Assembly: GCA_003339415.1 (NCBI GenBank)
Contig: PDHQ01000045.1
Span: 124,070 to 188,069 of the forward strand
Length of the DNA: 64,000 nt
DNA from: Ophiocordyceps camponoti-saundersi (nom. inval.)
Taxonomy: Eukaryota > Ascomycota > Sordariomycetes > Hypocreales > Ophiocordycipitaceae
Reading direction: 5' to 3'
Part shown: positions 1 through 64,000 of the stretch, in pieces
Layout of the letters: each line of letters starts with the position of its first letter
Position numbering within the stretch: the stretch's first letter is position 1
Notes under the pieces: model-generated
The model's database searches: none
What the model was told of the DNA's origin: nothing
Seen by the model: only the letters and a program-made list of their open reading frames with translations
Program-made: the position numbers and the translations under genes

Positions 1-1011
1 AAAACAAAACAAAAGATTTCCCTTTAAACCCCCGCGGTCGAGGCAGATTGGCGATTTTTATATATACAAGGGGGTGAGGAGGAACCCCCCCCCCCTCCCC
101 CCCCCCCCCCCCCCCCTTCCCCTCTCCTCCCCTCTTCCTGGAATCGTGGCCGTGGCATGCCTTTCAGAAACAAAAAAGCCATGCCGCTCAAGAGAAACCT
201 CAGGGCCAACAGCGACGTCTCTCCCATGGACGCTCGTCCCGGCTCTCCGTCCTGGGTCCTCGCTACGACGGCAGGCAAGTCTGTGGCTTGTGCCGATGAT
301 GTTCGGAAAGCATGCAGGTAGAAGATCTCTCCCTCAACGAATGTGGCCCTCCACGATCATCTTGAGACGGCAGCAGCACGGCCAACAGAAGGAGGAGCAG
401 CAGCAGCAGCAGCAGGAGCAGCAGCAGCAGGAGGGCGAGGAGGCGGGAGGGCGTATCGAGAAGGCGGCGCCGGCGGCTTTTCCAATATCCACGAGTTGCT
501 TCTGCCGCTCGCTCCCCTGTCAGGGCGACGACGAGGTACCGGGAGGTATCGCCTACCTACCTCACCTCGGTACCGTACGTGGTGAGACTGTAGGTGGGTA
601 GGTAGGAAATAGGTGTGATTGATAGTAGAGATAGATACCTACCTAGGCAGGCAAGTAGGTAGGTAGGTAGGTAGGCAGGCAGGCAGGCAATGGGAAAAGC
701 AAGACAGGGCTGTTGACTTGGGCGTTTTCATGGCGCCGGCGAAAGGGCCAGGTCGGGAAACAAGAAGGGTAGGGGGGGAGAAGAGGAGGAGGGGGCCAGA
801 GAGGAGGAGAGGCGAGGAAAAGGAAAATAGCAGCCCACAGTTTTTTCTCTCGCTCAGGTTCTCTCTGTCTCTCTGTTCCTCCCTCCCTCTCCCTCTCTCT
901 CTCTATGTCTGTCTCTCTCTCTCTGTGTGTGTGTCTGCGTGAGGGGACGACGATGGCTAAGGCTGAGGGGTCAAAACGAGACAGGGAACAACAGGCTTAG
1001 AATGACTCGCT

Positions 1012-1051
<40 letters not shown>

Positions 1052-1492
1052 CTACTGACAGAGTCGAGTCTCTGAGTCTTCCGTCGTTCGTCGATTGAAA
1101 TGCAATCGCGGAGCTTTTTTTTTTTTTCCTTCGGGTCTGTTTGGCGGATCTATCCGTGACCCGTCCCGTCGATGCGGCTCCCCGACAAGGATCCGGGGAG
1201 CTGAGTTAGTTGAGTGTGTGCTGACGGAAGCGCTGACCTCCCCTGTACAGCCCCCCTCCCACGCCCCCGTACTTACATACATAGGTAGGTACATACAACG
1301 CTCAAGTGCGACGCTGACACAGACAGACGCAGACACAGATCTTGGGGTCATTGCCCTTGCCCTTACCCTTCCCTCTCCGCCACATCCTCTCTCGGCCGCT
1401 TCCCTCCACACACACACACGGGCCTCACACACGGGCTTGATCCCCTCCATCGGATACGCCAGAAACAACAGACGCGCATATGTGTATGTAGC
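1..1492. other. Intergenic, low-complexity DNA upstream of the kinase gene
   Basis: No gene can be supported. The stretch holds a poly-C run (85-116, broken by one T), a CAG-rich patch near 395-430, TAGG/CAGG tetranucleotide repeats around 596-690, a pyrimidine-rich patch near 845-935, and a GA dinucleotide run at about 1015-1050. An open frame on the minus strand covers roughly 24-340 but has no recognisable motif and is interrupted by the C run. From 1095 to 1492 the DNA is CT/CA-rich, as in the promoter and leader of a fungal gene. Confidence 0.6.
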
Positions 1493-3685
1493 ATGACCGA
1501 CGGCTGGACCACGGTTGGTCCCGGCATTCCTCGCCTGTGCCTCTGCGAGGCAGACCAGGATCTCCGTGAGCGCAAAGTCATCGACACCTGGACCCGCGAC
1601 CATGACTGGCCTGGCATGTGAGTCTCGCTCGCTGTCGCCCATCATCATCTCTCTTGTCTGACTGAGCTGCATAGAGACAAGCCCCCGCCCCCCGACTTCG
1701 ATGCCAAGCGCTTCGACGCCCGCCTCAGCAAGCTTGATCAGCTCGGCTATGGCCGCCACGGCTGTGTCGACAAGGTCGTCCACGATGCCGTCCTCCTCGC
1801 CCGCAAGCGCATCGTCCGTCCCCGCAATCGAACCATCAATGACTTGCGCCAGGAGGGCCTCACCATGGCCAAGCTCGACCATCACCACGTCGTCAGGCTG
1901 GTCGCCACCTACGCGCCCCGTCCCTTCGAGCTGTGCCTGCTCATCTGGCCCGCCGCCGTTTGCAGCCTGACCGTCCTTCTCGACGATGTCGAGGCTCTGC
2001 GCGTCGGCGACGGTGACGTCGAAGACATCACCGCCCGCCTCGCTGCCCTGCGTCTCAGCCCCGACGACCAGGGTCCCCTCGACTTCCTCGCCGCCCTGCT
2101 CGGCTGCGTCGCCCGCGCCATGGCCTACTGCCACGCCCAGGGAGTCCGTCACCTCGACATCAAGCCTCACAACATCCTGCTCAAGCCCGACCGCGTCTAC
2201 CTCGCAGACTTTGGCATATCCCGCGACGTCACCGGCCAGGACCACACCACCACCGACGAGCTCCCGGGCACCGAGAAGTGGCGCGCCCCCGAGCTGTACG
2301 GCGACCACGGCTCCAGCATGCAGCTCTCCGACATGTACTCGCTCGGCCTCGTCTTCCTCAACATCGCCACCGTCCTGTACGGCTCCCGCCAGGCCGACTT
2401 CGACGACGCCGTGCGCTACTCGCCCCGCCTCTCGCTCCCGGACTGCCTGAGGCTTCGCGAGGAAAAGATCAAGAGGCACCTCGACCGCCTCACCGAACAG
2501 GCCCTCGTTACCCCGCATCTCATCTTCACCTACGAGGGCCAGGAGACGGTGCGTCCGCGCCCCGTCGTCAACCTCATCTCTCACATGGTCGCCCCCAACC
2601 CGCGCTCCAGGCTGTCGGCCGAAAAGGTGGACGAAAAGCTGTCGACCCTGGGCGGGATCCGCCAGATGTACCACGCAGACTGCTGCAAGCGGCCCGTCTC
2701 GTGGGTCGAGGACAAGTGGGATCGGAAGCTGACGGCCCTCAACAGCCTCAAGGATAGCCTCAAGGACAAGAACGAGCAGCAGCGCAGGAGGATCAGAGAG
2801 CTGGAGGGAAGGGACGAGACGTACGAGACGCGCATCGACAACGCCCGCAAGGACATCAGCAAGTTGCAGGCGCTGCTGCGAGAAGCCGAGAACAAGTGTC
2901 ACAGGCTCGAGCTGGAGAAGGCGACGCGTAAGAACTTGCACGGCGGCCAGCAGGGCGCGCAATCCCGACCGGCCAGTATGCCCGCCGGCCTCAGGCGCGA
3001 CGGGAACCCCGCGACTGCGTCGGCCAAGCTGCCGTGGCCGGCGTCGCCTTTGCAGGCCGCACGTCGGCCGGGTCATCATCAGCAGCACCAGCAGCACCAG
3101 CAGCAGAGGAAATGGACCGAAAGCCCCGAGTCGACCGTCCGAGCGGCGCCGTCGCCGAAGCGGCCCAACGCGTCCCCATGTCATCCTGTCAGGAAGAGCC
3201 CGGACCAGGACCAGGACCAGCGACGGTCACCCAGCGTGACGGGCCGAGCCGAGCACGGGCTTCGCTCTCGCGGCTCGGGCTCCAGGCTGCCGCTGCCCGT
3301 GACGCCCAACCGGGGCGACGCCACCACGCCCGTCTCGAACTTGAATTTTTTCGACCAAAGCATGACGGACAGCAGCATGACGTCGTCCGTCTTCTCGCGC
3401 CAGAGTATCGAGACGATGCCGACGCCGGCTGATGGCAGCCCGCAGCTGCAGCGCGAGCAACGTACCAAGCAATGGACGGAGCTGCCGCCCCGCCAGCGCG
3501 ACAGGCGGGCGATGGGCGGAAGCAGGCCCGTACTCTCCATGACGTCGTCGGCAGCGTCCTCGCCCCGTGCCCTGCAGTCGGAACTGGCCCGTGCCGGTGG
3601 GCCGGACGACTCGACGGGGCGGCCCGTCGTTCCCTCGCTGCAGCCGGCCAAGAGCTGGGCCGACGTTGCCAAGCTAGAGAAGTAG
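1493..3685 (+). CDS. Fungal serine/threonine protein kinase with C-terminal coiled coil
   Basis: Two exons, 1493-1617 and 1675-3685; the intron 1618-1674 starts GTGAGT and ends CATAG. The protein has about 711 residues. Kinase landmarks appear in order: glycine loop LGYGRHG at 65-71, candidate ATP-binding lysine in LLARKRI (Lys86), catalytic loop HLDIKPHN (Asp203), DFG at 220-222, and the activation-segment motif GTEKWRAPE. A charged, heptad-like helix follows the domain at roughly 400-460. The remaining 250 residues are Ser/Pro/Arg/Gln-rich and probably disordered. The arginine of the usual HRD motif is leucine, which places it among non-RD kinases. The ATG at 1493 is chosen because it alone joins the glycine loop in frame. 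The substrate is unknown. Many Pezizomycotina carry similar kinases without yeast orthologues. A 710-aa open frame on the opposite strand is a codon-bias shadow. Confidence 0.85.
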
Positions 3686-4468
3686 TATTGACATTTTCCG
3701 CCTGCTATCTACCTACTTATGTGACGAGCGGTTTTCTGGAAAGGCGGCATAGCATTTACTTGCGTTTTTTTAAGGGGGCATTTCAAGGACAGCCTTGCCA
3801 TCACTCATGCATGGACGTGCAAAAGGCGGATGAGGCTGGCCGGCAGCGGATGACAGTGTTTTTATTCTGGAAAAAGCGAGGAGAAAATTCCACAGCATGT
3901 CAAGTTTGATGTGATATGGCCGAACTCTTATTCCATGTCCTGGCATTTCTAGATGCCAAGGTCTCTGCTATACCGTGGCCAGACAGAAAGAGAGAGATTG
4001 TGGGTACTTCAACCCGGCAGATGGCGATTGTACATACAGTGAAATGGAGAAACAAACAGTAGCCGATCAGACAATGATTCATAAAGGCCGTTTTGGGGGG
4101 AGGGAAATAATGTTACACCATGACAGGAGGGATCTGCAGTGGGGGAAGGGGGAGGCAGGGGGTCCATTCCGGGTCATCCGAAGGAGAGAGCCGGTCTCAG
4201 GGACTGTCAAAGGCAAGGGGGGCCGGCGGCGTTCAGTGCATATCCGGGACAGGATTAAGCGCCGTGAGAGAGCGGAAGAGGTGGATTGAGAAGCAAATAT
4301 AAAGTAGAAAAAGAAAGGAAGAAAGAAGATGGGGGGAAAAGTGTAGTATGGGAATGCATGTATGTAGGTAACTCGGGTGGTATAGATGGGAGGGGGTTAA
4401 AAGAGGTAGGTAGGTAGGTAGGTAGATAGAGAGAGAGAGAGAGAGAGAGACAGAGAAAGGAGAAACCA
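3686..4468. other. Intergenic between convergent genes
   Basis: This is the 3' flank of both the kinase (+) and the LYR-motif gene (-). No coding signal is seen. It contains purine-rich DNA, a TAGG repeat near 4403-4423 and a GA run at 4424-4450. Confidence 0.6.
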
Positions 4469-5887
4469 TTAGGATGACATGACGGACATGAGGCTTTGGC
4501 CTATGTTGCCGCTGTGGAGGATGCGTACGAGTCGCGGCTCCTGATTCGCCACCAGGGCGGCCCAGCTTCGGTTCAGGAAGGGGTCTATACGGCAGGGTGA
4601 GTCTGGACCTGGCGGAGTGGGGGAGAAGAGGGGTAGGTCGGGGAAGGTTACGACGGCGACGTTGGGGAGCTTGCGAACGCCTCCGTGGTGATGGTGGTTG
4701 TGGCGGTTGTGGTGGTGGTGGTGGTGGTGACCATGTTTCTGATCGAGGTTGTCGTCGTCGGAGCGATGGCGGCCTTGCGGCTGAAACGTTCCATTCTCCC
4801 GCTCGGCTAGGAGACGCTCTTGTTGGACCAGTTGGTGAAGGGTGCTTCCTCGGGCTATCCAGTCTTGCCACGTTCTTTCAAGCTGCATTTCCAGCCACAG
4901 TCTGCCGACGAGAAGGGGCCAGCGAAAGGAGGAGCAAAGCGCAGAAGGATTCTCAACGTCGTCGTACACGCCCTCCTCGACGCGACCCTTGCCCGCCGCC
5001 CCCTTGACCTCCTGAATCAGCCAGGCAGACTGCTCGTTCTCGACCACTTTTTCCTTGCTCATCAGCTGGGCCATCTGATCATCCCACTCGTCCTCGAGCT
5101 GGGCGGCGGGGTAGAGTTCGTCGATGATGTGGACGACCTTTTCGACTTTGCCCCTGAAAATGGCTTCCTTGCGGTGGATCATGGCCGACAGCACTGGCGG
5201 TTGCGGCTTGTAGATGCGTAGGAAGGGCTGGCCGTGGGCCGTCACGGACAGAGTAGGGACGTGTCGGGGCCCGGAGAGGGAGGACTGCGGTCTCGGCCAT
5301 TGGGAGGAGATGGCGTAGCGGGGCGGTTCGCCGAATCGGGCGACGTTTTTGATGAGCGGTTCGGGTTCGGGCGGTGGTGGAGATGGTGGCGGTGGCGTTG
5401 ACGGAGATGGAGACGGTGAGGAGGACGATGATGGTGATGGTGATGGTGATGGTGATGGTGACGGCGTCGGTGAGTGAACACGTGACTCGTCCACGGTGAC
5501 GCCGGTCGGGACCGGAGGAGGCCGGGTGGGGCCGGGTGAGGAGGAGGAGGATGACGCTAAGGAGGAAGGGGAAGAGGAAGAGGAAGAAGACGGATGAGAG
5601 CGAATAAAGTCGACCAGCTGACCATGCTGAACCGAACCCTTAGTCTGGGCCAGGACGAACATGGTGAGAAAGCGGTAACCGGCCGCCATGCAGTCGTAGA
5701 TGAGACGCAGACTAGTGTAGTGCCGATGTTTGACGAACCGCCTCCGAACGAGGTCAGACGGGGCGGAAACTGCCAGCTCGGGCGGCAAGGGGATGGCGCG
5801 GGCGGAGCGGATGAGGGCGCGGTAAAGCGCGAGGGCAGCGACCCGGTGTCGCGAATCACGGGCCGGGACGTAGGGCAAGGGAGGCAT
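4469..5887 (-). CDS. LYR-motif (Complex1_LYR-like) fungal protein, long form
   Basis: Single exon, 472 residues from the ATG at 5887. An in-frame ATG at 5926 would add 13 residues, but 5887 has the better context (A at -3) and is followed closely by the domain. The N-terminus shows the LYR signature (LALYRALIRSARAIP, about residues 20-35) followed by a basic RRRF segment, as in small mitochondrial LYR adaptor proteins that bind acyl-carrier protein or iron-sulfur assembly factors. LYR proteins are usually about 100 residues. Here the domain is followed by a Ser/Pro-rich repeat encoded by a TGATGG microsatellite (around 5400-5465), a conserved-looking central block (GQPFLRIYKPQP...RKEAIF), a Trp-rich block (LERTWQDWIARG) and a His-rich patch. 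I recall long fungal proteins of this architecture, but their function is unknown. It is divergent from the gene at 7983, with 2.1 kb between them. Confidence 0.7.
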   Translation of the reverse strand: MPPLPYVPARDSRHRVAALALYRALIRSARAIPLPPELAVSAPSDLVRRRFVKHRHYTSLRLIYDCMAAGYRFLTMFVLAQTKGSVQHGQLVDFIRSHPSSSSSSSPSSLASSSSSSPGPTRPPPVPTGVTVDESRVHSPTPSPSPSPSPSPSSSSSPSPSPSTPPPPSPPPPEPEPLIKNVARFGEPPRYAISSQWPRPQSSLSGPRHVPTLSVTAHGQPFLRIYKPQPPVLSAMIHRKEAIFRGKVEKVVHIIDELYPAAQLEDEWDDQMAQLMSKEKVVENEQSAWLIQEVKGAAGKGRVEEGVYDDVENPSALCSSFRWPLLVGRLWLEMQLERTWQDWIARGSTLHQLVQQERLLAERENGTFQPQGRHRSDDDNLDQKHGHHHHHHHNRHNHHHHGGVRKLPNVAVVTFPDLPLFSPTPPGPDSPCRIDPFLNRSWAALVANQEPRLVRILHSGNIGQSLMSVMSS

Positions 5888-7982
5888 TGTTTCTGGCTCA
5901 TGTGTGTATTGTACGTTTTGGTACATGTATGATTTTGAATCCGCGACAAGGGGGGGAAAGGACTGTGCTGTTGCTACTTTTTTGGGGGGGGGAGAAACTT
6001 GAACGTTGACGAGGAGATTTTTTTTTCATCTTTACTGGGGTGACGTAACAAATCTCTAGGGGTGAAATACCTTTCTTTCTTTACCTTGCAGGGGATTGAG
6101 GGGGGGCTCAAGAGGAACAAAGGGGGGGTGTGACAGTCATGAACTTACCCTGGACCAAAAAAAAACACGACTCCATGGTAGCCAGCATGATGTTGAACGA
6201 ATGATGCATAACAGCTTATTGGGAAAAAAGAGCATGGTAAGGGGTGGTTAGGGGAGGGGAAATACGACAGATACTGGGGGTGTGCAATGCAAGTCATTTA
6301 AACGGGGCAGATTTCTCCATGTTTTTTTTCTTTTTCTTTTTTTCCCCATCTCTTTGAAATTCAATTACTTTAAGTCGCGCACGTGAAATGTTCGCGCCGA
6401 CCCGGGGGGGGGGGGGGGGGGGGAGCATGGGGGGATGGCGATGCGGTGAATGCCGAACCGGCTGAGAGAGACGAGGAGGGTTAAGGTGGAGGAAGGTATT
6501 TCGTAGATACAAGGTATGGAACGGTGGGAAGAAAGAAAAAAAGAAGAAGAAGACGGGAAACGAAACGAAGCTGATGGATAGATGGATGTTATCTTCTTTT
6601 CTGGTAGCGGTATAAACAGGCTAGTAGGTTGGTTGGTTGGTAGATTTGAGAGAACAGGACTCTTTTAGGGGGGTTTTTATGTTGTATATACATGTACGTG
6701 TGTTTTAGCCTTGCAGTCTTGAACGGATAAGAGGAGGAGGAAGAGGAGGCAGAAGTTTCGATGGCTACCTACCTAGGTACCTACCAGGTATCTGCACATA
6801 CCAGGGGTGTATGTACATATGTATGTACGGATATGCACACAGCAAAACGGACATGCATCCATCCATACATACGCGATAACGGCAGTCAAGAAAACCCCAT
6901 CATTCAAAGCCGATAGTTTAACCGACGAAACCCCCAGTCTTTCCACCACCTTTCCCCATCCTCACTCAACCTCCTCCCATCTCTATCCGTACATCGGTAT
7001 CTCCCATTCCCCCCACCGCCTCACCGTCTCCATCACCCAGCTTTATTAGTTCCCACCTATTCCGCATCGTATGTATGTATGTATGTATGTACATGATAAT
7101 CTAGCATCAGCCTAAAAGAAGAAAGGAAAAAAACAACAACAACAGAACCCTCTCTCCTCCCCTCCCTTTCACTACCTAGTAGCCTCCGACTAACACGCAT
7201 TTTTCTCTTACCCACTAGAGGAGAGCCAGCTTCTTCTTCCTTCTACTACTGTTACTTCTTCTTCGTCTTCTTCTTTCCCCAGTTTTAGTTTCCCCCCCCC
7301 CCCCCCCCCCCCCTGTCAGGCGCGGTACGGCCGGCAAAGTCGCCCCCTTCCTCGGCGGGTGTGATGGCAAGTTGGTTTTTGTTATTAGTCAGGACAGGAC
7401 AGTGAGTGAGTGCCTGCCAGGCCTGCCTACTAGGTACATACTAGGCTCTACTTAGTCAGTCAGTCAAGTTAGTCCGTTCTAACTTGCGGATACCAACTAC
7501 GACCTTCCTACATACATACATACAACCTTCCTAACCTAACCTTCTTATTCCCCATCCGTCCTCCTCCTCTGTTTTTCCCCTCCTGATCTTCTTCTTCCCC
7601 TTCTTTTGCTTCTCCTCTTCTCTTCTTCTGCCAATCTGCTTCTTCTTCTCGTCTCTTCTCTTCTCTAACCCTCTCCCCCGGCTCTTGGCCGATCCCCATT
7701 GCATTCGTTAGTACTATCCAACTGTCGTCTTCTCTCTCTCTCTCCCTTGCTCTCGCTTGTCATGCTATTGTCCACGGACTCTTGACGCGCCGCCGTCTCC
7801 GACACCAATCGTCTATTCTCTCTCTCCCTCTCACACACACTCACCCTCTCTTCTCTCTTCCCCCTTACTCTATCCATCCAATCTCTACATCTATCGATTG
7901 CCTCTCTTACCAACTTTCCCCTCCCATCCTTCCCATTAAGAGACCACCTACTCCTTATCGTGCCTTGAACCGCCCGTCCACC
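5888..7982. other. Long divergent intergenic region with homopolymers and microsatellites
   Basis: No gene is supported. It serves as the upstream region for genes on both sides. It has a G run of about 20 nt at 6403-6423, a C run near 7287-7313, TGTA/TACA tetranucleotides (around 7070-7090 and 7508-7525), short TACCTACC motifs, and a strongly CT-rich leader from about 7530 to the start codon at 7983. Confidence 0.55.
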
Positions 7983-9554
7983 ATGTTCCTCCACGCAGGA
8001 GCCGGTCTCCATGGCCATGAATACTCGGTCAAAACCTCGAATTCTGACCATGTGCCGACGCTACATAAGAGCACTCTGTTACGCACCGCCCTTCGCCCAC
8101 TCGCCGCCGAATCCGGAACCCCATCCCGATCAACACCTCGCCACGCTTATAGGCTCTCTGTGGCTCTCGATGATTTGCCGTCGCACCAACCTTCACCCTC
8201 GGACGCCGTCCAAAGGAAGGAGGTCGCCGTTAGGTTCCGCGAGCCCCGCACCGACCAGAGCGAGGACGATTGCTCCGTAACCGGCACCGAGGTCGGGACG
8301 GACACGGCATCAGAACGGGGCTCGCTCAGATCCGCATCTGTGCGCCGGCCGAGGCGGCAACGTGCCCCTCGGAAGTCGACTCGTTATGCCCTCGCATTGC
8401 CCCCGTCGCAGTTGCGCCACAAGCAACGCAGACTGGTGCAGATCCGGCCTCGTCTCCTGCTCCAGCTGCAAGAAGTTGGCGACAGACGTGCCATGCCATC
8501 TTTCGACGTGGTGCCTTCGTGTCCCCTGACCGGCAACATCTTTAGTCCCCTCTTAGCCCGCCGCTTCCCGCGCATCTTCCGAGCCAGGCCTCAGCTCAGC
8601 CAAGATCAAGTCCTCGTCGTTCGAAGCGACCACACAGGTCCGCCGTCCGTTTCCGGCATCAACGACAGGGACGTGCTGGCCGTCATCAGCGCCGCCAATC
8701 ACGGTTGCGCTGACATCTCCCTCGACGACGGCTCGACCTGGGCGGCGAGTCCCAAAGCCAATGGCTCGTTCGAGTTCACCACCGTCGACGACCAGGACCG
8801 CCTGGTGACGGCCAGATGGGTCCGGAGATGGTCGGCTCCCACCAGCAAGCGCGGCTCCTCTTTCACCGGCAGCAGCACACCCCCGCCTCTTGGACTCAGG
8901 TGGACCTTTAGCCTCATTGACCCTTCGACGCGGAGACATCCCGTCATGGGCAGTCTCACCCCGGACGCCGTCGACGTCTACGACTCGTTTCACACCCTAT
9001 CGGCGTCCAGCGGACTTTACCCGCCCTCGCGAGCCTTCACCGATGATGCCGCGGCCGGCGAGCGGACGACGGTCATGGTTACGCGGGAACAAAAGAACTT
9101 GATGCTGGCTACGGCGACGTGGATCAGCCTGCACTGGCAGGGCTGGCCGGCGTTGCCAAACTCCAGGCTGTCCTTTCTCGGAGGTTCCGGGCTACCCGGC
9201 AGGCGCCAGACGTTTAACGGCTTCGACGGCGATGGGGGTGGTGTCGAAAGCCAGGTTGCGAGCCGAATGACGTGGCCCTCGAGTCTTCAAGGCCCACCGT
9301 CTTGGGCGTCATCCGTGAAGCGACATAGCACCGGCCAAGACGGCCTATCACAATCCAAGCCCAGCAGCTTTCTGCCCCGTCGAGGTGGTCAGTCCAAGCA
9401 GCAGCGAAAGACGACGATGACGACAACGACGACGACGACGATATGCCGGTCGAGGATTTGGCCGTGGCTGCAGAGGCTGATGGATCGAGGCAAAAGTCGA
9501 GAGCGCAGGACGCATGAGCAGCAGACACTCGAAAAGGTGGCCCCTGGTGGGTAA
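7983..9554 (+). CDS. Conserved-looking hypothetical protein, Ser/Pro/Arg-rich
   Basis: An open frame of 523 codons from an ATG in strong context (CCACCATG); upstream in-frame sequence back to 7782 is CT-rich leader. The product is not recognised. The N-terminal 140 residues are Ser/Thr/Pro-rich. A basic stretch (RRPRRQRAPRKSTR) precedes a hydrophobic block (QIRPRLLLQLQ) and the region PSCPLTGNIFSPLL...RFPRIFRARP, which looks like the most folded part. After it come ordinary mixed sequence with several Trp residues and a Thr-rich repeat (9415-9440). No signal peptide or membrane segment is obvious. The stop TAA lies inside a perfect splice-donor motif (GTAAGT at 9551), so the real 3' end may be in a further exon. 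If it is spliced to the AG at 9604-9605, about 31 more Arg/Gly-rich residues follow. Confidence 0.6.
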   Translation: MFLHAGAGLHGHEYSVKTSNSDHVPTLHKSTLLRTALRPLAAESGTPSRSTPRHAYRLSVALDDLPSHQPSPSDAVQRKEVAVRFREPRTDQSEDDCSVTGTEVGTDTASERGSLRSASVRRPRRQRAPRKSTRYALALPPSQLRHKQRRLVQIRPRLLLQLQEVGDRRAMPSFDVVPSCPLTGNIFSPLLARRFPRIFRARPQLSQDQVLVVRSDHTGPPSVSGINDRDVLAVISAANHGCADISLDDGSTWAASPKANGSFEFTTVDDQDRLVTARWVRRWSAPTSKRGSSFTGSSTPPPLGLRWTFSLIDPSTRRHPVMGSLTPDAVDVYDSFHTLSASSGLYPPSRAFTDDAAAGERTTVMVTREQKNLMLATATWISLHWQGWPALPNSRLSFLGGSGLPGRRQTFNGFDGDGGGVESQVASRMTWPSSLQGPPSWASSVKRHSTGQDGLSQSKPSSFLPRRGGQSKQQRKTTMTTTTTTTICRSRIWPWLQRLMDRGKSRERRTHEQQTLEKVAPGG

Positions 9555-11139
9555 GTTGATGGCATGAAGGCGCCAATTTTATAGTAATGAGAAATACGAT
9601 GTCAGTTGGATCCGGACCGGGGTTGAGATCGGGTTTGGAACCAGGATAAGGGGCCAGGTCGGGGGACGGAGACGGCACCGGAGAGATAGAGAGGCCCGGT
9701 GACGGGAGACGCGGTATGGGAGACTGTAGAAAGATGAAGAGTCTCGAGTTCGAGTCCCCCCCCCCAAGGTTAGTGGTCGACTTACTAAGCGAGCATCATA
9801 TGTATGTACGCTGTAGAACTAGGTGCTACGGATAGAGAGATTGGTGGTGTCAGCATTACCGTTGTAGCCCGTAGGTTCTAAGGTTCCTGCTGGCCATCTG
9901 CCGTCACCTGTGTGAGGACTGAGGACTGACGTTCAGTGTGTTGAAATGGACCGCGGCTCTCTATCTGTCCTTGATTCTTGCATTCTTCCATCATCTCTCC
10001 GTCTCCTCCTCGTCTCTCTCTAGAGGTACCTATCTACCACCTCTTCTCTGCAGCAGAGGCATTGAGGTGTAAATACAGATGTATGTATGTGTACATATCA
10101 TGTATGTGCGGATATGTTGGTATGGATATGCAAGTATCCGTACATACTACATGCCTACCAACCTAGTGGGCGGTAGGAGTCAACACCCTTTTATCCTCGC
10201 GCTTTGCCCTGTGCGGCCATCTTTCTCACAAAGCAGGTGCTACAAATTACAGTCATACATGTACATGGTAGTTTGACGTATGTACTCTGACGAGACTTTG
10301 CTATGATAAGAAATACCTCCATCGTTCGCGGCTGTTCGTGCAATATTCCTCGTAACCGAAATCTGATCGCGGGTCATCCAGTCTCCCATTCGCGTACCGC
10401 TTGCTTTCCCTTTTGACCCTTGAGAGGTGGAAGCCTGAGGCATCCATAGCAGCCCCAAGGGGTGGCGCCCCTCCCCCTTCGGCCTAGTTTTTTTTTCCTG
10501 ACACGGCCACAAGCCTCCTCCTTCACCTCCTCTTCTTCTTTTCACCCTCATTTCTTTCCTTACATACTCCTCCCGCCTCCTCCTTTTTTTTCCCTCCTCA
10601 TCCTCCTCATCCCCTTTCTCTCGTCTCCCCTCTTCTCTCATCGCCATCATCTTTCGACGCAGAAACGACGCAGTAACAAACGCAGCACCAGCCGCTTCCC
10701 TTTCTGCTATTCTCTTTTGCCGTCTTGTCTTCGAAATTCTACCGACGGAAAGAGCAGAGAAAAAAAAAATCACACGACGCGCAAGCCAGTAGCAGCGTGA
10801 GTGTGAAAAGTCGTCGCGCGTTCTGACGCCACCAGTAAAAAAAAAACCACACGCGACCACAGCAAAGGGGAAAGACAAGAAAACATAACCATAATCACAC
10901 GTACCTTCACTTCCTCTGAGCCTCTCTGGCCTGTTCTCGTACTTGACATAGCATCATCGGCGACGCACACCGCTATTCTGTGAAGTAAACAGCTTCTAGA
11001 CGTCGGCCTTCTCTCCCCCCCCCCCTCCTTTCTCCTAGATCTTCCCCCAATAAGCGGGCGACTTGACGCTTTTGTTTGCTTCTCCTGTATCGGAAGAGCT
11101 GGCACTTTCGCCGTCTACTGATCTGATCGCAAGGAAACC
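9555..11139. other. Intergenic region, promoter side of the Nrd1/Seb1-like gene
   Basis: No gene is supported. The DNA is microsatellite-containing (TGTA repeats near 10080-10150). From about 10,500 to 11,130 it becomes pyrimidine-rich, as expected for a promoter and leader. Several minus-strand open frames here are low-complexity Arg/Lys/Glu artefacts of the CT-rich strand. Confidence 0.55.
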
Positions 11140-12789
11140 ATGGCATCCGCAGTAGCAGACCTGGAGGCCGGTCTCCAGGCTATGCTCAACTTGAAACCTC
11201 CTGGAGTGTCTGGATCTCGTATCACCAGCTTGACCACGCTCTGCGTCTCTAATATTCAGGTAGGCGAATCCGTCGTCGTTGTCATCGTCATCGTCATCGT
11301 CGTCATCGTCATTATCACCATCACCATCATTCACGACATGTTATTTTCTTTTCTTCGTACCGCTCTGCTGACCACGTCTTCTTCTCGCCTTAGTCCGAGT
11401 CGGTCCTGATTCAAAAGATTTATACGCACTTCAAAAAGGCTCCCGGGACGCACAAGTTGGGGGTTCTCTACGTAGTAGACTCTGTAACCCGGAAATGGCT
11501 CGAGCAGGCAAAGGCCCAGGGACAGCAAGTAAACAGCGCTGCGCAGGACGGTACATATGCCGCCGGCGTTCATCGAGTGACGGAACTGATGCCCGTGTTG
11601 ATGAATGACATCTTGCAGTCGGCTCCCAACGAGCAAAAGGTACGGTCTCCCTCCCTCCCCTCTTCCCATCATGTCGTCCTGCATCGTAGCAGACCTAAAG
11701 AAGCTCATTCTTTTCCCTTCTCTTTGATCGTGTAGGAGAAAATCAAGAAGCTCCTTGACATCTGGACAAAGGGCCAGACCTTTCCGTCGCCCATGCTCGA
11801 GTCCTTCCGTGAGAAGCTGAGCGCGCCGAGTACGTTGCCTTTAACCCCCTCTCCTCTTGGCCCCAAGTCTCCAGGCTAACCTTGCACATGTAGATGCCTC
11901 GACGACACCCCCGGGGAGCCCCCCAGCCGCGGCGCTGGCTACACTGCCGGACAACTCCCGGCCATCGACCGCACCCGACGGCTCCTCCATCCTCGAGGCA
12001 CTCTTCAATATCGCGCGTCAGAATACCACGGCTTCCTCCAGCAAGCCCGTTGCTCCCGCGCCCGCCGCGTCTTACGGCCTGCCCGCCGCCGGTATCGCGA
12101 CTCCCTCGCTCGCGCCGCCGGCGCCTCCTCCACCTCCACCGCCGCCCCCATCGTATCCGACCGCTTCGCAGCCGGTGAACAGCTCGTCTCTACCCTTCTC
12201 CGTCCCTCAGATGCCGGCATTGGGGAACCCGACGACCGCTCCTTACCGTAATAACGGTTCTGCCGCCTTTGGGCTTGATCCCAACACTCAGCAGCAGATT
12301 ATACTGATCAAGGCACTCGCCGACCAGGGCATCCCCCTCGACAAGATTCCCGCCTTCGTTCAGAGCATGACGGGCGCCGGCAACGCCAATGCCCAGTCTT
12401 CTTTTCAGGCCCCCGTGCCGGCGGCCCAAGGTTCGTATCCGGCGGCCCAGCAGACTTGGGCGGCCGATAGCAGCCGGCCTTTTGCGGACGGCAACCGGTC
12501 GCCGAACCGCTATCATGGACGATCCCGCTCCCGCTCCCCTGACCGCGGCTGGGCCGGTCGCGGCTCCTCGCGCGACAGGGCAGACTATGGACACGGCGAA
12601 GATCGGGACCGCAACGGACGGAGGGGCAACAACTATCGGCAGAGAAGCCCTCAGGGGCGACACGGACGCAGTGCCTCCCCGTCGTCCGAGTTTCCCAAGA
12701 TTGAGAGATGGATCGACTACGACGCGAAGCTGCCGGCGGGCCACATCAGGGTACTGAGTCGCACCCTCTTCGTCGGAGGCGTCACGTAA
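11140..12789 (+). CDS. Nrd1/Seb1-like CTD-interacting termination factor, 3' part missing
   Basis: Four exons are readable: 11140-11259, 11394-11639, 11736-11829 and 11894-12785, giving about 450 residues. Residues 1 to about 150 form a CTD-interacting domain (CID: LEAGLQAMLNLKPPGVSGSR, then KLGVLYVVDSVTRKWLEQA, and IKKLLDIWTKGQTFP). This domain reads Ser-phosphorylated RNA polymerase II tails in Nrd1, Seb1 and SCAF8. A Pro/Ala/Gln-rich linker and an RS-rich segment (RSRSRSPDRG) follow. The RRM then opens with RTLFVGGVT, the RNP2 strand, and exon 4 ends at a perfect donor GTAAGT (12786). No exon encoding RNP1 or the rest of the RRM follows. The next 750 bp are C/CT-rich and lead straight into the cyclin gene. 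Read through, the frame stops at 12789. The family is essential in yeasts for transcription termination. This copy is either broken or the assembly collapsed at the poly-C tract. Confidence 0.85.
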
Positions 12790-13254
12790 GTTCCCCCCCC
12801 CCCCCCCCCCCCCCCTCTCCTCTCCCTCCTCCCCCCCCCCCTATAACCCCCTGTCCTCACAGCCTCCTCCCCCCCCTCCACTCCAAAAATCCTCCCCCTC
12901 AATCTCTTCCCGCTCCTCCTTCTTCTCAATCACACACTTTATAGCGCTTCATCCTGTCTCATCTTCCTTTACCATCTCTCTCTCACACTCACTCCTCTTC
13001 CTCTTCCTCCTGCAACTCAACTCACCTCACTCGCTCATTCATCACTCACTCATTCGCTCACTCTCCCCTTCTCGACCGTTCCATCTTCGCCCTTAGCTCT
13101 CCTCCTCCTCCTCCTCCTCCTCCTCTCTCTCTCTCTCTCCCCCTCCCCCCCCCCACTCTCTCTCGTTTACTACAAGTCAAGTAGTCAACCAAGCAACACA
13201 CATTCTCACACACACCCCTTCCATCCCCTCGTTGACCAACATACCTGACCAATC

Positions 13255-13295
<41 letters not shown>

Positions 13296-13539
13296 AAGAC
13301 ACGCACCTAAAAAGAAAAAGGGGACGCACAAACCAAGAGAAAATTCTCGCAAACGACGACGGCCAGCCAAAACATGGTCCTGAACCTGCTTCGTCCTTCT
13401 TCTTCTTCTTCTTCTTCCTTTCTCTCTTCTTCTCCCTTTTCATCATCTTCTTCCTCCCCTCATCACCATCCTCCTCCTCCATCTCCTCCTCCTCCTCCTC
13501 CATCATCGTCGCCATACAAGACTTCCTTCTTGCGACAAG
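12787..13539 (+). other. Pyrimidine-rich stretch between the Nrd1/Seb1-like gene and the cyclin gene
   Basis: Starts with a C run of about two dozen bases right after the splice donor (12793-12816), followed by more C/CT blocks, CTC and CT repeats (13101-13140, 13258-13291), TTC repeats near 13400 and CTC repeats near 13470-13500. No RRM-like coding sequence is visible on the plus strand. The right part probably serves as promoter and leader of the cyclin gene. Confidence 0.65.
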
Positions 13540-14552
13540 ATGCGCAGAGCCAACAGACCGGCCGCCATTGCCCTTGGCAGTCGCGATAATCACGACGACA
13601 ACGACATCACCACCACCACTACCACCGCCACCATCACCGAAGACGTACGATACCTCACCTATCGTCCTCTCTCCAATCTTCCAACCCCCCCTCCCACCTA
13701 CAAGGAGCCGACGGCCCCGGCAATCACCGGCTCGGCAGACGATTCCGACTCCGACTACGACTGCGACCCTTCCTCCACCCAAGCCAAGTTTCGAGGTACA
13801 CGACGCTTCATCCTTGCCTCCTCCTTCTCCTCCTCCTCCTATCACTACCACTACCACTACCACGAGACAAAGTAACTGACGTGGAATCAACTCACCTAGG
13901 CCCTGCCATTCACCTCGTCAACCTAATTCCCTCTTCCGCCTCGCTGGCAACCGCTTCCGTCCCCCTCGTTCAATCCATGCTCTCTCGCGCCAATCTCCCC
14001 CTCGAGACTGTCGCCCTCGCCGTCTGCGTCCTCGACAGCCTCGACTCCCGCTTTGCCCGCGCCTGGCGCCTCTGCTGTCCCCTCCTCTTACCCGACGCCG
14101 TCCCCAACAAGCGTCACAGCCTCCCTCCCACGCCCCCTCTCCCGCGCCTCGTCCAGCAACAGCAACAACAGCAGCAGCACATCGACTCCGTCCGGCCCGA
14201 GCTCATCATCCTCGCCGCCCTCGTCATAGCCGCCAAGTTCACCGAGGACCCCCACCAGCCCACCCAGTTCTACTGTCTGCGCTGGGGCAAGGCCCTCTGG
14301 TCCCACTGCCAGCTCAATGCCACAGAGCGCTGCATCATGGAGTCTCTCAACTACCGGATCATGCCCCTCTGCGACGAGGATTACCTCGCCGATGCCATGG
14401 TCGACATGCAGCTCGCCGCCCGCCAGAGGGACCATCATGTTCGCGAGCCGAGCCCGCCCACCAGCATCCCCGGCAGCGATGACGACGTTTTCGTCCCGGG
14501 TCACACCCGATCCCAGACCGTGGCCGCCTTGGAGTCTTCCGGGTCTCGCTGA
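13540..14552 (+). CDS. PCL/Pho80-type cyclin (Pho85 CDK partner family)
   Basis: Two exons, 13540-13795 and 13900-14552. The intron 13796-13899 (GTACAC...CCTAG) is fixed by frame, giving 302 residues. The N-terminal 85 residues are Thr/Asp/Ser-rich and probably regulatory. The cyclin box follows: AIHLVNLIPSSAS, LPLETVALAVCVLDSL, then the most diagnostic part, ELIILAALVIAAKFTEDP with W-G-K-A-LW and LNATERCIMESLNYRIMPL, typical of PCL cyclins. A glutamine run (encoded near 14157-14178) sits between the helices, and a Ser/Pro-rich tail ends the protein. Such cyclins activate Pho85-like kinases in phosphate, glycogen, polarity or cell-cycle control; which branch cannot be told from sequence. The gene lies on the same strand and immediately downstream of the broken Nrd1/Seb1-like gene. 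An additional upstream exon cannot be excluded. Confidence 0.8.
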
Positions 14553-14755
14553 GGAGACGCTCTTCTGTTGATTCCATTTCATTCCCATCTCACTACATGT
14601 CATGACTTAACCCACATGCTGCCTTGGGCCGTATGAGGCCCGCATGATTGCGGCGTTTTCTCTCTCCCCCTCTCCCCCTCTCCCTATCTCTTGGCTTGTT
14701 TCGGCAAACGCCGACTTCGTATTGTCTGAGCGGAAACTGTTTCTCGTCTTCGTTG

Positions 14756-14786
<31 letters not shown>

Positions 14787-15249
14787 ATCTCTCTCTCCAC
14801 ACCCCCTCTCGCTCTGCCGGCTGCACGTCCGTGTTGTAATCTCTCTGTACATACATACATACATAACACAAACATGTGGGACGCTCCCGAGGAGGAGAGG
14901 AGAGGAGTGGTGGTAAAACACAAAGAAAAAGCCATGCATGCATATACCCGTACATGTGTTCGACGCCACGCAAGTGCCAAGCATGATTAGGTAGGTAGAT
15001 CAGATGCTTGAGGGTCAATGCTCCGCCCCCTTCGTAAACCGGCATTTACATACCTTCTCCCTACTAACCCCCAACTACATACTGACTCGGACCTGTCTAT
15101 CATCTCGACGCGAAGAAAGGGGCGATACGAGCTGAGCTGAGCTTCGAATCATGAATTTGCATAGCCTACCTACTGAATAGTCCGTCCGCTCTTCAACCTC
15201 TCGTCCCACCCGCATTCGTAAACCGGCATGGTAAATAAGATGGTCCCAG
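14553..15249. other. Intergenic between convergent cyclin and PDX3 genes
   Basis: No gene is supported. It has a CT run at about 14756-14782, a TACA repeat near 14850-14865, and TAGGTAGG near 14988. A 14-base sequence ending in CGTAAACCGGCAT occurs twice (about 15030 and 15216), one copy on each side of this short region. Confidence 0.5.
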
Positions 15250-16008
15250 TCAGGGATTCAATCGCTCGATACTCCACATCCCTCCCGCCTCGTCCCACGA
15301 GTACAGAAAGCGATCATGAAGTCTACTATTCCTCCCCTGCCAAAACTCCACCCTCTCAGGCCTCAATCGCAGCCCGCCCCAAAAATCAGGGACGGGAATC
15401 TTGTCCACGCCCGCGAAGCGCTCCTCCATCTTCTGCACGGCCCTCTCGAGCGCTACCCTCCCGTCGTCGCCTTCCACGCCCTGATCTGGAGTCAGGACCT
15501 CGCTCTGGCGGGAAGCCCATGCTCCGACGCGGCTTGACCTCACGCGCGAGTCGAAGTATGCCTGGCTCTCGGCGGCCGATAACATGTCGACTTTCCCCTC
15601 TACCCTCACCTGTCGCTGGAGGGTTTCCCAGTGGAAGACGAGGGCTGCGTTGGGGTTCGTGCGTAGGTCTGATGATTTTCGTGAGGTGGAGAGGTTCGTG
15701 TAGATTATGAAGCCGCTTTCGTCTAGCTCTTTCATGTACACCACTCGAGCCGATACCTGGCCCGTGGGAAGGGAGGAGGTGGCTAGGACGCACGTCTCTG
15801 GGTGGGGGACTTGCTTCGATGCCTCGTCGTACCAGGTTTGGAATTGCGTTGCTGGTGAGGAGGGGTCGAGTTGGGAGAGGGTTAGTTTGCTTAGGGTGAA
15901 TTGCTCGGCTTGTGATGATGGTGCTGGGGGTTTTTGTTGGTTGTGGGTGTTAGCTTGAACTGTTGTGAGGCTTGTTCGTTTTTTTTTCTCTTCGCTCGAG
16001 CTTTTCAT
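15250..16008 (-). CDS. PDX3: Pyridoxamine-5'-phosphate oxidase
   Basis: Single exon, 252 residues, complete. The enzyme is FMN-dependent. It oxidises pyridoxine- or pyridoxamine-5'-phosphate with O2 to pyridoxal-5'-phosphate in the vitamin B6 salvage pathway. Family landmarks are all present: ARVVYMKELDESGFIIYTN (FMN/substrate strand), KSSDLRTNPNAALVFHWE, QVRVEGKV, SRVGAWASRQSEVL, and the C-terminal block FWGGLRLRPERVEFWQGR...RLHDR ending in IERLNP, close to the RLxP end seen in bacterial and yeast enzymes. The first 40 residues are hydrophilic (SSSEEKKKR) with no clear targeting signal. Its product is the cofactor of the histidinol-phosphate aminotransferase encoded at 41.4 kb, although the two genes are far apart. 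A GA microsatellite starts about 15 bp upstream of the ATG. Confidence 0.95.
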   Translation of the reverse strand: MKSSSEEKKKRTSLTTVQANTHNQQKPPAPSSQAEQFTLSKLTLSQLDPSSPATQFQTWYDEASKQVPHPETCVLATSSLPTGQVSARVVYMKELDESGFIIYTNLSTSRKSSDLRTNPNAALVFHWETLQRQVRVEGKVDMLSAAESQAYFDSRVRSSRVGAWASRQSEVLTPDQGVEGDDGRVALERAVQKMEERFAGVDKIPVPDFWGGLRLRPERVEFWQGRNSRLHDRFLYSWDEAGGMWSIERLNP

Positions 16009-16493
16009 GATTCACAGACATGAAGAGAGAGAGAGAGAGAGAGAGAATAAAGGTCATAGAACGCACAGATCAGCTTCCCCCTCTCCTCGTTACCACTCCC
16101 ACTCCCACTCCCACTCCCGGCCTGACCGCCACTGTTCCGGACCGGGAGCGTCATCCTCAGACGAAGACGAGTACAACGCAGTCGTGGTGGTAATAGACAG
16201 CGAGTGAGCACAGCACGCATCGGACGTTGCAACCTCTCCAATCGCTCGTTACACCCGCCTCGATGGCAGGAGGAATTTACAACATAAATTCCCTCGTCCT
16301 CTGATTCCAACATCGTCGTCGTCCAACGTATCATCTAATTTTTCCGGTTTCCGGCTCACGTGCCTCCTTGTCATATGTATGTACGTCATACCTGCCGACC
16401 TGCCCTGTCCAGGCCGCCCTACCACGGCAGAATGAATGGCTTGCTTACCAACACACAAGAGATTCTCACGACATCTCTCCCCTGCTCACCCCT
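16009..16493. other. Upstream region of PDX3 and 3' flank of the CPSase-ATCase gene
   Basis: No gene. A GA run at 16024-16046 adjoins the PDX3 start. A CCCACT repeat lies near 16097-16117. The rest is ordinary non-coding sequence before the terminal exon of the pyrimidine gene. Confidence 0.55.
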
Positions 16494-16578
16494 TCACGGA
16501 ATCATCACCAGCGCTAGCAGAGCCATCCGACAGTATAGACCATACCGCATCTATCCCGTCATATATCAGTCAGCCTCG

Positions 16579-16610
<32 letters not shown>

Positions 16611-19600
16611 AACGGAAAACAAAAAAGACTCACCTGTCGGAAATAGGCCGCCCGCTGGTCAAAGTCAACCTCCTCGGCAACCTCCTCGTTGCGCGGCAGC
16701 GGATGCATCACCACCATCGAACTCTTGGCGTGCTTCAGCACCGCATTGTCCACCCGGTACGAGTCCCGCACCCGCTCGTACAGCGCCTCGTCCGCGAACC
16801 GCTCCCGCTGTACCCGAGTACAGTACAGCACGTCGCTCCGACCCGTCACCTCGGGTGTCAGCGCCGCAGATTCGCACAGCAGCTGTCCCGACGTCGCCAG
16901 CCGCTCCCGCATCTCCGCCGGTAACTCCAGCCCCGCCGGCGCTACCAGCTGCACCTTGACCTGGTAATGCCGCAGCAGCCGCACCAGCGAGTGCACCGTC
17001 CGCCCGTGTAGCAGGTCGCCCACAAACGTCACCGTCAGCCCCTGTACCGTCCCTAGCTCCTCGCGGATGGTAAAGAGGTCGAGGAAGGCCTGCGTCGGGT
17101 GCTCGCCGCTGCCGTTGCCCGCGTTGATCACCGGCACGTCGCTGTACTTGGCCGCCACGTCGATCGAGGCCTCGTCCGGGTGCCGGAGCACAATCGCGTC
17201 ACCGTAGCAAGCCAGCGTCCTTAGCGTGTCCTGAAGAGTCTCCCCCTTTTGCGCAGACGACCGCGAGGCCGCCACGGCCACCGTCCGGCCGCCGAGCCGC
17301 TGCATGGCCGCGTCGAACGAGGCCGACGTCCGCGTCGAAGGCTCGTAGAAGAGAGTGCACAGCACCTTGCCGCGTAGCAGCTTCAATACGCCCTCGCGCT
17401 GGACCCCGAGCCGCATCTCCTGAGCCACGGTGAAGAGCAGGTGTAGGTCCGCCCTCGTGTACTGTTCCACCGCCAGCACATTGGCCTTTTTGAAGCACGA
17501 AGGCTGCGTAAGGAGCTGCATCACCGACGCGCTGATTGATGATCCGTCTTCAAAGAATCCCACCGCCCCTTCCCGAGTCAGAGGTCTCGCGGGATGATGA
17601 TGATGGTCCGCCCCCCCTGACGGCATCACTGTCGTCATCGTCGTCGTCGACGGCGCGTCGGGCGCCGGCTCTTGCGTCACCAGACAGTCGCGCTTCGACA
17701 CGTCCAGGTAGTCGTGCCGCGCAATGGCCTCGACCAAGAGCTTGGCGTTCTTCACGTTGGTTACCAGCGGTATCTGAAAGTCGACCGCCATGCGCCGCGT
17801 CTTGTAGCCCTTGCTCATGTAATTGGCCGGCCGGCGGTACTTGTTGTTGGACGGCAGGTTGATGTACAGGTCGATGGTGTTCTTGGCCAGGTGCTGCGTG
17901 AGGGAGAATTCAGACTCCATGTCTTCGTCTCGGCCGAGCACCTCGAGGAACTGCGCCTGAACGCCGTGCTCCTCGAGGAAGTCGGCGGTACCCGCCGTCG
18001 CGAACAGCTTGTAGCCGATGCGCTGCAGCTTCTGCACCGACGGCAGCATCTCCCGCTTGTCCTTGTACGAACCGATCGAAAGCAAGACGTTGGCCTTGGG
18101 CACCTTGAAGCCCGTCGACAGCAGCGCCTTGAGGTAGGCCTCGTACTTGTCGACGCCGAAGCAGGCCACCTCGCCCGTCGACGCCATCTCCACGCCCAGC
18201 ACCGGATCGGCCCCGGAGAGGCGCGAGAAGCTAAACTGCGGCACCTTGACGGCCACGCAGTCTGGGCCCAGCGTCGTCTCCGGGTACTCCTCGAACGGCA
18301 GGCCGGCGATGGCCTTGGTCGCCATCTCGATCAGGTCCACGCCCATGACCTTGGACACGAAGGGGAACGACCGTGACGCCCGCACGTTGCACTCAATCAC
18401 CTTGATGTCGTTATCCTTTGCGATGAACTGGATGTTGAAGGGCCCCGTCACGTTGAGAGCCGCTCCAATCTTGCGCGTCGCCTCTTCGATGCGCTCAATC
18501 GTCGTCGCCTCCAGGTCCTGCGGCGGCAGGATCAGCGTCGCGTCGCCCGAGTGCACCCCGGCGTTCTCCACGTGCTCCGAGATGAAATGGCCAACGACGA
18601 CGCCGTCGCTGGCCACGGCGTCCATCTCAATCTCCTTGGCGTTCTCGATATACTTGGAGATGACGACCGGATGCTCGCGCGACACCGAGGCCGCCTGGGC
18701 CAGGTAGTTGACCAGATCCTTCTCGGAGTAGACCGTGTTCATGGCCGCGCCCGACAGCACGTACGAAGGCCGGACGAGGACCGGGTAGCCGACCGTCTTG
18801 CAAAAGTCCCTGGCCTCCTCGAAGCTGGTGAGCTCTCGCCAGGTCGGCTGGTCGACCTCGATACGGTCCAGCATGCGCGAGAACTTGTACCGGTTCTCCG
18901 CCATGTCGATCATCTCCGGCGACGTGCCTAGCATCCTGACGCCGGCGCGATGCAGCGGGAGGGCGATGTTGTTGGACGTCTGGCCGCCCATGGCACCCAA
19001 CACGCCGTCGGCGCCCTCGAGCTGGTAAATGTCCAACACCGTCTCCAGGTCTATGTTCTCAAAGTACAGCCGGTCGGCCTCGTCGTAGTCGGTGCTCACC
19101 GTCTCCGGGTTGAAGTTGACCATGACCGTCTTGAAGCCCGAAGTGCGCAGGGTACGGATCGCTCGGACTGAGCACCAGTCGAACTCGACCGAAGATCCGA
19201 TGCGGTAGACGCCGGAGCCGAGCACCATGATGCCGCGGTCGTCAAACGTCACGTCGTGCTCGCTGCCGTTATAAGTGAGGTAGAGGTAATTGGTCTTGGC
19301 GGCCACCTCGGCGGCGACGGTGTCGATCTGCTTAACCCACGGCCGGATGCCGGCCTCCTGGCGAAGACGGCGAACGGCGATCTCGTTGGAGTCCCAGAAC
19401 CTGGCCAGCTGTCGGTCGCTGAAGCCGAGTCGCTTGGCCTCCAGCATGACCTGGGGCGAGCGGGCGATCTCGCGCGTGGTGCGGCCGGCCATGTCCTTGG
19501 CGAAATCGCTGAGGCTCTTGAGCTTGCGTAGAAACCACCTGTCAATCTTGGTCATTTCCCAGATCTTGTCGACAGAGTAGCCCTCGTGCATGGCGTTCGC

Positions 19601-22284
19601 TATGGCGAATAGTCGCTGGTCCGAAGGCGTCTGCAGCTCGTCGTCGATGCTCATCAATGCTTTGGTCGGGCCGAAGCCAAGGTTGTGGAAATCGATGGCC
19701 CGGATGGCCTTTTGGATAGCCTCCTCGAACGAGCGGCCGATGCTCATGACCTCGCCCACGCTCTTCATCGACGACCCCAGCTGCGTCGAGACCCGGGTGA
19801 ACTTATTCAAGTCCCAGCGAGGCATCTTGACGACGACGTAATCGAGCGAGGGCTCGAAGCAGGCGCAGGTCTCCTTGGTGACGGAATTGGACAAGTCCTT
19901 GAGGGGGATTCCGAGCCCGAGCTTCGCGGCGATGAAGGCCAGGGGGTAACCGGTAGCCTTGGAAGCCAACGCCGATGACCGCGATAGGCGGGCGTTCACC
20001 TCGATGATGCAGTATTCCCTGGAAAAGGGGTTAAGGGCGTATTGGATATTGCACTCGCCCACGACACCGAGATGCCGGATAACGTTGACAGCCGTGGTGC
20101 GCAGCATGTTGTAGTCCTCGTCGGATAAGGTTTGTGAGGGTGCCACGACGATAGAATCGCCCGTGTGGATGCCGAGGGGGTCAAAATTCTCCATATTGCA
20201 GACGGTGATGCAGTTGTCCTGCGCATCGCGGACGACCTCGTACTCAATCTCCTTCCAGCCCTTCATGCTGCGCTCTATGAGAACCTGAGGACTGGCGGCG
20301 AAGGCCTTGTTACACAACTCGACCAGCTCGCGCTCGTCGTTGGCGAAGCCGCTGCCGAGGCCACCCAGGGCGTAGGCGGCACGGACGATGACGGGGAAGC
20401 CGATGTCCTTGACCGCTGTCAGGGCTTCATCCACGCTGCAGGCGGAGGCCGACTTGGCGCACTTTTCGCCGATGGACTCTATGCTTCGGGCGAAGAGCTC
20501 GCGGTCCTCGGTGGTGATGATGGTGTCGATGGGGGTGCCGAGGACCTTGACTCCAAGACCCTCGAACTCATCCTTGAGCTGGATACCGACCTGGAGGGCG
20601 GTTTGGCCGCCAAAGGTGACGTAGATGGCGTCCGGGCGCTCGTAGTGGATGACCTTACGGACGAAGTCGGCGTTGACGGGCAAGAAGTAGACCTTGTCGG
20701 CGAGGCCCTGAGACGTCTGTATGGTGGCGATGTTGGGGTTGATGAGGACGGTGTAGATGCCCTCCTCTTTGAGCGCCTTGATGGCCTGGCTGCCCGAGTA
20801 GTCAAACTCGCCGGCCTGACCGATGCTGAGTCCGCCGCTACCGAGGACAAGAGCCTTGGTGACGGAGACGCGGGGATGCAGACGCTCGTTGTCGTCGGCA
20901 AGGCCGCCGGGGAACTCGACAGGCTTCTGCAGGAGAGCAGGCTGTTGCGAGCAGGCGACGACGGCGTCGAGGAAGACGTCGAAGAGAAACTCGGTATCCC
21001 GCGGACCGGGAGCGCTCTCCGGGTGAAATTGGACACTGAAGTAGGGCCGATGGCGGTGCATGATGCCCTCGTTGCTGCCATCGTTGGCGTTGACGAACAG
21101 CTCAACCCATTCGGCGGGCAGCGAGTCGGCGTCGACGGCGTATCCGTGATTTTGCGACGTGATGTGGCACTTTCCCGTGACCATGCTGGTACAAGGAATG
21201 TTTTGACCACGGTTACCGAACTTCATCTTGATCGTCTTGGCTCCGGCGGCTCTTGCGAGGAGCTGGTGTCCGAGGCAGATGCCGAAGACGGGTGTCTTGT
21301 TACGATCCATGGCGGCGCGGAGGTTGGCCGCAGTGACGTCGAGTAGGGCAGGATCACCGGGACCATTGGAAAGGAAAAGGCCGTCATATTCGACACCGGT
21401 CAAGTCGTGATTCCAGGGACAGACGAGGACCTCGACGCCGCGGCGCAGGAAGCAACGCAGCTGGTTATACTTGATACCGACGTCAAGACACAGGATGCGG
21501 AGGGGACGGCCTGAAGGATGCGAGCGGGTAGCCGCAGACGTCGGCGGTGGAGAGTATAGCTTGGGCGTCTCGATGGAGACTGGAGGTGGTGAGTAAAGAG
21601 GTCCGCCGACAAGGGGGAAGGGGAAGGGGGTTATGAAGACGGACCCTGGGCGACAAGGTTTTGCTCGTTAGGGTCGGCCCAATCGATCAAGGCGAAGTTG
21701 TCCAAGGAAGCGGAAGGCAAAGCAGGCGGGATGCGAGCCACACCGTCACCATTCGTAGGCAAGGGGCGAGTCTGCAGCCTCATGCGGCCGAGCATACTCC
21801 CCTGTTCCCGAATCTTCTTTGTAAGGGCCCGAGTATCGACGCCATACATTGCAGGAATACGCTGCTCCTTCAGCCAGTCACCCAACGAAGACTTTGCCAG
21901 AAAATGTGAAAAGTCATGACCGCAATAAGAAGCAACGACAAGTCCAGCTACGTGAATCCTAGCCGACTCGATATGCGCCGGCAGTTCGCGACAGACGTCA
22001 TCGTCAACAGCCTCGGGCGAGGGAACACCATAGTTTCCGATAAGAGGGAAGGTCAAGACGAGTATCTGTCCCCGATATGACGGATCCGTCAACGATTCGG
22101 GGTAGCCGACCATGCCCGTTTGAAAGACGAGCTCGCCTGCGACGCTGGCCTGAGCGCCGAAACTGTATCCCTGGACGGCCGAACCGTCGGCTAGCTCGAG
22201 GCAGACGAGGCCTTCGTCGGCGACGCTGGCCATGCGCGCCGAGGCCGGGGGCAGCGCATTGGCGACGGCGACGGCGGTGGCCAT
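16494..22284 (-). CDS. URA2: CPSase-ATCase multifunctional protein of pyrimidine synthesis, lacking the DHOase-like linker domain
   Basis: Three exons on the minus strand: 22284-21645, 21579-16634 and 16550-16494, for about 1,880 residues. The protein catalyses the first two steps of UMP synthesis. The glutamine amidotransferase domain (residues 1 to about 430) has nucleophile Cys315 in GICLGHQLL and His399/Glu401 in FHPES. Two ATP-grasp carbamoyl-phosphate synthetase halves follow ([14 protein letters not shown]; then [18 protein letters not shown]), then the MGS-like regulatory segment (about 1360-1500). The aspartate transcarbamoylase domain (about 1570-1880) shows [24 protein letters not shown] and HPLPRNEE, and the tail exon encodes [18 protein letters not shown]. 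Fungal homologues are about 2,200-2,240 residues because an inactive dihydroorotase-like domain lies between CPSase and ATCase. Here only about 65 residues (encoded around 17,510-17,715, Thr/His-rich) bridge them, in frame. The first intron has a weak donor (GTCCGT). The ATG at 22284 is the first in frame; the open frame upstream is CT-rich leader. Confidence 0.95.
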
Positions 22285-23244
22285 GCCGGAGAAGGAGGAG
22301 GTAGAGCTGGAGAAGATGGTGGTAAGGGTAGTAGTAGTAGAGGAAGTGAAAGAAGAAGTGGAAGAAGACGACGACGACGACGGGCCCGGCGAGGAGAGAA
22401 CGAATCGATAACCGAAACGAATAATCGCCCTGTCTGCGATGGTCACTGTGACAATCCGGGAAAGGTCAAAGATATCCCGCCGTCGTCCGTCTGTCGTCAA
22501 TGACGCGAGAGAGACAGATAGAGAGAGAGGATGAGAGAGACAGAGAGACAGGGAGTGTAGGAAAAAAATAGAAGGAAAGAATCGTGAGGTGGGGTCCGAC
22601 GGAGCTGCTCCTCTTTTTTTGGTGTCCCTCCCACTTTCCCCTTTGGATATAGACTCTTTGGCTGTGGAAACAGATTGGACGGACAGACAGACACTCACTC
22701 GAGTAACAATAACACGCCTGCAAGGCTGCAACTACTAACAACTGCAAAGAAGGAAAAGTCAAATTTGTCTACCTATGCCGTGCCGTGTTTCTCTGCCTCT
22801 CCATATACATACATACATACATAACAGTGTCGTGGCTCGCAGTTGGCCAGCTAGTGTACCCATCCGTCCAAGTCCTAATATTCCCCTTGGTTGCGTCTGC
22901 GTGTAACAGCCGACAGAGATTGAGCACCAACTACCTAGGCACGGTACTACATACATACTGCTCTTTCATCGGATGGCTTCTCTTGCCTCTACATCGGCAG
23001 TTCGTCTGTGTAGCATCCATGTACGATCCGAACTGCTTCTTACCTTCCCGGGTTTCCCATATGTATATAACGTGACACTAACACACTTCTCTTTGCCGTC
23101 CGGCTTGCGTCGAGCTTCATCTTAGGTAAGGTAGGCTTTAATTCCTTGTTCCATCCTATTCGGTCCCACGACTTCTCACTCCGAATATATCGTTAGTCCC
23201 CGCTCTCCGGCTTCTCCCCTCCCTTCTCTAACGCCTTCGCCTAG
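22285..23244. promoter_or_regulatory. Upstream region of the CPSase-ATCase gene up to the retrotransposon junction
   Basis: This is the leader and promoter of the pyrimidine gene. It is purine-rich on the plus strand, hence CT-rich upstream of the minus-strand ATG, between 22,330 and 22,700. A TACA repeat lies at 22806-22823. No discrete operator is recognised. Normal-composition DNA continues to the copia LTR at 23,245. The last five bases, 23240-23244 (CCTAG), are the copia target-site duplication. Confidence 0.55.
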
Positions 23245-23300
23245 TGTTGTGTGACACACCCTGTGTCTAGGCTGTGCCCCACTTAGGGCTTGAGCCCGGT
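23245..23300 (+). repeat. Copia-1 5' LTR, left fragment
   Basis: First 56 bp of the 163-bp LTR, aligning with 37640 onward in the 3' LTR (TGTTGTGTGACACA against TATTATATAATATA; differences are transitions). Interrupted at CCGGT by the gypsy insertion. Confidence 0.92.
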
Positions 23301-23711
23301 TGTAAGGGAAGCCTGTGCAAGATATACTAAAGAAGAGAGATAGCGATAAGCAGATTAGAAGAGAGGAAGAAGAGGGCATAAGTATAGATTATAGAGGTTT
23401 ACTTTAAGAGTTATATTAAGAGCAAAGCTAATTCTTACCGAATTATAATACTAGAAACTATTACGAACTATATACGAGGAGGTTACGACTTAGGGGTAAA
23501 CTCCTCGCGATACGAACTATATCTTCTAAAATCTTATCTAAGACCCTAGCGTAGTTTAAGAACTTATCTTCCGTATCTAACTACTTTATTAAGATTAGAA
23601 GCGCGTTATATATACTCCGAGTAATTTCGGTAAGGAGTTATAATAGCTTTATAATACTTACGTAATCTTTTAGTTATTTTTCCTATATAGTTATCTTATA
23701 ACTTTATTATA
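23301..23711 (-). repeat. Gypsy-1 LTR (3' LTR in element orientation)
   Basis: 411 bp, matching 32139-32549 base for base in length. The first ~50 bp still contain TG and CA dinucleotides lost in the other copy (AAGCCTGTGCAAG against AAGCCTATATAAG). Confidence 0.93.
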
Positions 23712-24001
23712 ACTATCTTTTTATTTTAAATAATTAAATATTAAGGTAAGATAGTTATAGGTTATTATAAGTTTATTATAGTAAAGTAAAAAATAAAAAA
23801 AAGTCGTAGGTAAGTAAAGCGCGTTATTAATAATAAAAAGCGCGCGTAATTATAGTAACGGTAGTAATTCGTTATTAATTTAAGCGAAGGTATAAGTAAC
23901 TTCGAACGCGTGCTACCTTTATTATAATTTTTTCCCTCCTATTATCTCTAAAAAGGTTAAGCTTTTAATTTCGGACTTTTATACGTAATAATATTATAGC
24001 G

Positions 24002-27000
24002 TATTTAGAAAAGATAGTATCGTATAGTAAGGTTACTAATAGCTATTATATTTATTATAACGCGGATAAGGTAGAACTTAGTATAGGTTCGCTCGATAAT
24101 AATATACCGCGTTATAACGTAAAAACGCTATAAGCTACTCCGCGAAAAACTTTAAATAAGAGGATAGAGGCCGAGCTTATAAAAGATATTATAAAAACGC
24201 TTAGTAGGAAAAGTATAAAATATAAGTAAATCGTTCGCATATCGTAAGGTATCTATTAATATAGTATAGGGACTTTAAGTAAAATATCGCTTACTATTAT
24301 TATAGAGGAAGATAGGAGAGGTAATAAGCTGCCCGTTAAGGTATAAGAGCTAAATCCTACTTCGTAGGAACTTAAAACCTTTACTAAAATATCGTTAAAT
24401 ATTAATAAGAAAAAGAAAACTATAATACTAAGTAGTAAGTTATTAAAGCGTAAGTAAATTAATTAGGTATTAGCTAGGTAATATTAATAGTTTATAAGCT
24501 CGGTAGATATTAGCTTTATAAGTAGGAGATTTATAATTAGTAAATTATTTACGGGTTTTAAGAAATTAACGCTAGGTAAGATAAGGGCGTTATAGGAGGT
24601 AGTAGCTAGTAATAAGATACCGAAAAAAGCGCGAAAGCCGGTATAGAAGACTCCTTTATCTCGTAAGAAATCGGTAAGTAAGGTCGCCGAGACGGCGCCG
24701 AAGATAATTATAGGCGAGAGGGATACTAAAAAAGAAGCGTAGCGATTTATATAAATTACTAAACTACTAATTAAGAAAAAGGTAATAGAGGATTAGGCTA
24801 AGGGTAAGAAATATAAGTATATTAGTCCCCTATCGATATAGAGATACTAATAAGCTTTAGGGGTTTTAAGTAAGGAATTTATTAATTCCTTAGATAAGGA
24901 AGATTTAGATAATTAAGATATTCCTACTAAGGCGCCGGTTATCTAAGTAAAGGATATTCTTAATAATAGTAATTAGTCTAATATAGAGTAATATAAGTTT
25001 ACGAAAATATATCGGAAAATAGTTAAGATTAATAAGGCTATAAAAAGGACGCGGTTTACCGATACGTATTTTAATACCGAGTATAATACTAAAATATTAA
25101 CTTATATTTACGGGGCCTTAAAAAATAAGAAAATATCGGTATTTACGCTAATAGGAAAAAAGGTAGCTAAATAGACCTCCTTATTAAAACTAATAAAAGT
25201 TATAAAAGTAGTTCGAGTAGAAGGTAAGTAAAGCGGGGTCCCTTTATAGTAAAAGCGAGGGCTTATTATTAACCGGTATATAGCGCTCGAGAAGATACTT
25301 ATTATCGATAAGGAAAACGTATTACGCTAGTTAATCTTTAACGTAGCGAAAAAAAAGGGGAAAGATACGGCGGCCGTAGCTTATCTAATTATACGTGCCC
25401 GGATTTAGAATCGTACTATATTTAAGTAGCGTTAGAATATGCTAACCGATAAGGGAGTTACGGCTAAGATTTATCGGATAATCGTAAACGAATTTAACTT
25501 ATATTAGTAGGAGATATAAGGTCCTAGTCTCTATAAGGTAGCGCTAGTTAGATATAATAAGTTAGATAATAATAGTAAGAAAGCGTCTAACTTAACTATA
25601 AGGCTAGCTACGCTATAACTAACGTAGCTTATTATAAAGGTATCGTATATCCGAGAAAAGAGGGTATTAATTATAGTTTATACCTTCGTAAAAAAAAATA
25701 TAAAATAGACGATATCTGCAAATTAGTTATCGTTATATACTTAAAATAGTATTATAAGGGATAAAATACTTAGTAATATTAGAAAATAGCTAAACTAATA
25801 TTAGGAATAAAGGAAAGCTTATAAGAAGCGAGAAGCCGCTAAGGAGGCGTAGAAATAGGACGCGGGACCGTCGATCGCGGAAAGAGATAGTTAGGCTATT
25901 AAGGAGGTAGTAAAGGGTAATATTATTATAAATAACTTACGTAATATAGAGGAAGGAGATAGTAAGGAAGAGAACGCTAAGGAGTAGAACGAAGAAAGAG
26001 ATAAAGAAAATCTTAAAGCCGCTAATAACGCGAAGTTCTTCCGGGAGGCTTTTAATAATAACTTATTTACCGATAGTAACGGCGAGAACGATAGTAAAGA
26101 TAAAAAGGACGCACTATTAGCGCCCGTAAGGGGGGGGAGTCGTGGCTAGGGCGGCAGTTAAGCGGGCGTAAGTGCTAGAAGAAGCGCGCCGCGCGTTAAG
26201 AAGTTAAAGAAAGCTATATAACTTATCCGGGGGTAAATTATTTACTTTAAGGTTAATTAATACCTTACTTACTTTAGGTCTAGTTTATCGTAATATTTAA
26301 CTTTAGTAGATAAAACGGAACTTTTTATTATATCTTACTATCGGACCGCTATTAAGGCGGTAAGATACGATTTTTACGTAAAGCGTAAAGTAACCTATTA
26401 TAAAGTACTAGCGCTAATATTAGGAGACCGTTATAATATAATAATAGTGCTTAAGGTCCTAGAAATAATATATACTATAACGTAGGAGGAAGCTAGTTTT
26501 AGGAGCGGTAACTTAGACTTTATAATCTTAGACTAGCTTAGAGAGGAACTTACTACGTAAGGGTAATATTTTACGAAGGCTTTTAACGTAGCCTTTAGTA
26601 TATATACTAGGGAGTTCCGCCTAAGTAATACGGCGAAAGGTAAGACTAAAGCGCGGAACTTATACCGTATTATAATTTATAAACGATAAGCTTTACTAGT
26701 TTAAAATAAGCTCGTATTCGGTGCGATCTGGCCCTATTTCGCTAGGGAGTTAGGGGTAGCCCTTAGTAGTTTAGGAGAGTTTATAAAGATTAAGGCCTAG
26801 GATATTAACTTCCTATTTTAACTAAAACTTAGAGATAACGGTTATAATAGCTAAGCGGCGGCCTTAGCTTATATTCGGCTACGGATCGGTAAAGTAATAG
26901 CTTTACTTAATACCCGAGAGATAAAAACGTAAAAGAAAAAGCTTAAGAAATAGCTCGACGCGTTTATACCTTATATAAATAAGGACTAGTATATCTTTAT

Positions 27001-27240
27001 TAATATAAAGGATAAGAAACGTATCCCGGTTAAGTAGATAACCGAGGAATAGTTAGAGGAGGGTCGGGTCCGGGTTTTAACTCGATTACCTTCGACTTAG
27101 AAGGTCGTTAAGCGAGCTATTAAGGAGGAAGATAAACTATCGGTTCGTTATTCGGGTAGGAATAAGAAACCCCGTACTAAGTAGAATAGGTAAATAAAAG
27201 TATAGCAAGTAATCGATATATAAGTTTATAAAAAACGAAC
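24002..27240 (+). pseudogene. Long antisense reading frame inside Gypsy-1, no recognised family
   Basis: One plus-strand frame (codon starts congruent to 2 modulo 3) can be followed for about 3.2 kb, roughly 1,080 codons, without a frameshift. It is interrupted only by TAA/TAG, the codons RIP makes from CAA, CAG and TGG. The sequence is Lys/Glu/Arg/Asn-rich with acidic blocks near 25,900-26,080 and a basic C-terminus (near 27,140-27,200). It lies between the chromodomain end of pol and the 3' LTR and is convergent with pol. It matches no gag, pol, env or transposase motif that I know. It could be an element-specific extra ORF or captured host sequence. Confidence 0.55.
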
Positions 27241-27289
27241 TTTTTTATATTTTTTTATTATTTTTTAGAACTTATTAATAAGTTAGGAT

Positions 27290-30200
27290 ATATTCGCTAT
27301 ATCCTTAATAGGGACTTATTAGTTATATTTTAAAAGCTATCTTTTCTATTTAACTAGAAAATAAACGTTACCATTTAGTATTTTTTAACCTTTAACCTCT
27401 TAGATTTCCTATTCTCTATTATCCTTTTCTAAATCTAGTATAAGGAGAGAGGTAAACGGGTTTTAGAGACTTTAAAAATACTAAGGTTTAAGGAGGGAGA
27501 TATAAAAAATATTATAAAGATAGCTATATTTTACTAGTAGGGCGAGGCAATATACTTAGGAGCCGATTTTTTAAAGAATACGGAAAGGTTTAATATAGCG
27601 AGGAAGGAGTTTCTTTTTCTCGCCCTTAAATTTAATATTCTTCGTAGAAAGACTTACTAAGTTACCGATTTTTAATATTAGCAGTATATAGTTTTTATTA
27701 TAGTACTTCGCCTACTTTTTAGTAGCGTATTTCTAGTAATCTATTAGATATTAGCGTAAGTTTACTATCTTATTTAGTCTAGCCTTAGCTTTAAGCGTTA
27801 CCTTAAGGGGAATATCTATAAAGATATAGAATTCTAAGTAATATCTATAAAATACCTTATTAGGTAAGATTCCTATAATTAAGTACTTTGCGTTATTTAT
27901 TATAAATTAAGTAATTAGTAATAGTTAAGGCTATAATACGCGTTTATTATTAGTAAAATAATAAAGGTAATATTATATTACCTAGTTTATCTATTCCGTT
28001 TACTTATCGGTCTAAGGGTAAAACGCGGTTAATAACCGTCTCCTAATCTTAGATAGTAGATAAAGGTCTAACTAGAAATAACTAATAAATAAGCTGCCCT
28101 TATTAGATACGATACCTTATAGAAGGCCGTAGCGGAGTTTTACCTCCTAGTAAAAAAGCTCGGCTAAGTCCCCTACTTTAATCGTATCCGAAATAGGAAG
28201 TAAGAGTAAGAACTTTATAAATCGATTAACGATTACGAGGATACTATTAACTTATTTATCTAGCTATATAAACTCTAGAAAACTAATAGTAAAGTTTAGA
28301 GATAGTTCTGCCTAAGGTTATAATAAAATCGGTAATAAATCTAACTTACTATATAAGCGGTGCTTTCGGGGAGCGACCCCTTAGTAAATCTAATAGGACC
28401 TAATATAAGATTTAATATCTTTATATATTACCTCCTAGTAGAATTTCCTAGTAAGGAGGTCCTAGGTACGTTCTATACCGAAATAACCCGCTAGTAAGTT
28501 ATCGTAATATAGTAATAGTAATTTATACTTTAACGCTACTTCTTATAATATTACTATACGGTCCTTCTAATAGACGAGACTATTAGAGTTAACTATCTAT
28601 AAACTTTATTTTCCCTATTAAGTCTTATTAAGCTTAGTAGCTTTTCGGCGTTATAACTAGAGATCTTCGCCTTAACTTCGCTATAGTAAAGTAAGGAGGG
28701 GAGTTAATATATCGGGCTCTAAGGGCTATTCTTATACTATTACCTTTTTTAAGGTCTAGCTCTTAAGGCGTTAAGTTAAGCCTAAGGTTATTAAAACTTA
28801 GTATAAAAAGTATATAGCTACTTTAAGGTAGGGGTTTTAATAGTTAGTTTAGTTTAACGCTATAGTATACTTAACGCGTAGTATATTATTAACTATTTTC
28901 TTACGTAGAATATCTAATCTTTCTATTATCGGGCCCGCTTTAAGTATATATTATAGTTTTCTTAAGGGGCTATTAGTAAGATTATTACGGCCTAGTTTAT
29001 AGAGGATATAGAAATCGAAGGGCGATAAGTAAGTTACCTAATATTATTAGCGGCAGTTTAAGTCCGATTATATTATAATTAACCGTAAGTTTAAGTAATC
29101 TAAGATTACCTTAACCGGAAATATCGATCTTTCTATATAATAGCGCTAATACTTAAATAATTTAATAATAGCGAAGAATTCCTTTTTAGCTACTATATAG
29201 CGTATTTTAGGGCTATTAAATTTCTATAACTAGCAAGCGATAATAAGGTATTACCCTTAATTATCGTATTATAAGAGGATACCGGCTATAGTAAAATCCG
29301 ATATATTAGTCTCGATCTTTATCTACCTCTTAAGATTAAAATATATAAGTAAGAGGGCTTTAGTAAATACCTTTTTAAGTTCTAGAAAGGCGGATTATTA
29401 GAGGGCGTTAAGCTAGTATCGGCCTAGTTTCTTCCTATTTTCGCTCCTTTTAAGTATATTAGTTAGGGGAGCGACGATATTAGAATATCGGGGAATAAAA
29501 CGCCGGTAATAGTTATAGAAACTTAGAAAAATCTAAAAATTATAAAAAAAGCCTAGTTCTTCCTAGTCGGCTATTACTTATATCTTTTTTAAGTTTATAG
29601 AGATATTATATATACCGACGATATATCTAAGGAACTTAACTACTTCTTAATAGAAGATATATTTAGTAATATTTACGTATAAGTTAGCTTCTCGGAGTTT
29701 CGCTAAGATCTCGCGAAAATATCGGGTATAATCCTCCTTTATTTTAAAGTAGATTAATATATCGTCTAAATAAACGATATAGATAATATTTACTAGGGTT
29801 TTAAATACTCGATTAATATAGTATTAGAAAATCGCCGGGGTATTTATTAAGCTAAAAAAAACGATAAGATACTCGAAATAACCGTATCGTAAGCGGAAGG
29901 TAGTTTTCTACTTATCGCCCTTTTTAATATAAATACGGTAATAAGCGTGCTAGAGGTTAATTTTTAAGAAAATCGTAGCGCCTTAAACCTAGTCTATAAT
30001 CTCCGAAATAAATAGGAGAGGGTAACGATTCTTAATCGTTACCTTATTAAGACCCCGGTAGTTTATATAAAGTCGTAGTTCCCTATCTTTCTTAGGGACG
30101 AAGAAGATAGGGGCGCTACCTAGGCTTTAGGATTCTCGTATCTAACCTTTACTTAGAGCGTTATTAAGGTATTCTTAGAGTACTTTAAGTTTAGTTTAGG

Positions 30201-31000
30201 AAAAAGGGTAGATAAGACCTTAAGGAGGCGTAGCGTTATTAACTAGATTAATAGCGTAAACGGTATCTTTTTTATTAGGAAGAATAAAGGCCTTAGATTT
30301 TAAGAATATATCTTCGAATCTAGCGAAAATTAGGGGTATTTCGATTTCTAATACCGGTAGTAGCTCGGAGTCTTCTTTATCTGCAAATATAGGAGGTATT
30401 AAGTCTAATATAACCTAAAAAACGTATAGATATTATTTAGCCTCTTAGACGAATTCCTTAGCATTAAGGAGGTAAGCTTATAGTAGTTAAGATAATTTAT
30501 ATTACTATTTACGAGTATCGGGGGATAAGTAGATTTATTCGGCTACTAAGGTAAGTATCCCTAAAGTAATAAAGTTATCGTTTATTACTATACTAAGGAC
30601 GCCGAAATAGTAACAAACTAGTATCTTTTCTATCCTATCTATATTACGAAGGGTAACCGATATCTCCTAAAGTTTATTAACTAGGGCGTATTTACCGATA
30701 CCTTTTACGGGGAGAGAAGGGTCGTTATCTAAGAGTAGTAATACGTATTCTCTTATAAAGAAAAGGTTAATAAAATCGATTTCGCTATAAGTATTAAATT
30801 TAATAAATACTAGAAAAAGAGTAAGTCTCGTTTAAAATATGCTAAAAGTTTTAAAAGTTTTTTCCGTTAAGAATATTAATAAAGAGACTTTTATATCGAT
30901 ATTTTTAAGTTTTTTAAACTTTTCTTTAATAAGCCGGCCTAGGTTCGTTTAGTCCTTATAGCTTTAGCTTTCTCCGGGTATTTCGATTAGTAGTTAGATT
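27290..31000 (-). pseudogene. Gypsy-1 pol relic (RT, RNase H, integrase, chromodomain)
   Basis: Minus-strand coding remains in Ty3/gypsy order. The RT catalytic YLDD box is at 29761-29772. The GPY/F region of integrase reads PFRILKKIGS-like near 27,550-27,600. The chromodomain, which in chromoviruses targets integration to heterochromatin, ends near 27,300. Many codons are TAG or TAA where Gln or Trp is expected. The outer limits are approximate. Confidence 0.8.
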
Positions 31001-32138
31001 CCTTATAGCTTTTCTTTTTATAATAAGAGTAAGTTAAAATATCCGATTTCTTATTAGATAGGTTCCTTTTATCTTTATTTTCCCTAAGGCGGTTAAAACC
31101 GCCGTTTTTATTCTAGGGCTTTAAGGAATTATCGTTACGATAATAACCTAAATTAGAGTTAGTCCGTTATTATTTCGTAAAGTTATCGTAGTAATATTAG
31201 TAAAACCTACCTAAGCTAGAATCTTAAATCTATTAAGCTAGGGAGACTATTTCCTAATAGTTAAAAGTATTTAGCTAGTGCTATTTAAAGATCTTAGCTT
31301 ATAGCTAAGAGAGTAATCGGGAGAAGTAATCTAAGGTAAGTTTTTTAGAAAGATAGGCGTCGAAGTATCTTTCTAAACCCTCTAAATAGATATAAAAATT
31401 ATAGGGTATCTAATTATCTTATTACTTAGCGTTTTAGAGTATAATAGCTATAGTTATAGTTTAATTCCCGGGATTTTTTAAAAAGTTATAAGATTATTTT
31501 TTAAAAGCGGGCTAATCGCCTATAAGTCGCGCTTATTCCTTAGTAAATAAGCTATATTTATAAGACTTTTAATAAGTATAAAAGTTTAGGTATATATTAT
31601 CTAAGGCTTTAAGAATCTTATTCTTATTTTTATAGTACTTTTTAAGTATTATAAAAAAGGAATTTTTAAAGTCCTTAAGCTAGTCTTAGTATTTACGAGT
31701 TATAGGTCGCTTCTTTAGTTTAATAATATTCGAAAATTTAATATCCTTATCTTAATTAAAATCCGATAATAAGAAGTAGCGCTTACGCTAGGAACTTATA
31801 GCTAAGTTAGTAAGGTTTCCTTTAAGGATTATAATATCCTTAAGATAGATACCTTATTCTTAAAAGAAGTTAGTAATAAAATTACGGAAAATTTCCTCCT
31901 AGGGAGTAAGACTACGTCGGGAGGCCTCCGGGGCTTTCGTAGGATAAGTTATCTCTAACTACGTAGGATAATCCGAAGGAGGGGGGGAAGAGATATCTAA
32001 GGAGCGGTCCTCCGCTTATAAAAGTTAGTTCTAGGAGCGCGTAGTATAAAGTATATTAAAACGTAAGGGGGTCGGTACCGAATTTAAAAAGATAAATCTA
32101 AGCTAAAAGTTAGTATCTCTTAAAAAAAGAATTAGAGT

Positions 32139-32549
32139 TATAAGGGAAGCCTATATAAGATATACTAAAAAAAAGAGATAGTAATAAGTAGATTAGAAAA
32201 GAGGAAGAAGAGGGTATAAGTATAGATTATAAAGGTTTATTTTAAAAGTTATATTAAAAGTAAAGCTAATTTTTACTAAATTATAATATTAAAAATTATT
32301 ATAAATTATATATAAGGAGGTTATAACTTAAGGGTAAACTTTTTGCGATATAAACTATATCTTCTAGAGTTTTATTTAAGACCTTAGCGTAGTTTAAGAA
32401 CTTATTTTCCGTATCTAACTACTCTATTAAGACCGGAAGCGCGTTATATATACTCCGAGTAGTTTCGGTAAGGAGTTATAATAGCTTTATAATATTTACG
32501 TAATCTTTTAGTTATCCTTCCTATATAGTTATTTTATAACTTTATTATA
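32139..32549 (-). repeat. Gypsy-1 LTR (5' LTR in element orientation)
   Basis: 411 bp direct repeat of 23301-23711. The differences I aligned are transitions in both directions, consistent with independent RIP of the two copies rather than simple ageing. Confidence 0.93.
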
Positions 32550-32554
32550 CTAGT

Positions 32555-32661
32555 TAAGTTAGTATATTAAATATACTAAATTAGTATAGAGGGGCTATTA
32601 GAGTTAAACTTAGTATTAGTAATATTACTGCCCGATCCGTAATAGCGTACGTGCCTTAATA
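32555..32661 (+). repeat. Copia-1 5' LTR, right fragment
   Basis: The remaining 107 bp of the LTR, aligning with the 3' LTR from the TAGGTCAGTATG segment to its end at 37802. Heavily C-to-T and G-to-A converted relative to the 3' copy. Confidence 0.92.
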
Positions 32662-32675
32662 GGTTATACGCTCGT
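32662..32675 (+). other. Candidate primer-binding site of Copia-1
   Basis: GGTTATACGCTC follows the 5' LTR directly. Reading the RIP-type ATA as ATG gives GGTTATG, the complement of CATAACC, which is the anticodon and loop of initiator tRNA-Met. Half-tRNA priming of this kind is known for Drosophila copia and yeast Ty5. The match beyond this core is imperfect. Confidence 0.4.
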
Positions 32676-32829
32676 TGCGCTAAATTACGCGTTTTTTACG
32701 ATAATAATCGATATTCCTTATAAGAGATCTTATTTAGGATCCGCTTAGCTATAGTAGACGCTACTATATTACCGACGCTATTATTTTAGGTAGGTAATAT
32801 ACCTAACCCGGTTTATAGAAGATTATTTT

Positions 32830-35800
32830 AGCTAAGAAAAGCTAAGATAAGCCTCGCTAAGGAAAATACTACTTATTTAGGTAATAAGGAGCCTATTTAG
32901 GCTATAAAAGAAGGTTACGATAACCTTATTAAAAAATATAAAGATAGGAGCGATCCTAATAGGTATAGAGAAGCTAAAAAGCTAAGAGAATTAGTAGTAT
33001 TAGGAGATATTAATTAGAATAGCGATTAAGTAATTTTAACTATTTCGGTATATTAACAAGCCTAATAGCGGTAAACTTATAGATATAAATATTAAGGCTA
33101 TAGAGAAATAGTAGGATAAGGAAGTTTATTACCGTTATCTTATTATATATTATTACAAGCTTACGATAATTCTCGGAATTCGCGATAGCAGCTAGAATTC
33201 GAATTAATTAGTATATTAGACCTTTATAGCCGTTAAGAAGAAATATAATATAGCTCCGAGAGTTACTTTCTCGTTAATTATAAAGGAAATATATATTATA
33301 AAGGCGGAGAACTTTATAACGTTCGGTGCCTTCGTAAAACGCCTTAATCTCCTATAAAGTTAACTTTACGTTATAATAAAAGAACCTTATAAGGAATAGT
33401 TTATTAGCGCTACGATTAACGCTATTAAAACCGTTATACTTTCCTAATATAAAGATTAGATATATAAGCTAGCTAAATAGAAGCCTCCGATAAAGGATAA
33501 GGTTTTAGGTTTCTTTTAAAATTACGCTAAGCTTATTAATAATAAGAAAAAAGATACCTTTTCCGTAAATTAGAATACGAAAAAGTAAAACGAAAAGCGA
33601 GATAACGCCCGAGGAAGAGGTTAAGGCCGCGGTAAAGGCTATAGCCGCGGAAATTATAGTAGCAGAGCCTCTTCTCCCACTTAAGAAGGCTAGAAAGGAC
33701 GATATTTTAATTATAGATACTTTATTCCCGAGGGTAGTAAGCCTTATAAGGAAGAAAATTGCTAAAGGTTATATTTAGAGCTACGCTTACCCCTAAGAGA
33801 TTAGTATTAATAGAAGTAGATTACGGTATTAGAAGCTATTACGAAGGCTAGATAGATATATAAACTTATAGCTACTAGCCTTAGCGTTACTTAAGATAAT
33901 ATTATATACGACTCTAAAGCCGGAGGCTATATATTTAATAACTTAAAATAGTTTATTAAGATTTATAAGAATATTATAATTAACCTTTTCCGCGCCGCTA
34001 ATAGCGGAGATCTATAGCCTTAGGGAGAGGGTAAGGTTAAGATAAACCTACCTAACGGTAATTCGATAATTCTATTATAGGCCTTTTATTACCTTAATAT
34101 TTAAGCGAATTTAATAAGTATAAGCGTTCTAAAAGAAAAGGGCGTTATCGCCGACCTTAAAACGAATTTCCTTATTAAAAGAGGCACTAAAGAGCGTATT
34201 TACTATCTTAACGATCGACTTCGAGTTATTTATGCTACCGCTACGGGCGGCGATTAAACCGTAATCGAGGTATTCGCTACTTTACTATATAAATCGCTAA
34301 GGAAGGGCTTAAAGGCTAATTTTGCTATTATATACGAGCGCCTTATATACGCCGGCAAAGAGAAGGTAACCCTAGCTTATTAGAAAGTAAGGATTCTAAT
34401 CGATAAAAATATTATTAAAAGCTTCTCGTGCGAGGCCTATTAATTTACTAAAGCTAATACTATAATTAGTAGGGATTTGCTAGTAAGGCCTATAAGGTTC
34501 CTTAATATTATTTTTTAAGATATTATCGAATATAACCTATTAGGAATAGGCGGCGCCCGCTATTCTCTGCATAGAATCGACGCCTTTATAAGATTCTACT
34601 AAACGATAGCTACTAACTTAAAGGGTTAGGCTTTTAAGCTTTTTCGTAAATAGAAAAGATAGGTTAATACCTTTTCTAGAGGAATTCCTATAGCTACGAT
34701 AACTTTCGATAACGTATAGGAGTTTAAAAGCGAGGTAATTAAAGCTTAGGCTTTTTAGGATAGATTCGTTCTATATTATTTAACCCTATATAACCCTTAA
34801 TAAAACGGTCTTATAGAGAGAGCCGGCAGAACGCTTTTAACGATAGTAAGAGCTATTTATCTATATATATAGCTTCCCGTAACCCTCTAGCTATATTATA
34901 TATCGATAGTAGCGTATATTGCGAATTTGCTGCCTACGAAAAGTAAAGAGAGCCCTCTCGAGAAGGTTATAAAGACGCTTAATCTGCCCTATAAATATAA
35001 TATTAGCTACTTACACGCCTAGGGCTATATAGCATACGTGATAAAGCCGAAAGAGAAGATCGTAAGGTTAGAGAAAATAGCTCCTCGAGCTTAGAAGGGT
35101 AATCTCGTCAGCATTAAGGGCCTATATAGCTATATCTTTAAGATATAGCTTCCTAATTAAGGAATCGTTATTCGAGTATAAGATATACGCTTTATTAATC
35201 GTGCCGGTGCCCCTACCGTTAAAGAGGACCTATTAGTCGAATTTAAGGCTTATTTAGAAGAAAAAGGTAAAATTATCGAATTTAAACCTATTATTTTTCC
35301 TTATAAGGAGAAAGAGAAAACTTCCTATAGCTAAACTAGCGGTATTAACGTTTTATAATCCTCTAATATATTAAGTATTAAATAATCGAGGAAATATTTA
35401 ACTATTATAGCCGGATTATTAGATACGTCGAATTCGAATATTTAAGAGGAATTTATAGGGCTATTAAAAAAGCGTTTTAAAACGCCCGAAGGAAACTCTT
35501 CGCACCTTCTCTTACCGAATCTTACGCCTTATCGAGGCAGAGAGGCACCGCGCCCGTTTTTCGATAGGAATACGCTTCTTCGATTAATCGAGGAAGTTAA
35601 TAAAAAGGCATAACTACTACCGATAGCGCCTATAACCTTAAATCTTCCTAGCGGCTAGGTTTACGATACTAATAATCGTAATAATCCTAACAAATTAGCT
35701 AGTAACTTATAAAACCTTCGGCTAACCGATCTAATACTTAAAAAATAACCTTCTTAATATTTACGCGAGCGCGAGGTATTAATATTATCTTCTACCTTAA

Positions 35801-37500
35801 TAGAAATAATATAACGCTATAAGCGTTATTTAATAGAAAAGCTTTACGGTACCGAGCTAATAAGATATTCGAAGAGGCTTATATAAGCTAATTTAGCTAG
35901 CGTTCTTAAACCCTCTTCGCTATACGTTTCCTTCGCCGATAAGGACGAATATATCGATTAGGCGCTTATAATAATTCTCTTAGCTTTAGCTACGGAAACC
36001 TTTATAGGTTATACCCTAAGTAATTATCGTGCTACGAAGAAGCTACCCGAATTTAATAAATATTAAGTGCCCGCGATAAAGAAAAAGCTCGAGAAGCTAT
36101 ATTAGAAAGGCGCTTAGAAGCTCGTTCCTAAGCCTTACGATACTAAAACCCTTCTAGGGCGTTAGGTATTTATAGAGAAGCTAATTAAAGGCGCAGATCT
36201 AATAGCGAAGGCCTACTAGGTTATTCGCGGAGATCGTAATCTTATAAATCGACCTATTAAGGACCTATATACCGCTATAGCGTATTAGTTATCCGTATAG
36301 ATCTTTCTTACCCTTATTATAATATAAGACCTTAAATAAGCAAAATTTAATATCGTAAATACCTTTATTAACGCTAAATTAGATAAAGATATCTTTATCG
36401 AATAACCTTACGGCTTTAAAGATAAATCGGGCCGCGTTTACCGACTAAAAAGGGCCCTTTATAGCTATCAAGCTTCACCGCGCTAGTAGTTTAAGCGTAT
36501 AGCTAAAGATCTAGCTAGTTACGGATTTAAATAACTTGACTCCGAGTTATGCCTCTATCGCCACGCTAATAGTAGCCTCCTCGTTCTTTATATAGATAAT
36601 ATCCTCCTTATAGCACCGATATAAGTATAGATTAATAATAAAGCCGTAATTCTTAACGAATTATACGAAATTAAATACTTTAGTAAACCTTAAGAATTCC
36701 TTAGCTTAAAGTTTAATCGTAACCGTTAGGCCCGAACTATTCGAGTATATTAAACCTCCTTTACTTATAAGATTCTTAAGCTATTTAATACCGATAATTT
36801 AAAGCTTACGAAAACGCCGTAGCCGACAAAGTATATAATTCCTTACGATTAGAAAGAGGCTAAGATCGTAATAGAGGCTATAATATAATAAAAATAAATA
36901 GGCAGCCTAAATTAGCTAGCCCTAAGTATAAGGCCTAATATTACGTATAGCGTTAAGAAGCTATTAGAAGTAAATTCCTATCCGACTTACGCTTATCTAG
37001 CTACGATAAAGTACTTTTTCCGCTATCTACGCGGCACGCCGTCTCTTAGTATTATACTTAAAGGAGCGGTATATAGTAAGGACCTTTAGCTTCGCGTATA
37101 TTCCGATATATCGTTCGTAGACGATTAAGTAACCCGCGCCTTAACGGCCGGGTTCGTTATCTTCTTCGCTAGTAGCTTTATCGCGTAGCGCTTAAAGCGT
37201 TAGACCCTTATTACTATAAGTAATATAGAGGCCGAATTTATAGCTCTTACGCCCGCTAAGCTTATAATAATCTAGCTCTCTAATATTATTTAAGACGCTA
37301 GCTACGAATAAAAGAGGCTTTTCGTAATATTTACTAATAGCTAAAACGCGAGGTTAGCTATAATTAACCCGCTTAATAAAGCACGTACTAGGTATATTAA
37401 TTTACGATATAAATAGATTATCTAGAGGTATTAGATAAGCTTCTTTAATCTATAGTAGATCGGTATAGAAGATATAATTATAAACGGCCTTACGAAGGGT
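32830..37500 (+). pseudogene. Copia-1 gag-pol relic
   Basis: Plus-strand remains of a copia polyprotein. The integrase region is around 34,580-35,200, including an NGLIERAGRTLL-like segment near 34,810. Reverse transcriptase spans about 35,950-36,660, with YRLKRALYSYQASPR near 36,440 and a YIDN box (normally YVDD) near 36,600. RNase H runs to about 37,470, with SNIEAEFIALTPA. Stops are TAG/TAA at Gln/Trp positions, and the frame is otherwise continuous over long stretches. Confidence 0.88.
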
Positions 37501-37639
37501 TTATAGGCGAATAAGTATTAGTAGTTCGTACGCTAGCTAAATTTAGCTATACTAAGGAATAGGGGCGGCTCTAGTAGCCTAAATATTAAGAAATAATATT
37601 ACGATAGTTATTCTTTAGCCTACCCGGCCTTAGGGGCGG

Positions 37640-37802
37640 TATTATATAATATACCCTATGTCTAGGCTATGCCCTACTTAGGGCTTAAGCCCGGTTAGGT
37701 CAGTATGTTAGACACACTAAATTAGTATGGAGGGGCCACTAGAGTTAGACTTAGCATTAGCAATATCACTGCCCGATCCGTGACAGCGTGCGTGCCTCAA
37801 TA
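37640..37802 (+). repeat. Copia-1 3' LTR
   Basis: Intact 163-bp LTR. Its left half is CpA/TpG-depleted. The right half, from about 37,690, retains CAGTATG, ACACAC and GACAGC, so the RIP boundary falls inside it. It is followed by CCTAG. Confidence 0.93.
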
Positions 37803-37807
37803 CCTAG

Positions 37808-38371
37808 TAGGCCAATGCTCTTACGTAGGTAGTATGTACATCCCTTTGCGTACGGTAACGCCGCCCCCTAAGTACCTACCTACCTAGTACTTACTGTTAC
37901 GCGGAGAAAGCACTATGAGCGAAGGACTGGCTATCGAGCGCTGTACAACTTACAACTAACTGTCAGAAAACAGAGCCAGCTACTCCGTAGTCCTTTCACC
38001 AATCACTAAAATGAGAACGCGCCTCGAGAGGTGCACAGGTTATTTTCGCTTATATAAGATCAAGTGACACTAACGTTTTGGCATGATTTTGCTAGGCCAT
38101 GGCTGTGTCTTCAAGCTTAGTCATCTATATGGATTTCAGTACTTGGGGCCCGGGGGGCGGCGTTACCGCACTCAAAGGAAAACCCGCTTAGTCATGCTGC
38201 TTTACCCCGGATCCCCCCTTTCTGCCCCGTCGGCAACCCGCATTTCGAGTGCACTGTGGCTGCTGTATACAAGGTATCTTACACCATCATCCTTTGACCT
38301 TTCGTCTCGTCTATAGAGAAACAACACCATGGTAATCATATACAAGAAAGAATTAAGATGAAACGAGGACA
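37808..38371. other. Unique intergenic DNA between Copia-1 and the SSXT gene
   Basis: Normal base composition resumes immediately. No gene is supported; the 77-codon plus-strand frame at 38083 has no coding features. It contains TACC/TAGG motifs and the 3' flank of the SSXT gene. Confidence 0.5.
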
Positions 38372-40186
38372 TCACATCCCTCCTAGATGCGCCGACATAC
38401 CCGGCATTTGCGCCGTCTGCTGCACCGTAGGACTGACCTGGTTCGGCCCCAGCGGCCCGGTCTTGTGACTCGCCGACGGCGTTCTTCCATACGTGGTGGG
38501 CTCCTTCTTGGGGTCACAGCCCGGAAAAACGGCCTGAAGGCGGCCGTAGAGCTCCCGCAGCGCACGGTCCCGCTCAGCCCGGTCCACCGACGGGTCGACG
38601 CCGCCGAGGTCGAGGCCATCCGGCGCCTTCAGCCGCAGCCCGAGGTTCAGCGGCGGCGCGCTCAGGTATCCAGGGTGCACCGGCACTTTGACTTCGGGCT
38701 TCCGGTCTGCCAGCGTCGCCATGTACGAAAGGTTGGCTTGCAATCGCCGCATACAGCTGTAGGAGCGCCGTTTCGTCAGCCGCACGTCTCGCCATCTTCG
38801 TTCCGCCAGATAAGCGGAAAACCTACTGCACGTAGTCCTGTTGGAGGAGGTTTTCCTCTTCAGTGAGTTTCCTGTCCGGATGAGTTCCGTACTCCTTCTT
38901 GAGCTCATTCTGCGTTGCCTGAATCTGTATCGACTCGTACAGGAGCTCGTGATTGATGTCTAGCATCAGCGAAAACCTTTCCTTTTCCCGTGACTCCGAC
39001 GCCGGGCTCAGTGGCGTCGCCGAAGGGGCCACACCCATGCCGCCGCCTTGGTTAAGGGAAAAAGTCGGCGTCTGTGGAGTGACGGAACCACCGGGAGGCT
39101 GTTGCTGTGGATGATGTTGCGGTTGTTGCGGATGATGTTGCGGTTGTTGCGGATGATGTTGCTGTTGCTGAGGATGATGTTGCTGCTGCTGAGGATGGAG
39201 TTGCTGTTGCGGATGGAGCTGCTGTTGGTGAGGATGATGTTGCTGTTGTTGATGATGTGGGTGTTGATGGTGTTGATGCTGCGCTTGATGTTGCGCCTGC
39301 TGTTGCGCCTGCTGTTGTGCCTGCTGCTGCGCTTGCTGTTGCGCCTGCTGTTGCGCCTGCTGTTGCGCCTGTTGCTGCTGCTGAAGCTGTTGCGCTTGAT
39401 GTTGCGCTTGATGTTGCTGCAGCTGTTGCTGTTGAGCTTGCTGCTGTAGCTGCTGCTGCTGCTGCTGCTGGGCGGCATTTGGCGTCTGGCTCGGGGTTGG
39501 GGGCTGCGGCGTCGGAAATTGACCCTGCTGTGCGGCCAAGGGGTTGCTGTTAGGACCACCATGAAGCGCGCTGGGAGGTCTCTGCGGCGTCAAAGCCGGG
39601 TTCATGACGGGATTGGGTTGCTGAGCCTGAGCCTGCATGCGCTGCATCATATGGGCCTGCTGTTGTTGTGGAGGCATGCCGGCTTGACCCATGGGAAAGC
39701 CTTGCATGCCACCAGGCATCATGTAGCTATTCGGGGCAAAGTTCTGGGGCACCATCTGACCGTAAGGACCACCGGGGAACTGTTGGGCGTAGGCAGGCAC
39801 TACAGAGAGGGTGAGGAGCCAGTTGTCAGCGATTACACTCCTTCGTACGCCCCCGACTCCGAATATGACTCACTCTGCCCATTGACAGCCATGGCGGGCA
39901 TGCCCGGATTGTGCATCATGCCCGCCGGAATCCCCTGCATCATCTGAGGGTGTGCGGCAGGGTTGAAGCCGGCAAACTGCTGCTGTTGCGGCGGCTGCGG
40001 CTGTTGTTGTTGCTGCTGCTGTTTATACATCAGCTGCGGCCCGGGCTGCGGGTGCATCGGATGTTGGGGATGCTGCTGCTGATGATGCGGATGTTGTTGT
40101 TGTTGTTGCTGCTGCTGCTGCTGAGGCGGCGACTGCGCGCCAGGGTTGAAAGGCGCGTTGCCGTAGCCATAGTTGCCGGCGTACAT
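38372..40186 (-). CDS. SSXT/SS18-like glutamine-rich SWI/SNF subunit
   Basis: Three exons on the minus strand: 40186-39874, 39799-38827 and 38756-38372; introns are 74 and 70 bp. The product has 556 residues. The diagnostic part is the SNH/SSXT domain at about 380-448: LMLDINHELLYESIQIQATQ, then (across the second intron) LLQQDYV-H-CMRRLQANLSYMATLAD, matching the helical pair of human SS18 and plant GIF coactivators. These bind SWI/SNF (BAF) complexes. In SS18 the domain is N-terminal; here it sits after a very long Gln/His/Pro-rich region (polyQ encoded at 39,100-39,480 and 39,965-40,130). Between the two helices there is an extra charged loop of about 15 residues (GTHPDRKLTEEEN). The C-terminal 110 residues are Pro/Asp-rich. 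The start at 40186 is the first ATG in frame. It shares a 1.2-kb upstream region with the histidine gene. Confidence 0.82.
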
Positions 40187-41393
40187 CGTCGAACTCGCAG
40201 AAAATCCAGCTTTACCAATGCCGGGGAACGGAGCGATGGCAGACGACAAAGACGACGACGAAGACGAAGACGCGCGAGTCGCGACTCGTCTGCCGCTGGA
40301 TGGTTCGCAGGCTCAGCCTCGGGCTCGGGCGGTCGAAAGTCGAGACGGAGTATCGGGGTCGCCCGAGCCGAGAGTCGCCTCAAGCTGTCGTCGTCGAGAA
40401 GCGCCCTTTTAGGGTGGGGAGAAACGAGGTTGGAATTTGCGAGCGCGCGCGGACACACTCGAATCGATGCGCGTCTCTTCCCTCGTGTCTGTATCGTCGG
40501 TTCTTCTTCCTTCTCCTTTCCGGTTGGTCTCTTCTTTCTTTCTCTCTGATTCTCACAATAACTCTCTCAGTCTCTCAGTCTCCCTCCCTCGCTGGTTCGA
40601 TGCCTTTCCGAGGCGCGCAAGAGGGGATAGAAGTTAGGAATTGATTTTAGCTGGGGGATTGGAGACGTCCTATTAGTACATCCTCTTCCCAAAGTTGAGC
40701 GGCGCCTGGACCTTAGCAGCACACCCCTGAGACCCGGAGCCGCAACATTGCAAGGGCCATAAGAGAAGAAAGAAATACACACGTGATACGCGCACTCACA
40801 CAAGAGGGCGGGGCAGACAAGAGTATGTATGTACGCTATTTGCACAACACCCTCGCCCGACTTTGAACTCCGTCTTGTGTCTCTGTCTCTCCTCTCTACT
40901 GTGTCTTCTCTCCTAACTCATCTCCGCCTTTCGTCCGAATGATCCCCTACGAGCAGACACATATACAGACATACATACGTACTTAAACGCGCGCTCTCTC
41001 CTTGTCGAAATGCCATTGATTGTCGTGCACAACGAATAAGCAATGCTGCAGCTCCCCTCCGGCGTCGGCGAACCTTGTACATGGATATCGCGGCCCCGCC
41101 CAATCAACCAGCCGGGACGATGTGAAAGTACATACATGCGATGCAGTCGCAATCACCTGCTTGCTGTCTTCCATCGCCGGGCGTCTCGCCTCGTCTTCGT
41201 CCTCCATCCGGGGTCTTATCTGCTGTCGTCAGCAATCCCTTCAGCTCCTCGTTGAAAAGGAAGAGGAAGGCATTGAAAAACACAGAATCGTTCCTTCACA
41301 TCTCCTCGGCCCACTCACTTCTACGGTCCTACCTCTGCCTTGCGATCCTTCCACCCCCTCACCCTCTCGTCAGGCCTCACTCTCCCATCAGCC
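40187..41393. promoter_or_regulatory. Divergent upstream region between the SSXT and HIS5 genes
   Basis: About 1.2 kb shared by two divergently transcribed genes. It is CT-rich near 40,480-40,600 and 40,870-40,920, and shows TACA motifs near 40,960-40,985. No gene is supported. I searched for a TGACTC/TGACTCA Gcn4/Cpc1 site, as expected for histidine genes. TGACTC occurs at 41516-41521, but that lies in the HIS5 intron, so it is not evidence for promoter control. Confidence 0.45.
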
Positions 41394-42739
41394 ATGTCTT
41401 CGTTCCGCCTCGAAAGCTGCGCCCGACCCAACATACTGTCGTTGCAGCCATATCGCTGCGCGCGCGAGTACGTCTTGTCCACTGATCCCTCTGAAGCGCG
41501 GGAAGAAAAATGAACTGACTCGATATGGCTTCCTCCTCACTAAGCGACTACAAAGACGACGGCTCCAACATTCTCCTTGACGCCAACGAGAATGCCTACG
41601 GCCCTTCTGTCGAAGCGTCATCATCAGCCGCTCTCGATGGCCTCGGCTTCGACCCCAGCGGCCTGCACCGCTACCCAGATCCTCACCAGGTCGAGCTCAA
41701 GCAACAGCTGTGCCGGCTGCGCAACACCAATGCCCACACAGATAAGCCCCTGACGGCCGACCATGTCTTCGTCGGCGTCGGCAGCGACGAGGCCATAGAC
41801 GCCCTCATGCGTTGCTTCTGCGTCCCAGGCCGTGACCGAATGCTCACTTGTCCCCCAACGTACGGCATGTACGCCGTCTCGGCTCAGGTCAATGACGTGG
41901 ACACAGTCCGTGTTCCCTTGGGTCCGGCTCCCGATTTCGCCATCGACGGTCCCGCCATCGCCGCCGCCCTCGACAAGTCCTCCAATAATATCAAGCTCGT
42001 CTACCTCTGCTCTCCCGGCAATCCGACAGGCTCGCTACTGGCCAAGGCCGACGTCGAACGTCTGCTCGCCCACCCGACGTGGAACGGCATCGTCGTCGTC
42101 GACGAGGCCTACATCGACTTTGCGCCCGACTCGGCCTCTCTCGCCCAACTAGTCGCCGCCCACCCGAATCTCGTCGTGATGCAGACCCTATCCAAGGCCT
42201 TTGGTATGGCCGGCATCCGCTTCGGCGCTGCCTTCGCCTCGCCCCCCGTCGCCCGCCTGCTCAACGCCCTCAAGGCTCCCTACAACGTCTCGACGCCGAC
42301 AGCCGCCCTCGCCGCCGCCGCCCTGTCCGAACGGGGTCTCGCCGCCATGCACCGCAACCGCGAGCGCATCCTCGCCCAACGCGATCGCCTCCTTCGCGAG
42401 CTGCCCCTGATTCCCGGCGTCGGCCGTCTGCGCGGAGGCACCGACGCGAATTTCCTCCTCTTCGAGATGCTTGACTCCAAGGGCCGGCCCGACAACGCCG
42501 TCGCTCTCGCCGTTTACCAGGGCCTGGCCGAGTCGGAACGTGTCGTCGTCCGCTTCAGGGGCAAGGAGCACGGCTGCCTCGGCTGCCTGCGCATCACCGT
42601 CGGCACCGAACAAGAGGTCACAACCATGTTGCAGTCTCTACGAACGAGGCTGGCCGAAGTCCGGAGCGCCGCGACGCCGCTTGCCGAGGGCGAGAAGGAG
42701 ATTGCGAAAGAACTCGCGGCCAATGGCGTCGTGGCATAG
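41394..42739 (+). CDS. HIS5: Histidinol-phosphate aminotransferase
   Basis: Two exons, 41394-41467 and 41545-42739 (intron 77 bp, GTACGT...CTAAG), giving 422 residues. The enzyme is PLP-dependent and converts imidazole-acetol phosphate plus glutamate to histidinol phosphate in histidine synthesis. Exon 1 supplies the conserved opening RLESCARPNILSLQPYRCAR, which continues in exon 2 as DDYKDDGSNILLDANENAYGP. Other landmarks: LHRYPDPHQVELK, GVGSDEAIDALMR (cofactor phosphate region), PGNPTG, VVDEAYIDF (Asp and Tyr contacting PLP), and QTLSKAFGMAGIRFG with the Schiff-base lysine at about residue 242. The C-terminal arginine motif CLRITVGT is present. Length fits fungal HIS5. Starting at the ATG within exon 2 (41525) would lose the conserved N-terminus, which is why the two-exon model is preferred. 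Confidence 0.96.
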
Positions 42740-43658
42740 GCAAAGGGCGTGGATAGGGCCGAAGAGCAGCTTGAAGTCGGGCCATCAATGGGCATCTTGC
42801 CCTCCTAGGCGGCCATTCGAGTAATTTTCGATCTAGCTAGTCGGTAGAGTCTGGCAGATGACTAGATGTGTGAAGATATGGTCTCTACATAAAAGAGGTG
42901 TCAAATTTCGCGATTTGGGTCCAGGTACACTGTTCGTCACGAAGGATACATTGGTTTGCTGGACAGCGGACAGTTATGTAGGTTCGGACGGCAGTGACAG
43001 TTTCATGACTCCGACGCACGAGTTGATTCTTCCCGCGCCGGATTCGCGGAGATCCGACCCGGAAGTCCGATATAGGCTATAGCAGCCGCTCTGTCAGGTC
43101 CCTAGGTAGGGCCCGTTAGCTCTCCACACGGAAGAAGTTCTAGATGCCTCGAGTAACATGTATGTGCATAGTATGTGCAATATATCAAATCAATCATGTC
43201 TTCGACGCTTTCCTTTGAGATTCAACTCTTTCCGGCCTCCCAGCCAGCTGTGTGTTTTCCTTTGGTCCGCGATGCGTCATGCCATGTTCCCGTCTCTCGC
43301 TCTCTCCAGTCACACACAGCCAGCTGCGTGTTTTCTTTCCGTCCACAATGCGTCATGCCATGCCATGTTCCCAACTTCATCTTTCTCTTATCTGAAGAAG
43401 AGAGGGGGGAAATGTAAGAAAAGACAGGAAAAGAAACAATGTTCGATAGGCCCCGATCTTCCGTTCTTCGCTCATCATCCAGAACATCATGCCTCCTCCG
43501 CTTGATATCTACCGTCTAGAGTTGTATGTATATACAGAGAACTTGCCATGAAGAAAATACAAAGAAGAAATCAAGGAAAAGAACAAAGGAAAAAGGAGGT
43601 GAAGAGGCATAAGCAGGAGACGAAAGAAACGAAACTCACGGACGTCCCGAATCTCCCG
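42740..43658. other. Intergenic between convergent HIS5 and DCW1-like genes
   Basis: No gene is supported. A segment of about 80 bp is imperfectly duplicated near 43,225-43,385 (the phrase GCGTCATGCCATG occurs twice, each next to a TGTGTTTTC element). Confidence 0.5.
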
Positions 43659-45387
43659 TCAACGCCCATGAAGCGGCCAGCCCATCGTTCGTATCAAACC
43701 CCCAATGGCACAGCCGGCGACAAAGCTGACGATGAGCCGCACAATACCATCGTCGATACCAAGCCGCCTCGCATCGTTCTCGCTCTTCTTGTCGCTACTC
43801 TCATCGTCATCGGTAGGGGCCACGTCGGCCGTCGTCGTCGTCGACGTAGGCTTCTGGGACTCAGGACCGACGCCAAAAGGCGCTAGGTGTTCAGCCTAGA
43901 GCGCCTCTGCGCGGGGGACGGGCATATTTATGATCAGCGCGATCATGGCTGCTGACCTTAGTATCGCGATGGAGCCAGGAACGGTCGCGGACGCGGCGGA
44001 TGTCTTTGCCGCTCAGGGGCGGATCGCTATCGGCCACGAGGAGCCCCTGTATCGTCTCGAGGGCGCACATCTGAGAGCCGAGGCCTGCCCTGTCGTCAAA
44101 GGAGCCTTTCCACCAGCGCATGCCGCACTGTCGTCCGTCGTCGCCGCCAGTGCAGGTGGCGGCGGCGGCGCGGGCCGAGGGCTCCAATATCTTCGCCACG
44201 CGATCGCGAAGCGCCGGCTGCATCACCGTCGACTGCCACATGAAGCGCGACAGGTATCCCTTAAAGGTGACCATGTCGTAGTTGCACTTGTCTACCGTTT
44301 CGCACGCGGCCTCGTACATGATGCCTCGACCGGGCTCATCCGGCTGGAAGAACCACTCCGTTCCGTCGAGGAGGCGAGAGGCGCGATCGGCCCAGACCGG
44401 ATCACGCGTGTGATTGGCCAAGACGGATGCGCCGTAGAGGAAGATGCCGCTGGTGTAGGTAAAGGACAGATGGTTGACCTCGGAACAGCCGGTCCTAATG
44501 TCCACACCATCGTAGACGTGATAGTTGTCGTGATCGATCAGACCTCGCTTCGCGGTCCAGTCCCACGCTTGCTGGGCCCAATGAAGGTACGTGTCGTTTC
44601 CCGTGGCGCGGGCAAGACGAGCCGCCAGCTGGAACAGGCCGCCGTTGCTGACCGAGTTCTTGTACGTCATGCCGTTCGGGTTGGAGGCGTAAATCTGCCA
44701 AAGCATGCCACCGCCGCAGTCGGCCGTGTTCCAACGGCTGATGAGCGAGTTGAAGACGTTGACGGCCATGTCGAGCCACGAAGGCAGCTTGTCATCGGGT
44801 TGAGGAAAGTTGCGCTCGGCCGCGGCCATGACGGCCGAGCCCCAGAAGAAGAGGTCGTCGTTGCCCTCCTCGGAAGCGTGCTCGGCCGGCATGTAGTCGA
44901 GTCCTTTCCCGAGGTTGGTCGGCGCCGTCAGAGCCTGCAGCACCACGTCATTGTAGCTTGCGTCGCCCGTCATGTGGTAGTAGTCGAGCATAGCGCCCCA
45001 GAGAGCGCCGGCCACCCACCAGTAGTACGGCTTAGGTACGTTTCCCACGTCCTTGAAGGTGGAAAAAAAGTGGTCAGTCATATGGTTGCTTTCAGGTTGT
45101 ATCCGTAGACGTGACCATCTTGGGCTCTTTTCAAGGAGGAGAACAACTCACCACAGACTTGGCTTCGCTGGCGTTGCCTGTATAGTAGGCCATGGTGTCG
45201 TGGGCAAGCGTCGAGGCCACAAGCCGGATCGAGGCTGATAGCAAGACCTAAATCAGCACACCGTTCTCTTCCCGTTCGTGGATTTCACCAGAAAAGAAGA
45301 CTTACTGTGGTTTTTCGTATCCAGGTCTTTAGGTGAAAAGAAGCCCGTCAACGCCGCGGCGGCGTGAACGCTCTTGAAGAACTTCAT
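43659..45387 (-). CDS. DCW1: GH76 mannan endo-1,6-alpha-mannosidase, DCW1/DFG5 type
   Basis: Four exons on the minus strand: 45387-45306, 45234-45152, 45051-43957 and 43895-43659, giving 498 residues. Frame and splice consensus fit at every junction. The N-terminus MKFFKSVHAAAALTGFF resembles a secretion signal. Mature sequence shows SIRLVASTLAHDTMAYYTGN, KPYYWWVAGALWG and SEEGNDDLFFWGSAVMAAAE, carrying the GH76 catalytic Asp pair (120-121), then PNGMTYKNSVSNGGLFQLAARLAR and TYTSGIFLYGA. The last exon encodes a Thr/Asp-rich stretch and a hydrophobic end (DGIVRLIVSFVAGCAIGGLI), suggesting a GPI-anchor signal, although it ends in RTMGWPLHGR rather than in the hydrophobic segment. Dcw1/Dfg5 proteins are thought to cross-link GPI-glycoproteins to cell-wall glucan. 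Without the last intron the frame would run on to 43891 as Arg-rich nonsense. Confidence 0.92.
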
Positions 45388-46792
45388 CTTCACCCACCCC
45401 AAGCAACCAACCAGTCGAAAAAAGTCGAGCAACAGACAACGACAACACCAAGTCGTTATATCCTATTTCCTCCCTAAGAAAAACAAAGCAATGAAACACG
45501 ATGAAAAAGGCTACTCTTCGTAAACCAAGTATCCAAGTGAAAAGGGAAAAAAAGCAACGATAGCAAGATGTTTGTCGCAGGTGATTTGACCAGCTTCAAG
45601 CTGAATAGGCGGTAGAATGTCTCACGATGCGTGAGGCATCACCATCAAGGTAAAAAGAATAACGAAGTGTGTGAATCTGATGAATGAAGAACAGCTAGCA
45701 GCTAGGCTGCCTAACTAGGTAGGGCAAATGATAGAAGGGGGTATAGACTGGGTTACGTGAGTGCCAGTCAGGTGATAACCCTCGATAGGTTGGCGCGACC
45801 TGCGTGGCCTCCCCGGGGGTAAAAAAAAAGAGTAAAGGGGGGAATGGGTAAGAAAGCCTGTGAGAAGGAGAGTTGTGGGTATAAAAGAGAGGCGGAGAGG
45901 GGGAGGCGGAGAGGGGGAGAGAGAGAGGAAGAGAGAGAGAGATATAGAGATGGTGGGAGGGAGGGAGTAACGACAATCAATGTCGGACGAAGAACAAACA
46001 GACAATAGTGAGAAAGGAAGAACAATGAGCAAGCAAAAAAGGCCACAATGAGCTAAGAAGGCTATAATGGGATGAATGAAAAGGGGAGAGAGGGGGGGGG
46101 GGTGACAGAGAGGTTTTATCCAAACTCGGAGAGTAAGGATTCCTTGAATCAAAGCAGGCGAATGCAAGTCATTTAGGAGGAAGAAACGCCAACAACACCG
46201 CCTATGTAACGTACGAAAGCAGCAGGCGATTGGGCCTCCTATCTTGTTAGCAAGGACCACGAGACAGGGATGACAGCGAACCAGTCAGAGGGCAAAGATC
46301 GACGTTCTTCTTCTTTTTTGTTTTTGGCCCCCCCCCCTCCCTTTCCTGACTCCCCCTTTTATTTGCCCGTGGTCATTGCTTCTTGTAGGTAGGTTATAGG
46401 AGAGCTTCCTATCTTGGATCAACGACGTGGCGGTTTCGCAGTAGCGTGAGCAAGGGTTTTTTTTTTCTTTCCCTTTCTTTCTTGGTGGCAATGAACATTT
46501 CACCCGCTAGAATCACGAGTTACCTACCCTTAAAAATACTACGGAGAAATGCCCGGCTGGCGAGACCCCCCGGATTTCTAGATGCTATCTTTGGGACAAT
46601 GCAACAGTGCGGCCTTGTGGGCTCGCTTGCGGGGGCGGCTAATGTGCCTCCGGGACGGTACCTGACAGATAATCGCCGGACCGTTTCCCACTCTATTCGA
46701 ACCGCGCGTCAATGCCTACCTACCTACCTGGCTTCCATCCTTTCGCGTATGTATGTATGTATATACATTCACAGTAGGGATGTTCATTGCAG

Positions 46793-46869
<77 letters not shown>

Positions 46870-46960
46870 GTAAGCATGGGAAACGGCCCGTTGTCCCTGA
46901 CAGCTGACGGTCCTTGATCTCCATCGTCTTATGTATATCCGTTTCTGGATAGATACTTCT
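45388..46960. other. Upstream region of the DCW1-like gene to the Copia-2 junction
   Basis: No gene is supported. Purine-rich on the plus strand around 45,880-45,990 (GA/GGGA repeats), a CA run followed by a GA run of about 60 bp at 46,794-46,866, and TATG repeats near 46,748. Bases 46956-46960 (CTTCT) are the Copia-2 target duplication. Confidence 0.55.
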
Positions 46961-47102
46961 TGTTGAGGGGGTCCACGTGACCAGCCCCGCCCGACCTCGC
47001 ACACGACCTAGCCTAGCTATCCTAGCCTAGACCTAGCACATATATAATACACATATATCAGTGCACCTACCCGATAGCCTATGCCCACCTTATATCACTA
47101 TA
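46961..47102 (+). repeat. Copia-2 5' LTR
   Basis: 142 bp, begins TGTTGAGGGGGTCCACGTGA. The left half keeps CpA/TpG; the right half is partly converted (ATATATAATACACATATATC) compared with the 3' copy. It contains a CACGTG palindrome and short CCTAGC repeats. Confidence 0.94.
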
Positions 47103-47116
47103 GGTTATAAGCGCCT
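47103..47116 (+). other. Candidate primer-binding site of Copia-2
   Basis: GGTTATAAGCGCC follows the LTR directly. With ATA read as RIP-converted ATG it becomes GGTTATGAGC, complementary to the CAU anticodon stem-loop of initiator tRNA-Met, as for half-tRNA-primed copia elements. Confidence 0.45.
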
Positions 47117-47279
47117 TCTAATACGCTTCCGCTACGCTAAAGTTCACGATACCTTTATTTTCCTACTTTTAGGCTTCTTTAATTAATTCGGAACGCTATA
47201 GTATAACGGAAAATTCTACACGTAGAATAAAAACGAAGAAAATTATTTTATACTAATTTTAGTAGCGAAAAATTTAACT

Positions 47280-50200
47280 AGCCTTCTTAATCTAAAGGTA
47301 TAATACTAAATAATAAGAAAAAGCGTAAAATACGATAAATAAGAATAGATAACTATATCTTCGTCTTTTAATAGCACGAAGCTTAAGGGCGCCGTAAGCT
47401 ATATTAAGTAGTATAGATCTTTTATAATAGTAGCCCGAATTAATAAGGTAAAACTATTTATCTTCGATAATAAGGTTCTAACCCGACTTATCGATAAAGA
47501 TAAAGCTATTAAATATAACGATAAAATAGAAATTACCGTAGGAATCGTCTTATAGTCCCTTTCCGGTAAAGCTATTAGTAGTATTACTTAGCTTAGCTAG
47601 GATAAAAATACTATAATATACGATATCTATCTTTTAGCTAAGAAATAGGCTAAAATATTAACGAAGATATAACCTCGATATATTCTTTAATATTAGTATT
47701 AGCTTAAGCTAAAAGATAATATAATTAAAAGTTAGAGAGCTTTTAAGAAGGACCTTTAAGGCTTTTAGAACTAAATTATTACGGATAAAGATATAGGGGC
47801 TAATTTTAAAGAGATACTATATATCTACGCTTAGAAAGCTATTAATATTATCTAAACCCTATACCCCGTTATCGCTAAGAAATAAGATTACGATATAGAT
47901 AGCCTTTTTAGGTTATCTTTTAATAATATTAATATATATATTTTATCGCGAATTGCTAACTTTAAAATAACCCGTAACTTATTAAGCGGAAAGGCTCTTT
48001 CCGTAACTTAAAGCTAACTTTAGAAGAAGAAGCCGAAAAATAAAGGTAACGGTAATAATAATAATAAGCCGAAGCTATCGTTATTAAACTCGGAGATACG
48101 TATCGTACCTTATATACCGAAACGTATAAATATAATAAACGAGATTATAACCCTCTCTTACTATAGCTATAACGTCTATCTAAGAGGTTATATTTACTTA
48201 AAGGAGTAATATTAAGTTCTCTACCTTAAGCTCCGGCCGCTACTTATTCCTAGGTAATGTAAGAATAGTAACGTAAGTTCCGTAAGTAATAGCGCGGATA
48301 TAATATCGGTAGGGAAGAGCACCGTAACTTATATTATTAATACTACCCTTAAAGGTCGCGATAGCCTTATTTTATAGAACGCTATAGTTATCGATATTAG
48401 CTATACCTTATACCTCTTTAATAATAAGGGATAGTTTAATTAATACGAAGAATTTAATAGCCCTTATTATCTTACGGTATCGAATAGTAAGCCCTTATTT
48501 TACTATAGCTAAGGCACTATTACGATTAACGCTTCTAATAGCTATTCGATTATATTTAAAGAGGTATTCTATAATATAAATATCTTAGTTAATCTCGTCT
48601 CCGCTAATTAGCTTAATCGTAAGGAAATCCGCATTAATAGCGAAAGTATACGCTTTTAATAACGAGGACGCACCGTCTGCTACCTCTCTTAGATAGGAGG
48701 TATAGCTAATATTACGGGCGCTAAGGCTTAGAAGCCTCTTATAATAGCTGCCCTACCTAAGATAGAACGGGAAGTTAACTTCGCTATAATATATCGCCGC
48801 CTCGGGCACGCGGGCAAAGATAGGATTCTTAAGGCTTACTATAAGTCTAGCCTTACGATTAATAAAAAGAGTATCTTCGAGTTATTCTACTACCGCGCGT
48901 GCTAACTTAGAAAAGTAAATATTATAATTAGTTAAGATCCCGCTATTTTGCTTATAAGTTTCCTATAATATATCTTCTAGGATTTTATCTAATATTCTCT
49001 AATAGCTTATAAAGGTTATCGGTATACGCTTTACGGAATCGATACCTATATTAACTATTACTAGGTTCTTTTTATAAAGACCCGTAATAAAGCTTTTAAA
49101 CGGCTTAAAGCGTGGAAACGTAGCGTTAACGCTACTACTAGCGGCTACCGTATTTAAGTAATAGGCTTCGATAATACCCTTAAATTTACGTAATAAAAGA
49201 TTAAAGCTTAGGCCGCTAACGAGGGCTTTATCTTACGATTCTATACCCCTTATACTCCTACCTAAAACGGCAGAGCTAAGCGTGCCGGCCGCACCCTTAT
49301 AGAGGCTACGAGAGCTATTTATATCGAGATAAAGCTGCCCGAGAAGCTATAGCTATTCTTTATCGACTCTAGCGCCTATATATAGGATATACTACTATCG
49401 TCGACTAACCCGAAGAATTAGAGCCTTATCGAGATAGTAATAGCCGCGATCCGCGTTCCGTATAAATATTCGATTAAATATATACGATCGTAGGGTTATA
49501 AGGCATACGTCGTTATCCCTCCTTAACATAGGATTTAGAGCGCTAAAATAGCCCCTCGAGCTAAGAAAGGCCGCCTTATCGGCATAGAAGGCCTTTACGG
49601 GCATATCTATAAGATATATTTACCCGAAGAAGATAAGATTATTAGGGCTAGAGACGTTAGGTTCTATAACCTAGCTAATTTAAAGCTCGATTAAATAGTT
49701 AAATACGTCGTAAAGCCTAAGATTAAAGAAGATTAGGAAGATTAACTTAATAAAGACGAATTCTTCCGATTCGGACCTAACGATATTAATAATAATAATA
49801 ATAATAACGATAATAATTATAATCGTCCTAGCGATCGAGGCTTATAAGAGCCTATTAGTAACCCTAAAGCGGGAAACGCACCTAATTTAGGTAATAAAAC
49901 CGCAGGCCCTTCTTAATCTAAAAAGCCGGCTACGCCTCCTAATACGATATAATTCCTTACGCTTAATTAGACGCCCGGCGCCTAATTTAACGATTTAGCT
50001 AATAAAGAAGCTCCTCCGTAAGCTAAGCCGAGGAATAAGGCTACGATACCCGCTATTAATTATAAGACCTATTTTATAACGGCCGCTATAGCTAAATTTA
50101 CTGCTAACGCTATTTTTAGAGATATCGACGAAGAAGAGGTAGAGATTCCCGACTTCGTCCTACCGATTAACGCCGTATTTAACGTTCTAATACTATTAAC

Positions 50201-51725
50201 GCCTAAGGGCTAGTAGGATATCCGTAAGTAATCCGATTATCTCTCCTATTAGCGCCTAGCGATAAATACCGAAATTAAAGCTTTATATAGTTAATATACC
50301 TAAGATCTTATTAATCGACCTATCGGTAAGTAAGTTTTACCCGGTAAATAAGTATTTACGATAAAAACGCTTAAGAATAAAACTATAATTACTAAAGCAC
50401 GCTAATATATAAAAGGGGATAAAGAAGAGGCCTTATACTTTATCGAGGACCTTTATACCGCTATCGCGCACCTCTTTTCTATTCGAGTATTTTTATCGAT
50501 TATAGCCTCCTAAGATTTCGAATAGTAATAATTTAATATCGTTAACGCGTTCGTAAACGCCCCTTATTAGGAGGAATTTTTCGTTAATTAGCTATATCTA
50601 TTCGAAGATAGTACGAATCGAGTATATAAGCTTAATCGAGCCTTATATAGCTTTAAGTTATCTCCCGCGATATAGTTTACTTACGCTAGCGAGGCCCTTA
50701 AACGCTATAAATAGTAATAACTTAAATCCGAGTTCTATATCTATATATACCTTAAGGGATTTATTATACTCCTTTACGTTAACGATATTATAATTATAGC
50801 GCTTATAGCCGCTCTTATAGATAAGGGAAAAGGTATTTTAAAGGAATTATAGGATCTACGCGACTTAAGCAAACTTACTACCTTCTTAGGCTTATAATTC
50901 CGTAGGAACCGTACTACGTATATAATCTACGTGCACTAAGAGAAATATACTATTAAAATACTTAAATTATTTAACGAAGGCGTTACGAACGCCGTATAAA
51001 TGCCCTAGCCGCCTAAGGTTAAAATACCCGCTAATTAGAAGATATAGCCGCTCGCGATACTTTAAAAAAAATAGCTAAAAAGGATAGGTAGTATAAATTA
51101 TCTCTTTAATAGTATAAGGCCTAACTTAGCCTTTACGAATAGTAAATTATACGAAGGTAACCTTAATCTAACCGCCTCGCACCTTCTTATATAGAAGAAT
51201 TTAATACGATACCTTTACGGTACGAAGAGCCTAGGCCTTACGCTTAGAGGTGCTTATAGCCCTTAAGATTTAAAACCTCGTATCTTTATAAATACCTCTT
51301 TTATAGATAATTTATATATAAAATACTTAATAGCCGGATATATCGTTTTCGTTAGTATAGGCCCCGTATACTAGAAATCGAAATAGTAAACGCTTATAAC
51401 GCTATCGTTAATAGAGGCCGAATTTATTAATTTAACGCCTATAGGTATAAGCTTAATCTAGATAAATAAGATTCTTAAAAACTTAAAGCTACCGTAGTAA
51501 TAGACGCTTATAATTATATTTACTAATAGCCTTAACGCTAAAGCTATCGCCCTTAATAAATTTAAAGTAGCCCGAATAAGGTATATTAATATACGATATA
51601 AATAGGTTATTAATCGCGTGGAAAAGCGATTCTTTATAATCTAGTATATCGGCATAGCCGATATAGCCGCAGATAGCCTTATAAAGCCTTTATAGCGCCT
51701 CTAACACGCTAAATTTATCTATATA
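47280..51725 (+). pseudogene. Copia-2 gag-pol relic
   Basis: Plus-strand copia polyprotein remains. Integrase core and its NGRAKRAGRTLIEATRA-like block end near 49,330, followed by GYKAYVVIPP-like and APRAKKGRLIGIEG segments. Reverse transcriptase lies at about 50,450-50,830 (VYKLNRALYSFKLSPA, LLYVND). RNase H has LIEAEFINLTPIG and a terminal RVEKRFFII region. Stops are almost entirely TAA/TAG at expected Gln or Trp. The limits are approximate. Confidence 0.87.
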
Positions 51726-52708
51726 TTATATCTTTCCGACCCGAAGATTACGATCTTACCCTTTAAAGCTAAAAATAATATAAAGGGCAGCCCTCGTGCG
51801 CTATTAAATAAGCTTAGGGCGTCCGATAACAAAGCCCGTAATACCCTTATACTACTTAATAACGAAGGCACCGATACTAAACAAACCGATCGATCGAATT
51901 AATAACCTAATAAATAATATAGTATAAGATTTCTATTACCGGGGGATCCTATACCTAAAAAGGGGATCTTAAGGAAGAAAAGTAATTAGCGTTACGCTAC
52001 GGCTATTAATTAAGACGGGATAGATCGTTCTAGAGAGGTAGGTATTAATTAAGAGAGGACGGATAAGGTATATTACGATAATTAACCTTACCGTTAGCCC
52101 GGATTCGTACTACCGCCGATCCCGCGATATATACCTTTTAACACGCCTCTAAGCGATTATTCCGGCCTTAAAAATATTAATAGCAGGCACCTTTAAGCCC
52201 CTTACTATTAGATATATTAACTTATATAACTTTAGCGGTATTTCCCTACTAAGCGATACGAATAACGATACCTCTCTCTATATATATATATACCCGTAAG
52301 GCTTATAGCCTATCTTTAACCCCTAGCCTAAAAAGGAATTTTCCTTTAAATTAGGCCTCTTAATACCTTTTATATAAGCGTTTTAACCCCTCTTAACGGC
52401 TTAATTTAACCTTCTTAATAGCTTAGATTAACCTATTTAAGGCCCCTTAAGAGTAGCTTAGAGAGGCCTATTCCTACTATTTTCTACTATTTCCTTTACT
52501 AATTAACCGATCCGGAACGGAATAACCCTATCCGGGACCTAATTTAATCTCTTAAATCTTATTTTTTATTACGTTTTTAAGCTATTTAAGCCCTTTACCG
52601 GCCCTTTAAGAAAAGCCTAAAAACGCTATTTTTGCTATTTTATTATTTTCCGCGCTTTGCGGCATAGGATAACTATTTTCCGCTCGTTTAAGCGGGCCTA
52701 AAGGGGGG

Positions 52709-52850
52709 TATTAAGGGGGTCCACGTGACCAGCCCCGCCCGACCTCGCATACGACCTAGCCTAGCCATCCTAGCCTAGACCTAGCACACATATAATACAC
52801 ACACATCAGTGCACCCACCCGATGGCCTGTGCCCACCTTATGTCACCATA
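52709..52850 (+). repeat. Copia-2 3' LTR
   Basis: 142 bp, same length as the 5' copy. Its first bases are converted (TATTAAGG for TGTTGAGG), while the right end retains CACACACATCAG and GGCCTGTG. So each LTR is mutated on the side facing the element interior. Confidence 0.94.
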
Positions 52851-52855
52851 CTTCT

Positions 52856-53674
52856 CAACGAGTGAGCTACATGCTGTTTCTGTACCTGCGTGCGGCCTCG
52901 TCACAGCTCGTATACCGACTGCGTAAGTAGATGAATAAGCAAGCAAACGGGCGGATATCTGAAACGACGTTGCCATCAGCCCCTTACCCCCTGCATGCTA
53001 CGTTGAGAGAGACGAAACAAACAAACAAGACAGGCCCAACTTCGTCTTCCCGTGCCGACCCCGTACGTACAGCCTGCAGGGTACATGTGCACCTTGGTCA
53101 CGGGACTCACGTTGCTTACATGAAGCCTACAGACACAGGAGCGGGAAACGGCTTTGGTGCCAGGGCATCTGCAGTGAACTGTGAGGGTGAAACGAAGCGA
53201 TATAGATGCCAAAACTGTTTCCCCGGCGATTTCTATCAGACAGACAATGTATCCCTTTCTGTATAGCGTCTTATCGGGCACTATCCCTACCCGTGATCTA
53301 CTAGTAGGTAGGTGCGGCGTCACCACTCTCAAAGGGATGTATGTATCCGTACATATATAAGTGCATGTGTGAGTGGTGCTTGTGGCTGATGGCAAATAAA
53401 AGGGGCTTGGCACGTCATCGATGGGCAAGACAGACAGGGTGCTGACTGTTTGCAGGAGTCCTTCTTCTCATCTCTGTTTCTCTTCTCCGTGAACAATACC
53501 GTACATGAACATGAACGCACAGAAAGCCCCAAACGCCGACGCTCCCGCTCCCCATCTTTATAAGCACAGACCATTCATCGAAGCTCTTCCCTCGACCGAC
53601 TTCACCTTCTCCATTCGTCCGGTCTTCACAGTTCTCCCTCGTCGGAAAAAACCCCCTCCGGACGACGGCACATC
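52856..53674. other. Intergenic between Copia-2 and the GPI-protein gene
   Basis: Normal composition, no supported gene. The 111-codon plus-strand frame at 52,931 begins at a plausible ATG but has no motif, signal peptide or splice support. Confidence 0.45.
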
Positions 53675-54483
53675 TTATATCAGGCGGCCATAACTGATCA
53701 TGGCAGCGGCCGCTAGAATGATCCACCGGTCGTCGACTCCCGCGATAGACGGCGCCGCGTTGCTCGACGCCGCCACTTCGAGGTGATGGCCCGTTGCCTT
53801 GGGCTTATCCGCCAGAGTGAGGACCCCCCACTCGACATCGGTAGACAGCGTCGACGTCCATGAGATTTCCGTCGGGCCCGTGATGAGGCCATTGGTGTAG
53901 CCCGACTTGTAGCTCGAGTAGCCGGAGCAAGTGGCCACCGTCATCGTCTCGGCCACTTTGCACTCGAGATTCGCAGTGCTAAATCCAGGCGACGGGCGCC
54001 TCGTCAGCGGTGTCTCGTAGTCGCGCGGCGACGGCCATCTATCAAGTAGGTAGACAAGGAACTCACTAGGTCGAAGTAAGCGTACCGCGGAACCGGACCA
54101 TGGAAGGGCCTTTTGTGACGATGAAGGGAAAGTCGAGCGAAAGGTCGCATGGCGGCGGCGTCTGCGCCGGACAGAAGATGTCATATGCCGTCTCGTTGGC
54201 CTTCTTGTTCTGATACATGCACTTGTCGCGTCAGCAAGCCCACTTCGACGGGCACAACCCCCGAAGGAAAAGGGGGGATACGTGCGATTGATAGGATGCT
54301 TCCCCGCAACGGAACCCACGCTTCTTCGGGGTAGTAAGGGAGGAAGATGTGGGCTGTCGTCGGCGTGGCCGCAGTGGGCGTGGGCGTCGGTGGCGCTGCA
54401 GTCGCGTGGCCGGCGAGGCCAAGAGCGCGAAAGACGAGCAGCGTCAGGCAGACTTTGGCGCATCCTGGACCGAGACCGGCCAT
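53675..54483 (-). CDS. Secreted, probably GPI-anchored fungal glycoprotein
   Basis: Three exons on the minus strand: 54483 to about 54259, 54209-54067 and 53978-53675, about 223 residues. The second intron (54066-53979, GTGAGT...TTTAG) is secure by frame. The first donor is not: 54258 (GTTGTG) is one of four phase-0 options between 54,240 and 54,258. The N-terminus has a signal peptide (CLTLLVFRALGLAGHATAA), then a Pro/Thr stretch, AHIFLPYYPEEAW, KANETAYDIFCPAQ with paired cysteines, SLDFPFIVTKGPSMVRFRG, YTANLECKV, and the strong block CSGYSSYKSGYTNGLITGPTEISWTSTLSTDVEWGVLTLAD. A Ser/Ala-rich segment and a hydrophobic C-terminus (RWIILAAAAMISYGRLI) fit a GPI signal. I recognise the architecture from fungal cell-surface proteins of unknown role. 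Confidence 0.75.
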
Positions 54484-57400
54484 TTTTTTTCCGGGACCGT
54501 CCGTCGTCGGTAACGGGGGGGTGGGATCGGCGTCGTAGAAATTCTTGTCTTTTCTTTTTGTCTCTCACTCTCACTCCCACTCGTTCACTCTCTCCTTTTC
54601 CTTCGTCAACTGAATAGTGGAAGACGAGAAGTTGTATGAAGACAAGACAAGATGAAAGGGTAAATCAGACGGAGAAGTGGTAAAGAATGGACGGACAACA
54701 CGGAGAATGAAGAACCTGATGAGAGAAACAGAGGGCGGAGATTAGGCGAAATAAGAGGAAGCGGTCACCGAGGCCAAGAAAAAAAATAAAAGAAACAAAA
54801 AGGCCTTCTCGGTTCACCAGCTGCGCCGCTGCGTCCTGAAGTCGGGTCGGATGGAGCCTAGTCTGGTGAAAAAGGGCTTGGCAGTGCAACCTCATCAGCC
54901 TCGCCGAGCCCATGTTAGAGAGCAATCGCGTGGGCCCCGGCGCCCCCCCCCTCCCCTCCCTCTGTCTCTCCGTTCCCGTTGGGCGTCGAGGCGGGCAAGA
55001 GAGAGAGAGAGATAGAACGGATGGTGGCGAGGAGGACGAAGTGTCTGCTGAGAGGGGAAAGGGGAAGACAGAGAGAGTGTGTGTGTTGCGTGTCGAAGAC
55101 CTGTCTTTGTCCAGATGGGCCTGTGCTACTCCCGCCAAGGTCTTGGCGACAAGCCAGCGGCAGAGGCGGCAGAAGCAAGGGTATGCTGTACATGTGTGTG
55201 TACATTGCATGTGTATGACGAGCCTGCATTTGTGCATTATGCTGATGCCCTTCTGGAGGGCCTGCGATGAAATGGTGTTGGTTTGATACACATGTTCCGC
55301 ATATATTTTCTCCTGTCCTGTCCTCTATCTGTTCGCCCTCGCGATATCAAGTTGAAGAGAAAACAGGCATGAAGATAATCCGTACATACATACATACGCA
55401 CTCGTACATGCATAATAGTATGTATGTATGTACGCACGGATACTGGTACGTGCTCAAGAAGCCCGATGACGATCTGTGTGCCAGGCGTCACTTTGCGCTC
55501 CGTCTTCCCACCCCCGCCACGCGCCAAGACCGCGAGTGGGCATCGCCAAGGCGCCCCCGTCCCCGCCCCAGCGGACAAGGCAAGGCAAGGGCGCGCCCCA
55601 TTTCTATTTTCTACCTTGGACATCCCCCCAAGCCGCCGACGACGAGGCGCATTCATATAGTGTGCATATACATATATGTACGCGGGAAACAGAGACGGCG
55701 ACCACACTCCCCGCCTCTGTCTCTGATGCTTGACCTCTCACCGCCGTCTAATGATATATAAGTTGCCCGTCTTCGGCTTCGGTAACTTTTGTGCAGTCGT
55801 CCCGGCTTGCTACCGAGAGCCGCCAGACCAAGCCCTTTGAATTCGTCGTCGCTTTTTTTTCCCGGACGAGGAGCCGGCCCGGCCCGTTTCGGCCCGGCCC
55901 CGCGCCGAGGGTGGGACTTTCGCCGAGTTGGGATCAGGGAACGCTTCTCTGCGATTATTATGAAACTGCCTACCTACATACCTATCTATCCGTCCTTACA
56001 CATTTTCTACACATTCATACATACATGAATACACTACCCGGCTTCGTGTCTTCTTTCCTCTGCTATCTCCCTACTCTTTTCCTCTTTTCTCCTTCGCCTC
56101 TCGCTTAACTCGGGGCCTGAGAGGGGGAGGAAACAATGACGATCATCCACCTACACAGCCCCTTTTCACTAAAGCCATAGCGGCACGCGATGCAACCATT
56201 TCTCGCGTCCGCGCCGAATGAACGAAGGGACTAGAATGCTCACATGTCTGTTTTACTTGCCGCTTTCTCATTGGCGGTGGAATTTTTCGCGCTTCACAGA
56301 ACATCCTCTTACAACAGACGACAACGACTGACTATCTGCATGCATAGTTCGTGTTCGCCCCTATCAATGAAGGAGACCGTCTCTCGTCATCGCTTTGAGA
56401 TATGTAGATATCGCGCGAATGGTCACGCAGTGGGAAATCCTGCTCGCTCTCACGGTGGTGCGAATAGGAAATATGCTGCACGTAGATAGTATATCCGCAC
56501 TCCGTAGGTGCATATGTGCATGTCCGTACGGAGGCTGCCTCCGTATATTCAATCGGGAGCGTTACGTCTGATGACGGAGGCCCCACTCTGGGACTGCCTC
56601 GCCGGTAAGCACGGCCCCACTCGCCTCGGATCCGGCCGTGGGCCCGCTCTCTGGGTGGTAAGCATCTCCGCATCCTCGGAATAAGGCTTGCGATACAAGA
56701 GACAAAGAACGGCAAGCATAGAAACACAGTACAAGATCGAAAGTGGTATACAAGCTGTCAGTGATGACTCGGGTTCCTATCTGTACATCTCATGACGGGT
56801 TAGATGCCCTACTATGAGAAGCGCCTTTTTTCGAGATCGGTATCGGTTTATTATGGACGTTGCTTATACGAGCCTAATATGAACGTGTATGTATGTATGT
56901 ATACTTCGGTGGGAATTCTCGCGTGAATTTACTTGGTCAAGATCACCGGAGAGGTTGTGCTTTGATCGGTGGCTTTACGGACGAATTCATCGTCAAGCTC
57001 TGCCGCTCTCTCGGATGATAATCTGTCGAACAATAAGGTGCCTTGGTAACATTTTCGGAAAACGTCGGTCAGTTGATCCGATCAGCAATGCAAAGATGAT
57101 TGGGCAGGCATTTAACTTTGCGTTGCTAAGAAAATACCCAGCCGTCCACCAATAGCTAAGAAGACGTCGTTGCCTACTAGGAAGGCAGGTTATTCGGAAC
57201 AGATGTGTACAGTATGCACATGAACTCGCACGTACTAGAATGATGTCTCGTCATCGAGGCTAGTTATGCGGATTATTGTCTATGTATCGATGCATCCAGT
57301 TCATTACTCTAAAGAGGACCAACAACCTCACTAGACAGTTGCCAGGACAGGCAAGCTAAGAAGCAACAGTTGTCAGTGCCTATCAAATATCACTCTCACA

Positions 57401-58762
57401 TATTAGAATCGATATTTCTAGTAAGCCAGGTTCAAGGTTCAGAAAAGGAAAGATTCAAGTGCGATGTACATACAAAGAATCAGGGTCAAGGTACTCACAA
57501 GGCGTCTCCAAGGAAGATCGCGGCGCGGTAATAGCAGACGGATCCGCTGCTATCAAGCTCCGGGAGTTGCTTTCGAAACTCGTCAATAATGAATAATTAT
57601 CTGCGGAGGTAACATTGTTTAAATACCCTGCATATATTGTTAGAGGTCTTTATCACGCACCCATATTCCTTCTAGAGGTGGTTATTTATAGGCATAAGAC
57701 TGATGGTTGAAAGGATCTGATCATCTAACATTGTATGGAGAATCCTAGTCAGAAAGTCGGTTCACAGACGGATTTGAAGCCGATATCGCGCGTGACTGGA
57801 AATTAAAAGGGTTAGTGGATAGATATCTTGTTAACCCACCAGAGATCACACGCATTTGTATTTATATGTACATATATATATGTATGTATGTATATCATGA
57901 ATAAGATATAAGGCATAGAAGGTATACATATAGTGTAAATTCAAAGGTCCAATGAGTCTTCTCCGATCCGAGTCATCCCCCCCCCCCCTATTTAAGCTAT
58001 ATGCCATCTGATATAGAACGGGTATTGTAAAGTCTCTTCTTTAGTCTCTCAGCGTATCACAGAGATCAATCAAGAGCCCACATGCCACATGCAGAGGACA
58101 GACCACATTTCTCGTCCGAAGACAAAGGACAATCAAACCCAAAACCGAGAGGGCGTCTTTTAACATGGTCGTTATCTCCAAGGTAGATGCGTCTTTCTCT
58201 CTGTTTAAACAGTCGGTCTTGCGTATTTACTAACAAGTTATACACACAAATATAGAGCGTGAAATAGTTACTGCCGATTTGATCGTGTTGATGGCGTCCT
58301 CATCCTAGATATCCATGCACATTCATCCATCTCTCCCTCAAGCGAAGCATCTTATCCATCTACCCACACATCAAGATCGGGCAACCACCCCGGTCTGTTC
58401 TCTGTGGAACCGACGTCCTTTTCACGCGACTCAGGCATGGACATTCGCGTTTTTTTCTAGTGGAGACGAGCGGATTATCATCTTGTTCCCATGGCATGTA
58501 AACAACCGGATGGCAGAAGAGATGTAAATTTTATCAATCTGGTCGACGCCCTTTTTCCCTGCTGCTACTCCTCCTTCTAATCCTTTAATCGAGTGCTGAA
58601 AAGACGAGTCCTTGCTTTCTGACATACATACATAGTTTCTGTTCACTTCTCCTTTTCCCCCTTTTTCAACCTATTCAGACATCTCTTACTTCAGATTCTT
58701 GCATTCCTTTCTCATACATACATACATACTCGTTGTAATACTTGTCTGGTTGTTGTTTCACA
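54484..58762. other. 4.3-kb gene-poor region upstream of the LysM gene
   Basis: No gene can be annotated with confidence. Microsatellites: GA near 54,990-55,010, TACA/TGTA repeats near 55,385-55,440, 56,885-56,900, 57,880-57,895 and 58,715-58,730, and a C run at 57,978-57,987. Two short minus-strand stretches look gene-like: 57499-57590, ending in a perfect GTGAGT donor, and 56929-57075, an open frame ending at TAA. They may be relic exons of a decayed gene. The last 200 bp are CT/TACA-rich, like a promoter. Confidence 0.4.
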
Positions 58763-60127
58763 ATGACTCTCAAGACCTGCCTGCTGCTCCTCGGCGGCTA
58801 CTCCGTCCTCGCCGCCGGCGCCGCCGTCCCTCAGGATGACTCCGCGTCCGAGGCGTGCCAGTACACGGTCAAGCCCGGCGACTACTGCTACCTGATCGCC
58901 ACCAACTACCGAACCGAGCTCGAACAGCTGGTGAAGCTTAACCCGCAACTAAACAGCGAATGCAGCCTCCACCCCGGCGACAAGCTCAACGTCCCCTGCG
59001 TCGAACCCAACGAGGTGCCGCCCAAGATGGACGGTGTCTGCACAAAGTACTACACGACGGAAGAGGGAGACACGTGCTATGGCATCGCCACCTGCGAGGG
59101 AGTCGGCCCCAAGAACATCCGGGCATGGAATAACCTCGATGAGAGCTGCTCTTTCGAAGCCGGGAGGAAACTTTGCGTCTCTCGCTATCAGCCTGTTGAG
59201 TGTGAGGATTATCACCGCGTTAAGAAGGGGGATACGTGCGAGAGTATCGCGGAGAGCATTGATAAGACTACGGCTTACTTGGTTGACCTCAACCCTTCGC
59301 TTCTACTTCCTGACTGCTTCCTTGATGTTGGTTACAAGGTCTGCATCAAGGCCGCTGAGTCTGAGCCTGATGAGAAGGAGGAAGCTCAAGAGGCTGCTTC
59401 CGTCGCTTCTACTGCCGCTGCCGCTTCGTCAACCTACGTTACTTACACTACCGTTCCGACCGTTGTCACCGTCAGTTCGGTGCCCCGAGCGTTCCTCAAC
59501 GGGACAACCACCAGCTACGTAACGTCTACCGTCACCAAGACTGTCGCTGTCTCGGCCGCCTCGGCCGTCCCGTCTAACACGACGACTAGCTTCCCTTCTG
59601 GTGTCAAGATCAACATCTCTCAGGAGCTCAAGGTCAGCATCAAGCTTGCCATGTGCCGCTTCGTCGGCAACCACACCTCGCGTGAGCCCGTTCGCGACGC
59701 GGTCGTCATGCCTCCCGAGTCTCAAATCCAGGAGATGGTCAAGGAGGCAGCCAAGGCCAAGGCCGACAGCCAGAATGTTGCCCCGAAGGCCGGCGATAAC
59801 GCCGCTGAGACCGCTACTCCTGCCCCGGCCTCGCCTGCTTCCAACTCCGTCATCTCGAATCAGCTGTTTAAGATTTTCGCGTCCGCCTCGGTCAGCATCC
59901 AGAACAGTGGCTGCGGTACCGGCGCCTGCTCCGTTCAAGTCTCCTCTAACGCCGAGGCTGGCTCCAACTCGTCCCCGGCTCCAGTTGCTTACTCGGCTGG
60001 TGATGACCCGGTTGCGCCAAGCGTTGACATGATTCCGGCCTCCGCTGAAGCTGAGTCGAAGGTCGGTGACATTAATCGGTTTGAGGAGGAGGAGGAGGAG
60101 GAATTGGAGGCCTGCGAGGCGGATTAG
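58763..60127 (+). CDS. Secreted protein with three LysM domains
   Basis: Single exon, 454 residues from the ATG at 58763 (context CACAATG). A signal peptide is clear (MTLKTCLLLLGGYSVLAAGA, cleavage near Ala21). Three LysM modules lie at about 33-79 (YTVKPGDYCYLIATNY...LHPGDKLNVPC), 96-139 (YYTTEEGDTCYGIA...FEAGRKLCV) and 150-195 (HRVKKGDTCESIAESI...LDVGYKVCI), each with the fungal Cys pattern. LysM binds chitin or related N-acetylglucosamine polymers. Fungal secreted LysM proteins shield hyphae from chitinases or mask chitin from hosts, or accompany GH18 chitinases; which applies here is unknown. Downstream come a Thr/Val/Ser-rich stretch, a region with NISQELKVSIKLAMCRFVGNHTS, and an acidic tail (seven consecutive Glu codons near 60,084-60,104). 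No catalytic domain or GPI signal is seen. Confidence 0.88.
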   Translation: MTLKTCLLLLGGYSVLAAGAAVPQDDSASEACQYTVKPGDYCYLIATNYRTELEQLVKLNPQLNSECSLHPGDKLNVPCVEPNEVPPKMDGVCTKYYTTEEGDTCYGIATCEGVGPKNIRAWNNLDESCSFEAGRKLCVSRYQPVECEDYHRVKKGDTCESIAESIDKTTAYLVDLNPSLLLPDCFLDVGYKVCIKAAESEPDEKEEAQEAASVASTAAAASSTYVTYTTVPTVVTVSSVPRAFLNGTTTSYVTSTVTKTVAVSAASAVPSNTTTSFPSGVKINISQELKVSIKLAMCRFVGNHTSREPVRDAVVMPPESQIQEMVKEAAKAKADSQNVAPKAGDNAAETATPAPASPASNSVISNQLFKIFASASVSIQNSGCGTGACSVQVSSNAEAGSNSSPAPVAYSAGDDPVAPSVDMIPASAEAESKVGDINRFEEEEEEELEACEAD

Positions 60128-60731
60128 TTTAGCTTTCCATAGTGGAGGGAGGGAGAGAGAAACTGACTCTTCTTAATTGACAAACCATATCCCCGTATTC
60201 AGATCCTATCCGCACTCAACTTGATGATGACACGCCTGTGTAGAAAGGGTTTCGATGCCAACGTTCGTACGACGTATGTATGTATGCACATCTATACATA
60301 CATACATGTTATGCCTGCAAATGGTTGCTGACTTGCTCCGCAGCGAATCTAGAGTTGTTGAGGAAGCGCAGGATGCAAGGATGACTTGCATATATACATA
60401 TACACATAGGATGTATGTATGCATGTATAACCCATCTTGGGTAATTATCCAGCGTCATTCCCGTCATCTGTCCAACGACATGTCATGTCTATTATCTACC
60501 ATATGAAAACACTATAAGTTGATATGTACATTTATATTTATATGTAGATATATCCGTGTATATGTCTATGTCTCCATGTCTGTCTGTATGTATGTATGTA
60601 TGTTAAGATCTCAACCCTCAAGGACAACGTCTAAACCCCCCTTCCCCTTCCCCCTTTTCCCCCTTCACCCCCCTTAGTGCTGGCAGACCCTTACACACAC
60701 ACACACACACATACATACATACGCATCAACA
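60128..60731. other. Intergenic between convergent genes
   Basis: No gene is supported. TGTA/TACA repeats near 60,275-60,305, 60,408-60,425 and 60,585-60,603, plus a CA run near 60,693-60,710. Confidence 0.55.
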
Positions 60732-61580
60732 TCAGGCGCTGACTTTGTCGGCGACGATCCAGTATTCACTCGGTTTCCTGTCGACCTTTGTAAAGGAAAA
60801 GCAGAAGCGAAGATTCCTCTGCAGCAACCACTGCAGACGATCCCACAGCTCGGCGTTGCTACTCGGCTGGTAGGGCTTCCCCGGCACCAATTTATCTACA
60901 CATCCATCAGGCTCGGGGCAACGGAAACAATACTGTGACAGGCAGGACAGTCCGCGGCCAATCATGCTCGCCCACTGATCAGCATGGTCCCGCATAGACT
61001 CCCTCGCGATGTGGAATCTGCTCCCGGTGAAGAATTCGAAGACGACGAAATTCGTCCGGGCGTACTCCTGGATCGGATAGTAGGCTAGATCCTTGTTACT
61101 TACGCAATGCGCTGCGCCGGGCCGCAGTTCGCCGGGGGGAAGAGAGAGGAATCGCGACGGCACGCCTTCGTTGATTGACTTTGGTTCCGTCAATATCGCT
61201 GACAGGATTCCCAACATGCCGCTGAAGTCGGAGGCGCCGAAGGGGATGGGCTCCTGCCAGCACACTGTCTGTTCATTCCCGGTTGCTTCAGCATACCATC
61301 TCAAGTTGGCAAAGACGTAGTCGTCCTGCCCCATCACTATATCGTCCCTGAGTCCCTCCAAGACATCCGTCACCGTCAGGTTCCAGTTGGTAGCCATGAT
61401 ATCGACGAGGTCAATGGGTAGGGACTCGACAATTGCCTCGGCGCAGGCTCCGTTCCTGCAGAAGTTCAAGGCATCATCTTTCGGAAGGTTGGGGATGACG
61501 GCCAGGACGGCATGAAAGAAGCCCTTTAGCAGGTTTTTGCACTTGAAGGCAGACCTCGTCTTCCATGATGATGTGGCCAT
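60732..61580 (-). CDS. Hypothetical protein, 282 residues
   Basis: Uninterrupted frame from a good ATG at 61580. I do not recognise the family. It is Trp- and Cys-containing with balanced composition, which argues for a real protein: FCRNGACAEAIVESLPIDLVD, NLRWYAEATG, QEPIPFGASDFSGMLG, RFLSLPPGELRPGAAH, FVVFEFFTGSRFHIARESMRDHADQWASM, then a cysteine cluster CLSQYCFRCPEPDGC and a Trp-rich end. The spacing C-x4-C-x2-C-x5-C could bind a metal or form disulfides. There is no convincing signal peptide, though an upstream exon cannot be ruled out. It is convergent with the LysM gene 0.6 kb away and is the only other complete gene in this part of the window. Confidence 0.6.
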   Translation of the reverse strand: MATSSWKTRSAFKCKNLLKGFFHAVLAVIPNLPKDDALNFCRNGACAEAIVESLPIDLVDIMATNWNLTVTDVLEGLRDDIVMGQDDYVFANLRWYAEATGNEQTVCWQEPIPFGASDFSGMLGILSAILTEPKSINEGVPSRFLSLPPGELRPGAAHCVSNKDLAYYPIQEYARTNFVVFEFFTGSRFHIARESMRDHADQWASMIGRGLSCLSQYCFRCPEPDGCVDKLVPGKPYQPSSNAELWDRLQWLLQRNLRFCFSFTKVDRKPSEYWIVADKVSA

Positions 61581-63163
61581 TTTCGTAACGAGCGAGAGTC
61601 GGAGTGAGCGACGACTGCTTATGATGAAGGGGCTCTGCTATCTCTTATGGACCGCTGCCTGTGAGCTTTCATTGTCCGCATTCGGTAACCGAAAGGAAAG
61701 CTACGAAGCTGAAATGGAGGCCACATTATGGAAACGCCGAAGAATAGCTTCCGCTTTCGCCCTGTCTGTTGGAGGTTGATTACTCCGTAGAGGTCTCAAA
61801 GGCTAAACATCCTCATCGAGCGCTATAATTAGCCAGTCGGATTATCTTATCCCTCAGTTGAGGAGGTATATATTGACTACGCTCTGCTACCTTGATTGCC
61901 TGTCACTATAGAGCATGTGCTGTATGGCATGGGCCAAGGGTACGTAATGGTCAGGGCTGGGGATTTCGGAGACTTGTATGTAGTTCGGAAACGTCCGCTC
62001 AGGCACCCGCATGGGCATGAGAAGAGCATCCTTCCCCCCCCCCCCCCCCGGTTGGAAAGCTACGTAGGTAATCACACTTCTTACTTGAACCCTTTCGAGC
62101 GTTCGGCATCGGCGGAACCGGTGGACATAAGGACATGTGGAAAAGGGGTATCGTCAGTCTTGTTGACGAGGCCTTTGCCAGACGGTTTAGCACTATGACA
62201 ACCCATCTCAGCTGCGGTATATGTAATTTTAAAACAAAGGCACCAGTCCGCGGGAGTTAGCCCAAGTGCCTCTGCCTTGGCACGAGTCCTTTCACTGCCA
62301 AGTTGGGTCTATATGTAGAACATACTTACGTAGAATCATGCCGGCGACCAACTTGAAGCCAGAGACGAGGGACAAAAGGGGAGGAGAGACAGGGCGGCCA
62401 AGCAGCGTAGCAATTAATCGAGGCTTAACATACAGAGAGTAACTACTAGGATGAGTTATAACTGGCTCCTGGCCTTGCCATAAGCACATCATACATGTAT
62501 ATTATCGTTGCCTGGGTATTTTTACAGTGCAGACACATGGCATCTGTCAGCGGAATGAAACTGGAACATTGAGGCTTATTCTAATGGGAGTAGACGTCAA
62601 TATAAGCTGGTCAAACTCATAGCACTTCTTACATCTTACATACCCATGTATATATATGCCGTCATCTAGCCAGCAAAGAGTCTGGCGCTTAATTTAGGTG
62701 AGAACGAAACAGAACTTCAAATCTGGATCGAGTGAGAGAAAAAAGAAGAAGAGTTGTTCTCTGCCACGGTGTCTTTTCTCTTTTCCTCCCATCATTATGC
62801 TTATACATACATATGGAGTGCTTGCTTTCCTTGGCTTATAATCATGCTCCATAGTAAGTAGTACATACATACAAGGTATGTATGAGCATTGTACGTACAT
62901 ATAGTTAGTCCTGCATCAGAGCTGGAGAGACCATCAGCATCGCCAAGTCCCTCTCCAAGATGCCAAGTGAACAATGAGAATCCCGGCGGTGTGGTCTCGC
63001 GAGATATACTCGTATATGTATGTATTGTACTTGGTAAGGAGGGCTATATACTCCTAATAGGTGCAGATTGGACTGCTTGGAGCAAAGTCATGAGTGGGTT
63101 GCAACGTACATACATACATACATAGTATATACACATAGAACAGCTTAACACCCGGCATCCATC
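61581..63163. other. Intergenic, no supported gene
   Basis: About 1.6 kb. A C run at 62035-62049 and TACA/TGTA repeats near 62,805, 62,860-62,885 and 63,105-63,123. The short frames present lack motifs and splice support. Confidence 0.5.
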
Positions 63164-64000
63164 TCAATCGGTAAAATGGAAACCACCTTGCCGCTTTGAA
63201 AAGAAGCCCTGGGGATCATACGCTTGGTGAATTGCCTTGAGCCTCTTATAAGTCGCATCGCCGTAACTCTCAAGGACCTTCTGATCATGCGAAGCTTGGT
63301 TCATGAAGATGGGGGCGTAACTGAACATGAGCAGGTAAGCAGCCATAACTTGAGCAGGATGAATTGTGTCTCTTACCCGTTAGAGTTCGAATCGACAGAG
63401 TTGCCACTGCTCTCCGCCGAGTTGGTCGGACGGACGCCAGCATAGTCACGCTTATGCAGCTCCAGCATCTCGTCGGAGACTTTCTTCAAGAAGGACGGGC
63501 ACTTGTCGTTGCAGAAGTTGCTGGTCCAACCTATCAAGGACGAGATCCAGAGCCGATCCCCCTGCATGGCGTCCATACTCAACGCGTTGGTGGCGCCTAT
63601 CTGAGCGATGCTTTTCGGAATCGGCTCGACGAAGAAGCCCGAGATTCTGGGTGACAGTAAATGGGACAAGCTGCCGGCTCTCGTCACCCTGTTGAAAGTC
63701 TCATAATACTTGTCGAGAAAGGCAGACGTATTGGCCGCAGGCAAGTTGGGAAAGGATTGCACGCGGAAACTGACGCGAAACCCATGGAAATCCCCCCCGA
63801 GAAGCTCCTTATGAAGACTCTCATACGTTCTCCGTTGGGTGTCGTCGGCTAAGGAAGGTATGCGGTCGAACTCATCAAAGATGGCCCGCGGTTTAGGCCC
63901 GTCGTAGAAGTAGAAAACGATGGCTAGTCTACTTTTGAGGCCGAGGACGTCTGCAGAGCCGAAGAAAGGGTAGATGGCCGCCTTGGGGTCGGCGACGTTG
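63164..64000 (-). CDS. FAD-linked oxidase, BBE-type, 3' part (runs off the window)
   Basis: C-terminal part of a minus-strand gene whose 5' end lies beyond 64,000. Exons are 64000-63377 and 63320-63164; the intron 63376-63321 (GTAAGA...TTCAG) is fixed by frame. About 260 residues are visible. The end reads YAPIFMNQASHDQKVLESYGDATYKRLKAIHQAYDP-QGFF...GGF, the berberine-bridge-enzyme signature that closes the FAD site. The middle (AIVFYFYDGPKPRAIFDEFDRIPS, then FHGFRVSFRVQSFPN) fits the substrate domain of fungal VAO/PCMH-family oxidases. The FAD-binding PCMH domain with the covalent His/Cys motif would be in the missing part. Such enzymes oxidise alcohols, sugars or secondary metabolites and are often secreted; the substrate is unknown. 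Confidence 0.82.

What the first reader, a model, noticed from the sequence alone, without database searches (positions are those of the whole stretch)
17500..17730. Pyrimidine CPSase-ATCase without its dihydroorotase-like linker domain
The frame runs without a break from the CPSase regulatory domain (ending [23 protein letters not shown]) through about 65 Thr/His-rich residues into ATCase ([32 protein letters not shown]). In fungal Ura2/pyrABCN proteins these points are separated by roughly 400 residues containing an inactive DHOase-like domain. The total here is about 1,880 residues against about 2,200-2,240 usually. The junction is in low-complexity sequence, as expected of an in-frame deletion. 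The active sites of both enzymes look intact. If real, a conserved but catalytically dead scaffold domain has been dispensed with, which bears on channelling and UTP feedback.
Basis: partly seen in the sequence, partly recalled or inferred. Interest (0 to 1): 0.75.

Follow-up and report, generated by a model that had tools for sequence, protein, structure and literature searches.

The report
Pyrimidine enzyme missing its dead domain
An ant-infecting fungus makes its first two pyrimidine-building enzymes as one fused protein that lacks the dead "scaffold" domain usually found in the middle, and related moulds appear to have lost the same domain many times over, which makes them ready-made tests of what that domain is for.

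Summary
The window (a fungus close to Ophiocordyceps camponoti-leonardi) encodes a 1,880-aa CPSase-ATCase on the minus strand. Only 60 residues separate the CPSase regulatory domain from ATCase, in one unbroken frame. The ~340-aa inactive dihydroorotase-like (DHO-like) domain is absent from the gene and was not found elsewhere in the assembly. A separate Ura4-type dihydroorotase gene is present.

It is not an assembly gap and not peculiar to this fungus. All named Ophiocordycipitaceae and Clavicipitaceae proteins retrieved share it (one clade of 26 rows, support 1.0). So do a 78-row clade whose named members are Dothideomycetes, and scattered Hypocreales, Sordariales and Leotiomycetes. Of 331 assignable proteins (searches partly steered by length), 123 lack the domain and 208 have it; none is intermediate. 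An 88-row tree needs 13 changes, at least 9 forced by well-supported branches; polarity indicates losses.

ATCase tends to change faster after loss (moderate evidence), as expected if the dead domain constrained it. Most likely the protein is an ATCase trimer carrying CPSase arms on flexible linkers, without the DHO dimers proposed to pair trimers into hexamers; this is inferred. Ten full-text searches showed no report of the loss in the listings seen.

The parts
21645..22284 (-). exon 1 of the CPSase-ATCase gene (start codon at 22284); N-terminal part of the glutaminase module
   Evidence: spliced translation, 96.5% identical to P0001 over 1,866 aligned residues
16634..21579 (-). exon 2: rest of glutaminase, both CPSase halves, MGS regulatory domain, linker and most of ATCase in one open frame
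16494..16550 (-). exon 3: last residues of ATCase ([18 protein letters not shown], stop TGA)
   Evidence: near-identical C-terminus in spliced models of relatives
20966..21490 (-). glutamine amidotransferase domain (PF00117)
17759..18052 (-). MGS-like regulatory domain (PF02142), the last domain before the junction
17507..17686 (-). 60-residue Thr/His-rich linker standing where DHO+ proteins have about 400-460 residues with the DHO-like domain; probably a degenerated remnant of the DHO-ATC linker; predicted disordered
   Evidence: pLDDT <50 over residues 125-181 of the model
16494..17506 (-). aspartate transcarbamoylase domain (PF02729 + PF00185), interrupted by intron 2 at 16551-16633; motifs intact
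   Evidence: (solved fungal ATC 5nnn, E 5.9e-147)

Best explanation
SHOWN: the gene is the orthologue of fungal Ura2/pyrABCN in which the inactive DHO-like domain (~340 aa, just after the MGS domain) is missing in frame. The absence is shared by all sampled named Ophiocordycipitaceae and Clavicipitaceae, so the loss most likely happened once in their common ancestor. It is one of at least nine state changes that well-supported branches require across the Pezizomycotina sampled. A separate Ura4-type dihydroorotase gene is in the genome. INFERRED: the protein still does glutamine -> carbamoyl phosphate -> carbamoyl aspartate on one chain, with Ura4 doing step 3. Its core is the ATCase trimer, each subunit carrying a CPSase arm on a flexible linker. 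The pairing of trimers that DHO dimers are proposed to make in CAD-like hexamers is absent or replaced by CPSase-CPSase contacts. Removing the dead domain freed or forced ATCase to change at positions otherwise held constant.
For: Unbroken frame and 60-aa junction. No DHO-like sequence found elsewhere, with internal positive control. Bimodal gap among 331 proteins: 123 DHO-less (16-104 aa), 208 DHO+ (396-459 aa), none between. Window clade: 26 rows, support 1.0. 88-row tree: 13 changes, at least 9 forced. In sister species the linker aligns with the DHO-ATC linker of DHO+ proteins, so the domain was excised cleanly. P0005, P0016, P0019, P0021, P0049, P0061, P0099 start inside exon 2 and read through the last splice site, which implies unspliced translations with contiguous junctions. 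Ura4-type gene at G000:C184:38322-39549. The DHO-like domain of a DHO+ fungus lacks the metal-ligand motifs seen in sturgeon CAD (ligands recalled). Relative rates in 10 loss clades (one-sided sign-flip): ATC x1.8 (p 0.012), MGS x1.6 (p 0.006), CPS x1.4 (p 0.014), GATase x1.1 (p 0.15). ATC/CPS change ratio at conserved columns 4.55 against a mean of 2.32 in held-out DHO+ clades, 2 of 150 as high. Published: mutations breaking DHO dimerisation split CAD hexamers into trimers (PMC9863657, passages).
Against: Quaternary structure, channelling and UTP control are untested. The excess of ATC over the rest is borderline (p 0.059; 7 of 150 without the 78-row clade and P0206/P0215). 3 of 10 clades show no ATC excess and in one (P0130) ATC is slower than in its sister. 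In the held-out control the MGS excess vanishes (33 of 150 as high) and GATase is below the control mean (ratio 0.75 against 1.91), so that control and the relative-rate test do not agree on every module. In the window's own clade P0006 shows no ATC acceleration. The losses in P0046, P0053, P0118, P0121, P0122, P0124/P0152, P0126-P0130 and P0132 rest on gene models whose DNA could not be read here. Dihydroorotase activity of the Ura4-type protein is inferred from sequence.
Confidence: 0.8

Rival explanations
1. Assembly or gene-model artefact: ~1 kb of DHO-like coding sequence was collapsed or skipped at this locus.
For: Low-complexity junction; several other groups rest on gene models only.
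Against: The window's junction is a single open frame in raw DNA. The same architecture occurs in 25 other proteins of the clade. Seven proteins of two clades look like unspliced translations. No intermediate lengths.
Confidence: 0.02
2. Fission or relocation: the DHO-like domain now lies on a separate gene and still acts in trans, as pseudo-DHO does in Pseudomonas.
For: Pseudomonas aeruginosa ATCase is inactive without a separate pseudo-DHO chain (PMC7053772, passages).
Against: A DHO-like query finds nothing in the 45.7-Mb assembly at E <= 10 while ATCase residues in the same query are found. The 8 amidohydrolase matches lie on other contigs and none came up with the DHO-like query.
Confidence: 0.03
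3. Loss without architectural consequence: CPSase dimerisation alone holds the hexamer, the DHO-like domain was a passive spacer, and the faster ATCase is only general relaxation.
For: The loss recurred and is tolerated. CPSase dimerisation is named as a possible contributor to CAD assembly (PMC9863657). CPS also accelerates, and the ATC excess over the rest is borderline.
Against: The DHO-like domain is conserved in DHO+ species (mean identity 0.68 against 0.36 for the adjoining linker). The acceleration is weakest in the distant GATase and strongest in ATC, and the ATC/CPS ratio exceeds nearly all held-out DHO+ sets.
Confidence: 0.3
4. The DHO-less form is ancestral in Pezizomycotina and the domain was gained repeatedly.
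For: The Dothideomycetes and P0206/P0215 branch off next to the root in the 88-row tree, whose only outgroup (sturgeon CAD) is very long.
Against: The DHO-like domain sits at the same place in DHO+ fungi and in sturgeon CAD and is homologous to the animal CAD dihydroorotase.
Confidence: 0.01

Closest known systems
Fungal CAD-like protein (Ura2 / pyrABCN); solved pieces 5nnl ('Inactive dihydroorotase-like domain') and 5nnn/8bpl (ATC), from Chaetomium thermophilum by PMC9863657 and recall
   Same: Same order of glutaminase, CPSase, MGS and ATCase; orthologous by tree; separate dihydroorotase gene.
   Different: The inactive DHO-like domain between MGS and ATCase is absent.
Animal CAD (active DHO domain)
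   Same: Same fusion of CPSase and ATCase; MGS domain before the junction.
   Different: CAD has a DHO domain with its ligand motifs where this protein has a 60-aa linker (sturgeon CAD P0289).
Pseudomonas class A2 ATCase with pseudo-DHO subunit
   Same: ATCase in a system whose relatives pair it with an inactive DHO homologue (PMC7053772, passages).
   Different: There the dead partner is needed for ATCase activity; here it is gone.
DHO-less CPSase-ATCase of Dothideomycetes (Alternaria, Parastagonospora, Zymoseptoria, Aureobasidium and others)
   Same: Same architecture.
   Different: Separate clade on the trees; shorter linker, 26-35 aa against 54-93 aa in the window's clade.

Membership tests
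Fungal CAD-like CPSase-ATCase (Ura2/pyrABCN) | Glutaminase + two CPSase halves + MGS + ATCase on one chain | tested here: met
   1,880-aa spliced protein
Fungal CAD-like CPSase-ATCase (Ura2/pyrABCN) | Inactive DHO-like domain between MGS and ATCase | tested here: not met
   60-aa gap, no DHO-like match in gene or assembly. It is therefore an orthologue by descent with a variant architecture, not a canonical CAD-like protein
Fungal CAD-like CPSase-ATCase (Ura2/pyrABCN) | Orthology by descent | tested here: met
   trees; the only other OTCace_N gene found in the assembly is on another contig, C733
Fungal CAD-like CPSase-ATCase (Ura2/pyrABCN) | Dihydroorotase encoded by a separate gene | tested here: met
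   PyrC-dimer-type (Ura4-like) exons at G000:C184:38322-39549, each below the NCBIfam cut-off because matched exon by exon; HVHLR and GSDSAPHP motifs read in the frames; activity not tested
Fungal CAD-like CPSase-ATCase (Ura2/pyrABCN) | UTP feedback, carbamoyl phosphate channelling, hexameric assembly | not testable with these tools
   needs purified protein
DHO-less variant shared with Clavicipitaceae/Ophiocordycipitaceae | Common descent of the loss | tested here: met
   26 rows one clade, support 1.0; SH-aLRT 99 and 100 in subsets of 14 and 13 rows; shared linker

The most novel reading that the evidence does not exclude
The dead DHO-like scaffold of fungal CAD is evolutionarily disposable: at least nine lineages, including a whole class (Dothideomycetes as sampled), are natural domain-deletion mutants. 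Each loss rebuilt the enzyme, from DHO-bridged hexamer to a trimer or CPSase-bridged assembly, and was followed by compensating change in ATCase. Channelling and UTP control therefore do not need the domain.
Probability: 0.45. Interest if true: 0.78.

Novelty: new variant of a known kind. Interest (0 to 1): 0.62.

Why it matters
[quoted passage not shown] In Pseudomonas a dead DHO partner is even needed for ATCase activity (PMC7053772, passages). The repeated, clean loss reported here gives matched pairs of relatives with and without the domain (e.g. Stachybotrys elegans P0053 / S. chartarum P0025; P0046 / P0055). What a pseudoenzyme domain contributes to assembly, channelling and feedback thus becomes directly testable, and the two large clades can show how the rest of the enzyme adapts. 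It also warns that size filters may hide such variants: one published URA2 survey applied a 10% size cut-off (PMC4625875, passage), which may have excluded proteins ~17% shorter than yeast Ura2 (2,214 aa, recalled).

Tried and rejected
Assembly artefact, fission and repeated gain were tested and rejected (see rivals). A first hand-picked relative-rate table (ATC 276 against 127 unique changes, larger in 10 of 11 contrasts) overstated the effect. It was redone with random sampling from the tree (10 of 12 clades usable; the 78-row clade and P0206/P0215 skipped for want of an outgroup) and with held-out DHO+ clades, which give a weaker result: same direction for ATC, not for MGS. Five ATC columns changed in 3 or more loss clades were not interpreted, since I know of no fungal DHO-ATC complex structure and the conservation threshold is arbitrary. 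Ten of 341 proteins lacked an anchor and were left out (331 counted); three of the ten are partial models that contain DHO-like sequence (P0125, P0163, P0165). Eighteen further rows, all DHO+, were dropped from the large tree for shortness (313 of 331); two of 90 chosen rows (P0073, P0120) were therefore missing from the 88-row tree. In the unsteered search 31 of 120 are DHO-less. Sclerotinia borealis (P0126) lacks the domain while Botrytis cinerea (P0125, partial) has its first half: recent loss or model error, unresolved. Structure prediction (mean pLDDT 73.9, part of the MGS domain poorly modelled) was used only for linker disorder and ATC fold; no fold search was run. Ten literature searches showed no title or abstract opening reporting the loss; several listings were capped (5 of 1,515, 10 of 631, 20 of 103) and subscription papers are not held.

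Full report
WHAT IS THERE. The window lies in a 45.7-Mb assembly of 733 contigs. On the minus strand a single frame (16559-21667) runs from the glutaminase through CPSase and its MGS domain into aspartate transcarbamoylase without a stop. With two introns (21644-21580 and 16633-16551) the protein is 1,880 aa; the stretch between ...LDVSKRD and QPSCFKK... is 60 residues, at 17686-17507. It is 96.5% identical to a protein of Ophiocordyceps camponoti-leonardi (P0001). Pfam finds PF00117, PF25596, PF02786, PF02787, PF02142, PF02729 and PF00185 and nothing between MGS and ATCase; since DHO+ fungal proteins carry no Pfam label there either, that silence is weak evidence. The ATCase matches the solved fungal ATC 5nnn (E 5.9e-147). 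Glutaminase and ATCase motifs are intact (which residues are catalytic is recalled).

THE DOMAIN WAS NOT FOUND IN THE ASSEMBLY. A DHO-like query gave no match at E <= 10. Because an empty answer alone shows nothing, the query was repeated with 45 ATCase residues attached. The ATCase part was found at the window locus (query 335-381, E 1.4e-14) and the DHO-like part again was not. The pathway's third step is covered by a PyrC-dimer/Ura4-type gene at G000:C184:38322-39549 (below that family's cut-off because it matches exon by exon). Reading its frames shows the HVHLR and GSDSAPHP motifs, and the one internal TGA lies in what looks like a short intron. The only other OTCace_N gene found is on contig C733, presumably ornithine transcarbamylase.

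NOT PECULIAR TO THIS FUNGUS. The best 120 of 2,794 proteins matching residues 1200-1677 split into 31 with a gap under 100 aa and 89 with a gap of 380-439 aa. The short ones include Ophiocordyceps (O. camponoti-leonardi, unilateralis, camponoti-floridani, australis), Purpureocillium, Tolypocladium, Drechmeria, Metarhizium, Claviceps and Moelleriella, i.e. Ophiocordycipitaceae and Clavicipitaceae (family looked up for Moelleriella and Drechmeria; the rest recalled). Fusarium, Trichoderma, Cordyceps, Beauveria and Stachybotrys chartarum keep the domain. The alignment shows a clean excision. Sequence is colinear to the end of MGS (RDFQ.., RDYQTS..), the ~340 residues from RTVVLPGL to about GKDMSSH are missing, and in sister species colinearity resumes in the DHO-ATC linker (KTPEMKA..ESPRR.. 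against SPPVKPT..ESPQARR). The window's Thr/His-rich stretch looks like a degenerated form of that linker and is predicted disordered (pLDDT below 50 over model residues 125-181; ten-residue means in the ATC part are 62-97 except the last).

IT IS RECURRENT. Restricting candidate length to 627-1995 aa brought out complete DHO-less models outside this clade: many Dothideomycetes, several Leotiomycetes, and Sordariales (Copromyces, Cladorrhinum, Echria) (all 90 new proteins with both anchors are DHO-less). Restricting length to 1993-6342 aa with a Dothideomycete query returned Eurotiomycetes, Lecanoromycetes, Leotiomycetes, Pezizomycetes and others, with no named Dothideomycete (best 120 of 2,088 seen, 43 of the 120 without an organism name; classes recalled). 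Its only DHO-less row, P0288, is labelled Quercus suber but groups inside the Dothideomycete clade. Over all 341 proteins (340 hits plus the window), 331 have both anchors: 123 DHO-less including the window (gap 16-104) and 208 DHO+ including sturgeon CAD (gap 396-459), none in between, and no conflict with a direct DHO-like match. On a FastTree of 313 rows built without linker and DHO columns, DHO-less rows form 12 maximal clades: 78 (support 0.93; named members Dothideomycetes, looked up for Venturia and Bathelium, otherwise recalled), 26 (the window's clade; 1.0), 5 (0.66), 4 (1.0), 2 (1.0), 2 (1.0) and six single rows. No DHO+ row falls inside the 78-row clade. On an 88-row IQ-TREE (short search) the state needs 13 changes and at least 9 are forced by branches with SH-aLRT >= 95. 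A 60-row, mainly Hypocreales tree needs 5, at least 4 forced. Polarity is loss: the DHO-like domain of DHO+ fungi is homologous to the CAD dihydroorotase (E ~1e-56) and sits at the same place in the sturgeon CAD used as outgroup. Compared with that CAD, the Fusarium domain has lost the metal-ligand motifs (HVH -> AAF, AHAE -> TDAK, ICHV -> VTSV, TDHAPH -> IGSLPF; ligand identities recalled).

HOW SECURE ARE THE LOSSES. The window's junction is raw contiguous DNA. P0005, P0016, P0019, P0021, P0049, P0061 and P0099 begin inside what is exon 2 here and end by reading through the last splice site, so they look like unspliced translations with contiguous junctions; four belong to the window's clade and three to the four-row group that the tree places among Hypocreales. 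Most other losses rest on gene models; a mis-called intron is unlikely in every case but is not excluded case by case.

WHAT FOLLOWS THE LOSS. Relative-rate contrasts (loss clade against DHO+ sister with DHO+ outgroup, random sampling, 10 usable clades of 12) give mean rate ratios of about 1.8 for ATC (one-sided sign-flip p 0.012), 1.6 for MGS (0.006), 1.4 for CPS (0.014) and 1.1 for the glutaminase (0.15). ATC in excess of glutaminase and CPS is p 0.059; 3 of 10 clades go the other way, and in P0130 ATC is slower than in its sister. At columns at least 95% conserved in DHO+ proteins, the ATC/CPS change ratio is 4.55 in the 12 loss clades against a mean of 2.32 in 150 sets of 12 held-out DHO+ clades (2 reach it). 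Without the 78-row clade and P0206/P0215 it is 3.74 (7 reach it). The same control gives no MGS excess (33 of 150 reach it) and a glutaminase ratio below the control mean (0.75 against 1.91). I read this as moderate evidence that the dead domain constrained ATCase. In 24 DHO+ representatives the domain itself is conserved: mean pairwise identity 0.68, against 0.78 for ATC, 0.87 for CPS and 0.36 for the linker.

MECHANISM. Published work holds that ATC trimers and DHO dimers together build CAD hexamers, that mutations breaking DHO dimerisation release trimers, and that CPSase dimers may contribute (PMC9863657, passages). In Pseudomonas a pseudo-DHO chain is needed for ATCase activity (PMC7053772, passages). 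The most likely working state here is an ATC trimer with three CPSase arms on flexible linkers, no DHO bridge, possibly paired through CPSase. This is inference. Two observations bear on channelling: it is reported for S. cerevisiae and N. crassa (PMC6245113, passage), and Copromyces, of the same family as Neurospora, lacks the domain; whether N. crassa does was not tested.

VERDICT. Observation confirmed; interpretation partly right. It is a new architectural variant of a known protein rather than a new kind, and it is one instance of a recurrent loss that I did not find in print (ten searches listed in Tried and rejected; titles and abstract openings of the papers listed, plus passages of four papers).

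Noticed in passing
window 15250-16011 (-): Next open frame downstream on the same strand matches the pyridoxamine-phosphate-oxidase-type tail (PF01243/PF10590) fused to the CPSase-ATCase models of Ophiocordyceps P0001 (72% identity over 206 residues) and Cladobotryum P0036 (56% over 233). The neighbourhood is conserved; the fusion looks like a gene-model error but read-through was not excluded.
   Followed up: partly
P0206, P0215: Two unnamed proteins (source ena) form a long-branched DHO-less lineage (stem 0.23, 0.35) outside the named classes; identity unknown.
   Followed up: no
P0288: A DHO-less CPSase-ATCase labelled Quercus suber (cork oak) in nr groups inside the Dothideomycete clade; it looks like a fungal contaminant of the plant assembly.
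   Followed up: partly
P0121: A cluster of 19 sequences represented by Copromyces (Sordariaceae) lacks the DHO-like domain, so Neurospora crassa pyr-3, of the same family, may lack it too.
   Followed up: partly
P0125 and P0126: Botrytis cinerea (partial model) carries the first half of the DHO-like domain whereas Sclerotinia borealis has none but keeps a 104-aa linker: a recent loss or a model error.
   Followed up: no
PMC4625875: A published evolutionary survey of URA2 used a 10% size cut-off, which may have removed DHO-less proteins (passage).
   Followed up: no
window about 16578-16607 and 13090-13300: (GA)n/(TC)n microsatellites in the last intron of the gene and in neighbouring DNA.
   Followed up: no
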